Positions 1-64,000 of a stretch of 64,000 nucleotides of DNA are shown here, piece by piece. The notes under the pieces were generated by a model that was not told where the DNA came from, searched no databases, and saw only the letters and a program-made list of their open reading frames with translations. The stretch comes from an uncultured SAR116 cluster alpha proteobacterium (GTDB taxonomy: Bacteria > Pseudomonadota > Alphaproteobacteria > Puniceispirillales > GCA-002684695), in contig CACBIM010000002.1 in NCBI GenBank assembly GCA_902539295.1, positions 62,001 to 126,000 of the forward strand. The letters are read 5' to 3'. Position 1 is the stretch's first letter, and every line of letters begins with the position of its first letter. The position numbers and the translations under genes are program-made.

Positions 1-188
1 GCTTCATCCCAAGCATTAATAGTTTTGATTTTTTTTATTCTTTTCTGAAATTCAATATATCTTTTTTTAAGTGCAAATCTTCCTGTTAAAATTTCAATAA
101 TATTTATGAAAATTCTATGAGAATAAGGTAACCAGTATTCTGCATATGAAATTACTTTAGCTCTATTTTCGTCACAATATTTTTTCAT
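1..188 (-). CDS. 5' part of an unidentified gene, cut by the left edge
   Basis: An open reading frame starts with ATG at 188 and runs off the window after 62 codons without a stop. The N-terminus reads MKKYCDENRAKVISYAEYW and continues with a basic, partly amphipathic helix (a segment ILTGRFALKKRY followed by a lysine-rich stretch). I see no signal peptide. The segment around ILTGR loosely recalls the N-terminal helix of some alphaproteobacterial lysophospholipid acyltransferases, but this is a weak impression and I do not assign a function. A Pho-box-like element lies just upstream at 211-228, so the gene may be induced by phosphate starvation together with the pst genes. It is divergent from phoR. 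Confidence 0.55.
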   Translation of the reverse strand, partial: MKKYCDENRAKVISYAEYWLPYSHRIFINIIEILTGRFALKKRYIEFQKRIKKIKTINAWDE

Positions 189-210
189 TTTTTTGAAATA
201 CAAAATTTTT

Positions 211-228
211 ATTACACATTTGTGACGG
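211..228 (-). promoter_or_regulatory. Pho-box-like element in front of the left-edge gene
   Basis: On the minus strand two 7-mers, CCGTCAC (228-222) and GTGTAAT (217-211), are separated by AAAT. This is the 7-4-7 layout of PhoB half-sites, and GTGTAAT resembles the CTGTAAT/CTGTAAC units before pstS. The site ends only 22 bases before the proposed ATG at 188. That implies a very short leader, or a start codon further downstream. The rest of 189-348 is AT-rich and shows nothing else I can name; it must also hold the phoR promoter. Confidence 0.4.
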
Positions 229-348
229 ATTTATATTTTATTTTTAATTTTCCAAATTGAAAATTTTCAAAAGAATATACTTTTAGTATTAAAAGTAATT
301 TAAATTAGTAAAGTAAGTTAATAGTAATAAATTCTAAAAAAATTATAT

Positions 349-1785
349 ATGTCAAAAATTTTAAAAGCTTTTTATTTATACGCATTTTTCTCTCTTGGGT
401 TAATAGCAAGTTTAATAATACTTATTCTTATTGGAAAAATAACTCTAATAGAAAGTTTTTTAATTTGGGGGTTTAGTATATCCATTACTCTAATAATTAC
501 TCGGAATGATTTATCTTTCATATATAATTTAGAGAAAAATTTGTCCCATAAGATAAAATTATTTGAAAAAAATCAACTCCCATCAACTGTATTTAATAAC
601 TTCTTAAATACAAACGTTTTAAATAATTTAGGTAGTAAGTTTTCTGCTGTTGAAGAAAATTATCAATCTAAACTAAATGAGTTTTTGAAAGAAATTAATC
701 AAAGTTCTGTTTTAATCGATAGCCTGCCCATAGCTATCATCTCCTTTTCTAAAGATTATAAAATTTCAAAAGCTAATAAAGTAGCATTAGATATTTTTGG
801 AAAAGAAATAATTAATTTTGATATCCGTCATATATTCAGGCAACCTGATGTTGAAGACTTAATTGAAAATGTTTTGGTTGGCAGATCTAAAAATAAAAAT
901 ATTACAATTGAAATATTTGGTCTTCCTCCACAAACCTGGTCTGTTCAAGTTTTAATTTTTTCAGATACTAAAGAAAAAATTGATAAAATGAAAAATTATC
1001 ACAATGATGAGCCAATTGGTGTAATCTTGATGGCAAATCAAACTCTAGAAAAACAACTTGAAAAAACAAGAGCCGATTTTATTGCAAATGTTAGTCATGA
1101 ATTAAGAACACCATTATCATCAATTTTGGGCTATACAGAAACTTTGATGTCAAAAGCAGGAGAAGAAAAAACATTAAGAAAAAAATTTCTTAAAGTAATC
1201 GAAAAACAATCTAAGAGAATGAACAGGTTAGTTAGTGATCAGCTCTCACTTGCGAGAATTGAAACTAAAGAGCACGAAGTCCCAAAAAAAAGTGTAAATT
1301 TAAAAAAAATTGTTTTTGAAGTTTTAAGAACTTTTAATAATGAAATCAAGAATGACAAAATTAAAATTGGCTTACAAATAAAAAATAGAACTAAAAACGT
1401 ACAAGGAGACAAAGATGAATTATTTCAAGTTTTGCAAAATTTATTGGAAAATGCGATTCGCTACGGTGGAAAAAAATGTGAAGTAATTATTTCATTAAGA
1501 CAAGCTGAAACTAGACCAGCCAATCTTCCAAAAAATAGCTGGCCAGCCGTTTGCATTGAAGTATCAGATAATGGGCCCGGGATAGATAAGATTCATTTGG
1601 GAAGATTGACAGAGAGGTTTTACAGAGTAGATACTTCTCGATCAAAAGAAAGAGGCGGAACAGGTCTTGGATTAGCAATTGTTAAACATATAGTTAATAG
1701 ACATAGGGGGTGTTTAGTAATTGATTCTGAGCCAAGTATTGGTAGTAAATTTTCTGTATATCTAAAAGAAAATAATCCAAAGTAA
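349..1785 (+). CDS. phoR: Phosphate regulon sensor histidine kinase PhoR
   Basis: PhoR is the membrane-bound kinase that phosphorylates PhoB when phosphate is scarce and is held off by the Pst transporter and PhoU. The 478-residue protein has two N-terminal membrane helices (about 8-29 and 33-53), a PAS-like sensing domain (about 115-210) and a HisKA dimerisation helix with the phosphoacceptor in NVSHELRTPL (His250). The HATPase_c domain follows, with N box LLENA (365-369), G1 box DNGPGI (407-412) and G2 box GGTGLGLAIV near 436-445. The start at 349 lacks a clear Shine-Dalgarno, but an upstream extension is unlikely because the membrane helix begins almost at once. It is followed by pstS, and its partner phoB closes the pst operon, the usual alphaproteobacterial order. 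I found no Pho box directly before it. Confidence 0.93.
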   Translation: MSKILKAFYLYAFFSLGLIASLIILILIGKITLIESFLIWGFSISITLIITRNDLSFIYNLEKNLSHKIKLFEKNQLPSTVFNNFLNTNVLNNLGSKFSAVEENYQSKLNEFLKEINQSSVLIDSLPIAIISFSKDYKISKANKVALDIFGKEIINFDIRHIFRQPDVEDLIENVLVGRSKNKNITIEIFGLPPQTWSVQVLIFSDTKEKIDKMKNYHNDEPIGVILMANQTLEKQLEKTRADFIANVSHELRTPLSSILGYTETLMSKAGEEKTLRKKFLKVIEKQSKRMNRLVSDQLSLARIETKEHEVPKKSVNLKKIVFEVLRTFNNEIKNDKIKIGLQIKNRTKNVQGDKDELFQVLQNLLENAIRYGGKKCEVIISLRQAETRPANLPKNSWPAVCIEVSDNGPGIDKIHLGRLTERFYRVDTSRSKERGGTGLGLAIVKHIVNRHRGCLVIDSEPSIGSKFSVYLKENNPK

Positions 1786-1798
1786 AAACATTTAATGT

Positions 1799-1827
1799 CT
1801 GTAATAAAAGTTTAATATTTCTGTAAC
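1799..1827 (+). promoter_or_regulatory. Pho box upstream of pstS
   Basis: Three 7-mers repeat with an 11-base period: CTGTAAT at 1799, GTTTAAT at 1810 and CTGTAAC at 1821, with AT-rich 4-base spacers. This matches the known PhoB-binding pattern of tandem 7-base half-sites, which replace a -35 element. A weak -10-like TCTACA lies at 1838-1843. The site is 68 bases before the pstS start, as expected for a phosphate-starvation promoter. Confidence 0.75.
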
Positions 1828-1895
1828 ATAAGTGAAGTCTACACCAATTAAAAAGTGATTCTTTTTAAATAATTAAATAAATTGGAGAAATATAA

Positions 1896-2933
1896 ATGTT
1901 AAAATTTAAGTCTACATTGGGCTTGGTTACTGCTGCTGCACTTGCTTTGACTGTTTCATCTGCAAATGCACGCGAAGGTAATCAAATCAGTATAGTTGGA
2001 TCATCAACTGTGTATCCTTTTGCTACAATTGTAGCTGAAAAATTTGGTCAATCGAGTGGAAACCCAACACCTGTAATTGAATCAACAGGAACAGGTGGTG
2101 GTATGAAATTGTTTTGTGCTGGCATTGGTCTGGAACATCCAGATGTAACGAATGCATCACGTGCGATGAAGTCCAGTGAAGCTGAAGTTTGTAATTCTAA
2201 TGGAATTGAGTTCCAAGAATTTGTTGTAGGAAATGATGGACTAGCATTTTCAAATTCAAATGCAGCAATGCAATATAAAATTTCAATTGCACATATATAT
2301 GCCGCACTAGTTAATGAACTTCCTGGCGGTGGTACAAATGGAAATATTTCTAACCTTCAAACTAATAATCTAACAACTTGGGACCAAGTAGATACTTTTG
2401 TTTCCTCAACAATGGGTACTGCTAAGATAGGTCTTCCTGCACAACCTATTTCTATCATGGTACCTCCTCCTACTTCTGGAACAAGAGATGCTATGGGATC
2501 GCTTTTCATGAAAGCTGGAGCAAAAAAACTTGGTCTAGATTCTTACAAAAAATTGCGTGAAGATGGTTTAGCTATTGAAATGGGTGAAAATGATAATCTT
2601 ATCATTGAAAAGCTTGTTGCTGATGCAGATATGTTTGGTATTTTTGGCTATTCATTTTTTGATACCAATCGTGACAAGGTACAAGCTTCTGTGGTTGACG
2701 GTGTCGAATTAAATTTTGAAAATATTTCATCATATGCTTACCCAGGAGCAAGGCCTCTTTTCTTCTATGTTAAGAAAGCACACGTAGGAGTTGTACCAGG
2801 CTTAAAAGAATTTGTTTCTGAATTTATTTCAGAAAAGGCAATGAGCATGGACGGATATTTATATCCAGCCGGTTTAGTTCCATTATCAGATGCAGATTTT
2901 GCCACTCAAAAAGCAAATCTTAATAATCTTTAA
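1896..2933 (+). CDS. pstS: Periplasmic phosphate-binding protein PstS
   Basis: PstS captures inorganic phosphate in the periplasm and delivers it to the PstCAB importer. The 345-residue precursor has a Sec signal peptide with a predicted cut after residue 25 (SSANA/RE). Phosphate-ligating motifs are visible: GSSTVYPFA near residue 36, STGTGGGM near 68 and PTSGTRDAM near 193. The start is preceded by GGAGAAA at a good distance. It is controlled by the Pho box at 1799-1827 and followed by a strong intrinsic terminator, so it is probably made in excess over the membrane subunits. The length is typical of alphaproteobacterial PstS. Confidence 0.95.
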   Translation: MLKFKSTLGLVTAAALALTVSSANAREGNQISIVGSSTVYPFATIVAEKFGQSSGNPTPVIESTGTGGGMKLFCAGIGLEHPDVTNASRAMKSSEAEVCNSNGIEFQEFVVGNDGLAFSNSNAAMQYKISIAHIYAALVNELPGGGTNGNISNLQTNNLTTWDQVDTFVSSTMGTAKIGLPAQPISIMVPPPTSGTRDAMGSLFMKAGAKKLGLDSYKKLREDGLAIEMGENDNLIIEKLVADADMFGIFGYSFFDTNRDKVQASVVDGVELNFENISSYAYPGARPLFFYVKKAHVGVVPGLKEFVSEFISEKAMSMDGYLYPAGLVPLSDADFATQKANLNNL

Positions 2934-2943
2934 TTAACTCTAA

Positions 2944-2977
2944 AGTTGCCGGTAATATTTGCCGGCAACTTTTTTTT
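2944..2977 (+). terminator. Intrinsic terminator between pstS and pstC
   Basis: A perfect 9-bp stem, AGTTGCCGG (2944-2952) with CCGGCAACT (2962-2970), is followed by a run of T. It lies 10 bases after the pstS stop and 47 bases before pstC. Partial read-through would give high PstS and low permease, the stoichiometry expected for an ABC importer. Confidence 0.85.
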
Positions 2978-3023
2978 GTTTTATAAGTTTTTGTAAATTC
3001 AAAATTCAAAATAAGATTAAATA

Positions 3024-4448
3024 ATGACCTTTATAAATTTCTTTTTGTCGTTTTATGGTATTATTACAATTATACTTTTACTATCAATTTTAGGTTATTA
3101 TTATTCAATAAAAATAGTTAGAAATCAAAGCTTAAAGCAAGATCTTTTACCTCATTCTCTTTTAAGCTATTATGGCTTTTATTCATTCATATGGATATTT
3201 TTCCCTTCAGCCATACTCTTAATATTATGGTCTTTATTCTCAAATCAGTTTATAGATAACCAATTTTTTAGCATTTTGGTAAATACTTACCCAAAACTTC
3301 CTGAAAGCTTTATATATTTAAAATTAGCTCAAATACAAAATATTTCATCTGGACTTCTTGATTCAAATGATGAAATCATGATTGGATTGGCTGATAGATA
3401 TCTTGCTACTAAAAGTTTATCATTGAAGTTAAGATTTTTGTTTATTTTAATTTTTGTATTAATAGGGATTATTTATTCTTATTTTAGATTATCTCCGCTT
3501 CTGAAAGCTAGAATTCATATAGAAAATACTCTTAGAAAAACGTTTTTTGTAGCGGCTTTAGTGGCAATACTAACCACAATAGGCATTATTTCAGCTTTAT
3601 TATTTCAAGCAGTTATTTTCTTTTCAGAGTATCCTATGCAGGATTTCTTTTTTGGTACACATTGGTCTCCAATGGTAGCCTTAAGAGAGGGTGCATCTGA
3701 AAAGTTTGCTGATGAAGATGTTGCTGGATCAACAGGATCCTTTGGAATGATACCTGTCATTTTAGGTACACTTTTAGTAGCATTCCTAGCAATGTGTGTT
3801 GCTATTCCTATTGGTCTATTTTCTGCAATTTATATGGCTGAATTTGCATCAGATAAAATAAGAAATATTATTAAGCCTACCCTAGAAGTATTAGCTGGAA
3901 TTCCAACCGTTGTTTATGGTTTTTTTGCAGCTTTAACTGCGGCACCATTTTTTAAAAATTTAGGTTTGTTTGTAGGATTAGATATTTCTTCGCAAAGTGC
4001 ACTTGCTGCTGGTGTTGTAATGGGTATAATGATTATTCCTTTTATATCTTCACTGTCAGATGACGTTATTAGATCAGTTCCTCAATCTCTAAGGGACGGT
4101 GCTTACGGTTTAGGAAGTACAAAAGGAGAAACAATCACACAGGTTGTATTGCCAGCTGCTTTTCCTGGTCTGGTTGGCGCATTCCTTCTTGCTGTAAGCA
4201 GGGCAATTGGAGAAACCATGATTGTTGTTATGGCTGTTGGTGTTGCTGCTAAACTTACAATTAATCCACTCGATAGTGTTACTACAGTGACAGTCCAAAT
4301 AGTTATGCTATTAACCGGTGATAATGAATTTGATTCGGTAAAAACCATGTCAGCTTTTGCATTAGGCATAACGCTTTTTGTTATTACACTAATTTTAAAT
4401 GTTGGTGCTTTAAGTGTTTCTCGAAAAGTTGGAGAAAGATATGAATAG
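3024..4448 (+). CDS. pstC: Phosphate ABC transporter permease PstC (long form)
   Basis: PstC forms half of the phosphate translocation pore in the inner membrane. At 474 residues it is about 150 longer than the enterobacterial form. The extra N-terminal half carries membrane helices near 7-28, 52-72, 137-157 and 174-198 and a periplasmic-looking segment with alternating Leu/Ser. The permease domain occupies about 240-465 and includes the EAA-type loop GLGSTKGETITQVVLP that contacts PstB. Extended PstC proteins are known from other alphaproteobacteria, so the length is not a fusion artefact. It overlaps pstA by 8 bases, which implies translational coupling. Confidence 0.92.
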   Translation: MTFINFFLSFYGIITIILLLSILGYYYSIKIVRNQSLKQDLLPHSLLSYYGFYSFIWIFFPSAILLILWSLFSNQFIDNQFFSILVNTYPKLPESFIYLKLAQIQNISSGLLDSNDEIMIGLADRYLATKSLSLKLRFLFILIFVLIGIIYSYFRLSPLLKARIHIENTLRKTFFVAALVAILTTIGIISALLFQAVIFFSEYPMQDFFFGTHWSPMVALREGASEKFADEDVAGSTGSFGMIPVILGTLLVAFLAMCVAIPIGLFSAIYMAEFASDKIRNIIKPTLEVLAGIPTVVYGFFAALTAAPFFKNLGLFVGLDISSQSALAAGVVMGIMIIPFISSLSDDVIRSVPQSLRDGAYGLGSTKGETITQVVLPAAFPGLVGAFLLAVSRAIGETMIVVMAVGVAAKLTINPLDSVTTVTVQIVMLLTGDNEFDSVKTMSAFALGITLFVITLILNVGALSVSRKVGERYE

Positions 4449-5727
4449 TCAGAACTATGAAAATGCTATAAGAACCAGTTTAAAGAAAAGATATGCAAAA
4501 GAAACAAGATTAAAATTTTATGGAATTATATCAATTTCCTTTGCACTGTCTTTTTTAGCCATTTTTTTATACACAATATTTATTAATGGATATACAGCAT
4601 TACAACAAACTCAAACTTTAGTTTCTATTCAAATTCCTTCTGATAAGATTATGAATGAAAATGGAAAATTAGATATTAAAAAATCAAGAAATTTCAATTG
4701 GGGCGGTTTGGTTAAAGAGGCATTTAGAACATCTTTCCCAGAAGTTAACAAACAGACAGATAAAAGAAATTTGAATAGTTTGGTATCTGAGAATGCTGGA
4801 TACCAACTAAGGTTAAAAGTTGAAAATGGATCACTTAAGATTGGAAATAAAATAGATGTTTGGATAAAAACTTCTGATGATGTCGATATGCTTATGAAAG
4901 GTCATATGGATCGGAATGTAGCTGAAAAAAACCGCAGGTTAAGTGATCAACAAATTGAATGGGTGGATAAACTAAAAAAAGAAGGTAAGTTAGATTTATT
5001 TTTTAACTCAACATTTTTTACAAAAGCTGATTCCAGAGAGCCAGAAAGTGCTGGCATTCTTGGAGCTGCTGTAGGTTCAACTTTTGCATTATTTATAACT
5101 TTAATATTAGCTTTACCTTTAGCTGTTATGTCAGCCATATATTTAGAGTATTTTGCTAAACCTGGAAAAATTACAGATTTTATTGAAGTTAATATAAATA
5201 ACTTAGCTGCTGTGCCATCAATAGTTTTTGGGCTACTTGGACTAGCTGTATTTTTAGGTTTTTTTGGTATGCCCAGATCAGTGCCTTTAGTAGGAGGTAT
5301 GGTATTAGCTTTAATGACTCTGCCAACTATAATTATTGCAACCAGAGCTTCAATAAGAGCTGTACCCACTTCAATTCGTGATGCAGCACTTGGACTTGGA
5401 GCATCTAAAATGCAGGCTGCAACTGATCATGTTTTACCTTTAGCAGCTCCTGGCATTTTAACTGGGACAATTATAGGAATGGCGCAAGCTCTAGGTGAAT
5501 CAGCACCTCTTCTTATGATTGGAATGGTTGCATTTATTGTTGATGTTCCTAATTCCATAACATCACCAGCAACTGCATTACCAGTTCAAATATTTATGTG
5601 GTCTGACAGTGCTGAACGAGCTTTTAGCGAACGAGCTTCTTTAGCAATTATGGTTCTGCTGATTTTTTTAATATCAATGAATATTACAGCCGTATTCTTA
5701 AGAAGAAAATATGAAACCAAATGGTAA
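4441..5727 (+). CDS. pstA: Phosphate ABC transporter permease PstA
   Basis: PstA is the second pore subunit. I place the start at the ATG at 4441, inside the end of pstC (ATGAATAG overlap), because GGAGAAAG lies just before it. An ATG at 4414 would add nine residues with no ribosome-binding site. The resulting 428 residues contain a first membrane helix (about 26-47), a long extracytoplasmic region (about 50-200) absent from the E. coli protein, and a C-terminal permease domain (about 205-425) with the loop GLGASKMQAATDHVLP. The insert parallels the N-terminal extension in PstC, so both permeases are enlarged. Confidence 0.92.
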   Translation: MNSQNYENAIRTSLKKRYAKETRLKFYGIISISFALSFLAIFLYTIFINGYTALQQTQTLVSIQIPSDKIMNENGKLDIKKSRNFNWGGLVKEAFRTSFPEVNKQTDKRNLNSLVSENAGYQLRLKVENGSLKIGNKIDVWIKTSDDVDMLMKGHMDRNVAEKNRRLSDQQIEWVDKLKKEGKLDLFFNSTFFTKADSREPESAGILGAAVGSTFALFITLILALPLAVMSAIYLEYFAKPGKITDFIEVNINNLAAVPSIVFGLLGLAVFLGFFGMPRSVPLVGGMVLALMTLPTIIIATRASIRAVPTSIRDAALGLGASKMQAATDHVLPLAAPGILTGTIIGMAQALGESAPLLMIGMVAFIVDVPNSITSPATALPVQIFMWSDSAERAFSERASLAIMVLLIFLISMNITAVFLRRKYETKW

Positions 5728-5740
5728 AGTGAGATAAAGA

Positions 5741-6511
5741 ATGTCAGATAAAAATAATATTAAAATTGATGCTCAAAATGTAAATGTTTTTTATGCAGAT
5801 AAGCAAGCCATTGATAACGTTTCGTTGAAAGTAGAAAAGTCTAAAATTACAGCTTTAATCGGCCCTTCTGGTTGTGGTAAATCCACTTTTCTAAGATGTA
5901 TTAATCGTATGAATGACGTAATTCCATCTTGTCGTGTTGAGGGAAAAATATTAGTCGATGAAACCAATGTGAATAATCCTGAACTAGACCCTGTATTTCT
6001 TAGGGCAAGAGTTGGAATGGTTTTCCAAAAACCCAATCCATTTCCAAAATCAATATTTGATAACATTGCTTATGGACCAAAGATTCATGGGTTAACCAAT
6101 AACAAGAGTGAGTTAGATGATATCGTTAAAGAAAGTTTAGTAAGGGCAGGATTATGGGCAGAGGTTTCTGATAGATTGTTTGATCAAGGTACAGGATTAT
6201 CTGGAGGTCAGCAACAAAGACTTTGTATTGCAAGAGCGATAGCAGTTAATCCTGAAGTAATTCTAATGGATGAACCATGTTCTGCATTGGATCCTATTGC
6301 TACAGCAAAAATTGAAGAATTGATGATGAGTTTATCTCAAAATTATACTATAGTAATTGTAACTCATTCGATGCAACAAGCTGCACGAATTTCTCAAAAA
6401 ACTGCTTTTTTTCATCTTGGTAAATTAATTGAGATGGATACTACAGATAAAATATTTACAAATCCAAATAAATCAAAAACTCAAGATTATATAACTGGTA
6501 GATTTGGGTGA
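5741..6511 (+). CDS. pstB: Phosphate import ATPase PstB
   Basis: PstB hydrolyses ATP to drive phosphate import on the cytoplasmic face of PstC/PstA. The 256-residue protein has Walker [10 protein letters not shown] (41-49), the ABC signature [10 protein letters not shown] around 153-162 and Walker B VILMDEP around 174-180 followed by the SALDP D-loop. The switch histidine is in TIVIVTHSM. Length and motifs are fully canonical. It lies 13 bases after pstA and 14 bases before phoU. Confidence 0.96.
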
Positions 6512-6525
6512 AGGAGAACTAATAA

Positions 6526-7215
6526 ATGATAAAACATACTTTAAGTAACTTTGATGATGCACTCACAGAATTAAAATTAAGTGTATCTAGAATGGGTGGG
6601 CAAGCTGAAAAATTATGTTCTGACGGCTTGTCAGCTTTTGTAAACTCAAATACCAGTATGATTGTTAATTGTCTAAACCAAGATAAAGTAATTGACGAAG
6701 CTGAAAGATCTATTAATGAGCAAACTTTAAAACTTCTAGCTTTGCAAGCACCAATGGCTATAGATTTGCGAATGATAATTTCTTCACTTCAAATCGCAAC
6801 ATGTTTGGAAAGATGTGGTGATTATGGAAGGAATCTGGCTAAACGTTCAGATCTTGGTTTATCTAAAATACCAGAATTAATGAGCGGAATGCAAAGACTT
6901 GGTGAAGCTGCCATATTAAGTTTACATAATTGCCTTGATGCACATGCTACAGGCAATGTTGAACTTGCAAAACAAATTTGTAATTCAGATACTGAAATAG
7001 ATAAAATTTATCTTTCAATTTTTAGCAAACTCACCAATGAAATTAAAGATGCTGATGATGAAAAAGCTACAAGAATTGCTCAAATGTTTCTAGCTGCAAA
7101 AAATATTGAAAGAATAGGAGATCAGTCTACTAATATTGCTGAACTGATCATTTTTGCTCAGACTGGTGAAGTTATTGAGGACTCTAGAGTTAAAATAGAC
7201 GAAAGCGCACTTTAA
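6526..7215 (+). CDS. phoU: Phosphate transport regulator PhoU
   Basis: PhoU is a cytoplasmic, metal-binding helical protein that links the Pst transporter to PhoR and dampens the kinase when phosphate is plentiful. The 229 residues form two three-helix-bundle repeats. The repeated metal motifs are ERCGDYGRNLAKR in the first half and ERIGDQSTNIAE in the second. GAAGGAGAAC precedes the ATG. It sits between pstB and phoB. Confidence 0.94.
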   Translation: MIKHTLSNFDDALTELKLSVSRMGGQAEKLCSDGLSAFVNSNTSMIVNCLNQDKVIDEAERSINEQTLKLLALQAPMAIDLRMIISSLQIATCLERCGDYGRNLAKRSDLGLSKIPELMSGMQRLGEAAILSLHNCLDAHATGNVELAKQICNSDTEIDKIYLSIFSKLTNEIKDADDEKATRIAQMFLAAKNIERIGDQSTNIAELIIFAQTGEVIEDSRVKIDESAL

Positions 7216-7230
7216 TTATCAAATACAATT

Positions 7231-7941
7231 ATGAATGAAAAAATACTAATTATTGAAGACGATAAAGATTTAATTTCTTTAATTGAATATAATTTAAAAT
7301 TAGAGGGATTTATAGTATTAAAGTCAAATAACGGGGAAGATGGTTTAATCTTAGCTAAAGAGGAAAAACCTGACCTTATTTTACTAGATTGGATGCTGCC
7401 GATATTGTCTGGAATAGAAGTACTTCAAAGTATTAAACAAAATAAAGACACAAAATATATTCCTATAATTTTTATTACGGCCAAAGGTGAAGAAAGTGAT
7501 AGAATTCGAGGCTTAGATACAGGAGCTGATGATTATATTGTAAAGCCTTTTAGTCCTAAAGAGCTTGTTGCAAGAATTAAAGCTAATCTAAGAAGAGGTA
7601 AGTTATTACCTGATGAAATCATAAAATGTAGTGACATTGAAATTGATTTAGTAAGCAAGAGGGTAAAAAGATCAAACAAAACTGTTCACTTAGGACCAAC
7701 TGAATTTCGTTTGCTTCTTTACCTTTCTAAAAATCAAGGAAGGGTTTTTAGTCGAAATCAACTGTTAGATAGTGTATGGGGCAATGACGTATATGTTGAA
7801 CAAAGAACTGTAGATGTACATATCAGGAGACTTAGAAAAGCTCTCAATAAAGGTAATTTACCCAACCTAATAAGAACTGTTCGATCTGAAGGATACTCAA
7901 TAGAAGAACCTGAAAATATGAATTATCAATTTGGCGGATGA
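7231..7941 (+). CDS. phoB: Phosphate regulon response regulator PhoB
   Basis: PhoB binds Pho boxes when phosphorylated by PhoR. The 236-residue protein has a receiver domain with acidic residues in IIEDDKD, the phosphoacceptor Asp53 in LLDWMLP and the conserved Lys in VKPFSP. A winged-helix DNA-binding domain (about 135-230) carries the recognition region EQRTVDVHIRRLRKAL. It ends the pst operon and overlaps the 3' end of the convergent hydrolase gene by 16 bases. There is no room for a separate terminator. Confidence 0.94.
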   Translation: MNEKILIIEDDKDLISLIEYNLKLEGFIVLKSNNGEDGLILAKEEKPDLILLDWMLPILSGIEVLQSIKQNKDTKYIPIIFITAKGEESDRIRGLDTGADDYIVKPFSPKELVARIKANLRRGKLLPDEIIKCSDIEIDLVSKRVKRSNKTVHLGPTEFRLLLYLSKNQGRVFSRNQLLDSVWGNDVYVEQRTVDVHIRRLRKALNKGNLPNLIRTVRSEGYSIEEPENMNYQFGG

Positions 7942-8735
7942 TTTTCAGTAACGAATCTTTTTAATGCAGCCAAAGCTTGATCTGCTTCTTCCAACAATAT
8001 CATGTGACCACAATTTTTAATAATTTGAACTTCTGAATTATCAATTGCATCAGCAAGTCTCTTGCCCTCTTTTAATGGACACATTTTATCTTTATCACCA
8101 AGAATATTCAGTGTTGGGCATTTAACATTTTTTGCAGCCTCGAAACCATTTTTGTAATTATCACAGGCCCTGAAATCAACTCCTAAAACTTTTACAGATC
8201 CATTTTTTACTATTGTTGCTCCTAAATTAATGTGATGAAGACCAGGTACAGGGTGACCACCAAAATGACCACCTGGACCATGTGCCCAATCCATCATTAA
8301 CTCTACAGCTTTTGGATTTCCATCTTCTGCAAGTGATAATAATTCCGGGTTCATTGGTATAGCCCCTGCACCACCCATTAAGCTTAGTGATTTAATTTTT
8401 TCAGGATACCTAGAAGCACACTCTAAAAGAACCAAGCAACCTTGCGAATGTCCAATCAATGATGCTTCATTGTAGCCTACTGAAGATATAACATCAGAAA
8501 TCCAATCCGCCATATCCTCAATTGATTTAAGTGGCGGACCTTCTGAGTCGCCATGGCCAGGAAGATCTATTGCTAATACACTGTACCCATGAAAAGCAAA
8601 ATAACGTGTTTGCAGAACCCATGTTATGTGACTTAAACCACTTCCATGAACAAAAATTAGAAGTGGTTTATTTTTATCAAAAGGCTGGCCACCAGTTGAT
8701 GCAAAGACTTCCTTGTTATTTACTTGAAATCTCAT
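7926..8735 (-). CDS. Alpha/beta-fold hydrolase
   Basis: This is a soluble 269-residue alpha/beta hydrolase. The oxyanion-hole motif HG is at 30-31, the nucleophile elbow GHSQG places the catalytic serine at 97, and the acid is Asp214 or Asp216 in LGDKDK. The catalytic histidine is His244 in NCGHM. All triad residues are present, so it should be active as an esterase, lipase or C-C hydrolase; the substrate cannot be read from sequence. Its ATG overlaps the stop of the sulfhydrylase gene by four bases, so the two are co-translated. A role in processing an acyl-homoserine or thioester intermediate is possible but only inferred from this linkage. Confidence 0.85.
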   Translation of the reverse strand: MRFQVNNKEVFASTGGQPFDKNKPLLIFVHGSGLSHITWVLQTRYFAFHGYSVLAIDLPGHGDSEGPPLKSIEDMADWISDVISSVGYNEASLIGHSQGCLVLLECASRYPEKIKSLSLMGGAGAIPMNPELLSLAEDGNPKAVELMMDWAHGPGGHFGGHPVPGLHHINLGATIVKNGSVKVLGVDFRACDNYKNGFEAAKNVKCPTLNILGDKDKMCPLKEGKRLADAIDNSEVQIIKNCGHMILLEEADQALAALKRFVTENHPPN

Positions 8736-10042
8736 TCAGCTGCCTTTAACTGCAATCTTTTTGCAGCCCTAAAGCCATTGTCAAAGTCATTCATTATGTC
8801 TTGAACATCTTCAATACCAACTGAAAATCTAATCATATCCTCAGTAAGGCCAGCATGCTTCATAGTCTCACCATCCATCTGAGCATGTGTTGTTGATGCT
8901 GGATGAATTACAAGTGTTTTAGAATCTCCAACATTTGCGAGATTAGAAGCAAGTTTAACAGCATTTATGAATGCTTCACCTGCTTTTCTTCCACCTTTTA
9001 CTCCAAAAGCAATCATTGAACCTGCACCTTTTGGGAGCATTTTCTTTGCTATTTCATGATCAGGATGATCAGGTAAATCTGGATGAGAAACCCAAGCAAC
9101 TCCATCATGATTTGATAAGTATTCAAGCATGGACTTAGCATTTGATAAATGCTTATCCATTCTTACTGATAAAGTTTCTATACCCTGAATTATATTGAAA
9201 GCGTTAGTAGGGCTCATACATGGTCCCATATCTCTCATTCCCTCAGCTCTTGCTCTCATGGTAAATGCAACTGGACCAAATTCCTCAGAAAAAGAAAGGC
9301 CATGGTATCCTGGATAAGGCTCTGTCATGGTCGGAAATTTATCATTTTGTTGCCAATCAAATTTTCCACCTTCAACAATTATTCCACCCATAGAGGTACC
9401 ATGTCCACACATCCATTTTGTTAATGAATGGACAACGATATCTGCACCAAAATCTAAAGCTCTACACAAGTATGGTGTATTAAATGTACAGTCTACCATC
9501 AATGGAATACCAGCTTTATGAGCTATATCTGCAACTTTAGGAACATCCATAACTTCAAGACCAGGATTTCCTATAATTTCTCCGAATATCATTTTTGTAT
9601 TTGGTTTAATTGCTTTTTTAAAACCTTCTGTGTCACCTGGCTTTACGAAGGTTGTAGTAATTCCAAATCTAGGAAGGGTTAACCTTAATAAATTGACTGT
9701 ACCACCATACAATTGTGATGAAGCAACAATATGATCACCAGCATTAGCCAAAGTCATAATTGCTAAATAAACTGCGCTTTGACCTGAAGCCGTGGCAATG
9801 GCAGCTGTACCACCCTCTAAGGCACAGACTCTCTCTTCTAAAACGCCAACAGTTGGATTAGAAATCCTGCTGTAGATGTGGCCACCCTGCTCTAAATTAA
9901 ATAATGCGGCAGCATGATCAGTATCTTGGAAAACATATGATGTAGTTTGGTAGATAGGGACAGCCCTAGAGCCATAATTTTTATCAGGCTGGTGGCCACC
10001 GTGTAAACTAAGAGTATCAAATTTATAAGTGCTTGGATCCAT
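8732..10042 (-). CDS. metY: O-acetylhomoserine sulfhydrylase (MetY type)
   Basis: A PLP-dependent Cys/Met-metabolism enzyme that makes homocysteine from O-acetyl- (or O-succinyl-) homoserine and sulfide. I choose the ATG at 10042 because AAGGAGAT lies just before it; an in-frame ATG at 10081 would add 13 residues that look non-conserved. The 436-residue protein has the PLP lysine in SLTKW (Lys209), the substrate/PLP motif YSRISNPTV (57-65) and the GGTAAIATASGQSA segment (77-90). Its length fits MetY (about 430) better than MetB/MetC (about 390). The next gene upstream methylates homocysteine, so product and substrate match. It could also be annotated MetZ. Confidence 0.9.
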   Translation of the reverse strand: MDPSTYKFDTLSLHGGHQPDKNYGSRAVPIYQTTSYVFQDTDHAAALFNLEQGGHIYSRISNPTVGVLEERVCALEGGTAAIATASGQSAVYLAIMTLANAGDHIVASSQLYGGTVNLLRLTLPRFGITTTFVKPGDTEGFKKAIKPNTKMIFGEIIGNPGLEVMDVPKVADIAHKAGIPLMVDCTFNTPYLCRALDFGADIVVHSLTKWMCGHGTSMGGIIVEGGKFDWQQNDKFPTMTEPYPGYHGLSFSEEFGPVAFTMRARAEGMRDMGPCMSPTNAFNIIQGIETLSVRMDKHLSNAKSMLEYLSNHDGVAWVSHPDLPDHPDHEIAKKMLPKGAGSMIAFGVKGGRKAGEAFINAVKLASNLANVGDSKTLVIHPASTTHAQMDGETMKHAGLTEDMIRFSVGIEDVQDIMNDFDNGFRAAKRLQLKAAE

Positions 10043-10137
10043 GTAAATCTCCTTAGATTGGCAAGAAAAGAAAGAATACATTTTTTTTACAAATTTGAAA
10101 TCTTAATGTCTATAAAAAGTTTTTATTTTTAATTTCC

Positions 10138-11199
10138 TTAGACAAGACTTTTTCTTCTTCTAGTTTTTTTTCTTGTCGACTTTAATTCTTCTGATGCAAT
10201 TTGTCCCCAAGGTAGTCCTATTTCACAGCTAATCAATTTTGAGAAGTCATGTTCATTTTGAAGTTTTACCATCATTGAATTTAATTTTAATCGGTTACTT
10301 GCATTATCTCTTAAAGAATTTTTTATTGATAAAATATGCTCAGGTGTAGTACCGCAGCATCCACCGATAATATCGATGCCAATAAGTTTACATAGTAATG
10401 CGTATTTAGACATCACTTTCGGATTGCCATTGTATGTAACTTTACCATTTTTATATTCTGGAATGCCGCAATTACCTTTGGCAACGAGAAGTATTTCATT
10501 GCTTAAGTGGTCTTTAATTTCCTTCATTGAAATAAGCAATTCTGGAGGTCCAATTCCACAGTTTGCTCCAATAGCTAAAGGTTTATTTCTTCTATTATTT
10601 ATAAATTTCACAAACTCATATGGAGAAACACCCATCATTGTCTTCTTTGCTGTATCAAATGACATCGTAATAACAGCTTTCATACCAGATTTATCAGAAG
10701 CTGTAAGTGCAGCGTCAACTTCCTCTAGTGAGGACAAGGTTTCGATCCACAAAAAATCAACACCACCTTTTTTTAAAGCAATGGACTGATTGTAAAACAC
10801 GTCTATTGCCTCGCTGTAAGAGAATGTACCTCCATTAGCTTGAAAGATTTCACCTGTTGGACCAATTGAGCCACCAATCATTACATTTGATTTATTTAAA
10901 TCACTTACTGCTGCCTTAGCTAGTTTAACTGCATTGATATTAATCTCATTGAGTTTGCTATCAATACCATGAAATTTCAGTCTTAGCTCATTTGCTCCAA
11001 ATGTATTTGTAAGTATAATATTTGCGCCTACCTGAATAAATTTTCTATGCAGCTCAATTACACTTTGTGATTTTTCAATATTCCATAATTCAGGTGGGTC
11101 ACCTGCTTGTAGTCCATCATCAAAATAATTAGTACCAGTTGCACCATCTGCTATCAATATTTCGTTTTTAAAATTAATTTCATTTATAATATTTTTCAT
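10138..11199 (-). CDS. bhmT: Betaine-homocysteine S-methyltransferase-like enzyme
   Basis: This 353-residue protein is a Zn-dependent homocysteine S-methyltransferase domain. The zinc thiolates are Cys214 in GANCGIGP and Cys281-Cys282 in GGCCGTTPEH. The N-terminal motif DGATGTNYFD (19-28) is typical. It lacks the cobalamin domains of MetH, so the methyl donor is a small molecule. Glycine betaine is likeliest because of the SAM-II/SAM-V leader, which in marine alphaproteobacteria controls bhmT, and because of the betaine-demethylating genes in this window. S-methylmethionine cannot be excluded. The start ATG at 11199 is 5 bases after GGGGA within the SAM-V-like element. A lysine/arginine-rich tail (RKKTRRRK) is unusual. 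Confidence 0.85.
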   Translation of the reverse strand: MKNIINEINFKNEILIADGATGTNYFDDGLQAGDPPELWNIEKSQSVIELHRKFIQVGANIILTNTFGANELRLKFHGIDSKLNEININAVKLAKAAVSDLNKSNVMIGGSIGPTGEIFQANGGTFSYSEAIDVFYNQSIALKKGGVDFLWIETLSSLEEVDAALTASDKSGMKAVITMSFDTAKKTMMGVSPYEFVKFINNRRNKPLAIGANCGIGPPELLISMKEIKDHLSNEILLVAKGNCGIPEYKNGKVTYNGNPKVMSKYALLCKLIGIDIIGGCCGTTPEHILSIKNSLRDNASNRLKLNSMMVKLQNEHDFSKLISCEIGLPWGQIASEELKSTRKKTRRRKSLV

Positions 11200-11200
11200 A

Positions 11201-11260
11201 AATTCCCCGCTTTAGTGCTTAATTCCTAATAGGCGCACAAGTTGAAGATTAAATGCCCAC
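11201..11260 (-). promoter_or_regulatory. SAM-V-like riboswitch over the bhmT ribosome-binding site
   Basis: The transcript can form an H-type pseudoknot. P1 pairs GTGGGC (11260-11255) with GCCTAT (11234-11229). P2 pairs GTGC (11238-11235) with GCAC (11218-11215). The conserved-looking GGCATTT and CTAAAGC segments lie where SAM-V has them. The Shine-Dalgarno GGGGA (11208-11204) directly follows the P2 strand and precedes the ATG at 11199, so SAM binding should block translation. The assignment rests on topology, recalled consensus and context, not on a covariance-model search. Confidence 0.72.
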
Positions 11261-11279
11261 TTTTAAATTAAATTTTAAT

Positions 11280-11302
11280 AAAAAACCCAGCTAAAAGCTG
11301 GG
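11280..11302 (-). terminator. SAM-II-controlled intrinsic terminator of bhmT
   Basis: On the minus strand CCCAGCT (11302-11296) pairs with AGCTGGG (11292-11286) around a TTT loop, followed by six T. The strand CTTTTAGCTG (11297-11288) is the exact complement of CAGCTAAAAG (11320-11311), the 3' part of the SAM-II aptamer. Aptamer folding and terminator disruption are therefore mutually exclusive: SAM bound gives termination, SAM absent allows a 10-bp antiterminator. Confidence 0.85.
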
Positions 11303-11309
11303 CTAGAAG

Positions 11310-11361
11310 ACTTTTAGCTGAATTTTTTAAGCGCCCGCAAGCTGTTAACAAATCGGCGCAT
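11310..11361 (-). promoter_or_regulatory. SAM-II riboswitch aptamer upstream of bhmT
   Basis: The minus strand contains the SAM-II core: GCGCC (11359-11355) pairing with GGCGC (11335-11331), the GATTT loop right after the first strand, the GCTTGC segment, and the 3' conserved GCTAAAAG (11318-11311). SAM-II is a compact pseudoknot aptamer typical of alphaproteobacteria, usually before methionine genes. The 5' end matches the start point predicted from the promoter at 11366-11394. Confidence 0.85.
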
Positions 11362-11365
11362 ATTT

Positions 11366-11400
11366 ATGATAACATAGATAGTATGTGGGATCAATCCCAC
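11366..11400 (-). promoter_or_regulatory. bhmT promoter with a palindrome over the -35 element
   Basis: On the minus strand a -35-like TTGATC (11394-11389) and a -10-like TATCAT (11371-11366) are separated by exactly 17 bases, and transcription would start at about 11360. The 16-base palindrome GTGGGATTGATCCCAC (11400-11385), with 7-base arms, covers the -35 element. It is a candidate operator for an unidentified repressor acting in addition to the riboswitches. Confidence 0.55.
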
Positions 11401-11472
11401 TATTAATAAATTTTTAATTTTGTAATTTAAATAAAATTACTGGATACAACAAATAGTATCTTGATAAATAAT

Positions 11473-11490
11473 TTACACAATATGTTGTAA
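11473..11490. repeat. Imperfect palindrome before the small gene, copy 1
   Basis: TTACACAATATGTTGTAA matches its own reverse complement at 14 of 18 positions. A related element, ACACAAGGTTGTAA, recurs at 11846-11859 beyond the small gene. Both are followed by a T-rich stretch and lie a few tens of bases before a possible start codon. They may be operators or promoter parts; function unknown. The remainder of 11401-11547 is AT-rich without other recognisable features. Confidence 0.35.
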
Positions 11491-11547
11491 TATATTTTTT
11501 TATATATTAATAATTAATTAAGGGCTTATTATTTATGGAGAAATAGG

Positions 11548-11826
11548 TTGTCTTCAGAGAAAGAATTTGAAAAAAATACAAATATTTTACCTTTTCAGCA
11601 AAGAAAAGAAGAAAAGTTTAAAAGTTCAGCTATGCTTGTGGCTATAGACTTACAGAGTAATGCCCTGGGTTTATCAGAGGACGCTCTTACAAAACTGCTA
11701 GAAGATAAATTAGACGCATCTATTCTGCATGTAGAGTATCTGGATGTAGATCTACCAATGCCAAAAGACGAAATTATTCCACCCTCAGCGAATGATAACA
11801 GCCCAAAACTTCAAACAGATATTTAA
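11548..11826 (+). CDS. Small acidic protein of unknown function
   Basis: A 92-residue reading frame starts at TTG 11548, eight bases after GGAG; no in-frame ATG fits better. It contains a predicted beta-strand (SAMLVAIDL), an amphipathic helix (LSEDALTKLLEDKL) and a second strand (HVEYLDVDLP), then a proline-rich, disordered tail ending in a PPSANDN segment. This small alpha/beta core resembles no family I can name with confidence. There is no signal peptide or cysteine. Codon use looks like that of its neighbours. It stands alone between the bhmT leader and the acyltransferase. Confidence 0.6.
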   Translation: MSSEKEFEKNTNILPFQQRKEEKFKSSAMLVAIDLQSNALGLSEDALTKLLEDKLDASILHVEYLDVDLPMPKDEIIPPSANDNSPKLQTDI

Positions 11827-11845
11827 TTAATTTGTAATAAAATAT

Positions 11846-11859
11846 ACACAAGGTTGTAA
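11846..11859. repeat. Imperfect palindrome, copy 2
   Basis: ACACAAGGTTGTAA repeats the ACACAA...GTTGTAA pattern of 11473-11490 with a shorter centre, and is again followed by a T-rich run. It lies 35 bases before the ATG of a possible 48-codon reading frame and 200 bases before the acyltransferase start, and may belong to their promoter. Confidence 0.3.
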
Positions 11860-11893
11860 CATATCTTTTGTTTTTTTAAGGTGTGGGGCGCTT

Positions 11894-12040
11894 ATGTTAA
11901 AGTATATTTTTCATTTTAAAAATAAAATTAATTTTTCTAATTATTATTTCCAAAGAATTTCAAAAAAACTTCTTTTCAACAAAAAAAAGGGCATAAAAGA
12001 AAGTTTTTTTGATTTTAGCAAAATTTATAAAATTTATTAG
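11894..12040 (+). CDS. Possible 48-residue lysine/phenylalanine-rich peptide
   Basis: ATG at 11894 opens a 48-codon frame that ends at TAG 12038-12040, 17 bases before the acyltransferase start. The peptide is very basic and aromatic (many Lys, Phe, Ile, Tyr) and has no recognisable domain. GTGGGG eight bases upstream could serve as a weak ribosome-binding site. Such composition also arises by chance in AT-rich DNA, so this may be non-coding leader. Confidence 0.2.
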   Translation: MLKYIFHFKNKINFSNYYFQRISKKLLFNKKKGIKESFFDFSKIYKIY

Positions 12041-12057
12041 TTTTAAAGGGCAATAAA

Positions 12058-12933
12058 TTGGACAAAATTCTTGACCAATTAATTTTTGAAAGAGCTCCTT
12101 GGTTATTTAAAAAAGATCCTATTACACTATCCCTTAAGCTAATTATATATAAATTACTAAATTATAAAGAAACTCTCAAGGTTGCTAAAAAAATTCAATA
12201 CTTATCAAGTGAAAAATTATTGAAATTTTTGTGTAAATTGCTTGCAAGGAGAGTGACTATTTCTGGTATTAAAAATATACCATCTAGTGGATCTGCAATA
12301 GTTATATGCAATCATCCCACTGGTATAGCTGATGGTATAATGATATATCATGCAATAAATTTTGTAAGGCCTGATTTGTTTTTTTATGCAAATGCAGATG
12401 CAATAAGAATATTTCCTCAGTTATCAAAATTTATTGCACCAATACAATGGATGTCAGATAAACGAAGTCTTTCTTCAAGTAGAGAAACCTTAAAATTTAC
12501 AAAAGCGGCTTTTGATGTGGAAAGATTGGCTGTAATTTTTCCTTCTGGACGGCTTGCCTCAAGGGAAGGATTTCATTTAGTTGAACGACAATGGATGACT
12601 TCAGCTGTTTCTTTAGCAAAAAAATATAATCTTCCAGTAATTCCTATACATATTAAGGCAAGAAACTCCTTCCTTTTTTATTTATTTGATCAAATCAGCA
12701 ATTCTCTTAAAGACATAATGCTCTTTTATGAAGTTTTGAATAAGAAAAAAGTCAAATATACGATAAATATTGGAAGATCAATAAATATCAACAGCTTGCC
12801 AAATGATAATAATGAAGCAATAAAAATTTTGAAGAGTAAGGTCTTATCTCTAAATTTAAAAAATAAAAAGAAAATTTTAGATCCAATAAGAAAAATTATA
12901 AATCCTATATCTCTTAAAAAGAAAAATATTTAA
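12058..12933 (+). CDS. Lysophospholipid acyltransferase-family protein
   Basis: A PlsC-like glycerolipid acyltransferase domain fills this 291-residue protein. The catalytic motif is NHPTGIAD, with His86 and Asp92, and the acceptor-phosphate motif is FPSGRLAS, analogous to FPEGT. The N-terminal 60 residues are helical and basic. It should transfer an acyl chain to a lysolipid or lysolipid-like amine at the inner membrane. The spacing between His and Asp (five residues) fits the hemolysin-like branch used in some ornithine-lipid pathways, but the acceptor cannot be told from sequence. The start is TTG at 12058 preceded by AAAGGG. Confidence 0.8.
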   Translation: MDKILDQLIFERAPWLFKKDPITLSLKLIIYKLLNYKETLKVAKKIQYLSSEKLLKFLCKLLARRVTISGIKNIPSSGSAIVICNHPTGIADGIMIYHAINFVRPDLFFYANADAIRIFPQLSKFIAPIQWMSDKRSLSSSRETLKFTKAAFDVERLAVIFPSGRLASREGFHLVERQWMTSAVSLAKKYNLPVIPIHIKARNSFLFYLFDQISNSLKDIMLFYEVLNKKKVKYTINIGRSININSLPNDNNEAIKILKSKVLSLNLKNKKKILDPIRKIINPISLKKKNI

Positions 12934-12995
12934 TTTCCTTCATAGAAAATAATATTTTATCAATAAAAGTAATTATTTTAAGAGGGATTGCAAAT

Positions 12996-13964
12996 ATGAA
13001 AGTTGGTTTTATCGGTCTTGGAAATGTTGGAAGCAAACTAGCTAAAAATTTAATAAATAATAATTTTAGCCTTTGTGTTTTAGATTTAAATACCAGCCTA
13101 TCATCTTCCTATTTGAAAATGGGCGCTGAATGGGCAAAAAATCCAAAGGAATTGTCAATTAGTTGTGATGTAATTATAACTTGCCTCCCTTCCCCTCAGG
13201 CATGCTCAGCAGTAATGGAAGGTAGTGACGGTGTAATTGAAGGCCTCTCAGAAAGAAAAATTTGGCTTGAAATGTCAACAACAGACTTTGAGGAAGTAAG
13301 AAGAATTGGTGAACTTGTAACTATCGCTAATGGCCAACCTATGGACTGCCCTGTATCTGGTGGGTGCCATAGGGCTGCCACAGGCAATATTTCAATCTTT
13401 GCCGGAGGTGAAAGAAAAACTTTTGAAAAAGCTTTACCAGTTTTAAAAACATTAGGCAGGCAAATCTTACATACAGGTGAATTAGGAAGTGCGTCTATTC
13501 TTAAAGTGGCAACAAATTACTTGGCCACCACTAATCTTATATCAGTTTGTGAAGCACTTATTACATGTAAATCTGCAGGGCTAGACTTAAATACAACCTT
13601 TGAAGCCTTTAAAATATCATCTGGAAACTCATTTGTACATGAAACAGAAGGACAAGTAATTTTAAACGGATCAAGAGACATTAATTTCACTATGGATCTC
13701 GTTCTAAAAGACATTGGATTATTTGATGAAATAGCAAAAAAGAATAAAATTCCATTGGAAATTTCTCCTTTAATTAATCAAATTTTCAAGGATGGACAAA
13801 GTAAATATGGCCCTAGGGAGTGGTCCCCAAATATTATAAAAAGATTAGAAGACGCTACAGGTATATCTGTTTTAGCTCCTGGTTTTCCATCTGAAATTGT
13901 TGACGATGAAGAACCCCAAGAGGGCTTTGAAGTTTTACCCACGGGCCTTGAAAAGAGTAATTAA
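12996..13964 (+). CDS. 3-Hydroxyisobutyrate dehydrogenase-family oxidoreductase
   Basis: A 322-residue NAD(P)-dependent beta-hydroxyacid dehydrogenase. The Rossmann motif GFIGLGNVGSKLA is at 4-16, the substrate-binding motif CPVSGGCHRAATG at 118-130 and the catalytic Lys170 in ILKVATNYL, with Asn174 four residues on. The C-terminus extends about 25 residues beyond the usual family length and is acidic. Likely substrates are 3-hydroxyisobutyrate, tartronate semialdehyde or a related short beta-hydroxyacid. MmsA at 19813 would act next if the substrate is 3-hydroxyisobutyrate, but the two genes are not adjacent. GAGGGA precedes the ATG. Confidence 0.85.
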   Translation: MKVGFIGLGNVGSKLAKNLINNNFSLCVLDLNTSLSSSYLKMGAEWAKNPKELSISCDVIITCLPSPQACSAVMEGSDGVIEGLSERKIWLEMSTTDFEEVRRIGELVTIANGQPMDCPVSGGCHRAATGNISIFAGGERKTFEKALPVLKTLGRQILHTGELGSASILKVATNYLATTNLISVCEALITCKSAGLDLNTTFEAFKISSGNSFVHETEGQVILNGSRDINFTMDLVLKDIGLFDEIAKKNKIPLEISPLINQIFKDGQSKYGPREWSPNIIKRLEDATGISVLAPGFPSEIVDDEEPQEGFEVLPTGLEKSN

Positions 13965-13993
13965 AAAAAGGGTGACTAAAAAAAGCCACCCTT
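13963..13993 (-). terminator. Intrinsic terminator of the sugar-transporter operon
   Basis: AAGGGTG (13968-13974) pairs with CACCCTT (13987-13993), extended by two inner pairs past an A-C mismatch. Read on the minus strand it ends in a run of T, so it chiefly terminates the solute-binding-protein gene at 14019. On the plus strand there is no T run after the stem, so it is at best a weak terminator for the dehydrogenase. Confidence 0.8.
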
Positions 13994-14018
13994 CAAATTT
14001 ATCAACAACAAATTCTAA

Positions 14019-15350
14019 TTAGTTATCTGTTGCATCTTTCAAGATTTCATTTGCATCTTTGTTTAGTTGGTTAAGAGTAGACATAATATCTTCTCCATTA
14101 ATAATCGCAGCGTAAGCTTTTTCAACTTCGCCTCTAACGGAATAGTAACCAGGAACTGCAGGCTCACCTTTTCCATACTTAACCATAGATAATGATTTGT
14201 CGTACTGAGCTAAAGCATCCCTTTTTTCTTTAATCAAAGGATGATTTGCAGATGAAGTTCTAACAAAACCGTAACCACTCTCAGTTGACCATACAGCTGA
14301 ATTTTCAGTATTTGAAATATACTTCATCCACTGATATGCAGCTACCATTCTATTTGCGTCACCTGTGTTACCCATAATTAAACCACCACCGTATAGGTTA
14401 AGCACTGGCTCACCAGTAGTGTAAGACATTGGCGCAACATCCCAGTTACCATTGTAGCCTTCTTCAATAGCTTTTTGGAAATATGTAATTCCTGATGTAG
14501 ATCCAGCGGAGAACAATACAGAACCTTGCCCCAAATATTGCTGGTCTGTGTATTTGCCTCTTGCAGCAATTGCACACCCTTTACTAGACATGCCTTGAAT
14601 AAATTCCATAGCCTCAACTGATTTTGGTCCATTGAAAATGTATTTACCTGATTGATAATCAAATACATCACCGCCATGAGCAAAAACCCATGCAGCAAAA
14701 TTACTAGCATCAGTATCTATTTCATACCCGTAACTTGGCTCCTCACCCATTTTACCGCTAAAGTCTTGGTTAGTAGCAGCACAAGCTGCTTTAGCAAAAT
14801 CAGCAGGTGTCTTTGGCTCATTCAGACCAAGTTCATTCAACCAATCTTTGTTGTAATATAGAATTTCGATTGATTTACCAACTTCATGAAGTAATTTTGG
14901 ATTTCCATCAAAATAAGGTGAGTAACCAACTGTCCAATTTGCACCCCAGTCATCTTTATCAGCTTGAGTGACACCCCATTTTTTACTATTTGCCAGCATT
15001 GTTTGGTCTATAGAAGCTTTAACAATATACATATCTGCAGCAGCATTACCATAACCTCTAGCTACATCAGCAATGTCTTTAGTTCCCGCAGATGACATCA
15101 TCGCAGACTGAACTTTTCCATAGTGACCTTTGTAAACAACATTTACTTTGATTCCTGTTTCTGCCTCAAATCTTTCAGCCCTTGCTTTCATCGCATCAAG
15201 TCTTTCATCAGAATATTGAACCCAAAATTCTACTGTTTGACCAGTTGGGTCAGCATTTTCAATATCATCAGCTGTTACCGCGAAAGCTTTGCCTGAAATC
15301 AAGATTAAAGAAGCAAAAAATAATTTTATTATAATTTTTGAAAGTTTCAT
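14019..15350 (-). CDS. Sugar ABC transporter substrate-binding protein (family 1)
   Basis: A 443-residue periplasmic binding protein with a signal peptide cut near residue 24 (GKAFA/VT). Family-1 features include VEFWVQYSDERLD near the mature N-terminus, FEAETGIKVNVVYKG, the YYNKDWLNELGLNEPKTP segment and a C-terminal YYSVRGEVEKAYAAI region. It should bind a sugar or glycerol-type polyol. It follows the two permease genes after a 98-base gap of AT-rich DNA and ends at the terminator at 13963-13993. No ATPase gene lies nearby. Confidence 0.9.
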   Translation of the reverse strand: MKLSKIIIKLFFASLILISGKAFAVTADDIENADPTGQTVEFWVQYSDERLDAMKARAERFEAETGIKVNVVYKGHYGKVQSAMMSSAGTKDIADVARGYGNAAADMYIVKASIDQTMLANSKKWGVTQADKDDWGANWTVGYSPYFDGNPKLLHEVGKSIEILYYNKDWLNELGLNEPKTPADFAKAACAATNQDFSGKMGEEPSYGYEIDTDASNFAAWVFAHGGDVFDYQSGKYIFNGPKSVEAMEFIQGMSSKGCAIAARGKYTDQQYLGQGSVLFSAGSTSGITYFQKAIEEGYNGNWDVAPMSYTTGEPVLNLYGGGLIMGNTGDANRMVAAYQWMKYISNTENSAVWSTESGYGFVRTSSANHPLIKEKRDALAQYDKSLSMVKYGKGEPAVPGYYSVRGEVEKAYAAIINGEDIMSTLNQLNKDANEILKDATDN

Positions 15351-15448
15351 AACCTACCCCAGTTTTATTTAGTTAATTGATAAAGTACTAATACAAGATT
15401 TAGATTACATATTTATGTCAAATATTCTATTTCAAATATGCATTTATT

Positions 15449-16294
15449 TTATTCTTTTATACCAAAATTGGATATGCTTTCAATGAATAATCTTTGAGTG
15501 AAAAAATACAAAATTAGTATTGGCGCTATAGCGATTAAACAAGCTGCCATAAGTAAGTGAAAGTTAGGACCTACTTCTCTCACAAAGCTATATACAGAGA
15601 CGGTTACAGGATACCAATCCTCCTTTGTTAATATCAAAAGAGGCCACGCAAAACTGTTCCACGCAATGATAAAAGTGAAAAGGCCAACAGTAACAATAAT
15701 TGGCATACTCATTGGAATTACAATACGCGTTAAGAAATAAAAGTGAGACGCGCCGTCGAGTCGTGCAGCTTCCCAAAGTTCATTTGGAATTTTTTTAAAG
15801 TATTGTCTTAAAAGAAAAATAACAAAAATATTGCCCATAAAAGGGACTGTTAATCCTTGTAAGGTATTCATCCATGTAGGACCAAATGGCAACGGAATAA
15901 TTTCACCTCTAATTATCAGCAAATGAGGAAGCAAAGTGATTATCTCAGGTATCATTAAGGATAAAAGAAGCAAATAAAAAATTAGGTTTTTAAAAGGAAA
16001 TTCTATTCGAGCAAAGGAATAAGCAGCGGGAATACTTGTTAACAAAACACCAAGCACTGTAATAGTACTTATAATAATACTGTTAATTGTATATCTCTGG
16101 AAATTATTAGACGTCCAAACCTCAACATAATTTTCAAACATAGGACTTCTAGGGAAAACATATTGATTTATTGCCTCACCTGCCGTCATTAGGGAGGTCA
16201 TTATCATATAAAAGAAAGGATATATTGATATGATGAATACCAATGACAAAATGATATATGGCGCTCTAGTTTCAGAATTAAAAATTTTAGTCAT
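15449..16294 (-). CDS. Sugar ABC transporter permease (MalG type)
   Basis: This 281-residue protein has six predicted membrane helices and the EAA loop EAARLDGASHFYFLTRIVIP that docks the ATPase. I place the start at ATG 16294, inside the last codons of the preceding permease (8-base overlap). An ATG at 16321 would add nine residues and a much longer overlap. The length is normal for MalG/UgpE-type permeases. It pairs with the MalF-type protein encoded upstream. Confidence 0.88.
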   Translation of the reverse strand: MTKIFNSETRAPYIILSLVFIISIYPFFYMIMTSLMTAGEAINQYVFPRSPMFENYVEVWTSNNFQRYTINSIIISTITVLGVLLTSIPAAYSFARIEFPFKNLIFYLLLLSLMIPEIITLLPHLLIIRGEIIPLPFGPTWMNTLQGLTVPFMGNIFVIFLLRQYFKKIPNELWEAARLDGASHFYFLTRIVIPMSMPIIVTVGLFTFIIAWNSFAWPLLILTKEDWYPVTVSVYSFVREVGPNFHLLMAACLIAIAPILILYFFTQRLFIESISNFGIKE

Positions 16295-17411
16295 AATTAA
16301 TTCTTTTCCTAAAAATAACATATTGAGAAATCGCTAGAACATTTAAAAGTACAAATAATATTACACCTTCAGCTGCTGCATAGCCGTATTTTACCCTTCC
16401 CCAAAAGTGATCAAAAATTTCAATAGTAACAACATCCATAGTGTCTCCTGCTGAGGATGTTTGCATAACAAATATACTATTGAATGCTTGGAAAGTATTA
16501 ATAAAGCCTGTTAACATTAAAAAGAAAATTATTGGCATCAAAAGTGGTATTGTTATTTTTACAAACGTCTGCCATCTAGAAGCGCCTTCTACTTTTGCAG
16601 CTTCATATAGATCACTTGGAATAATTGAAAGTCCGGCTAACAAGATAATCGCGTAATAGCCAGTATAAGACCAAATACCGTAAAAGATTGACGATGTTAA
16701 TGCGAGGCTTGGCCCTGCAAAAAGGCCGTCGATTTTAACACCAAACAAGACTTCTGTTATAGGGCGCTTGTCGAAAAGCCATAGCTGCGGTTCTATACCA
16801 AACAATCCTACAAATTGATTTAAAAAAGAAGTTTCTGCTTTTCCAAAAATTAGAAAAAATACTGCAGCTCCCATTACAGCAGGGGTGATGTAAGGAAATA
16901 AAAGAATCATTTGGAAAAACTGTTTGCCTGCTAATTTTTGATAGAGTGCAAACGCAATAACCAAGCCCAACCCAACTTCAAAGATTATGGTAAAAAGAGA
17001 ATAGTATAATGTATAAATTAATGAATATAAATAATCATCATCTCCTTCAGATATCATTATACCCCAGTTAATATTGATTAAATAAATTCCAATAATGAGA
17101 ATTAATACAGAAGATATCAAAACATAAAGTTTGTTTTTAAATTTGTCTTTGAATTCAGACCAAACCCAGTAACTTAAAATAAGAAAAAGTAGACCAATAA
17201 CAAAAAACCAAAACGCCGATATACTTCCCAAGATACGTTCATAATTTTCAAAACCTAAAAATCTTCCTTTAAATACTTTCCATTTATGAACACTCATGTA
17301 CATTCCAAAAAAAACTGGAAAAACACCAAAAAGACTTATTATTAATACTGCTGGAGTTATAAAAGTATATCCAATTAATTTTTCTGAATGCTTCTTATAG
17401 AAATTCATCAT
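16287..17411 (-). CDS. Sugar ABC transporter permease (MalF type), enlarged
   Basis: This 374-residue permease is longer than the usual 290-320. The first helix (about 13-36) is followed by an inserted region with further helices near 68-86 and 92-113, then the conserved permease core (about 135-365). The EAA loop is EAAKVEGASRWQTFVKITIP. The insert may form an extracytoplasmic substrate-handling domain, as in MalF. The ATG pair at 17411/17408 has no clear Shine-Dalgarno. It is probably the first transporter gene of the operon. Confidence 0.87.
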   Translation of the reverse strand: MMNFYKKHSEKLIGYTFITPAVLIISLFGVFPVFFGMYMSVHKWKVFKGRFLGFENYERILGSISAFWFFVIGLLFLILSYWVWSEFKDKFKNKLYVLISSVLILIIGIYLININWGIMISEGDDDYLYSLIYTLYYSLFTIIFEVGLGLVIAFALYQKLAGKQFFQMILLFPYITPAVMGAAVFFLIFGKAETSFLNQFVGLFGIEPQLWLFDKRPITEVLFGVKIDGLFAGPSLALTSSIFYGIWSYTGYYAIILLAGLSIIPSDLYEAAKVEGASRWQTFVKITIPLLMPIIFFLMLTGFINTFQAFNSIFVMQTSSAGDTMDVVTIEIFDHFWGRVKYGYAAAEGVILFVLLNVLAISQYVIFRKRINYD

Positions 17412-17488
17412 TTGTTAACTGTACTTTAAAAATTGTTATTTATAATTAAACTTAAATAAAAATAATATTAAAGTTTTAATTTCAAATT

Positions 17489-18397
17489 TTACTTTGATAT
17501 TGATTTATCTTTTGAAAATTCAATTAATTCTAAAGTACTATTTACACATTTTTCAAGATCAAACCAAAGCTCAGGATTAAGTTCAATATTAAAGACAGTA
17601 TCAGATTTAATTTTTGTATTCGATATTATTTGTTTCCAAGGGATGCTTCCATCACCAACAGCCAGATGAAGGTCTCCATTACCTAAGGAAAGTGCTTCAG
17701 ATTTTGTGGCTTTAAGGTAATCATAATTTAATTTACCAAAACTATCATGTACATGCCAATGATCGGAAATACCTCCTAAATTCATAGAATTCTCTAAAAA
17801 ATCAGCTTGGTAAATATTACAGCAAATGTAAGCATGACTTACATCAAAACAAGCACTAACATTTTCATGATTAATAGTATTTATCTCTTCAGATAACTTT
17901 GAGGGAAGCGCTGTATGATACGAATGAGAAAAAGGGAAAATATTTTCTACACAGATAATAACATTTCTTTCTGCAGCATAGTCCCCAATACTTTTCAAGT
18001 AATCACGTTGTATAGAGTATTTTTGCTTTAGGCTTTCGTCACTGTCGTTATCGCAGAAACCAGTATGAATAATAATTTTTTCTGCATTTAGTTTATGTGT
18101 AAGATCGATATAAGACTGAGTTAATTTTTTATAATCTTTTAAATTATCTTTCTTATCTAAGAAGTTAACTACCATGGGACCATGAAAAGTTTTTTTCCCT
18201 GAAAACCTCTCAAGCTCTTGATTTAAAATATCTATTCTTTGTTGGTTTAAATTTCCATTAAAAATCAAATCTTGTGCAAAACCCATTAACTCAATACTAA
18301 AAGGATTATAATTGGAAACTTCGTTAACCCTTTCAGAAAAATCACTGCCATCTCTTTTAAGACTTCTTAATGATATTCCTAGTTTGGGAAATTGCAT
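17489..18397 (-). CDS. Sugar phosphate isomerase/epimerase-family TIM-barrel protein
   Basis: A 302-residue AP-endonuclease-2/xylose-isomerase-like TIM barrel. Candidate metal ligands lie in HTGFCDN, CVENIFPF, CFDVSHAY, HVHDSFG and the final VFNIELNP, the usual Glu/Asp/His set of a divalent-metal isomerase. Enzymes of this family act on keto or inositol-type sugars and commonly sit beside sugar ABC transporters, as here. The exact substrate is not readable. It lies 77 bases upstream of the permease and 19 bases downstream of the DUF442 gene, so it could belong to either group. Confidence 0.8.
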   Translation of the reverse strand: MQFPKLGISLRSLKRDGSDFSERVNEVSNYNPFSIELMGFAQDLIFNGNLNQQRIDILNQELERFSGKKTFHGPMVVNFLDKKDNLKDYKKLTQSYIDLTHKLNAEKIIIHTGFCDNDSDESLKQKYSIQRDYLKSIGDYAAERNVIICVENIFPFSHSYHTALPSKLSEEINTINHENVSACFDVSHAYICCNIYQADFLENSMNLGGISDHWHVHDSFGKLNYDYLKATKSEALSLGNGDLHLAVGDGSIPWKQIISNTKIKSDTVFNIELNPELWFDLEKCVNSTLELIEFSKDKSISK

Positions 18398-18416
18398 TTT
18401 AAAATTAAAACTGAAA

Positions 18417-18755
18417 CTATTTGTCTTCTAGGTATTCATAGGCTAGTTGAGCTATTTGCTCCGACCTCAAACCAGACAAACAATAAGCAAAGATGGGCTT
18501 TTTATCACTTTTCAATAAATCTGCAAAATTCTTAATATCATCCATTGAAAGTCTCAATGGTACAAAAGGAATATATTCAACAGATAGGCCATGATTATTT
18601 GCCTCATTTCTAATTGCATCAATATTTGTTTGCCCTTGACCTTCATTATCAGGCCTATTGCAAACAATTGTTTTAATTCCATGTTCTTTTAAGAGTTGAA
18701 CATCGCTTTTACTAATTTGTGAGCCAACATAAAGCTCTTCATTGATTTTTTTCAT
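18417..18755 (-). CDS. DUF442 (TIGR01244-type) phosphatase/sulfurtransferase-like protein
   Basis: The 112-residue protein is the domain found fused to the metallo-hydrolase in Blh proteins. It contains the active-site loop YCLSGLRS, a CX4R motif like the CRTGTRS loop of the family, and the N-terminal motif EELYVGSQIS. I choose the ATG at 18755 because AAGAAGG lies five bases before it. An ATG at 18800 overlapping the upstream stop would add a basic 15-residue segment without a ribosome-binding site. It probably hands persulfide sulfur to or from the dioxygenase encoded upstream; that role is inferred from the known gene fusion. Confidence 0.82.
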   Translation of the reverse strand: MKKINEELYVGSQISKSDVQLLKEHGIKTIVCNRPDNEGQGQTNIDAIRNEANNHGLSVEYIPFVPLRLSMDDIKNFADLLKSDKKPIFAYCLSGLRSEQIAQLAYEYLEDK

Positions 18756-18796
18756 TTTTTCCTTCTTAAAAAATTTTGTTAGATAATTTTTAATAC

Positions 18797-19660
18797 TCAT
18801 AAATTATCTATAGGTATTTTTAGATACTTAACACCGTTATTTTCTTCTTCTGGCAAATCGCCTGCACGCATATTTACTTGCGTAGCTGGAATTATTAATT
18901 TTGGCATGCTCAAAGTAGAATCTCTTGCTTCACGCAACTCAACATATTTATCTTCTGTGATACCGTCTTTAACATGTATATTATTCTTTCTTTGTTCTGA
19001 AACAGTTGTCTCCCATGAGATTTCTCTTCCTCCTGGGCCGTAATCATGACAAATAAACAGTCTAGTCTCTCCTGGTAAGTTAAGGACCTTCTTAATAGAC
19101 CTATATAAAGTTCTTGCATCGCCCCCTGGAAAATCAGCTCTCGCAGTACCTCCATCTGGCATAAACAAAGTATCACCTACAAAAGCTGTATCTTCAATTA
19201 TATGAACCATACAAGCTGGAGTATGTCCTGGAGTATGCATTGTTTGAGCATTTAGCTCACCAATTTTGTATGTGTCATTATCTTTAAATAATTTATCGAA
19301 CTGACTTCCATCTCTTTCAAATTCAGTTCCAGCATTAAATATCTTACCAAAAGTATCTTGGACCAATATAATAGCCTCACCAATACCAATTTTTCCACCA
19401 ATTTTATCCTGAATATATGGAGCTGCTGACAAGTGATCAGCATGAACATGTGTCTCTATTATCCATTCAAGATTTAATTTATTACTTTTAATAAACTCAA
19501 TTATTTCATCAGCATTTTTTGTAGATGTTCTTCCAGATGAAATATCAAAATCTAAAACAGAATCAATAACTGCACAATTTTTAGTTTTTGGGTCTTCAAC
19601 AACATAACTTATTGTGCCTGTCGAACTATCGTGAAAAGCTTTTATAATGGGTTTATTCAT
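18797..19660 (-). CDS. Persulfide dioxygenase-like metallo-beta-lactamase-fold protein
   Basis: This 287-residue MBL-fold protein has the motif ETHVHADHLSAAPY, with His71, His73, Asp75 and His76. Further metal ligands are in HTPGHTPACM and VGDTLFMPDGG. The HVHADHLSAA form and the GTARADFPGGDA segment are typical of ETHE1/Blh persulfide dioxygenases, which oxidise glutathione persulfide to sulfite in sulfide detoxification. This fits the sulfide-using MetY elsewhere in the window. It is transcribed divergently from mmsA. No BigR-like repressor gene is visible. Confidence 0.85.
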   Translation of the reverse strand: MNKPIIKAFHDSSTGTISYVVEDPKTKNCAVIDSVLDFDISSGRTSTKNADEIIEFIKSNKLNLEWIIETHVHADHLSAAPYIQDKIGGKIGIGEAIILVQDTFGKIFNAGTEFERDGSQFDKLFKDNDTYKIGELNAQTMHTPGHTPACMVHIIEDTAFVGDTLFMPDGGTARADFPGGDARTLYRSIKKVLNLPGETRLFICHDYGPGGREISWETTVSEQRKNNIHVKDGITEDKYVELREARDSTLSMPKLIIPATQVNMRAGDLPEEENNGVKYLKIPIDNL

Positions 19661-19812
19661 ATTTATATCCTATTAATAAAATCTTTATTAACAAATTAAG
19701 TTAGTATAGTTTACATAATTATAAGTATTACAGGAAATTTCAATTAAATCTTTTATTCTAAATTAACTATTAATTCTGATGTAATAAGATTTTATGAAAA
19801 AGGGAGAGGAAT

Positions 19813-21315
19813 ATGGGTAATATTGGTCATTATATAAATGGAAATAATGTTGAAGGTAAATCAGGTTTAAATAAACCAGTATTTAACCCAGCCACAGGAA
19901 CTTCAGAAAAAAATGTTGATTTAGCATCAGTTGCGGAAGTCAATCAAGCTGTTGAAAATTCAAAATCAGCTTGGAAAGATTGGTCTAACCAGCCACCACT
20001 GAGGAGAGCAAGAGTTCTAGATAAATTTAAATATATTTTAGACCAAAGACGCGAGGAATTAGCAAAATGTATAAGCAGTGAACATGGCAAAACTCACGAA
20101 GATGCACTTGGTGAAGTCACAAGAGGGCTGGAAGTTGTAGAATTTGCAGTTGGTGCACCGCATTTACTCAAAGGTGACTATACAGAGAATGTAGGTTCTG
20201 AAGTTGATAGTTTTAATGTTAGGCAGTCGCTAGGTGTGGTAGCAGGAATTACTCCCTTCAACTTTCCAGCAATGGTTCCTATGTGGATGTTTCCTGTAGC
20301 ATTGGTTTGTGGAAATTGTTTTATTTTAAAACCATCTGAGAGAGATCCTTCTCCATCTTTATTAATTGCAAAATGGCTTTCTGAAGCGGGATTGCCAGAT
20401 GGTGTATTTAATGTTGTCCAAGGAGACAAAGTAGCAGTTGATGCAATACTCCACCATAAAGATGTTAAAGCTGTAAGTTTCGTAGGCTCAACTCCAATAG
20501 CAAGGTATATTTATACTACAGGAACATCTACTGGCAAAAGAGTTCAAGCACTCGGCGGTGCCAAAAACCACATGGTAATTATGCCAGATGCAGATTTAGA
20601 TATGGCTACAAACGCATTGATGGGTGCTGCGTTTGGTTCTGCTGGCGAAAGATGCATGGCAATTTCAGTTGCTGTTCCTGTTACAGATAAAGTTGCAGAT
20701 GCGCTTGTAAAAAAATTAGTGCCAAAAATTGAAGCATTGAAGATTGGGCCTTCAGTTGATCCAAGTGCAGAAATGGGGCCACTTATAACAAGTGAGCATT
20801 TAAACAAAGTCACAGGTTACATAAATGAGGGCGTTAATGAAGGCGCTAAACTAGTCGTTGATGGACGGAATACTAAACCTTCAATGCAAGGATATGAGAA
20901 TGGATATTTTATTGGCGGATCTCTTTTTGATAATGTCACAAAAGATATGTCGATATATAAAAATGAAATTTTTGGTCCAGTTTTATCAGTTGTAAGAGCA
21001 CAAGACTATAATTCTGCTGTTGACCTTATTCATGGTCATGAATATGCAAATGGAGTTGCCGTCTTTACTAGAGACGGAGATGTAGCCAGAGGGTTTTCAA
21101 ATGAAATTGAAGTGGGAATGGTTGGCGTTAATGTTCCAATTCCAGTTCCAATGGCTTTCCATAGTTTTGGAGGGTGGAAGTCTTCACTTTTTGGAGACCA
21201 TCATATGCATGGCATGGAAGGTGTTAGATTTTACACAAGACTGAAAACAACAACAGTAAGATGGCCTCGTGGACAAAGATCAGACCCTCAATTTACTATG
21301 CCTACACTAGGCTAA
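19813..21315 (+). CDS. mmsA: CoA-acylating methylmalonate-semialdehyde dehydrogenase
   Basis: MmsA converts methylmalonate semialdehyde (valine) or malonate semialdehyde (beta-alanine, inositol) to propionyl-CoA or acetyl-CoA. The 500-residue aldehyde dehydrogenase has the catalytic cysteine in AGERCMA (Cys281) and the MmsA hallmarks GITPFNFPAMVPMWM and ALGGAKNHMVIMPDAD, which lacks the glutamate of CoA-independent aldehyde dehydrogenases. The C-terminal FGDHHMHG and TTVRWP segments are also typical. GGGAGAGG precedes the ATG. Confidence 0.93.
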   Translation: MGNIGHYINGNNVEGKSGLNKPVFNPATGTSEKNVDLASVAEVNQAVENSKSAWKDWSNQPPLRRARVLDKFKYILDQRREELAKCISSEHGKTHEDALGEVTRGLEVVEFAVGAPHLLKGDYTENVGSEVDSFNVRQSLGVVAGITPFNFPAMVPMWMFPVALVCGNCFILKPSERDPSPSLLIAKWLSEAGLPDGVFNVVQGDKVAVDAILHHKDVKAVSFVGSTPIARYIYTTGTSTGKRVQALGGAKNHMVIMPDADLDMATNALMGAAFGSAGERCMAISVAVPVTDKVADALVKKLVPKIEALKIGPSVDPSAEMGPLITSEHLNKVTGYINEGVNEGAKLVVDGRNTKPSMQGYENGYFIGGSLFDNVTKDMSIYKNEIFGPVLSVVRAQDYNSAVDLIHGHEYANGVAVFTRDGDVARGFSNEIEVGMVGVNVPIPVPMAFHSFGGWKSSLFGDHHMHGMEGVRFYTRLKTTTVRWPRGQRSDPQFTMPTLG

Positions 21316-21316
21316 T

Positions 21317-21916
21317 TTATTCAAATTCGGCTTTACCTACAAATTTGGGATCAAATGGCGTTCTTGAAAAAATCTCATTCACTAAAGGCTTAAAATAATC
21401 TAGAGATTTAGTTGGGTAATCTGGATCAAATGACATCTGATCCCAGTCACGGCAAAATTTATCACAGGACGAAAACCATTTGTGATCCTTATATCTCTCT
21501 CTCAATGACTTATCTATTCCAATTTCATTCCCAATATATTCTTTTGGACCAAAATAGAACATCTGGAATAGACCATGCATCGAAATAATCCAAGTCACCT
21601 CTTCTCTTACATAAGGCCTTATTATTGTTGACGCTAATTGAGAATGATTAGCAGGTGCTAAATCATCACCAAGGTCATGGATTAAAGCACCAACAATTAA
21701 TTCCTTGTCTGCTCCATCTTCCTCAGCCCGTGTCGCAGATTGGAGAGAGTGTTGAAGCCTTGTAATACGATATCCAGATAAAGTGTTATCTAAGTTTATC
21801 AAAGCTCCTATAATTCTATCTGGCAAACCTTTTGTGAATTCTACCTCTCCCTTATGAAGAAATGCATACTCTTCTGGGGTGCCCTCATCCATTCTTGTAA
21901 AACTTACTTTTTCCAT
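21317..21916 (-). CDS. PhnZ-like HD-domain protein, putative diiron oxygenase
   Basis: This 199-residue HD-domain protein resembles the mixed-valence diiron oxygenases PhnZ and TmpB. Visible candidate iron ligands are His56 (LQHSLQ), His80-Asp81 (ALIHDLGD), His91 (ANHSQ), His114 (MHGLF) and Asp159 (WDQ). The spacing between the first His and the HD pair (24) equals that of PhnZ, and the flanks (HSLQ...GAD, ALxHDLG) are close. The PhnZ segment AAKRY after the fourth His, which helps hold the phosphonate, is replaced by GLFQM. A different substrate is therefore likely. It faces the two demethylating flavoprotein genes divergently, across 157 bases. A hydrolase role is also possible. The substrate is unknown. 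Confidence 0.75.
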   Translation of the reverse strand: MEKVSFTRMDEGTPEEYAFLHKGEVEFTKGLPDRIIGALINLDNTLSGYRITRLQHSLQSATRAEEDGADKELIVGALIHDLGDDLAPANHSQLASTIIRPYVREEVTWIISMHGLFQMFYFGPKEYIGNEIGIDKSLRERYKDHKWFSSCDKFCRDWDQMSFDPDYPTKSLDYFKPLVNEIFSRTPFDPKFVGKAEFE

Positions 21917-22073
21917 TTCTAAAGCCCTCTTAAAACCTTTAATAGAGTTATTTTACACAAAAATTTATTTAAATCTAAAATAATCAATTTTTTTTAAATT
22001 TTAATGATTTTTTGACTTTGCAAAATAAATAAAATGTTCAATATAAAAATTATAACAACTTTAAAGGTTTCAA

Positions 22074-24563
22074 ATGCCAGAAGATATATCAAGTTCAAAA
22101 GCGAAAGAAGAAAACAGTAAATTACCCTCGCATGCTAGAGTGGTTGTAATTGGAGGTGGAGTAGTCGGCTGTTCCATTTTATATCATCTGACTTTACATG
22201 GATGGAAGGACGTTGTTCTCCTGGAAAAAAATGAACTTACATCGGGGTCAACTTGGCATGCTGCAGGGAACTGTCCAAATTTTGTCGGCTCTTGGACAAT
22301 GATGAAAATGCAGTCCTATTCAACCCAGCTTTATAGAAAACTAGGTGATCTTGTAGACTACCCAATTAATTATCATGTGACAGGTGCAATTCGACTAGCT
22401 CATTCAAGACAAAGAATGGAAGAATTCAGGCATGTCTGTTCAATGGGAAAACAGATGGGCGTTGAATTTGAAATGCTTACAAACAGTGAAATTCAAGAAT
22501 TACATCCATACATAGAGACACATGATTTAGAAGGCGGTCAATGGGATCCACTCGATGGTGACATTGATCCAGCTCAATTGACCCAAGCTCTTGCCAGAGG
22601 AGCAAAAAATAATGGTGGTAAAATTATAAGATTTTGCCCAGCAACAAATGCAAAGCGTGTTAATGACGAATGGCTTATAACAACTCCTGAAGGAAATATT
22701 ACATGTGAGTATGTTGTAAATGCTGCTGGATATAGAGCTGCTGAAGTTGGAAAAATGTTTGGAAGAAATGTCCCTTGTGTTTCATTAGCACATCAGTATT
22801 TAATAACGGAACCTATTCCAGAATTAGAAGCTAATAAGTATAAAGTCCCATTATTAAGAGACCCAGACTCTTCATATTATTTAAGACAAGAAAAAGATGG
22901 TTTGTTACTTGGTCCATATGAAAAAAATTGTAGGGCGCATTGGACTACATCTGACGATCCTATGCCTGAGGACTTTTCATTTCAATTATATAATGATGAT
23001 CTAGAAAGATTGGAATGGTATATTGAAGATGCTTGTAAAAGAGTGCCTTTGCTTGGCAGTGTAGGAATTACACGCGTTGTTAATGGGCCAATTCCATATG
23101 CTCCAGATGGCTTGCCATTGATAGGTCAAATGCCAGGTGTAAAGAATGCTTTTGAAGCATGTGTATTTACATTTGGAATTGTTCAAGGAGGGGGTGCTGG
23201 AAAACTACTAGCTGATATAATTGTTGAAGGTGAACCTGAAACTGACTCATGGGCAGTAGATCCAAGACGATATACTAATCATGTTGACCTTGAGTACACC
23301 AAAGCTAAGGCCATTGAAACTTATAGCCATGAATATGCTATGCACTTTCCTCAAATACAATGGCCGGCCGGAAGACCTGCTAAAGTCTCTCCTATTTATG
23401 ATAGTTTGCTAAAAGCTGGAGCAGTAATGGGTTCTTATGGTGGATGGGAAAGAGCTGATTGGTTCACAAATAATGAAAGTTTAAAAAAACCTGCTAATTC
23501 CTATGACAGACAACATTGGTTTGATGATGTATCAAAAGAGTGTAACCATGTTGCAGAACACTGTGGTGTAATTGATCTAACTGGTTTCTCACGATTTGAA
23601 ATTTCGGGTGAAAGAACATCTCAATGGCTAGAAACACTTATAACCGGACGTTTACCAAAAATAGGTAAAGTAGGTCTTGTATATTTTTCATCCCATAAAG
23701 GAAAAGTGCTTACCGAAATGACAGCAACCAGAATTTCTGAAGACCACATATGGTTGCTTACTGGTGCTGGTGCTTATTGGCATGATAGAGACTGGTTGCA
23801 TTTTAATCTCCCTGAAAGCAGCAACATAAAAATTGTTGATACAACTCATGATCTAGGAACTATGTTATTAACAGGACCAAAATCAGATTTATTAATTGCT
23901 AAACTTACTGACGAAAAAACAGACAATGAGAGTTTTCCCTGGTTAAGTCATAAATCTATAAAATTATGTGGTGAAGACACACGTGTTTTAAAGGTTTCTT
24001 ATGCAGGTGAAAAGGGCTTCGAAATTCATGTTCATAATGGCAGAATGAAAAAAATATATGATGAGCTTGTTCAACATGGAAAGAACTTTAACTTAATCCA
24101 TTTTGGAATGCTCGCATTAGACTCAATGCGGTTAGAAAAAAATTATCGCTCATGGAAGAGTGATTTAACTTCAGACTACACAATGCTTCAAAGCGGGTTA
24201 GAAAAGTGGATAAAATTTGACAAAGGTAATTTTATTGGCAAGGAAGCACTAAAGAATGAGTTTGATTTAGGAACCTCTAAAAAGTTCGTAACCCTTGTTG
24301 TAGATGATCCAGAAGATAATAAACCATTTGGAGAACCAGTATATTTGTCACCAGTTTTTGCTGGAGATGATTATCTTGGGCCAATTGTCTCTTCAGGTTA
24401 CGGTCATAGAGTGAAAAAGTCTATTTCTATGGCCATTCTGGATGACAGAAACCTTAATGGATTAAATGATCAATTGTATATTGATGTTCTAGGCAGAAAA
24501 AGAAAAGCATATATAGTTAATGAAGCCTTGTATGATCCTGAAAATCTTAAACTAAGGAGTTAA
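22074..24563 (+). CDS. Dimethylglycine/sarcosine dehydrogenase-like flavoprotein, copy 1
   Basis: An 829-residue two-part enzyme: an FAD-dependent amine dehydrogenase (about 20-410) and a C-terminal GcvT-like tetrahydrofolate-binding region (about 440-820). The dinucleotide motif VVVIGGGVVG is at 23-32. His62 in STWHAAG is the residue that binds FAD covalently in this family. Such enzymes remove N-methyl groups from dimethylglycine or sarcosine and pass formaldehyde to tetrahydrofolate. The segment after WHAAG (NCPNFVGSW) differs from the LIAQLR of copy 2, so substrate specificity may differ. It ends two bases before copy 2. Confidence 0.88.
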   Translation: MPEDISSSKAKEENSKLPSHARVVVIGGGVVGCSILYHLTLHGWKDVVLLEKNELTSGSTWHAAGNCPNFVGSWTMMKMQSYSTQLYRKLGDLVDYPINYHVTGAIRLAHSRQRMEEFRHVCSMGKQMGVEFEMLTNSEIQELHPYIETHDLEGGQWDPLDGDIDPAQLTQALARGAKNNGGKIIRFCPATNAKRVNDEWLITTPEGNITCEYVVNAAGYRAAEVGKMFGRNVPCVSLAHQYLITEPIPELEANKYKVPLLRDPDSSYYLRQEKDGLLLGPYEKNCRAHWTTSDDPMPEDFSFQLYNDDLERLEWYIEDACKRVPLLGSVGITRVVNGPIPYAPDGLPLIGQMPGVKNAFEACVFTFGIVQGGGAGKLLADIIVEGEPETDSWAVDPRRYTNHVDLEYTKAKAIETYSHEYAMHFPQIQWPAGRPAKVSPIYDSLLKAGAVMGSYGGWERADWFTNNESLKKPANSYDRQHWFDDVSKECNHVAEHCGVIDLTGFSRFEISGERTSQWLETLITGRLPKIGKVGLVYFSSHKGKVLTEMTATRISEDHIWLLTGAGAYWHDRDWLHFNLPESSNIKIVDTTHDLGTMLLTGPKSDLLIAKLTDEKTDNESFPWLSHKSIKLCGEDTRVLKVSYAGEKGFEIHVHNGRMKKIYDELVQHGKNFNLIHFGMLALDSMRLEKNYRSWKSDLTSDYTMLQSGLEKWIKFDKGNFIGKEALKNEFDLGTSKKFVTLVVDDPEDNKPFGEPVYLSPVFAGDDYLGPIVSSGYGHRVKKSISMAILDDRNLNGLNDQLYIDVLGRKRKAYIVNEALYDPENLKLRS

Positions 24564-24565
24564 TT

Positions 24566-27037
24566 TTGAATATTCCAGAAGAAGCTAATGTTGTTATAAT
24601 TGGTGGTGGCGTAATTGGATGCTCAATAGCTTATCACTTGGGAAAACTTGGCTGGAAAGATATTTTACTCTTAGAAAGAAAAAAACTTACATGCGGAACA
24701 ACTTGGCATGCTGCTGGTCTTATAGCGCAGCTCAGAGCAACCCAAAACATGACCAGATTAGCTAAATATAGTCAGGAATTATATTGGGATCTAGAAAAGG
24801 AAACGGGTGTTGTAACTGGTTTTAAGAGAAATGGTTCCATGACAGTAGCTCTTACAGAAGAAAGACTGGAAGAACTCAACAGGCAAGCTGACATGGCAAG
24901 AGCTTATGATGTTGAAATTGAAAATATTGATAAGGCAGAAATTAAATCAAGGTATCCACATTTAAACACCGAAGATGTTCTTGGTGGTTTATGGCTGCCA
25001 AAAGATGGGCAAGCTGATCCAGTAAACATTACCCAAGCACTTGCAAAAGGAGCAAGGAATTTTGGAGTTAAAATCTTAGAAGATGTTAAAGTTCTAGATA
25101 TCGAAACTAAAGATAATAAAATATCTGGTGTTAAAACTGAAAAAGGTTATATAAAGTCAAAATTTGTTGTCAATGCTGGCGGTATGTGGGGGCAAGAAAT
25201 AGGTAAAATGGCTGGAGCATCTGTTCCACTACACGCTTGTGAGCATTTCTATATTGTCACTGAACCAATAGAAGGATTGAAAGAAGAATTACCTGTTCTG
25301 AGAGTCCCTGATGAATGCGCTTACTATAAAGAGGATGCAGGAAAAATCTTGCTTGGCGCTTTTGAGCCAAATTCAAAACCATGGGGTGGAGATGGCATAC
25401 CAGAAGATTTTGAATTTGATAGTTTACCTGAAGATTTTGATCATTTTGAACCAATCCTTGAAAGAGCAATTAATAGATTTCCTCATCTTGGAAGTGCTGG
25501 AATAAAAACATTTTTTAATGGACCAGAAAGTTTTACTGTAGACAATAGATACCTACTGGGTGAAACACCTGAAATTAAAAACTTTTTTGTGGCGGCAGGG
25601 TTTAACTCTGTTGGCATTCAATCTGCTGGTGGTGCTGGAAAGGTGCTTGCTGATTGGATTAAAAATGGTAGACCAAATATTGACCTTTGGGAAGTTGATA
25701 TCAGGCGTATGATGCCCTTTCAGAGAAATAAACAATATCTTAAAAAACGTGTATCTGAAACTCTTGGTCTTTTGTACGCTGATCATTTTCCATATAGACA
25801 ATTTGAGACTGGAAGAAATATTAAAAGAAGTCCTATACATTCTTATCTTAAAAATTATGGAGCTTGTTTTGGTGAAACTTCTGGCTGGGAAAGACCTAAC
25901 TGGTTTCTCAACAAACAACAATTAGAGCAGAAAATTACTCCTGAATATAAATATTCATGGAAGAGGCAGAATTGGTTTGAAAATAGTGCTGATGAACATA
26001 ATGCAGTTAGAAAATCCGTTGGCTTATATGATCTTTCTAGTTTTGGCAAGATTAGAATTGTTGGCAGAGATGCCGAAGACTTACTGCAAAAAATATGTGG
26101 GAATAATATAGCCGTCTCTCCAGGGAAAATTGTTTATACACAATTTTTAAATGATGATGGAGGCATAGAATCAGATATCACAATTACACGTTTATCTTCA
26201 GATGAATTTATAGTCGTAACGCCTGCTGCAACAATACAGAAAGACATTAATTGGATAAAAGGCCATATTCCAGATAATGCTCATTGTCATGCTTACGATG
26301 CAACATGCTCAGAAGCTGTCATATCAATCATGGGACCTGATGCGCGTAAATTTCTTCAACCACTCATTTTAGAATCTTTAGATAATGAAAAATTTCCCTT
26401 TGGAACTGCTAAAGAAATTGAAATAGGTATGGGAATAGCAAGGGCACACAGAATTAGTTATGTAGGAGAGCTCGGTTGGGAAATTTATATTTCATCAGAT
26501 ATGTCTTCTTATGTCTTTGAGGAAATTATGAGAAGGAATTCCGAAATGCCAATCAAACTTTGTGGCCTCCATAGTCTTGATAGTTGCAGGATAGAAAAAG
26601 CTTACAGGCATTATGGACATGATATTTCTTCAGAAGACAATATTATAGAAGCAGGCCTTGGTTTTGCTGTTAAGACACATAAACCTAAAAGTAAATTTGG
26701 TGATTTTATTGGGAAAAATGCTGTAGAAATTAAAAAACAGGAAGGCGTTCAAAAAAGAATGATACAGTTTGTCTTAGAAAACCCTGAACCACTTCTTTTC
26801 CATAATGAACCTATAATAAAAAATGATAAAATTGTTGGTTATCTAACCAGTGGAAATTATGGGCATCATCTTGGATCAGCTGTTGGAATGGGATATGTTG
26901 AATGCGATAAAAAAGGCGAAAGTCCAGAAGAACAATTAAAGGGTGAGTATATGATTGATGTTGCAGGCAAGAGATATACTGCTACTCCATATTTGAAACC
27001 AGCCTACGATCCATCGAATGTTAATATCAAAATTTAA
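24566..27037 (+). CDS. Dimethylglycine/sarcosine dehydrogenase-like flavoprotein, copy 2
   Basis: An 823-residue paralog of the preceding gene with the same domain order. FAD motif VVIIGGGVIG (9-18) and the covalent-FAD histidine His48 in TTWHAAGL are present, followed by LIAQLRATQNMTRLA, the canonical form in dimethylglycine and sarcosine dehydrogenases. The C-terminal folate domain includes GELGWEIY. The start is TTG at 24566 with AAGGAG six bases before it. Tandem paralogs would allow two successive demethylations, dimethylglycine to sarcosine to glycine. Which copy does which step cannot be told. Confidence 0.9.
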   Translation: MNIPEEANVVIIGGGVIGCSIAYHLGKLGWKDILLLERKKLTCGTTWHAAGLIAQLRATQNMTRLAKYSQELYWDLEKETGVVTGFKRNGSMTVALTEERLEELNRQADMARAYDVEIENIDKAEIKSRYPHLNTEDVLGGLWLPKDGQADPVNITQALAKGARNFGVKILEDVKVLDIETKDNKISGVKTEKGYIKSKFVVNAGGMWGQEIGKMAGASVPLHACEHFYIVTEPIEGLKEELPVLRVPDECAYYKEDAGKILLGAFEPNSKPWGGDGIPEDFEFDSLPEDFDHFEPILERAINRFPHLGSAGIKTFFNGPESFTVDNRYLLGETPEIKNFFVAAGFNSVGIQSAGGAGKVLADWIKNGRPNIDLWEVDIRRMMPFQRNKQYLKKRVSETLGLLYADHFPYRQFETGRNIKRSPIHSYLKNYGACFGETSGWERPNWFLNKQQLEQKITPEYKYSWKRQNWFENSADEHNAVRKSVGLYDLSSFGKIRIVGRDAEDLLQKICGNNIAVSPGKIVYTQFLNDDGGIESDITITRLSSDEFIVVTPAATIQKDINWIKGHIPDNAHCHAYDATCSEAVISIMGPDARKFLQPLILESLDNEKFPFGTAKEIEIGMGIARAHRISYVGELGWEIYISSDMSSYVFEEIMRRNSEMPIKLCGLHSLDSCRIEKAYRHYGHDISSEDNIIEAGLGFAVKTHKPKSKFGDFIGKNAVEIKKQEGVQKRMIQFVLENPEPLLFHNEPIIKNDKIVGYLTSGNYGHHLGSAVGMGYVECDKKGESPEEQLKGEYMIDVAGKRYTATPYLKPAYDPSNVNIKI

Positions 27038-27060
27038 TCCAGATTTAGGAGTTCTTATAA

Positions 27061-28608
27061 ATGGATGATATTCCAATGAAAAGAAATAGACGTTCTGGTG
27101 GAAGATCAGCTAGAAAGCTTAAAAGAGCTGCACCATTACCAGACAACATAAAACCAATTGGTCCTGGCATGATTGGTGGGACCTATAAACCTCTTTCTCA
27201 AAGCGACATATCAGCAATTGAACATACTATCTTTCAACTTCTTAATGAAGTTGGTCTCTCACAAGCCCCTGATACTGGCATTGCTTCAATGTTAAATTAT
27301 GGTGCTTTTTTAGGAGACGATCAAAGACTCAAGTTTCCAGAAAATGTTGTTCGAAAAGCTATTGGTGACACTCATAAAAATATTACGCTTTTTGGGCAGA
27401 TAGAAAAATTTGATATGCATTTAAAGAAAAATCATGTTCATTATGGAACCGCTGGCGCGGCTGTAAATGTAGTAGACTCTCATAATAAAAACTACAGACC
27501 ATCTGAAGCACAGGATATTTATAATGCAGCATGCCTAGCTGAAAAAATGGATAATATACATTTCTTTCAAAGACCTATGGTTGCAACAGATATCGAAGAC
27601 CCCAAAGAAATGGATTTGAATACTTTATATGCTTGTATTTCTGGCACACAAAAACATATTGGGGTTAGCTTTACAGAAGCTGAATTTATAAAGCCAGTTT
27701 CTGAAATGCTCCATATTATTTCTGGTGGAGAAGACAAGTGGAGAGAACGCCCATTTATTTCTAATTCAAATGCTTTTGTAGTACCCCCAATGCGTTTTGC
27801 AACTGAAAGTTGTTTAGTTATGGAAGAGTGCATCAAGGCTGGAATTCCAGTTTTACTTCTGTCAGCTGGCCAGGCTGGAGCAACAGCACCAGCATCAATA
27901 GCTGGAACAATAGCACAAGCTACAGCTGAAGTTTTAGCAGGATTAGTTTATGTTAACTCTATTAAACCTGGTCATCCATGCATTGCTGGGACTTGGCCTT
28001 TTGTCTCAGATCTTAGAACGGGAGCCATGTCAGGTGGTTCAGGAGAGCAAGGTTTGCTCTCTGCAGCATGCGCTCAAATGCTATGCCATTTTGACTTGCC
28101 TTCAGGTGCAGCTGCAGGAATGTGCGATTCTAAATTGCCAGACTCTCAATCTGGTTATGAAAAGGGTTCTACAGCTGTAATGGCAGGTTTAGCAGGTTTA
28201 AATTTAGTTTATGAATCAGCGGGAATGCATGCTTCTCTTTTAGGTTTTAGTTTAGAGAGTATGATTATCGATAACGATATGCTTGGGCAATGTTTAAGAT
28301 GTGTTAGAGGAATTGAAGTTAACGATGATACTCTCTCTTTTGAGGCTATTAAAGATGTTTGTTTAAATGGTCCAGGTCATTATTTAGGCCATGATAGAAC
28401 ACTTGCCGTTATGGAATCTGAATATGTTTATCCTATAATCTCTGATCGATCGACCCCAAAAGAATGGAATGAAAATAACAAACCTGAAATCATCAACTCA
28501 GCTCATGATGAAGTCAAAGATATACTGGAAAATCATAAGCCAACTCATATTAGTAGTGAAACTGACAAATTAATCAGAGAAAAGTTTAAAATTTATTTTA
28601 CTAAATAA
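27061..28608 (+). CDS. Trimethylamine methyltransferase-family (MttB-like) protein without pyrrolysine
   Basis: This 515-residue MttB-superfamily protein starts with the typical basic RNRRSGGRSARKLKR segment and continues as a TIM barrel. I see no in-frame amber codon, so it belongs to the non-pyrrolysine branch. Characterised members of that branch move a methyl group from glycine betaine or related quaternary amines to a corrinoid protein. No corrinoid protein or reactivase gene lies in the window. AGGAG precedes the ATG, and the gene follows the two flavoproteins after 23 bases, so it is in the same operon. Betaine or another N-methyl compound is the best guess for substrate. Confidence 0.87.
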   Translation: MDDIPMKRNRRSGGRSARKLKRAAPLPDNIKPIGPGMIGGTYKPLSQSDISAIEHTIFQLLNEVGLSQAPDTGIASMLNYGAFLGDDQRLKFPENVVRKAIGDTHKNITLFGQIEKFDMHLKKNHVHYGTAGAAVNVVDSHNKNYRPSEAQDIYNAACLAEKMDNIHFFQRPMVATDIEDPKEMDLNTLYACISGTQKHIGVSFTEAEFIKPVSEMLHIISGGEDKWRERPFISNSNAFVVPPMRFATESCLVMEECIKAGIPVLLLSAGQAGATAPASIAGTIAQATAEVLAGLVYVNSIKPGHPCIAGTWPFVSDLRTGAMSGGSGEQGLLSAACAQMLCHFDLPSGAAAGMCDSKLPDSQSGYEKGSTAVMAGLAGLNLVYESAGMHASLLGFSLESMIIDNDMLGQCLRCVRGIEVNDDTLSFEAIKDVCLNGPGHYLGHDRTLAVMESEYVYPIISDRSTPKEWNENNKPEIINSAHDEVKDILENHKPTHISSETDKLIREKFKIYFTK

Positions 28609-28660
28609 AATTATTGTTATTTAATGTTTACATTAAATTAATTTTTGAAAATCCTTGAAA

Positions 28661-28909
28661 ATGAACAAAACAGGAAAAAGAGGCAGGCCCAAAAAAGAGA
28701 ATGTGATGGAAACTATCGCAGTTAGACTTCCTTATGAAATCATTTTAGAAATCGATAATTATGTGAATAGACTAAAAAAACAATTTCAGGGTATGAATGT
28801 TACGAGAGCTGACGCAATTAGGCAGCTAATTAATAATGGTCTAAATGCAAATCCCAAAGAAAGTAAAAACCCAGATATTGAAGAAGAAAAGAGACGTTTC
28901 TGGGACTAA
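28661..28909 (+). CDS. Ribbon-helix-helix (CopG-like) regulator with AT-hook-like N-terminus
   Basis: The 82-residue protein begins with a KRGRPKK motif, like a minor-groove AT-hook, followed by a ribbon-helix-helix fold: the strand METIAVRLP, a helix around EIILEIDNYVNRL and a second helix TRADAIRQLINNGL. It probably binds DNA as a dimer. I prefer the ATG at 28661 over a TTG two codons earlier; neither has a clear Shine-Dalgarno. It sits between the methylated-amine operon and the glycine riboswitch and may regulate one of them. Confidence 0.75.
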   Translation: MNKTGKRGRPKKENVMETIAVRLPYEIILEIDNYVNRLKKQFQGMNVTRADAIRQLINNGLNANPKESKNPDIEEEKRRFWD

Positions 28910-28969
28910 TTTTTTTTCTCTTTTCATTTGTATAAAATTATGCAATGTTAAATAGTCTATTAATTTTAG

Positions 28970-29137
28970 TGGGAGAGTCTAAGTATTTACTTAGCGCCGA
29001 AGGAGTAACCGCCTCGGAACCTCTCAGGCAAACGGACCGCTAAAATTTGACACTCTGGAAAGTGGCAATAGCCCACCCAAGGTGAAAGTTAGATATTTTA
29101 TCTAATTAATCTCTCAGGTACCAAGACAGAGGGGGCA
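28970..29137 (+). promoter_or_regulatory. Tandem glycine riboswitch
   Basis: Two glycine aptamers follow each other. Aptamer 1 (about 28971-29062) shows GGGAGAGTCT, GCGCCGAAGGAG, CCTCTCAGGCAAA, GGACCG and ACTCTGGAAAG. Aptamer 2 (about 29063-29136) shows GGCAATAGCCCACC, AAGGTGAAAG, TCTCTCAGGTACC and GACAGAGGGGG. Their cooperative binding of glycine switches on the downstream gcv operon. A small inverted repeat AGTAATT/AATTACT follows at 29141, but I see no T run, so the output is probably translational or by another mechanism. Confidence 0.95.
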
Positions 29138-29184
29138 CACAGTAATTTAATTACTGAGTAAACTTTGTTTTGGATTGATAAAAA

Positions 29185-30309
29185 ATGCTTGAGAATGAAA
29201 TAAAATCATCACCAATAGAAGAAATTCATTCTTTAAATGATGCTAAATTTGTGAATTTTGCCGGCTGGTCAATGCCGATACAATTCCCTAATGGAATAAT
29301 TAATGAACATATTTCAACACGATCCTCTTGTGGCCTTTTTGATATTTCACATATGGGACAAATACTTATAGACGGTGATGAAAGCAGATTATTACTTGAA
29401 AAAATAACACCTACAGATATTAGCAAAATTCAAACTGGTAAAGTTAGATATAGCTTTCTCTTAAATAATGAAGGCGGAATTATTGATGACTTAATGATAA
29501 CAAATGAAGGTGATTGTTTTTATCTTGTTGTTAACGCAAGCCGAATAAATGAAGATTTAGAAGAAATAAATAATGCATCAAAATCTTTTTCAAAAATAAA
29601 TATCAAACATCTTAAGCAAAATGGAATGATTGCTTTACAGGGTCCAAAAGCGAAAGATGTAGTATCAAGTTTTTTTAGAGAAATAGACGATTCTTTCTTC
29701 TTTATGAGTTTTAAGAAATTTACATTAAACGAAGATGAGGTCAGAGTTTCCCGTATTGGTTACACTGGAGAAGATGGGTTTGAGATATCTTCAACAAAAA
29801 AAACAATTTTAGAATTAACTAAATTCTTTCTTGATGATGAAAGAGTAACTCTATGTGGCCTTGGTGCAAGAGATACTCTGAGACTAGAAGCCGGTTTGCC
29901 CCTATATGGCAATGAACTCAATGAAAAAATGACACCTGTCGAAGCTGATTTAGCTTTTGCTATCTCTCCATCAAGAATAAAGGATGGTAATTTTAGAGGA
30001 GCTGACAAAATCCTAAACGAAATTGAAAATGGATCTCAATTTGTAAGAGTTGGTCTACTGCCTGAAGGCAGAAGACCAGTGAGAAAAGGAACACCTATAT
30101 TCAATAATGATGAGAAAATTGGTGAAATAAGCAGTGGTGGATACGGACCTACAATTAAATCACCCATTGCGATGGGAATAATTAAAAGTGAGTTTAATAA
30201 ACCAAATCATAAGCTTACTGCAAAATTAGGAGAAAATTCAATTCCAATGACAATTACTTCGTTGCCATTTGTTGAACATAGATACTTTAAGAAAGGTAAT
30301 AAAAAATGA
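29185..30309 (+). CDS. gcvT: Glycine cleavage system T protein (aminomethyltransferase)
   Basis: GcvT moves the aminomethyl carbon from lipoyl-GcvH to tetrahydrofolate, giving methylene-tetrahydrofolate and ammonia. The 374-residue protein has the N-terminal motif VNFAGWSMPIQF, GLFDISHMG, IDDLMIT with its catalytic aspartate region, and the C-terminal GEISSGGYGPTIKSPIAMG. Its length is normal. It overlaps gcvH by four bases and is the first gene under the glycine riboswitch. Confidence 0.95.
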   Translation: MLENEIKSSPIEEIHSLNDAKFVNFAGWSMPIQFPNGIINEHISTRSSCGLFDISHMGQILIDGDESRLLLEKITPTDISKIQTGKVRYSFLLNNEGGIIDDLMITNEGDCFYLVVNASRINEDLEEINNASKSFSKINIKHLKQNGMIALQGPKAKDVVSSFFREIDDSFFFMSFKKFTLNEDEVRVSRIGYTGEDGFEISSTKKTILELTKFFLDDERVTLCGLGARDTLRLEAGLPLYGNELNEKMTPVEADLAFAISPSRIKDGNFRGADKILNEIENGSQFVRVGLLPEGRRPVRKGTPIFNNDEKIGEISSGGYGPTIKSPIAMGIIKSEFNKPNHKLTAKLGENSIPMTITSLPFVEHRYFKKGNKK

Positions 30310-30659
30310 AAAAATTTGCTAAAACACATGAGTGGATAAATACAGAGAATGGTGAAGTTGGTATAACTGAAAATGCAATTGAGCAATTAGGTGATATTGT
30401 ATTCTTAGAGCTACCAGAGGCTGGAAAAGAAGTTACAAAAGACAGTCCAATAGCGGTAGTAGAATCTGTTAAGGCTGCCAGTGATATCTACAGTCCTGTT
30501 TCAGGAAAGATTTTAGAAAAAAATGAAGACTTAGAGAATGCTCCTGAAGAACTTAATGAGAAGCCAACCTCATGGCTGTTTAAAATTGAACTAGCACAAG
30601 ATACAGAGCTAGAAGATCTTCTTGATGAAGAACAATATTTACAAGAAATAGAAAACTAA
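30306..30659 (+). CDS. gcvH: Glycine cleavage system H protein
   Basis: GcvH carries the lipoyl arm that shuttles the aminomethyl group. The lipoylated residue is Lys56 in VESVKAASD. At 117 residues it is slightly shorter than the usual 125-130, mainly at the N-terminus, which begins directly with KKFAKTHEWI. All core motifs, including the C-terminal EKPTSWLFKIE, are present. ATGA overlap with gcvT. Confidence 0.95.
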   Translation: MKKFAKTHEWINTENGEVGITENAIEQLGDIVFLELPEAGKEVTKDSPIAVVESVKAASDIYSPVSGKILEKNEDLENAPEELNEKPTSWLFKIELAQDTELEDLLDEEQYLQEIEN

Positions 30660-30668
30660 GAGGGATTT

Positions 30669-33497
30669 ATGGAATACGGTCATTTTAAGGAAGAAAATTT
30701 TTCAAAAAGACATATTGGTCTTAACGAAGAAGATAAAAGAAACCTTTTAAAAAAACTTGGTTATGAAACAATGGACAAGTTCATTAATGATGTTGTGCCT
30801 CAAAATATAAAAAGAAGTGCGCCTATGAAAATTGAAAAAGAGCTTTCAGAAAAGCAACTTCTTTCAAAAATCAAAGAGTATGCATCATTAAACAAAACTA
30901 TGATCTCAATGATTGGGCAAGGTTTTTATAGTACGCATACACCTTCAGTACTTTTAAGGAATATTCTAGAAAACCCATCTTGGTATACTGCTTACACACC
31001 CTATCAACCTGAAATTAGTCAAGGCAGGTTGGAAGCATTATTAAATTTTCAAACAATGATATCAGAAATTACTTCATTACCAATCGCAAACGCTTCGATG
31101 TTAGATGAATCGACAGCTGCTGCCGAAGCGATGACCATGTCATTTAAACTTTCTAACAACAAGAATACTGTAATTTTAGATAAATATCTTCATCCGCAAA
31201 CTATTAATGTTATTAAGACTAGGGCAGAACCACTTGGCATAAATTTAATAATTTCAGAAAATCCAGAAAAAGAAAAACTCGACAATTGTTCTTGTGTTAT
31301 CTTTCAATATCCTAATACCGAGGGAAAAATTAAGAACCTCGATGATGATATTAAAATAATTCAAAATGCTGGAAGTATGGTAATTCTTGTTGCGGATTTA
31401 TTATCTTTAGCACTTATAAAATCCCCTGGTGAAATGGGAGCAGATATTGCTGTTGGATCTACACAAAGATTTGGTGTTCCAATGGCATTTGGTGGTCCTC
31501 ATGCTGGATATTTTGCAACAAAAGAAAAGTTTAGTAGAAAAATGCCAGGGAGATTAGTAGGCGTTTCTCAAGATAAAACAGGTCTCAAAGCATACAGACT
31601 TGCACTTCAAACAAGGGAACAGCATATCAGAAGAGAAAAGGCCACTTCTAATATTTGCACAGCTCAAGCATTATTGGCCATAATGGCTGGATTCTATGGG
31701 GTCTGGCATGGACCAAATGGCCTTAAAAATATTGCCATGAAAGTCAATCAATATGCATCAAAATTTGCTAACTTAGCTTTAGAGGCAGGTTTTAATATAA
31801 GACATGACAATTTTTTTGACACAGTGGTTGTGGAAACTAAAGATAAAACCGATGAATATGTAAAAAGAGCCTTAAAAGAAAACATAAATATCCGCAAACT
31901 TGAAAATGCAGTTTCGTTAAGTTTTGATGAATTATCTAATGATGAAATCATTGATAAATTAAAAATTGCATTTAAAATAAATGATAAAATAAAAGTAAAA
32001 AATAATTTTCATATAAACCCCTCATTACATAGAAAAGAAGGATTTTTAGAGCATCCTATTTTTTCATCAATATCGTCTGAAACCGAAATGCTTAGATACA
32101 TAAGACATCTATCAGATCGAGATTTAGCTTTAGACAGAACAATGATACCTTTGGGCTCTTGCACTATGAAATTAAATGCATCAACTGAAATGATGCCAAT
32201 AACATGGCCAGAGTTTTCAAATATTCACCCTTTTGCACCTAAGGATCAAACTCTTGGCTATAAAAAGTTAATTGATGAACTTGAAATTTCGCTTTGCACA
32301 CTTACTGGCTATGACGGTATTTCATTACAACCTAATGCTGGATCACAAGGTGAATTTGCTGGTTTATTGGCAATTAGAAAATTCCATCAGTCAAATGGGG
32401 AAATTAATCGAAACATTTGTTTAATCCCCTCCTCTGCGCATGGAACAAATCCTGCGTCTGCCGTAATGGCAGGAATGACAGTTGTTGTTGTTTCATGTGA
32501 CAAAAATGGCAATATTGATGTTAATGATCTAGAAGAAAAAGCCAGAGAACATAAAGAAAATCTTGCCGCTATGATGGTAACTTATCCATCTACACATGGT
32601 GTCTTTGAAAAAGATATTAAAAAAGTTTGTGAAACAATTCATAAATATGGAGGACAAGTATACGTTGATGGAGCAAATTTAAATGCGTTAATAGGACTAG
32701 TCTCTCTTACTGAGATTGGTGCAGACGTTAGTCATTTAAATCTTCATAAGACATTTTGTATACCACACGGTGGTGGTGGACCAGGTGTAGGTCCAGTAGC
32801 AGTTAAAAAACATTTGATCCCATTCCTACCTGGAAATGTATTTGATGAGACTAGCGCTATATCATCAACAACTTATGGAAGTGCTGGTATCTTACCGATT
32901 TCTTGGTCTTATATATCCATGATGGGAGAAGAAGGTTTGAGAGATGCCACAAAAACAGCAATTCTTTCAGCTAATTACATTGCAAATAAGTTACGTCCTT
33001 ATTACCCAATTCTTTTCACTGATGAAAAAGGTATGGTAGCTCATGAATGTATTTTAGATATTAATGAAATCACTTCTAACACAAATATAACTAACGAAGA
33101 TATTTCAAAAAGACTAATTGATTACGGCTTCCATGCTCCTACAATGTCTTGGCCAGTTCCTAATACTTTGATGGTTGAACCCACTGAGTCAGAACCAATG
33201 TCAGAGGTTGATAGGTTTTGCGACGCAATGATTTCAATTGCTAAGGAAATTGATGAAGTAAAAAATGGGAATTGGTCTAAAGAAGACAATCCAGTAATTA
33301 ATGCGCCTCATACTGTTGAGACATTAACTCAAGAAAATTGGTCACATCCTTATTCAAGACAAATTGCATTAGCCAATCTATCTGAAAAAAGTAATAAATA
33401 TTTTCCACCAGTAGGCAGAATAGATAATGTATTCGGTGATAGAAATTTAGTTTGTAGTTGTCCTCCAATTGAAGCATATGAGCATGAACAAACTTAG
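30669..33497 (+). CDS. gcvP: Glycine dehydrogenase (decarboxylating), P protein, single chain
   Basis: GcvP decarboxylates glycine on PLP and loads the aminomethyl group onto GcvH. The 942-residue protein is the one-chain form (both halves fused), with the N-terminal FSKRHIGLN motif, MIGQGFYSTHTPSVLLRN and the PLP lysine in LNLHKTFCIPHGGGGPG (Lys694). GAGGGA lies just before the ATG. With gcvT and gcvH it completes the specific part of the complex; the L protein is not in the window. No clear terminator follows; only a weak GAGAC/GTCTC hairpin without a T run is seen at 33504-33530. Confidence 0.96.
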   Translation: MEYGHFKEENFSKRHIGLNEEDKRNLLKKLGYETMDKFINDVVPQNIKRSAPMKIEKELSEKQLLSKIKEYASLNKTMISMIGQGFYSTHTPSVLLRNILENPSWYTAYTPYQPEISQGRLEALLNFQTMISEITSLPIANASMLDESTAAAEAMTMSFKLSNNKNTVILDKYLHPQTINVIKTRAEPLGINLIISENPEKEKLDNCSCVIFQYPNTEGKIKNLDDDIKIIQNAGSMVILVADLLSLALIKSPGEMGADIAVGSTQRFGVPMAFGGPHAGYFATKEKFSRKMPGRLVGVSQDKTGLKAYRLALQTREQHIRREKATSNICTAQALLAIMAGFYGVWHGPNGLKNIAMKVNQYASKFANLALEAGFNIRHDNFFDTVVVETKDKTDEYVKRALKENINIRKLENAVSLSFDELSNDEIIDKLKIAFKINDKIKVKNNFHINPSLHRKEGFLEHPIFSSISSETEMLRYIRHLSDRDLALDRTMIPLGSCTMKLNASTEMMPITWPEFSNIHPFAPKDQTLGYKKLIDELEISLCTLTGYDGISLQPNAGSQGEFAGLLAIRKFHQSNGEINRNICLIPSSAHGTNPASAVMAGMTVVVVSCDKNGNIDVNDLEEKAREHKENLAAMMVTYPSTHGVFEKDIKKVCETIHKYGGQVYVDGANLNALIGLVSLTEIGADVSHLNLHKTFCIPHGGGGPGVGPVAVKKHLIPFLPGNVFDETSAISSTTYGSAGILPISWSYISMMGEEGLRDATKTAILSANYIANKLRPYYPILFTDEKGMVAHECILDINEITSNTNITNEDISKRLIDYGFHAPTMSWPVPNTLMVEPTESEPMSEVDRFCDAMISIAKEIDEVKNGNWSKEDNPVINAPHTVETLTQENWSHPYSRQIALANLSEKSNKYFPPVGRIDNVFGDRNLVCSCPPIEAYEHEQT

Positions 33498-33573
33498 TCC
33501 CTAGAGACTCAATAAAAGAAGTGTCTCATATTCATAGACTGAAATTTGTACGGAAACGAATTTTGATCTGTTT

Positions 33574-34194
33574 TTAGAATTGTTGATTGACCTTTAAAAC
33601 TCGAAATCTACCACCTCGGTTTTTATTTTGTTTATTATCAATCACTTCAATTGAAGTAAAACTCAAATGAGATATTTCTATTCCAATTGATTTATCAGGC
33701 GCTATATTCAATATATGAGACAAAATAGCTTTTATAGTTCCTGAATGGGTAATATAAACAACAGACTTTTTATTATCAAAATCGAAGTTATCTATAAAAT
33801 TAGCAACACGATTGCACTGGTCTAAATAACTATCACCATTTGGTGGACTAATTTCTGGACAAATAAAAGAGAAATTATGTTGGCTTTTATTATTTTTTAA
33901 TTCTTCCCAAACATCAGATATTTTTTTTCCTGCCCAATCACCAAAATTCTGCTCAACCAAGTCTTTCTCTACTAAAATATCTTTAAATTTTACAAATTTT
34001 GATAATGCTTTTGCAGTTTGAATTGTTCTTTTTAATGGGCTTGTGTAACAAAAACTTTTATTAGGAATATAAGATGAAAGTTTTTTAATATGATCTAAAT
34101 TAACTACAGCATTAGGATTATTTTGAGGTATAAAGCCTTTTATTTTTTCAACTGGCGCATGTCTAACTAATATTAATTTTGTACTTTTAATCAA
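33574..34194 (-). CDS. cobC: Histidine phosphatase, likely alpha-ribazole phosphatase (CobC)
   Basis: A 206-residue branch-1 histidine phosphatase. The phosphohistidine is His12 in LVRHAP, with Arg11, Arg56 in SPLKRT, Glu81 and the second histidine His150 in YITHSG. The family includes phosphoglycerate mutases, but linkage to cobS and cobT (4-base overlap with cobS) makes alpha-ribazole-phosphate dephosphorylation in the lower cobalamin pathway the best reading. The C-terminus is basic (NRGGRFRVLK). Confidence 0.82.
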   Translation of the reverse strand: MIKSTKLILVRHAPVEKIKGFIPQNNPNAVVNLDHIKKLSSYIPNKSFCYTSPLKRTIQTAKALSKFVKFKDILVEKDLVEQNFGDWAGKKISDVWEELKNNKSQHNFSFICPEISPPNGDSYLDQCNRVANFIDNFDFDNKKSVVYITHSGTIKAILSHILNIAPDKSIGIEISHLSFTSIEVIDNKQNKNRGGRFRVLKVNQQF

Positions 34195-34976
34195 ATTAAA
34201 CCACTTAAATATATTACTAAACCAAATAAAAAAGCTAATTCTGATATGAATGCAGTAGCTCCTAAAACATCACCTGTAATTCCACCTAATTTTTGATTAG
34301 ACAGTTTTCCTATATAGAACACTACTATTATTATAAAAATAATTCCCAATAACAGCGCAAAAAAAGGCAAATAAAGAAGTGCTGGAACAAACCAAAGCAA
34401 ACTTGCCAACATCATATTTTTTGGAGAAACAATCTCTATGATACTTCCTATTTTGGCTAAGCTAGAATTATTATTAAAATTTCTCATAAAAATAATAGCT
34501 AATTTACCTGAAGCAAAACCAATACTCAGAATAATCAATAGAGAATATCCTAGATTAACAAGAGAAATTACCAAACCTAAACGAATTAAAAGCCCCAAAG
34601 TTAAAGCTGATGTTCCATAAGTACCAAGACGACTATCATGCATAATCTTATTTATTTTATCAGGCTTTCCTCCAGCTCCAAACCCATCAGCCATATCTGC
34701 TAACCCATCTTCATGGAAAGCCCCAGTAAGAAGAACACTAATTGTTATTGCTGTAACACAAGATATAAATACAGGAACATTTATAAGGATTAAAAGTTCA
34801 CCAAAACCACCTGAAAGAAACCCAACCAAAAATCCTACCAAAGGGAAAGACCATGCCGCCCTCGTTAAATCAGGCGCTTTATCAGAAAAATAAGGCCAAT
34901 TAATAGGGATCCTAGTAAAGAACATAATTGAAGCAAAAATATCTACTAAATACTTATTTTGGAAAAAAGTTTTCAC
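34191..34976 (-). CDS. cobS: Adenosylcobinamide-GDP ribazoletransferase (cobalamin synthase)
   Basis: CobS joins adenosylcobinamide-GDP with alpha-ribazole (phosphate) at the membrane to make cobalamin. The 261-residue integral membrane protein has the acidic active-site motif HEDGLADMADGFG (88-100), the second motif DSRLGTYG and several hydrophobic helices, and ends with a hydrophobic segment. Length is normal. It overlaps its neighbours on both sides by four bases. Confidence 0.93.
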   Translation of the reverse strand: MKTFFQNKYLVDIFASIMFFTRIPINWPYFSDKAPDLTRAAWSFPLVGFLVGFLSGGFGELLILINVPVFISCVTAITISVLLTGAFHEDGLADMADGFGAGGKPDKINKIMHDSRLGTYGTSALTLGLLIRLGLVISLVNLGYSLLIILSIGFASGKLAIIFMRNFNNNSSLAKIGSIIEIVSPKNMMLASLLWFVPALLYLPFFALLLGIIFIIIVVFYIGKLSNQKLGGITGDVLGATAFISELAFLFGLVIYLSGLI

Positions 34977-35995
34977 GAAGCATTTTTATTAGTTACAAGG
35001 GCATCAGAAAATGTTGACATTCCGTTATGTGTAACAATTGCAGATTTTAATATAAGAGATGCTATTGCAGCACCACTACCTTCCCCAAGTCTTAAATTTA
35101 GATCTAAAATTGGATCTTTTTTCAAATAAGATAATATTTTTAAATGGCCAGGCTCTTTTGATAAATGTGATATTAAACAATGATCTAAAAAATTTTCATC
35201 ATAAAGAGTTAAAGTTGAAGCCGCGGCTGTGCATATAAATCCATCCAAGAGCACAGGAATAGACTTTAGTCTTGCAGCAATTACTGACCCCGCAATTGCT
35301 GAAATTTCTCTACCACCAAAACATGATAGTATTTTTATAGTGCTTGTAAATTTTGTACCGTGAAGTTTAAGAGCACTTTTTATAACAGACATTTTGTTTT
35401 CTAACTGTTTATTATTTAAACCGGTTCCAGTACCAGTCATGTTCTCAACTTTCTCATTAAAAAGAGCACATGATAAAGCTGAAGCAGATGTAGTGTTTGA
35501 TATGCCCATTTCACCCAAAACTAATAAGTCACAATTAGATGGAACAGAGTCAAAACCAGTTTGCATTGCAGATATTACTTCTTCTTTGTCCATAGCAAAA
35601 TTTTCTGAAAAATCTTTTGTTGGTTCATCTAAATCTAATGGGAGCACATTTAATTTCAGACCAGCTAATTTACATAACTGATTAATTGCTGCTCCACCTT
35701 TTTTAAAGTTTTCAACCATCTGCTCAGTAACCTCAGAAGGAAAGGCTGAGACCCCTTTTCTAGCAACACCATGGTTGCCTGCAAAAATCAAACAATGCGC
35801 ATTTTCTATTGAGGGATTTATTTTCTTTTGCCAGCCAGCCATCCAAATCGCATACTCTTCTAATTTACCTAAACTACCTTTAGGCTTTAAGAGTTCATTT
35901 TGTAATTCTTTAGCTTTGCTTGCCTTTAATTGGTCAAACTCGGGTATTTTTATAAGGCCATTAAAAAAATCTTTAATATAATTTTTTTTACACAT
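34973..35995 (-). CDS. cobT: Nicotinate-nucleotide--dimethylbenzimidazole phosphoribosyltransferase
   Basis: CobT activates the lower-ligand base by forming alpha-ribazole phosphate from dimethylbenzimidazole and nicotinate mononucleotide. The 340-residue protein has the conserved GEMGISNTTSA (161-171) and the catalytic glutamate Glu305 in RLGEGSGAA. It is the first gene of cobT-cobS-cobC. The 120 bases upstream (35996-36115) are AT-rich and contain no cobalamin riboswitch that I can recognise. cobU is absent from the window. Confidence 0.93.
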   Translation of the reverse strand: MCKKNYIKDFFNGLIKIPEFDQLKASKAKELQNELLKPKGSLGKLEEYAIWMAGWQKKINPSIENAHCLIFAGNHGVARKGVSAFPSEVTEQMVENFKKGGAAINQLCKLAGLKLNVLPLDLDEPTKDFSENFAMDKEEVISAMQTGFDSVPSNCDLLVLGEMGISNTTSASALSCALFNEKVENMTGTGTGLNNKQLENKMSVIKSALKLHGTKFTSTIKILSCFGGREISAIAGSVIAARLKSIPVLLDGFICTAAASTLTLYDENFLDHCLISHLSKEPGHLKILSYLKKDPILDLNLRLGEGSGAAIASLILKSAIVTHNGMSTFSDALVTNKNAS

Positions 35996-36115
35996 TTTTT
36001 ATTTTATAAATTTTTCTCTAAATAAATATTAAAATATATATATACCTAAATTATCACAAAAAATTATGAGATTATTTAATTCTATAGGTGATTATTCCTA
36101 AAATTTACTTACTAA

Positions 36116-37030
36116 TTAGGAATTAAAAATACTAACAACTTCTTTTGCTGTACTGTCATTAGCCATTGCAAAAGGTGGTCTACAAATTTTCCATTGATCG
36201 TCATTTTTTAGAGATGACATTATGATTTTTAGACCACTTGAAAAGCCAACAGAACTACATGCTTTTTGAAGTAATGCTCTTTCATTACTAAGCTCATGCT
36301 GTAATTTTTCGACAATATCAGAATTTTCATTGAAAGCTTTATAAACTTCAACACATTTTTTGGCAGTTATATTTGCAGTAGCTGTAATAGTGCCAGCTCC
36401 ACCTGCCTTCAAAACAGGTAAAAAATAAGTTTCTGACCCAGCATAAACATCAAAATCATCAAAATTTTCACACATAGAAAGCATATTATTTTCGTCACCA
36501 CTACTGTCTTTGATTCCTGTAATATTTTCAGGATACTCCTTTAAAAGCATTTCTATAAGTTTGTGACTTATTGGAATTTGAGAGACAGCAGGAAAATGGT
36601 ATATTTGAATTTTCAATTTTTCATTAGCAACTTTTTGAATAATCTCTGAAAAGTAAGCAAACAAACCTTCATCTTTAGGGTTTTTGTAGTAAAAAGGTGG
36701 TAAAATTAAACAGTCATAAATACCTGCTTCAACACTATAACGTGTTAAATCTATTGCATCAGGAAGTGCACAAGAACCCGTCCCAATCATGACTTTGTCA
36801 TTTTCAAATTTTTCATTTACAAGAGTGTCAATAAATTGCTTTTTCTCTTGAATATTAATCGAATTTCCTTCTCCAGTTGTGCCAAAAAAGACAACACCAT
36901 CCAGACCCTGATCAAGCAAATCTTGTCCATGCTTTATAGTAAGTTTAATATCTAAACTAAGATCTTTTTTAAAAGCTGTTAAAGAAGCAGCTAGTGCGCC
37001 TTTGATTTTATATTTTGATGATGATGACAT
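36116..37030 (-). CDS. Dihydrodipicolinate synthase-family aldolase
   Basis: A 304-residue class I aldolase of the DapA/NanA family. The Schiff-base lysine is Lys174 in GIKDSSG, the catalytic tyrosine is probably Tyr144 in IYHFP, and the phosphate/carboxylate-binding loop is FFGTTGEGNSI (48-58). Position and the YHFPAVSQ motif suggest a catabolic pyruvate-dependent aldolase or dehydratase rather than lysine-pathway DapA, in which YNVP is usual. The substrate is open. It is divergent from hmgA. Confidence 0.82.
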   Translation of the reverse strand: MSSSSKYKIKGALAASLTAFKKDLSLDIKLTIKHGQDLLDQGLDGVVFFGTTGEGNSINIQEKKQFIDTLVNEKFENDKVMIGTGSCALPDAIDLTRYSVEAGIYDCLILPPFYYKNPKDEGLFAYFSEIIQKVANEKLKIQIYHFPAVSQIPISHKLIEMLLKEYPENITGIKDSSGDENNMLSMCENFDDFDVYAGSETYFLPVLKAGGAGTITATANITAKKCVEVYKAFNENSDIVEKLQHELSNERALLQKACSSVGFSSGLKIIMSSLKNDDQWKICRPPFAMANDSTAKEVVSIFNS

Positions 37031-37145
37031 TTGAATATTACCTTTATTATTTTGATCAGAATACTAGTTGAAATAAATGTTTATTGATAAAAAAGCAAAT
37101 TTTGTTCATTATAATTCAATATAATTTAATTATAATGCTAAATAT

Positions 37146-38441
37146 ATGAAACTTGAATACATGACTGGATTTGGTAATGATTTTCAAACCGAAGCTTTGC
37201 CAAATGCTTTACCTGAGGGCAGAAACTCTCCTCAAAAATGTGCTTATGGTTTGTATGCAGAACAATTAAGTGGTTCTCCATTTACTGCACCAAGAAGCAT
37301 AAATGAAAGATCATGGCTTTATCGTATCAGACCCTCAGTAAAACACACTGGGAAGTATATTAAAACTGAATATCCATTTTGGAAAACTGCACCAAATATA
37401 AATGTAAATAGTTTTCCTTTAGGACAATATAGATGGGATCCATTCCCATTACCAAAGAATGAAACTGGTTTTATTGATGGCATTCGAACTATAACAACAT
37501 CAGGTGACGTAAACACACATGCAGGCATGGCTGCATCTATTTATGCCTTTAATAAGTCTATTGATAACATTATTTTTACAAATGCTGACGCAGAAATGCT
37601 TTTTGTACCTGAAAAAGAAAGCATATTACTTTTTACTGAGATGGGCAAAATGTTTGTTAGCCCTGGTGAAATTGCAGTCTTGCCAAGAGGAATGATGGTT
37701 AAAGTCTCCTGTGAAAAACCATCACGTGGTTATATTTGTGAAAATTATGGAGCAAAATTTACCTTACCAGATAGAGGGCCAATAGGTGCAAATTGCCTTG
37801 CAAATCCAAGAGACTTTAAAACTCCTGTAGCCAGTTTTGAAGACATTGATAAAAAGCATATATCAATTATTAAATGGTGTGGTTCATTTTATAAAACCGA
37901 ACTTGATCACAGTCCCCTTGATGTTGTTGCATGGCATGGTAATTACATTCCATATTGTTACAATCTTAAATATTTCTCACCTGTTGGAGCAATAAGTTTT
38001 GATCATCCAGACCCATCTATATATACAGTTCTCACTGCACCAACCGAAACTGATGGTACCGCTAATGTAGATTTAGTTATTTTCCCTGAAAGATGGGCAG
38101 TTGCCGAGAATACTTTTAGACCTCCATGGTATCATAGAAATATCATGTCGGAATTTATGGGCTTGGTATATGGACAGTATGACGCAAAACCTGAAGGGTT
38201 TGTCCCTGGAGGAATTAGTTTACATAATATGATGCTCCCTCATGGCCCAGATGCAGAAGCATTTGAAAAAGCAAGTAATGCTGAACTAGAGCCTGTAAAA
38301 ATTACTAATACACTTGCTTTTATGTTTGAAACGAAATATCCGCAACACTTGACTAAATTTGCATCAGAAGCAAAAGAGCTTCAAGATGATTATATTGAGT
38401 GCTGGAGTGATATAAAGAAAAATTTTACAGGAAAAATATAA
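37146..38441 (+). CDS. hmgA: Homogentisate 1,2-dioxygenase
   Basis: HmgA opens the aromatic ring of homogentisate to maleylacetoacetate in tyrosine/phenylalanine breakdown. The 431-residue protein has the iron ligands His330 and Glu336 in [12 protein letters not shown] and His366 in MLPHGPD, with the same spacing as in the human enzyme. The N-terminus [10 protein letters not shown] and the [11 protein letters not shown] segment are typical. It is followed after ten bases by the fumarylacetoacetase-like gene; no maleylacetoacetate isomerase gene is adjacent. Confidence 0.95.
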
Positions 38442-38451
38442 ATAATAAAAA

Positions 38452-39462
38452 ATGAAATTAGCAACCCTTAATGATGGAACTAAGGACGGTCAACTTATAA
38501 TCGTATCAAAGGATCTTAAGACATTTGTAAAAGCCCAAGATGTAGTAACAACTATGCAAAATGCTATGGATAATTGGGACAGTGTGAAAACTTTACTTGA
38601 AGATATTTCAATCGAGCTAAATGCAGGGAAGTTAAAATCTAATACTTTTGATGCCACTCTTGTTCACTCACCATTTCCACGTTCTTTTCAGTGGGCAGAT
38701 GGGTCAGCATATGTCAATCACGTTCATCTTGTAAGGAAGGCTAGAGGCGCTGAAATGCCAGAAAGTTTTTGGACTGATCCTTTAATGTATCAAGGAGGAT
38801 CAGATGATTTCTATCCACCTATGTCTCCAATATTACTACCTAACGAAAGTTGGGGAATTGATATGGAAGGTGAAATAGCTATTGTAACAGGTGAAGTTAA
38901 AATGGGAACCTCTTCTGAAGATGCATTGTCTAAAATTCGACTGATAATGTTAGTCAATGATGTTTCACTAAGAAACCTTATACCAAATGAGTTAGCAAAA
39001 GGATTTGGGTTTTTTCAGTCAAAACCATCTACAGCATTTTCACCAGTTGCAGTTACACCCGATGAATTAGGTCCAATATGGCAAGGTGGGAAAGTTAACC
39101 AAGTTTTAGAAGTTGACTTAAATGGTGAACCACTTGGACGCGTTAATGCTGGAATAGATATGACATTTAATTTTGGTGAGTTAATATCTCATGCTTGTAA
39201 AAGTCGTAATCTCGGTGCTGGAACAATTATAGGATCAGGAACTGTTTCAAATAGAGATAAAAATGGTGGACCAGGAAAATCAATTAAAGACGGAGGTCTT
39301 GGTTATTCATGTATTGCCGAAATTAGAATGGTTGAAACAATCTTGGAGGGAAAACCTAAAACTCCATTTATGAAGTTTGGGGACACTACAAGAATTGAGA
39401 TGAAAGACAAACAAAATAACTCAATTTTTGGGAAAATTGAACAGCAAGTAAAAAAGGCTTAA
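38452..39462 (+). CDS. Fumarylacetoacetate hydrolase-family protein
   Basis: A 336-residue FAH-fold hydrolase, the shorter bacterial form. The metal-site glutamates lie in GIDMEGEIAIVTG, and the segments FFQSKPSTAFSPVAVTP and IIGSGTVSNRDKNGGPG are typical of enzymes paired with HmgA. It probably cleaves fumarylacetoacetate to fumarate and acetoacetate, the final step after homogentisate opening. No strong Shine-Dalgarno precedes the ATG, so translation may be coupled to hmgA. Confidence 0.88.
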   Translation: MKLATLNDGTKDGQLIIVSKDLKTFVKAQDVVTTMQNAMDNWDSVKTLLEDISIELNAGKLKSNTFDATLVHSPFPRSFQWADGSAYVNHVHLVRKARGAEMPESFWTDPLMYQGGSDDFYPPMSPILLPNESWGIDMEGEIAIVTGEVKMGTSSEDALSKIRLIMLVNDVSLRNLIPNELAKGFGFFQSKPSTAFSPVAVTPDELGPIWQGGKVNQVLEVDLNGEPLGRVNAGIDMTFNFGELISHACKSRNLGAGTIIGSGTVSNRDKNGGPGKSIKDGGLGYSCIAEIRMVETILEGKPKTPFMKFGDTTRIEMKDKQNNSIFGKIEQQVKKA

Positions 39463-39517
39463 TTACCTAACAATTCTATTTGACAATTGTAATTCTATAA
39501 CACAAAGATATGATTAT

Positions 39518-39692
39518 AGGGTTTTCAGATTTATCTGAAATTAAAACGGGAATCTGGTGCAATATTTTTTAAAGCCAGAACTGCCCCCGCAACTGTAATT
39601 GGCGAGCCTTATTTCGAATGCCACTGGAATTATATTCTGGGAAGGTGAAATAAAGTGTTAACCCTTAAGTCAGGAGACCTGCCCTGTATTTC
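39518..39692 (+). promoter_or_regulatory. Cobalamin riboswitch upstream of the BtuB-like receptor
   Basis: The core shows GGGAATCTGGTGCAA, CCAGAACTGCCCCCGCAACTG, ATGCCACTGG, GGGAAGGTGAAATA and the B12-box GTCAGGAGACCTGCC (about 39670-39684), with GGTGAAATA able to pair with TATTTCACC near the 3' end. When cobalamin binds, expression of the receptor should fall. Downstream, 39693-39808 contains a CCCAC/GTGGG hairpin (39694-39712) and a GTGGAAA/TTTCCAC hairpin (39767-39782) just before AGAGGA, probably the expression platform. A possible promoter TTGTAA-16-TATGAT precedes it at 39487-39514. Confidence 0.93.
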
Positions 39693-39808
39693 ACCCACTT
39701 AGTGCGCGTGGGGCGTATTGGGGCAATTTAAAGCAGCGGTGATAAAAATTTATAAGCAACATCGCTGTGGAAATTTTTCCACTCGATATTAAAATATGAG
39801 AGGAAAAA

Positions 39809-41650
39809 ATGAAAAAAACTTCAATAAAAAATCTTAAATATTCAATTCCTTTAATAATTAGCTTTTCATTAGCTGCATTTGCAAATGAATTAGAAATACA
39901 AAAGTTTGTTAATGAGTATGATAAAAGCAACTCTATCATACTAGAAGAGATTACAGTTACAGCTAGCAAAATACCTATGGAAATAAGTAAAACAGGATCT
40001 TCTGTAGAAATCATTTCAAGAAATGATATAGAAGACTCTGATGAAATATTTTTGATTGATTATCTTAATTCCTTATCTGGGGTAAGTATAGATCAAAATG
40101 GACCTCCTGGTATGCTTTCAGGCATTAAAATTAGAGGAAGTTCAGCGCAATATGCGAAGGTTTTGCTGGATGGAATAGATATTACTAATACATCAACTCC
40201 ACAAGCAGCCCCATATCTTGCAAAATTTCTTTTGAATAATATTGAAAGAATAGAGATTTTAAAAGGAAATCAGTCTTCTCTTTATGGAAGTCAGGCTATT
40301 GGGGGTGTTATCAATCTAACCTCAAAAAAACCAACAAAAGATGGAGTGTCGAATAATTTTTCTGCCGAATATGGTAGCTATTCTACAAGTAATTTAAGTT
40401 ATACAGTTAACAAAAGAACTGAAAATAACGACTTGTCGCTCAATATTCAAAGATTTGAAACAGATGGTTTTTCAGCAACAGATAAAACTTCTGAGGATGA
40501 TGGATACCAAAACTCAAATATCACTTTTAATACAACACAATATATAGATGAAAATTTGTCAATAAATTTTGGTGGATTTAATCTTGTTGAAAAAGGTGAG
40601 TTTGATGCGTTTGGCCCATCTGATAGCTCAGAATATTTGTTTAAAGAAAATGCGAATGGTGTTAAAATTGGTGGAAGTTTAATATCAAATTTTAATCATT
40701 CTCTTAATTATAGTTATTATAATTCAGATAGAGATAATTATGGCCCAAATTCATGGGACAACTATAAATCTAAAGGAAAAAGAAAATCTTATATTTATAA
40801 GGCTTCAAGAAAGCTGACGGATAATTATAATTTTGTTGGCGGAATTGATTTCACTGAAGATGAAGCTGTAATTAGTAGTAATAAAAAGTCATCAGATTTA
40901 ACAGGATTGTTTATTGAAAATATTTTTGATGTAAATAATAATTTAACAGTTACTGTGGGAGCTAGACAAGATAGTCATTCCAAATTTGGAGATCTTTCAG
41001 TATATAGAGGCACCTTTGCTTTAAGAAGAAATAATATAATTTATAGAGGTTCATTAGGAACTGGTTATAGAGCGCCATCACTTTATGAATTGTTCGCAAA
41101 TTCTTTCGGAAATGAAAATTTAAAGCCTGAAAAAAGCCAAAATATTGACCTTGGGATTGCAACAAGTTTCCTTGAAGATAAAATGAAAATTGCAGGAAGC
41201 ATTTTTACTAATACTATCAAAGATAGAATTGCATTTTCTGGAGGTGGATATAACCAGATTACTACTGAAGAAAAGAGGCAAGGCATAGAAATTGATATAG
41301 ATTACAATATTTCAGATAGATATGATTCAAAGATTTCGTATTCAAATATAACGGATGATGATGGAGAACACGTTAGAAAAATACCAAAAAATAAATTAAC
41401 TTATACTTTAAATTCAAAAATTTCTGAAAAATTGAAAAATGTTTCTACCTTAACTTATGTGTCAGATCTAAAAGATATAGTAATGTTACCAGACTATAAT
41501 TTAATAAATACTAAATTTACCTATAGACTAGATAATGACTACTATATTAATTTTAGAGTTGATAATATATTAAATGAACAATATCAACTAGTTAACAATT
41601 ATGCTACAGCAGATAGATCTTTTTATATTGGTATTGATGGTGAATTTTAA
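39809..41650 (+). CDS. btuB: TonB-dependent outer-membrane cobalamin receptor (BtuB-like)
   Basis: A 613-residue outer-membrane receptor with a signal peptide cut near residue 25 (AAFA/NE), a TonB box EITVTAS (47-53), a plug domain (about 58-165, including VLLDGIDI and GSQAIGGVINLTSKK) and a beta-barrel that ends in an aromatic-rich strand (SFYIGIDGEF). The cobalamin riboswitch in its leader makes cobalamin the likely cargo. AGAGGA precedes the ATG. Length equals that of E. coli BtuB. Confidence 0.92.
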   Translation: MKKTSIKNLKYSIPLIISFSLAAFANELEIQKFVNEYDKSNSIILEEITVTASKIPMEISKTGSSVEIISRNDIEDSDEIFLIDYLNSLSGVSIDQNGPPGMLSGIKIRGSSAQYAKVLLDGIDITNTSTPQAAPYLAKFLLNNIERIEILKGNQSSLYGSQAIGGVINLTSKKPTKDGVSNNFSAEYGSYSTSNLSYTVNKRTENNDLSLNIQRFETDGFSATDKTSEDDGYQNSNITFNTTQYIDENLSINFGGFNLVEKGEFDAFGPSDSSEYLFKENANGVKIGGSLISNFNHSLNYSYYNSDRDNYGPNSWDNYKSKGKRKSYIYKASRKLTDNYNFVGGIDFTEDEAVISSNKKSSDLTGLFIENIFDVNNNLTVTVGARQDSHSKFGDLSVYRGTFALRRNNIIYRGSLGTGYRAPSLYELFANSFGNENLKPEKSQNIDLGIATSFLEDKMKIAGSIFTNTIKDRIAFSGGGYNQITTEEKRQGIEIDIDYNISDRYDSKISYSNITDDDGEHVRKIPKNKLTYTLNSKISEKLKNVSTLTYVSDLKDIVMLPDYNLINTKFTYRLDNDYYINFRVDNILNEQYQLVNNYATADRSFYIGIDGEF

Positions 41651-41674
41651 AAATTTAATTTTTAATACTAAATT

Positions 41675-42358
41675 ATGAAAATATTTAAAAAAGCCTGGAT
41701 AAGTTATATTTTTTTTATCCAGGTTTTTTTTACAAATTTTTTATATAGCGAAGAAATTGCCCATCCAACGTATTCCCAATTTTTAAATAAATTTCCAGAC
41801 GGATATCCTCAATTTAGTGGAATAGGAAATCCAAAAAGTGTTGGTGCTTTTAAAATGTACTTAGAAGAACTTGGGTACATGACATTTGACCATAAAGGGA
41901 ATTCCATAGGTTTTAAATATTTTGTTTCGGAAGGGGAAAATAGTGTTTCAGACAAAAAAAACATATCCTCTGGAAGTCAAACAAATGCCCAAGATAGTAC
42001 TGAATTTCAAATAAATAATTATCAAACTAATTCAGAAGTCTTAACAGAAAACTATTCTAAAAATATTTTAATTTCAAAATGGGTTGAAGAAATAAACAGT
42101 AAAATTAAAGATTTTATTATTTATCCAAAAATTTCTAAAGATAGAAATCAATCAGGCAGAGTATTAATAAGTATCTCATTACAGGCAAATGGTAATATAT
42201 TAGACGTTAAATTAGAAAATTCTTCAGGTTTTTTATCTCTAGATAAAGCTACAGTTAATACAATAAAAAGAATTCAAAGTTTTAACCCATCACCTTTTAA
42301 AAGTGACAATAAAATTCATACTTTTATATTGCCTGTAAATTATGTTTTAGAGGATTAA
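41675..42358 (+). CDS. Secreted TonB C-terminal-domain protein
   Basis: The 227-residue protein has a signal peptide (residues 1-25) and a TonB_C domain at about 140-227 (RVLISISLQANG, LDKATVNTIKRI, HTFILPVNY). The middle part is polar and low in complexity, unlike the proline-rich spacer of true TonB. The N-terminal region (30-90) contains GYPQFSGIGNP and looks like a small globular unit. It may energise or assist the receptor encoded just upstream. Codons 7-19 coincide with an intrinsic terminator (41694-41731), so expression from the receptor promoter should be limited. Confidence 0.75.
   Translation: MKIFKKAWISYIFFIQVFFTNFLYSEEIAHPTYSQFLNKFPDGYPQFSGIGNPKSVGAFKMYLEELGYMTFDHKGNSIGFKYFVSEGENSVSDKKNISSGSQTNAQDSTEFQINNYQTNSEVLTENYSKNILISKWVEEINSKIKDFIIYPKISKDRNQSGRVLISISLQANGNILDVKLENSSGFLSLDKATVNTIKRIQSFNPSPFKSDNKIHTFILPVNYVLED
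41694..41731 (+). terminator. Intrinsic terminator inside the signal-peptide codons of the TonB-domain gene
   Basis: CCTGGATAA (41694-41702) pairs perfectly with TTATCCAGG (41715-41723), followed by eight T. It lies 44 bases after the receptor stop codon and within codons 7-19 of the next gene, which encode the hydrophobic core of its signal peptide. It should end most receptor transcripts. Confidence 0.8.
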
Positions 42359-42360
42359 AC

Positions 42361-42900
42361 TTAAATTTTTTGAAGTTTTAAGCCAAAAGGTGTATTTTTT
42401 AAAAAATCAATAAAAACAACAAAAAGCCCAGTATAAATTAAGGTACTAAGCATTGTATTTTTAAAAAATGGTAATCCCATTGTGTAACAAAGTAAAAGCC
42501 CCTCAAAAGTCTTAGGGTAGTAATCATATAAAAACCAAACTGAAAAATTTGTAATTATAAAAAATAAAATTGGAGACATAATGGCCATAATACCTAATTG
42601 CAATTTATAGTTTCCAAACCTTTTTAGATTCTCACTTAGGATGCCACACAACAAAATAGATCCATAAACCCAAATTATTCCTGAATAAAAACCTATAAAT
42701 AAATCTGCAATAACCATTGCTGATAGTGGAACTAATAAGGCAAGTATTTTATTATTCATAATGTATGGAGCTACTATAGCTGCAGCCAAAATAGGAGTAA
42801 AATTTGGTGGATGTGGTATTAACCTACCAATTGCCAATAGAAGAGAAATATACAAAAACGATAAAATATTTTCTTTTGTAAAGATGCTAATTTTTTTCAT
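42361..42900 (-). CDS. DUF6580-type integral membrane protein, possible cobalamin-uptake component
   Basis: A 179-residue hydrophobic protein with about five or six predicted membrane helices. The N-terminal motif RLIPHPPNFTPILAA, just after the first helix, is characteristic of the DUF6580 family as I recall it. The size and topology resemble the substrate-binding S component of ECF-type vitamin transporters. It is convergent with the B12-riboswitch operon, ending two bases from the TonB-domain gene. A role in cobalamin or another vitamin's uptake is an inference from this position. Confidence 0.7.
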   Translation of the reverse strand: MKKISIFTKENILSFLYISLLLAIGRLIPHPPNFTPILAAAIVAPYIMNNKILALLVPLSAMVIADLFIGFYSGIIWVYGSILLCGILSENLKRFGNYKLQLGIMAIMSPILFFIITNFSVWFLYDYYPKTFEGLLLCYTMGLPFFKNTMLSTLIYTGLFVVFIDFLKNTPFGLKLQKI

Positions 42901-42996
42901 AAATAAAACCTTTATTCCACTACATCCTATTTGCCATAATCTAGAATTTTTGCAACTACATTTGTAATAAATTTAAAAATTATTTAGTGTTTTATA

Positions 42997-44163
42997 ATGT
43001 CTAATGCACCAATATTTGAAATAAACATAAATAAATTTTGGGAAAACCCATATCCACAACTAAAATATATGAGGGAAAACCATCCTATTTGTTATGTACC
43101 TCAACTAAAATCGACACTCTTTACAAAAAGAGACTCAATAGCAGAAAATGAAAAAAAAATTGACATATTTTCATCTGTTCAGCCTGGAGGTCTGATGACT
43201 ACACTCATGGGTGAAAATATGATGAGAAAAGATGGTGAAAGCCATCAATTAGAGAGAAAAGCTATTTTACCATCTATTTCCCCAAAGACAGTTAAAAATA
43301 TCTGGAAAAAGGATTTCATTAAAAATACTGAAAATATTTTATATCAAATGAAAAGAAAAGAGGAAGGTGATTTGATTAAAGACTTTGCTTTACCTGTTTC
43401 AGCTGAAGCTCTCAAAACTGTTACTGGTTTATCTAATATGGCTTTTACTGAAATGGATAGAGTTAGCCAAGGAATGATAGATGGTATTGCAAATATATCT
43501 GGTGATCCGCTCATAGAGGCTAATTGCCATAATTGTACTCAATCAATAGATAACCATATAGATGAAATGTTACCAATTATAAAAAAATCTCCAAATCATT
43601 CTTTATTATCGGTTCAACATGAAGCTGGGTTATCAGAAACTCAAAATCGTGCCAATATTAAACTTGCAATTTCAGGAGGCCAAAATGAACCAAGAGATGC
43701 AATCGCAGGTACGGTTTGGGCTTTATTAAAAAACAAAAATCAATTGAATTTAATACTAGAGGGCAAAAGCACTTGGCTAAATGCATTTGAAGAATACTCC
43801 CGATGGATATCGCCCATTGGAATGTCTCCAAGGAGAGTAGCAAAGAATGCTATTATAGAAAGTATAGAGTTTACAAAAAATGAGAGAATATTCTTTATGT
43901 TTGGTTCAGGTAACAGGGACGAAGATGTGTTTGATAATCCAGAAGTATTTAACATTACGAGGAAATTAAGTGCATCATTAGCTTTTGGTGCAGGCCCTCA
44001 TTTTTGTGCAGGGGCATGGATTTCAAGATGCTTGATTGGTGAAGTAGCACTTCCACTTCTATTTAAATGTTTTCCGAAAATAAAATTAAACCAAAATTAT
44101 AGTGAAGTTAAATTTACTGGTTGGGCTTTTAGAGGGCCTTTAGAAGTAAATTGTATATATTAA
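42997..44163 (+). CDS. Cytochrome P450 with atypical I-helix
   Basis: A 388-residue soluble P450. The heme-thiolate motif FGAGPHFCAGAW gives Cys337, and an ExxR-like EYSR lies in EEYSRWISP. The I-helix reads SGGQNEPRD (about 226-234) in place of the usual AGxxT, so the threonine used for proton delivery is missing. This occurs in a subset of bacterial P450s. It should hydroxylate or dealkylate a small substrate; no ferredoxin gene is adjacent. Not closely similar to the second P450 at 56015. Confidence 0.88.
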   Translation: MSNAPIFEININKFWENPYPQLKYMRENHPICYVPQLKSTLFTKRDSIAENEKKIDIFSSVQPGGLMTTLMGENMMRKDGESHQLERKAILPSISPKTVKNIWKKDFIKNTENILYQMKRKEEGDLIKDFALPVSAEALKTVTGLSNMAFTEMDRVSQGMIDGIANISGDPLIEANCHNCTQSIDNHIDEMLPIIKKSPNHSLLSVQHEAGLSETQNRANIKLAISGGQNEPRDAIAGTVWALLKNKNQLNLILEGKSTWLNAFEEYSRWISPIGMSPRRVAKNAIIESIEFTKNERIFFMFGSGNRDEDVFDNPEVFNITRKLSASLAFGAGPHFCAGAWISRCLIGEVALPLLFKCFPKIKLNQNYSEVKFTGWAFRGPLEVNCIY

Positions 44164-44177
44164 ATACTAAAGATATG

Positions 44178-44210
44178 ATTTTTAATATTGTGCATTTAAA
44201 TATTAAAAAT
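44178..44210. repeat. Perfect 12-base inverted repeat before the cyclase gene
   Basis: ATTTTTAATATT (44178-44189) and AATATTAAAAAT (44199-44210) are exact complements around a 9-base loop. The arms contain only A and T. It could be a weak terminator for the P450 transcript or an operator of the cyclase gene, which starts 33 bases later. Confidence 0.45.
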
Positions 44211-44242
44211 TATATATAATTTATATATTAGGGGACAATTTT

Positions 44243-46009
44243 ATGAGCACTGTAAATAGAAAATTAACATCAATACTTGCAACTGATTGTGTTGGTTTTA
44301 GTGGTCATATGGAAAAGGATGAAGAAAAAACACTTGAGAATTTAAAGGCTTGTAGGTCTATAATTGATCCCTACATTGAAGAATTTGGCGGCAAAATATT
44401 TTACACAGCCGGAGATTCAGTAATTGCAGATTTTCCTAGCCCTGTATCATGTGTTAATGCGGCAACAAACTTCCAAAAGGCAATCAATGAAAGAAATAAA
44501 AACACTGACAAAGAATCACAATTGGTTTGGCGTGTTGGGATCCATATGGATGATGTAATTATTGAAGGGGATAATATATATGGTTCCGGTGTTAACATTG
44601 CAGCAAGACTTGAGGCTGCCTGTGCCCCTGAACAAATATTACTTTCATCAGCGGTAAAAGACCAAGTAAACAATAAAATAGAGGGTGTTATAGAAGATGC
44701 AGGAACAAAAGCACTAAAAAATATTTCTGATGACTTTCAAACATTTGGCATCTCTCCAACAGGAACCAAAATTGAAAAGACTGATGGTGAGAAATATGCA
44801 GAAAAAATAAAAAAAGAAGGCTATAAACCCAAACTCGCTGTGATGCCATTTTCAAATATGAACAATGACGAAGACAGTGGTTTTTTAGTCGATGGTATTG
44901 TTGAAGATTTAATAACCGAGTTTTCAAGGATACGAGAATTAGAGATTGTCTCAAGACAGACCTGCTTTGATTTTAGAGATAGCGATGAAGAACTTGATAA
45001 ATTTTGTGAAAACTTTGCAGTTGATTATGTAGTAACCGGGAATATCAGATCATCTGGTAAAAGAGTCCGAATTTCAATTGAATTATCAGATATTAAAGAA
45101 GGAAAAACTGTTTGGAGTAATAAATATGATAAAATACTAGAGGACATTTTTGAAATTCAAGATGAAATTGTAAGAAAAATATCATTTACATTACTTGGTG
45201 AAATTGAATTATCTAGCTTAGAACGAGCACAGAGGAAACCAACCGACACACTCTCATCATATGAATTATTATTAAAGGGTAAAGCTCTTCACCATAAGGT
45301 TCAAAAAGATGCATTACTTAATGCACTAACTACATTTGATGATGCAATTAAAGCTGACGAAAAAAATGGCCAAGCCTATGCTTGGAAAGCTTGCGCCTTA
45401 GGCCAAGGTTTATTTAGAGGATACCTTGAAGAGGATTTTAATACAGTTTGGAAACAAGCAGAAGATAATTTGAAGAAAGCACGTGAACTTAATGAAAATG
45501 ATTTTGAAGTTCATCGCCTAATGTCAGAAGTTTCTCTCGCGATGAAAGACTTCCGAGCCGCTCAGAGACATTCTAAAATATGCTATGAACAAGTTCCTAA
45601 CGATCCTAGAGTTTTATCTGTTTATGGTGAAGTCTGCCTTAGGACAGGCAAAGTCGATGAAGGATTAGATGCCGTAAAGCTTGCTCTTGAGATTGATCCC
45701 GTGGCTCAAGGCAAGACAAATGCTGATCCTAGACATGCAGCTGTTATTTTTGGGTATTACATGGCAAGAGATAAAGAGGGGTGCTTGGAGCAAATTAATA
45801 ATCTAGAAGAAATTGATTTTAAATCTTGGCTTTTAACAACAAAGATTTGCCGTGACGAAGAACATGAATTTTCAAATCTTGACTGGTTTCAAGAAGGTAA
45901 AAAACTATTCTCAGATAAAGATTTTGAAAAAGAAGTTCAAGATTTTCGTTTAAATAATGATAGCGCTACAGAAACTCTAATAAGTTTTGCTAAGGAATTA
46001 TTTAGCTAG
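44243..46009 (+). CDS. Class III nucleotide cyclase fused to TolB-like and TPR domains
   Basis: The 588-residue protein has a class III cyclase domain (about 5-180) with metal-binding Asp15 in ATDCVGFS and Asp58 in TAGDSVIADF. A TolB/FlgO-like domain (about 195-320, from KLAVMPFSNM) follows, then tetratricopeptide-type helices (about 345-585). This architecture is common in alphaproteobacteria with many cyclases and links cAMP production to protein interactions. No membrane helix is evident. AGGGGA precedes the ATG. It overlaps the convergent EamA gene by eight bases. Confidence 0.88.
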   Translation: MSTVNRKLTSILATDCVGFSGHMEKDEEKTLENLKACRSIIDPYIEEFGGKIFYTAGDSVIADFPSPVSCVNAATNFQKAINERNKNTDKESQLVWRVGIHMDDVIIEGDNIYGSGVNIAARLEAACAPEQILLSSAVKDQVNNKIEGVIEDAGTKALKNISDDFQTFGISPTGTKIEKTDGEKYAEKIKKEGYKPKLAVMPFSNMNNDEDSGFLVDGIVEDLITEFSRIRELEIVSRQTCFDFRDSDEELDKFCENFAVDYVVTGNIRSSGKRVRISIELSDIKEGKTVWSNKYDKILEDIFEIQDEIVRKISFTLLGEIELSSLERAQRKPTDTLSSYELLLKGKALHHKVQKDALLNALTTFDDAIKADEKNGQAYAWKACALGQGLFRGYLEEDFNTVWKQAEDNLKKARELNENDFEVHRLMSEVSLAMKDFRAAQRHSKICYEQVPNDPRVLSVYGEVCLRTGKVDEGLDAVKLALEIDPVAQGKTNADPRHAAVIFGYYMARDKEGCLEQINNLEEIDFKSWLLTTKICRDEEHEFSNLDWFQEGKKLFSDKDFEKEVQDFRLNNDSATETLISFAKELFS

Positions 46010-46889
46010 TTTTCTTTCTGTTCTCCATTAGAGCTAATAACAGTATTCCTGGAGTTATAAATATAATTCCAAACCAACCAAACATACCTAGATACTCACC
46101 TAATATAAATAAACTAAGTATAGAAGCTGTTGCTGGGACACCAGCGAGGAATGCAGATGTTGAAGCAGAACCTATTGTTTTTACAGCTGTTGTAACTAGT
46201 AATAGGCCTATTAGGTTTGGAACTACTCCTTGAAAAACTAACTGTAATACTAGATCAAAATCTGAGATCTCAGAAAAATCTTTAGGCAAAAATAATAACC
46301 AAAAAGGGATATAGATTAAGAAATTTAAAAATGCAGTACAAAAAATTAATTCTGGTATTGTTATATTCCATGCTCGACTTACAACAAGATAAATTGCAAA
46401 CAAACATCCAGCAATTAGGAAAAATAAGTCTCCAAGCCAGCTTAATTCTATATTAAGCTTTGCTCCATCAGTGAGAATTAAAAATGCTCCTAGTAAAATT
46501 AAAATAACTGATAAAGCCTGTAATTTAGATATTTTTTCTTTAAGCCAAATCAAAGAAATTAATAGTGTTAAAAATGGCAGAAATCCATTAAAGAAAACTG
46601 CACTATGTGCAGCTGGAGCATATATAAAACCACTGAAAACAAATAGCATATAAATTGGTCCTAGTAATACGCTATAAACAATTGCCCTTAATACAGTAAG
46701 TGTTTTCCATGGTTTATAGTAAAAAATAAATGGTATAACAATTAAACCTGAAACACCAAATCTGATTGCAATCATGTCTAGTATTGATAAATTTGTAAGA
46801 ACGCCATACCTGCTAGCTACTATCCAACTTGACCAAATAAATAGAACTGTAGTTGCACAAGTAAAACCAACAAATTTGTCATTTAAAAT
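46002..46889 (-). CDS. EamA/DMT-family transporter without a canonical start codon
   Basis: Two EamA repeats with ten helices are encoded. From the first ATG at 46775 the protein has only 257 residues and lacks helix 1. The frame stays open upstream to a TGA and encodes a typical first helix (TVLFIWSSWIVASRYG) with no ATG, GTG or TTG. An ATT at 46889 would give 295 residues, the family norm. An ATG at 46883 exists but in the wrong frame. Either a rare ATT start is used, the shorter form is made, or the start is damaged. Substrate unknown; the family exports metabolites and amino acids. Confidence 0.7.
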   Translation of the reverse strand: MLNDKFVGFTCATTVLFIWSSWIVASRYGVLTNLSILDMIAIRFGVSGLIVIPFIFYYKPWKTLTVLRAIVYSVLLGPIYMLFVFSGFIYAPAAHSAVFFNGFLPFLTLLISLIWLKEKISKLQALSVILILLGAFLILTDGAKLNIELSWLGDLFFLIAGCLFAIYLVVSRAWNITIPELIFCTAFLNFLIYIPFWLLFLPKDFSEISDFDLVLQLVFQGVVPNLIGLLLVTTAVKTIGSASTSAFLAGVPATASILSLFILGEYLGMFGWFGIIFITPGILLLALMENRKKTS

Positions 46890-47034
46890 TTTAGTTCTAA
46901 TATTATTTACTTTCGAAAATCAAAATTAAGATAATTCTCATATTTTGTTAAAATTCATAAATAGAGTTTATTTGATTGGCAATATAAATTGTTCTAATTT
47001 AATTTTATTAATCACTAATTAGGGGGAAAGTCTC

Positions 47035-48264
47035 ATGAAAAATATACTTATAATCGGGACTGTAGACACAAAATCAGATGAAATAGAATTTATGCGAGAA
47101 TGTATTAAAAATCTTGAGTGTAATCCTGTCCTCATGGATGTAAGTGTCCTCGGAGACCCCCCAATTAAAGTTGATTATTCAAAGCATGACGTAGCTGAAC
47201 ATGCGAATATGACAAATAAAGAAATTATTGGTTTAGGCAATGAAAACGATGCAATGATAGCATCTGCAAAAGGAGCAAAATCTCTTACTTTAAAATTATG
47301 TAAAGAAAAAAAAATAGATGGTGCAATAGCATTAGGAGGTACAATGGGAACTGATTTAGCTTTAGATGTATTTTCCGAGCTTCCTCTTGGTTTTCCAAAA
47401 TGTTTACTATCAACAGTTGCAGGTTCGCCCTTGATAGAACCTCAAAGATTACCATCTGACATAATTACAGTTTTATGGGCAGGTGGTTTGTATGGATTAA
47501 ATACTATATGCAAATCTTCACTGAGCCAGGCATGTGGGGCTGTTGTGGGGGCTACATTAGCCAAGCATGAAATGCCTGAACCTAAGCCTATTGTAGCTAT
47601 TACCTCACTTGGAACATCAGCTTTGAAATATATAATTACACTATTGCCTGAACTTGAAAAAAGAGGGTTCGAAGGAGCTGTTTTTCACACAACTGGAATG
47701 GGTGGATCTGCAATGGAGTCCCTTATAAAGCTGGGAAGAATTGTAGCTGTAATGGATTTTTCTCTTGTAGAAATAAGTAATTATTATTTTGGATCTGAAG
47801 TAAATGCGGGTAAAGATCGACTTGAAGTAGCAGGAAAATTTAAAATTCCTCAAATTGTAGCTCCTGGTGGGTTAACAGTTGTAGACGCGAAAACATGGTC
47901 ACAACCCCCAAAAGGCTTTGAGGGAAGAGAGTTTAGACCCCACAATCGTTTGATAACATGCGCTGCATTGAATGCCTCTGAAAGAAAAAAAGCAGCTTCA
48001 ATAATAGGTGAAAAATTAATGAAGTCTAAGGGCCCTACTGCATTTATTATGACACATGGCGGTTTTGATGACTGGGACAGAGAGGGTGAATGGGCTTTTG
48101 ATCAGAATGCAATAAATACTTTTCATGAAGAGATGAAAAATATTTTAAAAGAACCTGTTAAATATTACGAAATAAAACAGAACATAAATGAGCCAGAATT
48201 TACAAGTTTAGCACTTCAAATTTTTGATGAATGGCTTGATGAGGGCTTAATAAAAATTAATTAG
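47035..48264 (+). CDS. Tm-1-like ATP-binding / UPF0261-family protein
   Basis: A 409-residue UPF0261 protein. The N-terminal half has GTVDTKSDEIEFM (8-20) and ALGGTMGTDLA, and the C-terminal half has HTTGMGGSAMESLI and the VAPGGLTVVDAKTW region. The family includes the plant antiviral protein Tm-1 N-domain and uncharacterised bacterial proteins often found near catabolic genes. The fold suggests nucleotide binding and a TIM-barrel-like half; the reaction is not established. AGGGGGAAAG precedes the ATG. It meets the TPP enzyme convergently with a 4-base overlap. Confidence 0.85.
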   Translation: MKNILIIGTVDTKSDEIEFMRECIKNLECNPVLMDVSVLGDPPIKVDYSKHDVAEHANMTNKEIIGLGNENDAMIASAKGAKSLTLKLCKEKKIDGAIALGGTMGTDLALDVFSELPLGFPKCLLSTVAGSPLIEPQRLPSDIITVLWAGGLYGLNTICKSSLSQACGAVVGATLAKHEMPEPKPIVAITSLGTSALKYIITLLPELEKRGFEGAVFHTTGMGGSAMESLIKLGRIVAVMDFSLVEISNYYFGSEVNAGKDRLEVAGKFKIPQIVAPGGLTVVDAKTWSQPPKGFEGREFRPHNRLITCAALNASERKKAASIIGEKLMKSKGPTAFIMTHGGFDDWDREGEWAFDQNAINTFHEEMKNILKEPVKYYEIKQNINEPEFTSLALQIFDEWLDEGLIKIN

Positions 48265-49910
48265 TTAGTTAATTCATCAATAGTCTTTTGAGGGTTAATA
48301 ATTTCTGGGTCAGTATTCATATTCAAAAGTATTGGACCATCAAAATTATTTCTAAGTTTGGTATAATTTTTAAATAAATGCTGAGGATCTTTGATGTTAA
48401 TTGCTCTAATCCCAAAGGACTTTGAAAGTGAAACAAATTCTGGATTGTTGAGAGACGTAGCAATTGTTTTACCAGGATATTTGAATTCCTGATGCATTCT
48501 TATAGAACCAAAAATACCATTATTAAAAATTATAAATGTAATTTTTAGATTTCTTTTAAATGCAATAACCATTTCCTGAAAATTCATCATGAAACAACCA
48601 TCGCCTGCATAACAAATGATCTCTTTATTTTTATTAAGTAAAGCTGCTGTAATAGATGCTGGTACTGAGTACCCCATTGGCGCATTAATCGGCGCTAATA
48701 AAGTATTTAATTCCCTAAATTTGTGGTGCCTTAAAATAAAATGAGTATAATTACCAGCACCTGCAGTTATAATTGTATTTGCACTGGTGTTGTCTGAAAT
48801 GTCCTTTACAGCTAGACCAGGATTAATTTTATTTTTGAAACTTTTTGGCTTTATATAATTTTCATAGCTATTTCTTAAGGATTTAGAATTAGATGCCCAC
48901 AAGGCATTTTTTGAAAATTTTGTTTCGCATAATAATTCACAAAAATAGTTTGTATCTGAAACAAGTAAGTCATAAGAACTTTTATTAATAAGGGATTTAT
49001 TATCTGTTACGTGAAAAATTTTTTGATCTTTTTTTGACTTTACTAATCTTGAAAATTTATTTGTTTCTATTTCACCTAATCCCCCACCGATTAATAAAAT
49101 ATGATCTGACTTATTTATGAATGAAACTAAATTTGTATCTGGACCTACCCCAAGAGAGCCTACAAATTTCTTATTTTGATTATCAAAAAGATTATTTTTT
49201 CTGAATGTTACAGCAAACGGAATGTCATTATTTTTAGCAAAAGTTTCTAATTTCTTTTTAGTTTCCTTTTTCCATTTGCTTCCACTCAATACAATTATTG
49301 GCCTTTTTGAATGATTTAATTCTTTAATATACGCACGGAATGTTTTTGATTTTATCTTGTGAGTTTTGTTTTCTAACACTTCACTTATTTTATCACTCAC
49401 CATTGCAAATTGTATATCCTCTGGAATTCCTAAAACGACTGGTCCTGGCTTTCCATAAGTGCTGATATAAATTGCTTTTTCTAAAATTTTTCGAATGTTT
49501 TTAGGATTTTTTATAGTTTCAGTATACTTTGCCATTGAATTGAAAAACTTTTCTGTATCTATGGATTGAAAAGCATTTTTCTTAAGAGACTTCACTGGAA
49601 CTTGACCAACAAATAATATTAGAGGAGTTCCTTCTTGGTGAGCAGTATGAACTCCTATACTAGCGTTACATGCTCCAGGCCCTCTTGTTACAAAACAAAT
49701 GCCAGGCTTTTGAGTAAGTCTACCATATGCTTCAGCCATGTAAGCAGCACCACCCTCATGACGACAAACAACTAAATCAAATTTGTTTTTGCTTTCTCTG
49801 ATAGCCTCTAAAACACCAAGGTAGCTTTCGCCAGGAACACAAAAGGCTTTATTTATTCCATTTTGGATTAATATTTTTGTAATTAAAGCTCCGCCAGATA
49901 TTTCTTTCAA
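48261..49910 (-). CDS. Thiamine-pyrophosphate-dependent enzyme, acetolactate synthase-like
   Basis: A 549-residue three-domain TPP enzyme. The catalytic glutamate is Glu28 in FCVPGESYLG, and the cofactor motif GDGCFMMNFQEM...FNNG lies at about 430-460. The first part of the cleft (ARHEGGAAYMAEAYGRL-type segment) is typical of acetolactate synthase, glyoxylate carboligase and related carboligases or decarboxylases. No small regulatory subunit gene is adjacent, which argues against biosynthetic IlvB. The substrate is not identifiable. Confidence 0.85.
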   Translation of the reverse strand: MKEISGGALITKILIQNGINKAFCVPGESYLGVLEAIRESKNKFDLVVCRHEGGAAYMAEAYGRLTQKPGICFVTRGPGACNASIGVHTAHQEGTPLILFVGQVPVKSLKKNAFQSIDTEKFFNSMAKYTETIKNPKNIRKILEKAIYISTYGKPGPVVLGIPEDIQFAMVSDKISEVLENKTHKIKSKTFRAYIKELNHSKRPIIVLSGSKWKKETKKKLETFAKNNDIPFAVTFRKNNLFDNQNKKFVGSLGVGPDTNLVSFINKSDHILLIGGGLGEIETNKFSRLVKSKKDQKIFHVTDNKSLINKSSYDLLVSDTNYFCELLCETKFSKNALWASNSKSLRNSYENYIKPKSFKNKINPGLAVKDISDNTSANTIITAGAGNYTHFILRHHKFRELNTLLAPINAPMGYSVPASITAALLNKNKEIICYAGDGCFMMNFQEMVIAFKRNLKITFIIFNNGIFGSIRMHQEFKYPGKTIATSLNNPEFVSLSKSFGIRAINIKDPQHLFKNYTKLRNNFDGPILLNMNTDPEIINPQKTIDELTN

Positions 49911-50045
49911 TTAAGTCACTCTAGATTTTGGTTTCGTTATATTTGATATATACCATATTAGAATTCATAAAAATATATTACTTAAGTCCTTGACGCGATG
50001 AAAAGATTAATTCAGGATTTTTGAAACAAAGAAGGAGGAAAGTTT

Positions 50046-51047
50046 ATGAAATTAATTAAAATATTGTTAACTTTGATTTTGATAACTGGACTAAATTTTA
50101 GTGCATCTGGTCAGAGCTACAAAGGAGAAACAGCTGTAGCAGGTGGGCCTCCAGGAACAATTTTTATTGCATTTGCTGCACAAGCCTCAAAAGCTGGTGT
50201 TGATATCGAAGTAAACGCAGGAAAGACATTAACAAAATCAATGTTATCTGCTGGTAAAGGGGATATCTCTTTCTATTCTGGTGTTCCAAACCTTTATGTT
50301 TTGATGAAAAACAAAAAAGCTATGTATTCAAAGATTGAGGAGGCACCAAATTATGCTGAAAACTTAAGATCTATTTTAGGATTTAAAGCAGGTGTCTTTC
50401 ATGTATTGACAAAAGAAAACTCAGGCATTGTTGATTGGAAAGACATTAAAGGAAAGAAAGTTTTTCTTGGACCTCCTTCAGGTGCTGCAAGTGTTGGTTC
50501 AAAAGGTATCATGAAAGGGGTAACAGGATTTGATCACGATAAAGATTACGAGGGTGTGATACTTCCTTGGGGTGAAGGTCTAAATGCTTTTAGAGATAAT
50601 AAAGTTGATGTAATGGTAAGACCATGTGATGTTGGATGTGCTTTAGTTCAACAATTTGGTCTAAATTCAAATTTTAGACTTTTATCAATTCCTGAAAGTG
50701 CTTTAGATGCACCTGCACTAAAAAAGCAAAGCTCATCTCCTGGTAGAGGAATTACCACTTTTGATGGCAGCGTTTATAAAGGACAATTGACAAAAGGAAC
50801 TATAAGGGCCCTTGGCTTTAACCAATTTATAGGCACTACAAGCATGGTAGATGAAGACGTTGTTTATAATGTGACAAAAGCTTTTTGGGAAAACCTAGAT
50901 GATATCCATAAGACTGCTGTTTTTCTTAAAGAGGTTACTAAAGAAACTGCCTTCACATCAGTAAACCTACCTTTACACAAAGGTGCTTATCGATATTACA
51001 AAGAACAAGGATTTAATGTTCCACAGAATATTATTCCAACAGATTAA
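50046..51047 (+). CDS. TAXI-family TRAP transporter solute-binding protein
   Basis: A 333-residue periplasmic protein with a signal peptide cut near residue 22. The mature N-terminus contains TAVAGGPPGTIFIAFA, the TAXI-type binding loop, and the middle VDVMVRPCDVGCALVQQFG. TAXI proteins deliver carboxylates or amino acids to fused TRAP permeases, and the next gene encodes one. AAGGAGG lies at ideal distance before the ATG, in contrast to the buried site of the permease. Confidence 0.9.
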   Translation: MKLIKILLTLILITGLNFSASGQSYKGETAVAGGPPGTIFIAFAAQASKAGVDIEVNAGKTLTKSMLSAGKGDISFYSGVPNLYVLMKNKKAMYSKIEEAPNYAENLRSILGFKAGVFHVLTKENSGIVDWKDIKGKKVFLGPPSGAASVGSKGIMKGVTGFDHDKDYEGVILPWGEGLNAFRDNKVDVMVRPCDVGCALVQQFGLNSNFRLLSIPESALDAPALKKQSSSPGRGITTFDGSVYKGQLTKGTIRALGFNQFIGTTSMVDEDVVYNVTKAFWENLDDIHKTAVFLKEVTKETAFTSVNLPLHKGAYRYYKEQGFNVPQNIIPTD

Positions 51048-51056
51048 AAAATAATG

Positions 51057-51091
51057 ATTTCCTCAGGCCTAGAGCCTGAGGAAATATTTTT
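51057..51091 (+). promoter_or_regulatory. Hairpin burying the ribosome-binding site of the TRAP permease
   Basis: ATTTCCTCAGGC (51057-51068) and GCCTGAGGAAAT (51074-51085) form a perfect 12-bp stem around CTAGA, followed by ATTTTT. The 3' arm contains GAGGAAA, the only Shine-Dalgarno of the permease ATG at 51092. The structure can act as a terminator or attenuator and also blocks translation, keeping permease below binding protein. Confidence 0.8.
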
Positions 51092-52969
51092 ATGAAAAAA
51101 TTAATAATACAATCTTTTTCTTTTATAAGTATATCAGCTGCTTTAGCCTTATCAATTATTGCAATTTATGCATCTGGTTTTGCTTTAATTGATCCAAAAT
51201 TTCACAGAGCTTTATGTTGTGCTTTAGCTCTTATTACAATTGTTTTGTTACCTTATAGAAAAATTGAAAATAGTATCAAATTCTTGATATCTAGAATCAC
51301 ACTCGATTTTTTAATTATAGTTTTTGGTATACTCACAGTTCTGAAGTTTTATGATGTCCAATATATTTTAGAAAATGAATTATACGACGTTACTTATTTC
51401 GATGGTCTATATTCAATAGTTGGTTTAGGAATTTTTATTGAGGTTTGCCGACGCTCGTGGGGGTATGCTCTATTCTTTGTCGGTGTTTTTGCAGTAATAT
51501 ATTTATACTTTGGTTCTCATTTTCCTAGTTTTTTACAGCATAGTGGCTTCAATGAAAGATTAATAGGTGAGAACCTTTGGTATAATATGAATAAAGGTGT
51601 ATTCGGCACTATCACTAATATTGCAGTAAACACTGTATTTATTTTTATTCTTTTTGGTGTTCTTTTAGAAGGTACGGGTGCTGGCCATACTCTCTTGAAA
51701 TTTGCATTTATTTTGACAAGAAGGACTAGAGGTGGCCCTGCTCAGGCTGCAATTTTAGCAAGTTCAATGTTTGGAACAATGTCTGGAAGTGTAGTTGCGA
51801 ATATTGTAGGAACAGGTACTTTCACAATTCCAATGATCAAGAAACGAGGGTTTACCTCAACTTTTGCTGGTGGGATTGAAGCAACTGCTTCCTCGGGAGG
51901 ACAGATAATGCCTCCAATTATGGGAGCTGCAGCTTTAGTAATGGCTGATTTAACTGGAATAAATTATTTATCAATTGCTCTCGCAGCACTAATCCCTGCA
52001 CTTTTATATTATTTTAGCCTGTTTTCAAGCGTTACAATGGAAGCGCGAAAACAAAACATAGAAATTAAAGAATTAGACATTGATAGTAGAATAACTGTCA
52101 GAGATTGGATTAATTCAATTTTATTTGTTGTTCCAATTTTTTTAGTAATTTTTTCTCTTTTGTTTGGTTCTTCTACATCAAGAGCAGGATTTTATGCTGT
52201 AATTTCAATACTTGTTTTGAGTTTTATAAATCCTGAAATTAGAAAAAACCCTGTTAAACTATTAAACTCTGTTATTAAAGGGGGTACGCAAGGTGCAAAA
52301 CTTTTAATAGCTATAGTTGTAATTTCAATGTTAGTTGGAGCTATAGACTCAACAGGAATAGGAATAAAATTAGCATCTTTTATGAATGAATTAAGAGGAG
52401 ACAGTTTATTTCTTTCTCTTACCTTGGCTATGATTGGAGCGCTTGTTTTAGGCATGGGAATGCCTACTCTGCCAGCTTATCTAATAATAATTGTTGTTAT
52501 GGGACCAGCACTTCAAAATCTAGGTGTTTCCGTACTAATTGCACATCTATTTGTTTTTTACTATGGTGTTGCATCTAGTTTGACTCCTCCTGTAGCGCTA
52601 GCCGCTTATGCAGCTGCACCAATTGCTGGATCAAATCCTATAATTACTTCTTTAATGGCATTTAGACTTGGAATTGCAAAATTTATAATTCCATTTGCTT
52701 TTGCATATTACCCATGTCTTCTCATTATTGAGAATTTTTCTTGGTTGGAGTTTATTTCAATTGTCCCACGTCTATTAATTTCAATCTGGTTTATAAATAG
52801 TGCACTTGCCAAATTTGATTTCACAAAACTATCTTGGATTGAAGTAATTCTTCGTTTGTCTGTTGGATTTGGAATTTTATTTATGGATGTTAGAATTCAG
52901 ATTATTTGTCTTATCTTGGGTTCATTTTTATTAGCTTGGGATTTTCTTAGACATAAAAGAAGTATCTAA
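51092..52969 (+). CDS. TRAP transporter fused permease (small plus large subunit)
   Basis: A 625-residue integral membrane protein combining the DctQ-like small subunit (about 1-150) with the DctM-like channel subunit (about 160-600). Landmarks are SMFGTMSGSVVANIVGTGTF, ATASSGGQIMPPIMGAAA and GMGMPTLPAYL, the last typical of the large subunit. It uses an ion gradient rather than ATP and takes substrate from the TAXI protein encoded upstream. Its ribosome-binding site lies in the hairpin at 51057-51091. Confidence 0.92.
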   Translation: MKKLIIQSFSFISISAALALSIIAIYASGFALIDPKFHRALCCALALITIVLLPYRKIENSIKFLISRITLDFLIIVFGILTVLKFYDVQYILENELYDVTYFDGLYSIVGLGIFIEVCRRSWGYALFFVGVFAVIYLYFGSHFPSFLQHSGFNERLIGENLWYNMNKGVFGTITNIAVNTVFIFILFGVLLEGTGAGHTLLKFAFILTRRTRGGPAQAAILASSMFGTMSGSVVANIVGTGTFTIPMIKKRGFTSTFAGGIEATASSGGQIMPPIMGAAALVMADLTGINYLSIALAALIPALLYYFSLFSSVTMEARKQNIEIKELDIDSRITVRDWINSILFVVPIFLVIFSLLFGSSTSRAGFYAVISILVLSFINPEIRKNPVKLLNSVIKGGTQGAKLLIAIVVISMLVGAIDSTGIGIKLASFMNELRGDSLFLSLTLAMIGALVLGMGMPTLPAYLIIIVVMGPALQNLGVSVLIAHLFVFYYGVASSLTPPVALAAYAAAPIAGSNPIITSLMAFRLGIAKFIIPFAFAYYPCLLIIENFSWLEFISIVPRLLISIWFINSALAKFDFTKLSWIEVILRLSVGFGILFMDVRIQIICLILGSFLLAWDFLRHKRSI

Positions 52970-52979
52970 TGGTAAAAAA

Positions 52980-54446
52980 ATGGAACTGATTCTTGAAAAA
53001 TTGATACCTATAGTTGGATCAAAAGGATGGAAAACTCCAAACATTAAAAATGCTAAATATGTCCATGATATTACTAATTTCAAAAATGGGAAACCATCAA
53101 TCATACTTCTCCCCAAATCAACTCAGGAAGTTATAAAAATTATGCAAATATGTAATGACTTCTGTTGGCCAGTCTCGGTACAAGGAGGAATGACAGGATT
53201 AGTTCAAGGATCTGTTCCTTTTCACAATGAAGTCATTTTATCTCTGGAGAGGATGAACTCGATTTCAAATTTTGATAGAGTATCACAAAGTGCAACTGTA
53301 GAAACCGGCGTAACTCTTGAAAAGTTTCAAAAGTTTCTTGAAGAGAAAGGCTTTTTCTTTCCTCTTGATTTAGGTTCTAAAGGTAGTTGTTTTTTAGGTG
53401 GCAATTTAGCAACGAATGCTGGAGGAACGAGGGTAATTAAATATGGCATGATGAGAGACCTTACTTTAGGGATTGAAGTTGTGTTGGCAGATGGAACTTT
53501 AATAAGCAATTTAAATAATTTAGTTAAAGATAATTCAGGCTATGATCTCAAACAAATTTTTATTGGCTCAGAGGGAACTCTTGGAGTGATTACAAAAGCA
53601 ACTCTGAAATTCTATCATGAACCAAGGACCCAAAATGTTGCTTTTTGTGGTGTAGATAGTTTAGATGAACTTCTCAATTTACTAATTAGTTGCAAAAAAG
53701 AGTTAGGTAGTGACTTATCAGCTTTTGAAGTTTTATGGAAATCAACGTACGAATTTATAATAAGTTCAACTAGTATCAAGGCCCCACTTCCAACAAAATA
53801 CAATTACTATGTTCTTATTGAAACTTTAGGAAATAAGCCTGCAATTGATGATAAATGGTTTTCTGAAATGTTAAGTAAATTTCTTTCTAAAAAAATTATT
53901 AAGGATGCCATTATCTCTTCATCACAAAAAGATATAAAAAATTTATGGAATGTAAGAAATAATACATCAACGGCATTTAAAACAATACCGCTACGAATGA
54001 ACTTTGACATATCTGTTAATTTAAATTTGATTCAAAAATTTGTTGCTCAATTAGAAAAAGAGATCCTTGCATTTAAAGAAGTAAAAGATATTTTATTTTT
54101 TGGGCATCTAGGTGATAATAATTTACACGCCGTAGTAGTATGTCATGAACTAAAAGAAAAAATCAAAAAAATCTTCTATAAAATTGTAGGTGAGTATAAT
54201 GGGTCAATTTCTGCAGAGCATGGAATAGGTTTAGAAAAAAAAGCTTATTTACATTTAAGTCGATCAAAACAAGAAATTAAGCTAATGAAGGATTTAAAAG
54301 GAAGGTTTGACCCACAAAATATACTAAACCGTAATAGGATTTTTAACTCTGATTTGGGTTATCAAAAAGGTTTAATTAAAAATAACACAAATGATGAATT
54401 GAAAGAAAAATTCAGACCCGAGTTTTTAAGCTATTTAGCTAAATAG
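52980..54446 (+). CDS. FAD-linked 2-hydroxyacid dehydrogenase (GlcD/D-lactate type)
   Basis: A 488-residue FAD_binding_4 plus FAD_oxidase_C protein. The FAD region shows SVQGGMTGLVQGSVP (about 64-78), GGNLATNAGGTRVIKYG and a GSEGTLGVIT motif. The C-terminal catalytic region contains FGHLGDNNLHAV and AEHGIGLEKKAYL. The family oxidises D-lactate, D-2-hydroxyglutarate or glycolate. It follows the TRAP permease by ten bases, so a hydroxy-carboxylate is a reasonable cargo and substrate. The gene overlaps the convergent aldehyde dehydrogenase by eight bases. Confidence 0.88.
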   Translation: MELILEKLIPIVGSKGWKTPNIKNAKYVHDITNFKNGKPSIILLPKSTQEVIKIMQICNDFCWPVSVQGGMTGLVQGSVPFHNEVILSLERMNSISNFDRVSQSATVETGVTLEKFQKFLEEKGFFFPLDLGSKGSCFLGGNLATNAGGTRVIKYGMMRDLTLGIEVVLADGTLISNLNNLVKDNSGYDLKQIFIGSEGTLGVITKATLKFYHEPRTQNVAFCGVDSLDELLNLLISCKKELGSDLSAFEVLWKSTYEFIISSTSIKAPLPTKYNYYVLIETLGNKPAIDDKWFSEMLSKFLSKKIIKDAIISSSQKDIKNLWNVRNNTSTAFKTIPLRMNFDISVNLNLIQKFVAQLEKEILAFKEVKDILFFGHLGDNNLHAVVVCHELKEKIKKIFYKIVGEYNGSISAEHGIGLEKKAYLHLSRSKQEIKLMKDLKGRFDPQNILNRNRIFNSDLGYQKGLIKNNTNDELKEKFRPEFLSYLAK

Positions 54447-55881
54447 AAGGTATTTCAGAAATATATTTCGTTTTCAAAAATGATTCTAATCCTTCTATAC
54501 CATTTTCTTTTCCATATCCAGACTCATCTACACCACCAAAAGGTGCTTCTGGAACTGAGACTATAGTATGATTCACGCATACAATTCCTACATTAAGATT
54601 ACTACCTAAAAAATGTGCGTTTTTTTGGTTCTCAGTGAAAACATATGATGCCAAACCAACAGACAATGAATTTGATTTTTCAGTGGCCTCCTCAATATCT
54701 TTAAATGGCAATATTGGAACTAAAGGTCCAAAAGGTTCTTCATTTAACACTCTAGATTTGGAGGATAAATTAGTTAAAACGGTAGGTTCATAAAAATAAC
54801 CTTTATTACCAATTTTTTTTCCACCTAAATTAATACTTGATCCCTTTGATTTTGCATCTTCAACAAAAATTTCCATTTTTCTTAATTGTTTCTCAAATAT
54901 CAAAGGACCCATATCAGTACTATCTTCTAACCCATTACCCAGTTTTATTTGTCTCGAAATATTTACAAAACCATCTACAAATTTTTTGTATATTTCATCT
55001 TGAACAAAAAATCTTGAAGGAGAAATGCAAACTTGGCCAGAATTTCTAAACTTCCATGGAGCAATTTTTGCAAGAACTTTATCAACATCCACATCATCAC
55101 AAATAATTACTGGTGCATGACCTCCCAATTCTAGGGTGCATTTTTTTAAAGTGTTCGAAGATAACGATTGAAGATGCTTTCCAACTTCAACTGAGCCTGT
55201 AAAGGTGACGGCTTTTGGAATTGGTGATGCAAGCAAATAGCGTGAAATTTTGTCTGGTATTCCAAAGACAATATTTAAAACACCAAATGGCAAACCAGCT
55301 TCCATAAAACATTCGCCAAGAGCAACTGCAGTAGCTGGGGTTTCTTCACTTGGTTTTATGATTATTGTGCAACCTGCAGCTAAAGCAGATGCAACCTTTC
55401 TTATAAAATTTCCACCTGGAAAGTTCCAAGCAACAAATGCAACAACTGGACCTATTGGCTCTTTAAAAACCATTTGCCTTGCTTGACTATCTCTTGAAGG
55501 TATAATTCTACCATAAGTTCTTTTACCCTCTTCAGCACACCAGATTGTAGTTTCAATAACCTGATTGATTTCTTGTCTTGACTCTCTAAGAGTTTTCCCC
55601 ATTTCCATAGTAAGAGTTTTCGCAATTTCCTCTTGTCTGGCTTTAATTATCTCTACAGCTTTAAGCATGATCGATTGTCTTTTAAGTGGTGGAAATTTAC
55701 TCCATATTTTAAAAGCTTTATGTGAAGATATTAGTGAATTATCCAAATCTTTATCATTTGCAATTGGTACATTTGATAAAATTTCTTCTGTTGCTGGATT
55801 AATTAAAGGCAATGTATCTCTCTCTGAAGATTGTATCCATTTTCCATCAATGAGTAACTTAATATCTTGATTAAATTCCAT
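54439..55881 (-). CDS. NAD(P)-dependent aldehyde dehydrogenase, succinate-semialdehyde type
   Basis: A 480-residue aldehyde dehydrogenase with the catalytic cysteine Cys285 in SGQVCISPSR, general base Glu251 in LELGGHAP and Asn153 in AWNFPGG. The N-terminal INPATEEILSNVP and the overall pattern resemble succinate-semialdehyde or related dehydrogenases. It is a single gene, convergent with the FAD enzyme and divergent from the P450. The true substrate is not determined by sequence. Confidence 0.88.
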   Translation of the reverse strand: MEFNQDIKLLIDGKWIQSSERDTLPLINPATEEILSNVPIANDKDLDNSLISSHKAFKIWSKFPPLKRQSIMLKAVEIIKARQEEIAKTLTMEMGKTLRESRQEINQVIETTIWCAEEGKRTYGRIIPSRDSQARQMVFKEPIGPVVAFVAWNFPGGNFIRKVASALAAGCTIIIKPSEETPATAVALGECFMEAGLPFGVLNIVFGIPDKISRYLLASPIPKAVTFTGSVEVGKHLQSLSSNTLKKCTLELGGHAPVIICDDVDVDKVLAKIAPWKFRNSGQVCISPSRFFVQDEIYKKFVDGFVNISRQIKLGNGLEDSTDMGPLIFEKQLRKMEIFVEDAKSKGSSINLGGKKIGNKGYFYEPTVLTNLSSKSRVLNEEPFGPLVPILPFKDIEEATEKSNSLSVGLASYVFTENQKNAHFLGSNLNVGIVCVNHTIVSVPEAPFGGVDESGYGKENGIEGLESFLKTKYISEIPSI

Positions 55882-56014
55882 GCTTTACAGTAACAAATAG
55901 TTAAATAGATTAAAGATATATTTTCAAAAGAAACTAAAATTATAATCTTCTAAATTAGAATTAATTATGAATTAGTTATTTACTTCTTAAAAACAGATAA
56001 TAAAAATTAATAGT

Positions 56015-57220
56015 ATGGATATTAATAAATTTGATTTATACAACCCACCTGAAGATTTGGTTGAAAAAGCCTATTTATATTATTCACAGTTAAGAGAAAA
56101 TAATCCTATCCATGAGAATTCAGATGGTTCCTTTATAGTAACATCTTATGAAACATTAGTTGATATCTACAAGAACCACCAATTATGGAGCTCAGATAAA
56201 AAGGAAGAGTTTAAGCCTAAATTTGGTAATTCGCTTTTATATGAACACCATACAACTAGTGTAGTATTTACTGATCAACCAGATCACACTAGAATTCGAA
56301 AAATTTTTCAACACGCTTTTACTCCCAGGGCCTTAGCACATATTGAGAACAATGTTGAACAACTAGTGCAAAGCTATATCGACGAAATGAAAGAGAAAAA
56401 GGACATAGAGTTTGTTAGAGATTTTTCATTCAGATTACCCGTCGATGTTGTATGTGATATTTTAGGTGTTCCAAAAGAAGATAGAAAACTTATCCGAGAT
56501 TGGGCAAGACTAATATTAGGGGCTCTAGAACCAACTCTATCGGAAGAACAATTTAAGAGTGGTTGCTCAGCTGTTTTAAATTTCAAAAACTATTTAAAAG
56601 ATCAAGTGAATTTAAGGAAAAAAAATCCTCATCTCAGTCGTGATGGTGAGATTATTTCAACCTTAATAGACGCTCAATCATCAGGAATTGAATTATCTGA
56701 AGTTGAGCTTTTACATCAATGTATTTTCATGCTTAACGCAGGCCATGAAACTTCAACAAATATGCTTTCACATGGTATGTGTGAGTTTATTAATAATAAA
56801 GATCAATTAGATTTATTAAGAAATGATGAGACATTAATCAGTTCTGCCATTGAGGAAATTCTTCGCTACCACCCACCTATACAAGTGAATAATAGAAGAA
56901 ATAAAAAAGATACAATCTTGGAGAATAAGAAAATCCCTAAAGGAACGTCAGTTCATATGATAATTGCTGCTGCAAACAGAGATCCAAAACAATTTAATAA
57001 TCCAGACAAATTTATAGTTTCAAGAAAACCTAATAAACACTTATCTTTTGGTTTGGGAATTCATATTTGTGCTGGTAATACATTAGCAAGAATTGAAGGC
57101 AGAGTAGCATTCTTAAAATTAGTACGTTCATTCAAAGATTTTAATTTACAAGCTAAACCCAAGATAGCTAATAGGATACGCTTTAGAGAGATAGAACAAC
57201 TCAATATTGAGGTTTCCTAA
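56015..57220 (+). CDS. Cytochrome P450 with canonical I-helix
   Basis: A 401-residue soluble P450. The I-helix NAGHETSTN carries the oxygen-activating Thr, the ExxR motif is in EEILRYHPP and the heme cysteine is Cys352 in FGLGIHICAG. The N-terminal part (DQPDHTRIRKIFQHAFTPRA) is typical of bacterial class I P450s. It has no ferredoxin neighbour. The gap before it (55882-56014) is AT-rich and holds the divergent promoters of this gene and the aldehyde dehydrogenase. Confidence 0.92.
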   Translation: MDINKFDLYNPPEDLVEKAYLYYSQLRENNPIHENSDGSFIVTSYETLVDIYKNHQLWSSDKKEEFKPKFGNSLLYEHHTTSVVFTDQPDHTRIRKIFQHAFTPRALAHIENNVEQLVQSYIDEMKEKKDIEFVRDFSFRLPVDVVCDILGVPKEDRKLIRDWARLILGALEPTLSEEQFKSGCSAVLNFKNYLKDQVNLRKKNPHLSRDGEIISTLIDAQSSGIELSEVELLHQCIFMLNAGHETSTNMLSHGMCEFINNKDQLDLLRNDETLISSAIEEILRYHPPIQVNNRRNKKDTILENKKIPKGTSVHMIIAAANRDPKQFNNPDKFIVSRKPNKHLSFGLGIHICAGNTLARIEGRVAFLKLVRSFKDFNLQAKPKIANRIRFREIEQLNIEVS

Positions 57221-57233
57221 AAGGATTAATATT

Positions 57234-58370
57234 TCACAATTTATTTAAAACAGACAACAATTTGTCTATGTCTGTTTGATCATTATAATGAGCAAGTGAT
57301 ATTCTTATAAATCCATTTCTTAAGCTACATATAATCCCATTATCAAAGAGAATTTTTGTTATTTTTGTTGAATCTATTTCATTATTAGAAATAGAAATTA
57401 TATGTGAAGACAAAAGTTTCTCATTTCCATTAAGAGTTTTGAACTTGTCTTTATTTAATGAAGAAAGTAGATATTTTTTTAAATTTTCTGAATGAGAAGC
57501 AATATTCTGAATTCCAAGATTTAATATCTCTTTAATTGAAACATTTAGACTTTTAAGGGAAATATAAGACATTGTTGACTGAGTATATCTTTTTGCACCA
57601 AATGCGAGATCTAATTTATCATTATTGATATTAAAAGGGTTTTTTGCACCCATCCATCCAGGCATTAATGGAGTTTTATTTATTAAGTTATCAGAAAGAT
57701 ATGCTATAGCTACACCCCCATGACCACCAAGCCATTTATACCCACTGCAAACCATTGCATCACATTCTATCTTACTAATATCTAATGGAATTGCTCCTGC
57801 AGCTTGAGTAATATCGATAACAAAAGGTATATTAAGTTTTTTTGTTATTTTTTGTAAACGTTGTAAATCAATTCTACTTCCAGTTGCATACTGAATATAG
57901 CTCACTACTACAGCAACTGTTTCGTTATCTATTATTTCAATAATTGAAGAAGTCAAATCAACATTTAAATTCTCATCAACGAAATGCGTTTTTAATTTAT
58001 TTTTTTCGGAGAAGGCTTGCCATGGTCTAAATAAAGCAGGAAAGTCGCTTTTCACTAAAACAACCTTAGAGCCTTTTTTCAAATCTAATAAATAAGGTAA
58101 TTGGTTAAGTAATTCACTAGCACTAGACAGAATTGCTAGATTTCTAGAGTTACAATTAAATAACCTACAACATGTATTTCTTAAAGTTTGAAAAAAATTA
58201 ACCTCGTCTTGATCTGACATATGAGCATTTCCATGTTTTGCAATTTCATTTAGAAATTCAATCATAGATGTTGCTGTTTTTTCTGAGACTAAACCTAATG
58301 ACGCCTGATTTAAATATGTGAATTTTTTAAGTGTTTTATAATTTGATCTTAAAGAAAGTGAATTAATCAT
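57234..58370 (-). CDS. Class V aminotransferase / cysteine-desulfurase-fold enzyme
   Basis: A 378-residue PLP enzyme of fold type I. The PLP lysine is Lys212 in CSGYKWLGGHGG, and Asp186 in VIDITQAAGA contacts the pyridine nitrogen. The family includes isopenicillin-N epimerase-like proteins, kynureninase-like enzymes and desulfurases. No desulfurase catalytic-cysteine loop is evident. It is the last gene of the homoprotocatechuate operon, 13 bases after the hydratase, but its connection to that pathway is unclear. Confidence 0.83.
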   Translation of the reverse strand: MINSLSLRSNYKTLKKFTYLNQASLGLVSEKTATSMIEFLNEIAKHGNAHMSDQDEVNFFQTLRNTCCRLFNCNSRNLAILSSASELLNQLPYLLDLKKGSKVVLVKSDFPALFRPWQAFSEKNKLKTHFVDENLNVDLTSSIIEIIDNETVAVVVSYIQYATGSRIDLQRLQKITKKLNIPFVIDITQAAGAIPLDISKIECDAMVCSGYKWLGGHGGVAIAYLSDNLINKTPLMPGWMGAKNPFNINNDKLDLAFGAKRYTQSTMSYISLKSLNVSIKEILNLGIQNIASHSENLKKYLLSSLNKDKFKTLNGNEKLLSSHIISISNNEIDSTKITKILFDNGIICSLRNGFIRISLAHYNDQTDIDKLLSVLNKL

Positions 58371-58383
58371 TAATCAGTTTAAA

Positions 58384-59187
58384 TTAGTTAAACTTGCATT
58401 CAACAAAACCAAAATCTCCAAAATCTGCGTAAAATTCATCACCTTTTCTAGCCTCTATTGGCCTTATAAAAGAGCCTGAGAGGATTATTTCTCCTGGACT
58501 GATTTTCTGATTATATTCAGATAATCTTTTCACTAGCCAAATAATGCCTGTAATAGGATCATTTAAAACACCTGCGCCAAGACCAGTCTCTTCAACTTCA
58601 TTATTCCGCATAACTATAGAACCAACACGTCGAAGATCAAATTTTTGTGGATCATTTTTTTGGACTCCAGAAATTACACCTGCATTTGCAGCATTATCAG
58701 AAATAGTGTCAAAAACTGTTCTCATTTTGCCTGTATTTTCATCCTTCCTAAAAATACGAGTATCTAAAATTTCTAAAGATGGAAATACATAATCAGTTGC
58801 CTGCAAAACTTCCTCACGCGAAACTTCTCCTGCCAATGGCCCCTTCATGCAAAATGCAATCTCAGCTTCAATTCTTGTTTGTATAAACCTTTCAGTAGGA
58901 ATTTCGTCTCCACTTTCAAAAAACATATTATCAAATAATATTCCGCTATCTGGTATATCAATTTTAAGCGCATCTTGCATTGCCTTTGAGGTAAGACCAA
59001 TTTTCCAGCCTTCTAATTTCAATCCCGAGTTAATTTTTTTCTTAACTAAAGCTGCTTGTATTTTATAAGCATCCTCCATATCAATTTCTGGAAATTGAAC
59101 AGATAAAAGACCTATCCTCTTTCTTGATATTTCAGCTTGAAATAAACTCTCTGCGGCTACCTCTATCTGGTTTTCTGTAAGAGGCAT
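58384..59187 (-). CDS. hpaH: 2-Oxo-hepta-3-ene-1,7-dioate hydratase (HpaH/HpcG-like)
   Basis: A 267-residue FAH-superfamily hydratase similar to HpaH and MhpD. Landmarks are EGWKIGLTSKAMQ, the metal-site glutamates in IEAEIAFCMKGPL, LEILDTRI and a GAGVLNDP motif. It hydrates the dienoate produced after decarboxylation in the homoprotocatechuate meta-cleavage pathway. Its ATG overlaps the stop of the preceding gene by one base (TAATG). The substrate assignment relies on the surrounding hpa genes. Confidence 0.88.
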   Translation of the reverse strand: MPLTENQIEVAAESLFQAEISRKRIGLLSVQFPEIDMEDAYKIQAALVKKKINSGLKLEGWKIGLTSKAMQDALKIDIPDSGILFDNMFFESGDEIPTERFIQTRIEAEIAFCMKGPLAGEVSREEVLQATDYVFPSLEILDTRIFRKDENTGKMRTVFDTISDNAANAGVISGVQKNDPQKFDLRRVGSIVMRNNEVEETGLGAGVLNDPITGIIWLVKRLSEYNQKISPGEIILSGSFIRPIEARKGDEFYADFGDFGFVECKFN

Positions 59188-60047
59188 TACTCGTCTTCCA
59201 CTGTGTTAATTAAAGTACCAATTCCTTCAACAGAAACTTCTATTCTATCTCCAGGCTTCAAAAACTTTGGTGGGTCAAACCTTGCTCCCGCACCTGTTGG
59301 AGTACCTGTAATTATAATATCTCCAGGCATTAAAGTAGTGAAAGTTGATATATAGTTAATTTGCTTTGGAATATTAAATAGCATCCTACTAGTACGATCA
59401 TTTTGTCGAACCTCATCATTAACTCTTGTTTCAATTTCAATATCTTCAAGTTGTTTTTTATTTTTAAACGGAATTAGAAATGGACCAATAGAGCCAGATT
59501 TTTCAAAATTTTTACCCTGGGTGACATTAAATTTAGCATGTCTTACCCAATCTCTAATTGTTCCCTCATTACAAATTGTTATAGCAGAGATATATTTATA
59601 AGCATCATCTTCTGGTATATGCCTACCCTCCTTGCTAACGACAATTGCAACCTCACCTTCATAATCAAGTTGTTTAGATACCTTGGGTCTGATGATAGGG
59701 CAACCATGTCCAACAAAAGATCTTGGAAACCTAACAAATAGTGACATATTTTGAGGGGTATTTTGACCATCTTTATACTCCTCATTTCTATCTGGATAAT
59801 TTATACCAACACAAATAATTTTTTCAGGATTTGAAATTGGTATACTATATTCATAAGATCCCTTAGCTATAATTGTTTCACTATCGTCAATTGAAGATAT
59901 TAGTTTATCAAACCCATTGTTTTTAACAACGTCGAATAAAGACTTCAACTCAGAATTTTTGTTGGTTAAATCAATTACTCCCTTATCAGTTTCAATACCA
60001 AAAATATTTTGATCTTCAACTTTGATTGATACAAATTTATTTAACAT
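59187..60047 (-). CDS. hpaG: Fumarylacetoacetate hydrolase-fold isomerase/decarboxylase (HpaG/HpcE-like)
   Basis: A 286-residue FAH-fold protein with CVGINYPDRNEEYK near 80, the metal-site motif LDYEGEVAIVV and the C-terminal GDIITTGTPTGAGARF-type segment (here with ITGTPTGAG). In this operon it most likely performs the decarboxylation/isomerisation step catalysed by HpaG (HpcE). It is a single domain, half the size of the fused E. coli enzyme. General FAH hydrolases look alike, so context carries the assignment. Confidence 0.82.
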   Translation of the reverse strand: MLNKFVSIKVEDQNIFGIETDKGVIDLTNKNSELKSLFDVVKNNGFDKLISSIDDSETIIAKGSYEYSIPISNPEKIICVGINYPDRNEEYKDGQNTPQNMSLFVRFPRSFVGHGCPIIRPKVSKQLDYEGEVAIVVSKEGRHIPEDDAYKYISAITICNEGTIRDWVRHAKFNVTQGKNFEKSGSIGPFLIPFKNKKQLEDIEIETRVNDEVRQNDRTSRMLFNIPKQINYISTFTTLMPGDIIITGTPTGAGARFDPPKFLKPGDRIEVSVEGIGTLINTVEDE

Positions 60048-60060
60048 ATTCCCCTCTAAA

Positions 60061-61041
60061 TTACGGTGCCACTATAGGCTGTGCTTTAAGAGCAGGCTCT
60101 TTTGGTTCTGTTTTATCGAAGTGGCTTCCCTCTTCAAACCATGATTTTGGAGCTGGAGCACCCCATAGCGTTTGTCTTTGCGGATCTTTCAAATCCCATT
60201 TTATAGGCTCATGGTCAGTGTCTACTGTCTGATAATCTGAACAATAAATTTCTGTTCGGTGACCATCAGGATCCCTTATATACAAAAAGAATGCATTAGA
60301 AATTCCATGCCTTCCCGGTCCTCTTTCAATATTTTCTATATATCCTGTTGTTGACATTACATCAAGCAAGTCAATTATATTCATAGGTGTTGGAACCCAA
60401 AATGCTACATGATGTAGCCTTGGACCAACTCCATTTGTGAATGCAATATCATGAACTGTTCCCTTTCTATGCATCCAGGCAGCCCAAAGTTTTTTTGATT
60501 TTTCATCCTCAGTATACTCAGTTACTCTAAAACCTAAATCAGAATAAAATTTCACACTCTCATCAACATTAATTGAAAAAACATTAAAATGATCTATTCT
60601 CAAAGGTTTAACACCCGTATAAAGCTTGTACTTTTGGTGAATTGTCGGGAGTCTATCCATCTGATAATAAAATTCTATTGGTATTCCGTGGATATCATGA
60701 GTTAATAATGTTTTGCCTTGAAAAGGCCTTTCAATCCATTTTGTTTTTATATTTTTAGAATTAAAATAATTCTCAGCTTTGTATAATTGCTCTTCATCAA
60801 AAACTTTATACCCTAAAACGTTGCAAGTAGGCTCTTCAGATTTCTTTAATATTACACTATGATGACCTCTTTCTTCCATACCCCTCAGATAGATATAATC
60901 ACTCTCTTTTTCAGTAACCTGCAGTCCAAGAGTTTCGACATAAAAAGCAAAGCTTGCTTCTAGATCTTTAACACCAAGTTCTATATGACTTAGACGTGAA
61001 ATATTAAAATCTGGGTATAAATTATTTCTTGGAAGTGGCAT
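60061..61041 (-). CDS. hpaD: 3,4-Dihydroxyphenylacetate 2,3-dioxygenase (VOC type)
   Basis: This extradiol dioxygenase cleaves the homoprotocatechuate ring. The 326-residue protein has two vicinal-oxygen-chelate domains. The metal ligands are His151 in RIDHFN, His210 or His211 in RLHHVAFW and Glu264 in RTEIYC, spaced as in the Brevibacterium enzyme. A DPDGHRTEIY segment and a C-terminal lid (LWGAPAPKSWFEEG) also match that family. Fe or Mn could be the metal. Confidence 0.92.
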   Translation of the reverse strand: MPLPRNNLYPDFNISRLSHIELGVKDLEASFAFYVETLGLQVTEKESDYIYLRGMEERGHHSVILKKSEEPTCNVLGYKVFDEEQLYKAENYFNSKNIKTKWIERPFQGKTLLTHDIHGIPIEFYYQMDRLPTIHQKYKLYTGVKPLRIDHFNVFSINVDESVKFYSDLGFRVTEYTEDEKSKKLWAAWMHRKGTVHDIAFTNGVGPRLHHVAFWVPTPMNIIDLLDVMSTTGYIENIERGPGRHGISNAFFLYIRDPDGHRTEIYCSDYQTVDTDHEPIKWDLKDPQRQTLWGAPAPKSWFEEGSHFDKTEPKEPALKAQPIVAP

Positions 61042-61059
61042 TTAATTCTCTCTTTATAT

Positions 61060-62571
61060 TTATTTACCTAATTTAGGTATTTGATGATTTCCAGTTGCAA
61101 AACCTATATGTTTTTGTTCCATATAAAATTCAAATGACCAATCTCCGCCATCTCTTCCTATTCCACTTGATTTAATTCCACCAAAGGGTGTTGGTAAGTG
61201 TCTAACATTCTCTGAGTTAACCCAAATCATACCAGCTTCAAGCTCATCTGAAAATCTTAATGCTCTAGTTACATTATTTGTCCAAATATAACCTGTCAGA
61301 CCGTATTCTACATCATTTGATATTTTTAATGCTTCTTCTTCATCTTCGAAGGTAATAGCAGTTAAAACTGGGCCAAAAATTTCTTCTTGAGAAATTCTCA
61401 TTTCAGGCTTTGCATTTTTAAATAAGGTTGGCGAAACAAACCAACCAGGTTTCTTATGTGCATTTCCTCCGACAACAATTTCTGCACCCTCTCTTTTAGC
61501 TATATCAAAATAAGAAACAACTTTTTCTAAGTGATTTTCACTTATTAAAGGACCAACTTCAGTATTTGGGTCTAAAGGATTACCAACCTTAATTTTATTA
61601 ACTCGATCTACCAATTTACTGATAAATTCCTCTGCAATATTTTTCTGAATCAAAAGCCTACTTGAAGAAGTACATCTTTCTCCATTTAAGGAATAAATCA
61701 TGAAAATTACAGCATCTAAAGCACGGTCAAGATCAGCATCATCAAAAACTATCACTGGGTTCTTACCTCCAAGTTCAAAGTGAACTCTTTTCAAAGTCTC
61801 AGATCCTTGTCGCATTATAGCTGAACCTGTTTTTGACTCTCCAACGAAGGCAACAGCTTTAATATCCTTATTCTTTGTTAGAGCAACTCCTGCCTCTTCA
61901 CCAAAACCATTCACAAGGTTCCAAACACCAGGAGGAAGTCCTGCTTCTAAAGCTATTTCATTAAGTATTTTTGCTGTAACTGGGGATAATTCTGCAGGCT
62001 TATGAACTACTGTACATCCAGCAGCAAGGGCAGGTGCAACTTTCCATGTAGATAACATAAAAGGCGTGTTCCATGGTGTAATAATCCCAACTGGGCCAAT
62101 TGGATACCTTTTAGTGATATTTAGTAATGAACCTGATGGTAATGTTAATCCGTCTTGAGCAGAAATAGCTTTATCAGCAAAATAACGAAAGTTCTCTGCA
62201 CCTCTTATAGCTGCTTTTGACATAAATCTTATTGCTTGGCCAGTATCCCAAGTCTCACATAAAGCTATTTCTTCTGACCTTTCAACTATTTTATCAGCTA
62301 TTTTATGTAGGATTTTTTTCCTTGTAGCAGGATTTGTTTTTGACCATTCTTTAAAAGCAACTTTAGATGATGATGACGCCTCATCAATATCTTCAGCATT
62401 ACTTTGAGCAACTTCACAAATGTATGTTTCATCAACAGGAGAATAATTAGAAAACTTCTTTCCAGAATTTGAATTCTTTAATTTACCATCGATAACATTC
62501 AAAACTCCTTCTTCTTTAATGATATCTATATGTTTTTTTAGTTTTTTAATATTTTCATTTAAATCAGACAT
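61060..62571 (-). CDS. hpaE: 5-Carboxymethyl-2-hydroxymuconate semialdehyde dehydrogenase
   Basis: A 503-residue aldehyde dehydrogenase with catalytic Cys300 in NGERCTSSSR, general base Glu266 in FELGGKNP and PWNTPFMLSTWKVAPAL, all typical of HpaE. It oxidises the ring-cleavage semialdehyde. Its first eight bases overlap the end of hpaF. The next genes encode the dioxygenase and later enzymes in pathway-compatible order. Confidence 0.92.
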   Translation of the reverse strand: MSDLNENIKKLKKHIDIIKEEGVLNVIDGKLKNSNSGKKFSNYSPVDETYICEVAQSNAEDIDEASSSSKVAFKEWSKTNPATRKKILHKIADKIVERSEEIALCETWDTGQAIRFMSKAAIRGAENFRYFADKAISAQDGLTLPSGSLLNITKRYPIGPVGIITPWNTPFMLSTWKVAPALAAGCTVVHKPAELSPVTAKILNEIALEAGLPPGVWNLVNGFGEEAGVALTKNKDIKAVAFVGESKTGSAIMRQGSETLKRVHFELGGKNPVIVFDDADLDRALDAVIFMIYSLNGERCTSSSRLLIQKNIAEEFISKLVDRVNKIKVGNPLDPNTEVGPLISENHLEKVVSYFDIAKREGAEIVVGGNAHKKPGWFVSPTLFKNAKPEMRISQEEIFGPVLTAITFEDEEEALKISNDVEYGLTGYIWTNNVTRALRFSDELEAGMIWVNSENVRHLPTPFGGIKSSGIGRDGGDWSFEFYMEQKHIGFATGNHQIPKLGK

Positions 62572-62959
62572 CCTGGCTCTCTTTCATGAATTTAGGAATT
62601 GAATTTTCTTTTGGACTAAGTTCGGCATCAATATTTCTCATTTCCATTGATAATGCAAATGGCGAAGTGTCAAGAACAGGCTTTAAAAATTTTTTTGCTG
62701 CTTGAAAGATATGTTCAGTAGCCTCTTTTCTGACTTCCATGTCGCGCCCTTCTCTTAACCTCACTGAAATATCAATGAAACCGTTTTGTGGATTGTTATC
62801 AGCAATTGCATAATGATCACAACAAATTGCTCTAACCCTAATTCCCTTTACTGGAAAAACTCCCGTTTCTATTCCAGCAATTCTAAGAACATTACATAGC
62901 TCTTTCATATTAATTTTTTTTTCAAGATTTGCTGAGTATTCAATCGAAAAATGTGGCAT
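62564..62959 (-). CDS. hpaF: 5-Carboxymethyl-2-hydroxymuconate isomerase
   Basis: A 131-residue tautomerase-superfamily protein. After removal of Met1 the N-terminal proline (Pro2 in MPHFSIEYS) is the catalytic base. The RVRAICCDHYAIAD and FIDISVRLREGRD segments are typical of HpaF. It isomerises the carboxymethyl-hydroxymuconate formed by HpaE. Length is normal (about 126). It overlaps hpaE by eight bases. Confidence 0.92.
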   Translation of the reverse strand: MPHFSIEYSANLEKKINMKELCNVLRIAGIETGVFPVKGIRVRAICCDHYAIADNNPQNGFIDISVRLREGRDMEVRKEATEHIFQAAKKFLKPVLDTSPFALSMEMRNIDAELSPKENSIPKFMKESQDV

Positions 62960-62978
62960 TTAAATTATAACAGAAAAA

Positions 62979-63728
62979 TTATAAATTTTTCCCTCCGTCA
63001 ATTACAATTTTTGTTCCCGTGGCTGTTTTTAAATGTGTAATACATCCCAAGATAGCAAGGGCTACGTCTTCAGGTTCTACAATTTTTTGAAGTGGTGTTT
63101 TTTTAGCTAGCTCTGTTAAAGCTTCTCTATCTCTACCTTCAACAAAATCGGTAGCAACAGCTGCCGGCGAAACACATAAAAATCTAATTTTGGGACCAAA
63201 AACTCTTGCCAATGACATAGTCATGGTATCAAGCGCAGCTTTTGAAGAACAATAAGCTATATTACTACCCGAACCAGTAAAAGCAGAAATGGAAGAAACA
63301 TTTATCACTACAGCATCATCGCTATTTTCCAACAATGGCATAAGCGATCTTATAACAGAGTATGGGCCTCTAGTATTTGCTAAAAGAATTTTATCAAATA
63401 ATTCTATATCAAGTGAGCTTAAGTCTTTATGAGGAACAGGCTTTGTAAAACCGGCTGAATTTATAAGAATATCAAGCTTACCAAAAGATTGATTAATTAC
63501 CTCGGCAACTCCTTCTGCAGTTTTGTGATCTTCCAATTTAATCTGATGTATCATATGATTTTTATTTGGTAAGCTATTAATAATATCTTTAGCTCTTTCC
63601 TCTCCATTATAATAACCAACTATTACCGTGGCACCTTTATTCGCAAGCAGTTTTACTGTTTCAAGACCAATTCCATTGCTTCCTCCTGTAACTAAAGCAA
63701 TTTTATTTTCTAATTCAGCATTTCCCAT
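62979..63728 (-). CDS. Short-chain dehydrogenase/reductase
   Basis: A 249-residue classical SDR. The coenzyme motif TGGSNGIG is at 14-21, followed by NSAG near 90-93, the catalytic Ser145/Ser146, Tyr159 and Lys163 in YCSSK, and a C-terminal IVIDGGKNL. I start it at the ATG at 63728 because GGGGAGA lies just before it; an upstream frame would add 11 residues inside the preceding gene. It has no evident role in the canonical homoprotocatechuate route and may handle an upstream alcohol or ketone. Confidence 0.87.
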   Translation of the reverse strand: MGNAELENKIALVTGGSNGIGLETVKLLANKGATVIVGYYNGEERAKDIINSLPNKNHMIHQIKLEDHKTAEGVAEVINQSFGKLDILINSAGFTKPVPHKDLSSLDIELFDKILLANTRGPYSVIRSLMPLLENSDDAVVINVSSISAFTGSGSNIAYCSSKAALDTMTMSLARVFGPKIRFLCVSPAAVATDFVEGRDREALTELAKKTPLQKIVEPEDVALAILGCITHLKTATGTKIVIDGGKNL

Positions 63729-63729
63729 T

Positions 63730-64000
63730 TTATTCTCCCCAAATCTTATTTGAGGTCTCAATTACAAGCTCTAGTTTCCTTTTTTGATCATCAAATGAAA
63801 TAATATTTCCTTCTTCTGTAGAGGAAAAACCGCACTGAGGAGCTATTCCAAGTTGATCCATCGAAACAAATTTTGAAGCCTCATCAAATTTTCTTTGCAA
63901 AAATTCAATATCCTCTAATTTGCCCTTTTTTGTTGTAATAAATCCCGGCAAAACCCTTTTATTTCCTCTAGGCAAGTATTTTAATGGCTCTAATCCGCCA
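63730..64000 (-). CDS. 3' part of a MetE-like (UROD/MetE superfamily) methyltransferase gene, cut by the right edge
   Basis: The frame is open to the window edge, and the visible 89 residues are the C-terminal end of a MetE-like barrel. The zinc-binding motif QLGIAPQCGFSS contains the conserved cysteine, followed by KLELVIETSNKIWGE. A TTG at 63975 is internal, because homology continues upstream of it. Such proteins without the N-terminal MetE half often act on methyl groups other than methyl-tetrahydrofolate. It ends one base before the SDR start, so it is in the same operon. Confidence 0.82.
   Translation of the reverse strand, partial: GGLEPLKYLPRGNKRVLPGFITTKKGKLEDIEFLQRKFDEASKFVSMDQLGIAPQCGFSSTEEGNIISFDDQKRKLELVIETSNKIWGE

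Follow-up and report, generated by a model that had tools for sequence, protein, structure and literature searches.

A PhnZ/TmpB-like HD-domain protein with a predicted non-phosphonate pocket, from a SAR116 bacterium, as a candidate oxygenase of methylated-amine metabolism

Three HD-domain oxygenases were counted as characterised in a 2020 review: MIOX, PhnZ and TmpB. In the chemistry of such enzymes, the hydroxyl-bearing carbon of the substrate is converted to a carboxylate and its bond to the next atom is broken (PMC8177086). PhnZ and TmpB carry a 'YxxE' loop in which the tyrosine is a movable ligand of one iron (Fe2) and the glutamate holds the amino group of the substrate (PMC8177086). Carnitine biosynthesis, according to the abstract of one article, has not been observed in prokaryotes (PMC8085414). 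MttB-family glycine betaine methyltransferases ('MtgB') are known from marine bacteria of cosmopolitan distribution, and SAR116 is among the groups in which mtgC homologs were found (PMC12478193).

The window (the whole stretch of DNA that was analysed, 64,000 nucleotides from an uncultured SAR116 cluster alphaproteobacterium) encodes an HD-domain protein whose family, fold, metal ligands, pocket changes and gene contexts were read out computationally (Table 1). We interpret it, with a probability of roughly 0.55, as a dinuclear-iron oxygenase that forms a third branch beside PhnZ and TmpB and that cleaves a C-C bond in a hydroxylated trimethylammonium compound.

Table 1. Features of the window around the HD-domain gene
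Feature	Position	Strand	Basis or remark
HD-domain protein, PhnZ/TmpB-like diiron oxygenase (predicted), new subfamily	21317..21916	-	199 aa ORF; sequence, fold, tree
Coding stretch for six metal ligands (His56, His80-Asp81, His91, His114, Asp159)	21440..21751	-	Alignment with TmpB/Phn-HD ligands
Divergent intergenic region, 157 bp	21917..22073	.	Weak promoter-like matches on both strands near 21950-21981
Flavoprotein DAO-FAO_M-GCV_T-GCV_T_C, dimethylglycine/sarcosine-dehydrogenase-like	22074..24563	+	Pfam
Second flavoprotein DAO-FAO_M-GCV_T-GCV_T_C	24566..27037	+	Pfam
MttB-superfamily methyltransferase of non-pyrrolysine type (no in-frame amber codon), like glycine betaine methyltransferases	27061..28608	+	Pfam, ORF, NCBIfam
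Tandem glycine riboswitch upstream of gcvT-gcvH-gcvP	28960..29133	+	Rfam RF00504, 69.5 + 41.4 bits
gcvT (29185-30309), gcvH-like (30306-30659), gcvP (30669-33497)	29185..33497	+	ORF reading

When the HD protein was searched against all PDB chains with phmmer, PhnZ (E = 3e-7) and TmpB (E = 4e-6) were the only chains matched up to E = 10. Residues 46-84 align without gaps to residues 24-62 of PhnZ, which fixes the 24-residue spacing between the first histidine and the HD pair that an earlier, sequence-only reading of this DNA had likened to PhnZ; with a profile built from eleven homologs, the match widened to almost the entire PhnZ domain. The six candidate metal ligands listed in that reading are all present, and each is invariant (91/91) in an alignment of diverse family members. 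Given these sole PDB matches and the invariant ligands, the likeness to PhnZ and TmpB is well beyond chance. Neither Pfam nor NCBIfam gave a match to the MIOX family, no MIOX chain appeared in the PDB sequence search, and orthology with MIOX was accordingly ruled out. An AlphaFold2 model computed from 50 sequences reached a pLDDT of 93, and its ten best Foldseek matches in the PDB were PhnZ/TmpB chains (E from 3e-7 to 2e-5); MIOX came next (a weak fold match, probability 0.97 at E = 0.25), with alarmone, nucleotide and HD-GYP hydrolases ranked behind it and no hydrolase significant. Sequence, profile and fold searches of the PDB thus bear out the PhnZ/TmpB-type active site that had been proposed.

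The substrate side of the site was compared across 91 HD family members and 29 TmpB/Phn-HD proteins. Lys108, the phosphonate-binding position (lysine in 29/29 TmpB/Phn-HD proteins), is Gln118 in 91/91 family members, and the alanine that neighbours it is Phe117 in 90/91. The Glu27 position is tyrosine or phenylalanine in all 91, that of His62 is Asp84 in 89/91, and Tyr24 (29/29 in TmpB/Phn-HD) becomes Leu46 in most, with tyrosine kept in 5/91; Arg53 is present in 90/91. The phosphonate-binding segment HVAAKRY reads HGLFQMF in the window protein, and the exchange of AAKRY for GLFQM was therefore correctly noted from the sequence. The YxxE loop is absent from the alignment of the family, so that the gating of O2 must differ from that of PhnZ and TmpB. 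Because the substrate-side residues are systematically replaced, and because of the roles assigned to the tyrosine and the glutamate (PMC8177086), the pocket is a different one; a predicted pocket of non-phosphonate type, as originally suggested, is supported by this comparison.

A phylogenetic tree of 120 rows separates the 91 family members from the 29 TmpB/Phn-HD proteins with 100% SH-aLRT support, the branch between them summing to about 4 changes per site, and the window protein groups among SAR116-type homologs. The profile search and tree thus place the protein in a separate clade, in agreement with the new subfamily that had been proposed; the literature searched (mostly freely accessible journals) yielded no description of the subfamily, its pocket or its partner hydroxylase, and no biochemistry of any member. 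Within the order (Puniceispirillales), homologs occur in 61/136 genomes and in three of its four families; some genomes of the order hold broken copies. A scan of one genome per species found at least 579 relatives in Alpha-, Beta- and Gammaproteobacteria, including SAR11, SAR116, Halomonas, Marinomonas, Pseudomonas, Rhizobiales-like groups and Comamonadaceae. Members in plasmid records are labelled 'HD domain-containing protein' or 'phosphohydrolase', and some family members are annotated as 'inositol oxygenase family protein'.

Among these relatives, the HD gene adjoins a TauD/GBBH-type hydroxylase gene in 34 loci of the clustered set, usually lying a few bases downstream of it. The pair was found in 24 of 83 non-redundant loci, as against 0 in more distant zones, and numerous gamma-, beta- and alphaproteobacteria, among them SAR11, show the same gene order. 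On the TmpA model, whose cut-off is 400, the partner hydroxylases reach 316-346 bits; the GBBH and TMLH models give them less, and a tree gathers them in a single clade (99%) that excludes GBBH, TmpA and TMLH. At the position of Asn191 of human BBOX, they carry aspartate in 37/37 sequences, as do TMLH-like proteins (7/7), whereas TmpA carries asparagine (17/17). In TMLH, the homologous aspartate (Asp231) is believed to bind the alpha-ammonium group of trimethyllysine and so to determine specificity (PMC7764450). When TMLH itself was considered as a general partner of the HD protein, a close TMLH turned up in just 2 of 398 genomes of the phylum, both HD-positive and too few to decide, and most HD-positive genomes of that sample lack a TMLH match.

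Carnitine genes occur in the wider neighbourhoods of the HD gene. In Pseudomonas marincola, a single run holds genes for a choline-type binding protein, BKACE, L-carnitine dehydrogenase (537 bits on the NCBIfam model; cut-off 414), a thioesterase, a true GBBH (431 bits; cut-off 415), the hydroxylase and the HD protein. A divergent seven-gene cluster in SAR11 carries GBBH, an L-carnitine-dehydrogenase-like gene and BKACE on one strand and, on the opposite strand, an aldehyde dehydrogenase, an acyl-CoA synthetase (which we read as acetoacetyl-CoA-synthetase-like), the hydroxylase and HD. The HD gene of Rhizobiales-like genomes abuts that for L-carnitine dehydrogenase, start-to-stop, with BKACE (where readable) on its other side, and a member of a distant subgroup has the hydroxylase-HD pair beside GBBH, CDH and BKACE. 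A Pseudomonas aeruginosa plasmid combines the hydroxylase and HD with a choline-binding protein, choline dehydrogenase and aldehyde dehydrogenase; BCCT transporters follow or adjoin the pair in several marine genomes; and MttB-family genes lie near HD in Hellea and in two further genomes (G293 and G143). The proposed link to methylated-amine genes recurs independently in other lineages. L-carnitine dehydrogenase is present in 26/31 genomes with a close HD homolog and in 53/367 without one (398 genomes of the phylum; kinship ignored), while distant homologs show no significant excess in the same sample. Other surroundings offer no functional clue, as where HD lies beside PEPCK and FBPase-transketolase-GAPDH (one family of the order) or beside valS-like genes (Rhodobacteraceae-like genomes); many lone homologs, including those of several SAR116 genomes, have housekeeping neighbours; and one complete genome of the order has HD with no match to carnitine dehydrogenase, BKACE or a TauD-type hydroxylase.

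A kept iron site, a changed pocket and carnitine-like gene clusters together indicate that the protein is probably an unrecognised C-C-cleaving oxygenase of methylated-amine metabolism. For this enzyme we infer a diiron state and an O2 chemistry, with a substrate and product to match, whose general mechanism is held with moderate confidence: a hydroxylated trimethylammonium compound would bind through its hydroxyl to one iron, O2 would be activated at the other, and the C-C bond beside the hydroxyl-bearing carbon would be broken, that carbon leaving as a carboxylate. In the ancestral arrangement, the hydroxylated substrate would be made by the TmpA/gamma-butyrobetaine-hydroxylase-like enzyme encoded directly upstream, and the product would enter carnitine or glycine betaine catabolism.

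The substrate itself is proposed with low confidence. The candidate preferred from the gene clusters and alignments is 3-hydroxy-trimethyllysine, which would be cleaved to gamma-butyrobetaine and a glyoxylate-level fragment. The aspartate of all 37 partner hydroxylases, combined with GBBH, CDH and BKACE in the same clusters, points to a sequence that would lead from trimethyllysine through 3-hydroxy-trimethyllysine, gamma-butyrobetaine, carnitine and dehydrocarnitine to glycine betaine, with the HD enzyme as its second step. In its full form (a bacterial trimethyllysine pathway, SAR11 included, in which a TmpA-like enzyme, or the TMLH-like one of the window genome, makes 3-hydroxy-trimethyllysine and the HD enzyme replaces the eukaryotic aldolase and aldehyde dehydrogenase by cleaving C2-C3 to gamma-butyrobetaine, glyoxylate and ammonia) the proposal is tentative, and we consider it unlikely to hold in every part. 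The window genome fits it in part: its only TauD-type hydroxylase found is a TMLH-like enzyme (265 bits; cut-off 268), unlinked to HD, and it holds two CDH-BKACE pairs, but GBBH was not found in the assembly (88% complete). The aldehyde dehydrogenase of the SAR11 cluster is unexplained if the HD product is directly an acid, and counts against the proposed mechanism. In about 22 of the 33 near-complete genomes of the order whose HD gene is intact, the partner hydroxylase and a TMLH-like enzyme are both lacking, so that 3-hydroxy-trimethyllysine would not be home-made there unless another hydroxylase supplies it; in such genomes an imported compound (for example, carnitine) or another hydroxylase must provide the substrate. 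By position, two genes are candidates for such an alternative hydroxylase: one of sterol-desaturase type, which comes after HD on a Phaeobacter plasmid, and a Rieske gene with a distant likeness to GbcA, found close to HD in several SAR116 genomes.

The closest alternative, likewise of low confidence, is that the HD enzyme acts on a carnitine-type hydroxybetaine, cleaving carnitine or 2-hydroxy-3-trimethylaminopropionate directly to glycine betaine and a C2 or C1 acid; D-carnitine, with the spatial arrangement of the TmpB substrate, is possibly the compound concerned. Such a reaction would be the carbon analogue of that of TmpB, whose product is glycine betaine, and importable carnitine would make a hydroxylase unnecessary, which fits the many HD-positive genomes that lack one. 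The location of HD inside BKACE-CDH operons, the MttB-family and DMGDH-like genes close to it in the window genus, Hellea and G143, and the choline and aldehyde dehydrogenases of the P. aeruginosa plasmid cluster are all compatible with it. The same activity would nevertheless be redundant wherever the operon already has L-carnitine dehydrogenase and BKACE, and it explains neither the aspartate of the partner hydroxylase at the TMLH-specific position nor the presence of GBBH side by side with a second hydroxylase; we regard it as a doubtful, if serious, competitor.

At the window locus there is no adjacent partner hydroxylase, and the HD gene stands by itself next to a presumed glycine betaine demethylation operon; the TMLH-like enzyme may be its hydroxylase. 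The divergence of the HD gene from two flavoprotein genes and an MttB homolog, described from sequence, was confirmed by ORF and Pfam analysis. Promoter-like matches in the scanned stretch (6 found, 3.5 expected) are not evidence of function. Read together, the flavoprotein/mttB operon, the riboswitch and the gcv genes suggest that glycine betaine is broken down to glycine, the glycine cleavage genes being the likely sink. Since the operon and the tandem riboswitch point that way, it is plausible that the predicted HD enzyme feeds the demethylases. It may also be that a real HD oxygenase with an unconnected substrate merely lies next to an unrelated operon, and this we judge rather improbable. 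The HD gene meets an mmsA-type aldehyde dehydrogenase gene tail to tail and points away from the operon, so HD and the operon share no transcript; HD neighbours vary across the order; and the arrangement, seen in 4/4 same-genus loci examined (the window and three other genomes), is limited to that genus. The linkage was looked for in loci of the order's other families and not found, so that its conservation in related genomes, as first expected, does not extend beyond the genus. Against mere proximity speak the independent links found elsewhere: members of the family lie near MttB-family genes in Hellea, G293 and G143, and in several lineages they lie near carnitine genes.

A phosphohydrolase or nucleotidase is a considerably weaker proposition. 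The only Pfam family found in the protein is HD (PF01966), barely over threshold at 22.9 bits (cut-off 22), and the plasmid-record labels point the same way; that match, however, is at superfamily level and does not imply hydrolase activity, the dinuclear six-ligand set is fully conserved, and the fold search, in which ten PhnZ/TmpB chains and no hydrolase were significant, led us to reject an ordinary phosphohydrolase. Weakest of all, and highly improbable, is sequence drift from an ordinary phosphonate oxygenase of the TmpB/PhnZ kind: the closest solved relatives are indeed PhnZ and TmpB, and the TmpA model gives the partner hydroxylase its best (if sub-threshold) score, but the NCBIfam scores of the window protein are far under cut-off (Phn-HD, TIGR03276, 37 bits against 215; TmpB, NF049941, 30 against 300; PhnZ, NF052439, 23 against 300) and scores on the TmpB model span 30-44 bits, the lysine and glutamate positions are exchanged in every member and Tyr24 in most, the neighbourhoods hold carnitine rather than phosphonate genes, and true TmpA/TmpB pairs coexist separately in the same genus (G004, L182:10234-11949; 487 and 316 bits, above the NCBIfam cut-offs). 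Cut-offs, pocket residues and tree together rule out membership in PhnZ or TmpB, and the window protein is a paralog separate from TmpB.

The class of chemistry is already known; what the papers searched do not describe is the subfamily, with its pocket and its partner hydroxylase. Beside PhnZ and TmpB there is a large third bacterial branch, whose members carry hydrolase or inositol oxygenase annotations. Should a hydroxylated trimethylammonium compound prove to be the substrate, marine and soil bacteria would gain an O2-dependent C-C-cleaving step in the way they turn over carnitine, trimethyllysine and glycine betaine. The hydroxylase-HD pair offers a directly testable two-enzyme system.

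Compared with known systems, the protein is most like PhnZ (2-amino-1-hydroxyethylphosphonate oxygenase; PDB 4MLM, 4N6W and 4N71), its best match in sequence and fold searches, with which it shares the fold, the H...HD...H...H...D ligands and their 24-residue spacing. It differs in the loop from the HD pair to the next histidine (10 residues, longer in the PhnZ alignment), in the replaced YxxE loop and phosphonate lysine, and in the absence of phosphonate genes nearby. TmpB with TmpA (the 2-trimethylaminoethylphosphonate pathway; PDB 6NPA and 6NPB) provides the parallel for the pairing, seen in relatives, of an HD protein with a gamma-butyrobetaine-hydroxylase-like enzyme, and a quaternary amine is likely to be the substrate of the new family as well; yet the family is a distinct clade on a very long branch, and the partner hydroxylase, likewise a distinct clade from TmpA, has aspartate for asparagine at the substrate site; the window copy has no partner linked to it. 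MIOX is a chemical precedent for C-C cleavage by an HD diiron enzyme (PMC8177086), although it differs in size, matches the window protein weakly in fold and has no significant sequence match to it. Among the carnitine enzymes (TMLH, HTML aldolase, TMABA dehydrogenase and BBOX; CdhA and BKACE), the HD clusters hold GBBH, L-carnitine dehydrogenase and BKACE, together with a possible counterpart of TMLH; the place of the eukaryotic aldolase and aldehyde dehydrogenase would be taken, in these clusters, by an O2-dependent cleavage.

In SAR11 single-cell genomes (loci L126, L128, L130, L132, L146 and L148), the gene for HD, the predicted PhnZ/TmpB-like diiron oxygenase, belongs to a conserved set together with those for an aldehyde dehydrogenase, an acyl-CoA synthetase and a TmpA-like hydroxylase. 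A full reading of L126 additionally places GBBH (gamma-butyrobetaine hydroxylase), CDH (L-carnitine dehydrogenase) and BKACE, an enzyme of carnitine catabolism, divergent from the HD cluster. Together, these SAR11 genes look like a complete quaternary-amine pathway.

Other neighbors of HD are found elsewhere. On Phaeobacter inhibens plasmid pDOK1-1-2 (L227), genes for a hydroxylase of the sterol-desaturase family and a PanB-like aldolase come after an HD homolog; this hydroxylase may be an alternative partner. Class II aldolase/adducin-family genes repeatedly adjoin HD (L253, L261, L092, L107, L139 and L229), chiefly in distant HD subgroups. An unlinked TMLH-like (trimethyllysine hydroxylase-like) dioxygenase is encoded in the genome from which the window derives; of the 398 genomes sampled across the phylum, just 2 have this rare type, and both also have HD.

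In-frame stops or frameshifts interrupt the HD homologs of six genomes of the order (G064, G065, G070, G092, G103 and G104); several SAR116 lineages are losing the gene by decay, and it is therefore dispensable in them.

Within the window, the bifunctional sulfur transferase/dioxygenase Blh is represented by two separate, overlapping genes, one for a phosphatase-like domain and the other for an MBL persulfide-dioxygenase-like domain. PYLIS_3, the pyrrolysine insertion sequence of mttB, scores over the gathering threshold within the mttB homolog, which has no in-frame amber codon. A B12-related region, in which cobS/cobT-like and alpha-ribazole-phosphatase-like genes lie near a strong cobalamin riboswitch, is found near this B12-dependent MttB-type gene. 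The tandem riboswitch downstream of mttB is consistent with glycine as the end point of the window operon.

Coordinates of features in the window and on contig C7
Feature	Position	Location or score	Source
Blh, two genes	18417-19660		
PYLIS_3	28120-28219		Rfam
84-aa ORF, similar to ribbon-helix-helix regulator	28655-28909	between mttB and glycine riboswitch	
Tandem glycine riboswitch	28960-29133	between mttB and gcvT-gcvH-gcvP	Rfam
cobS/cobT-like and alpha-ribazole-phosphatase-like genes	33574-35995		
Cobalamin riboswitch	39502-39700	130 bits	Rfam
TMLH-like dioxygenase	L181:7987-9087	contig C7
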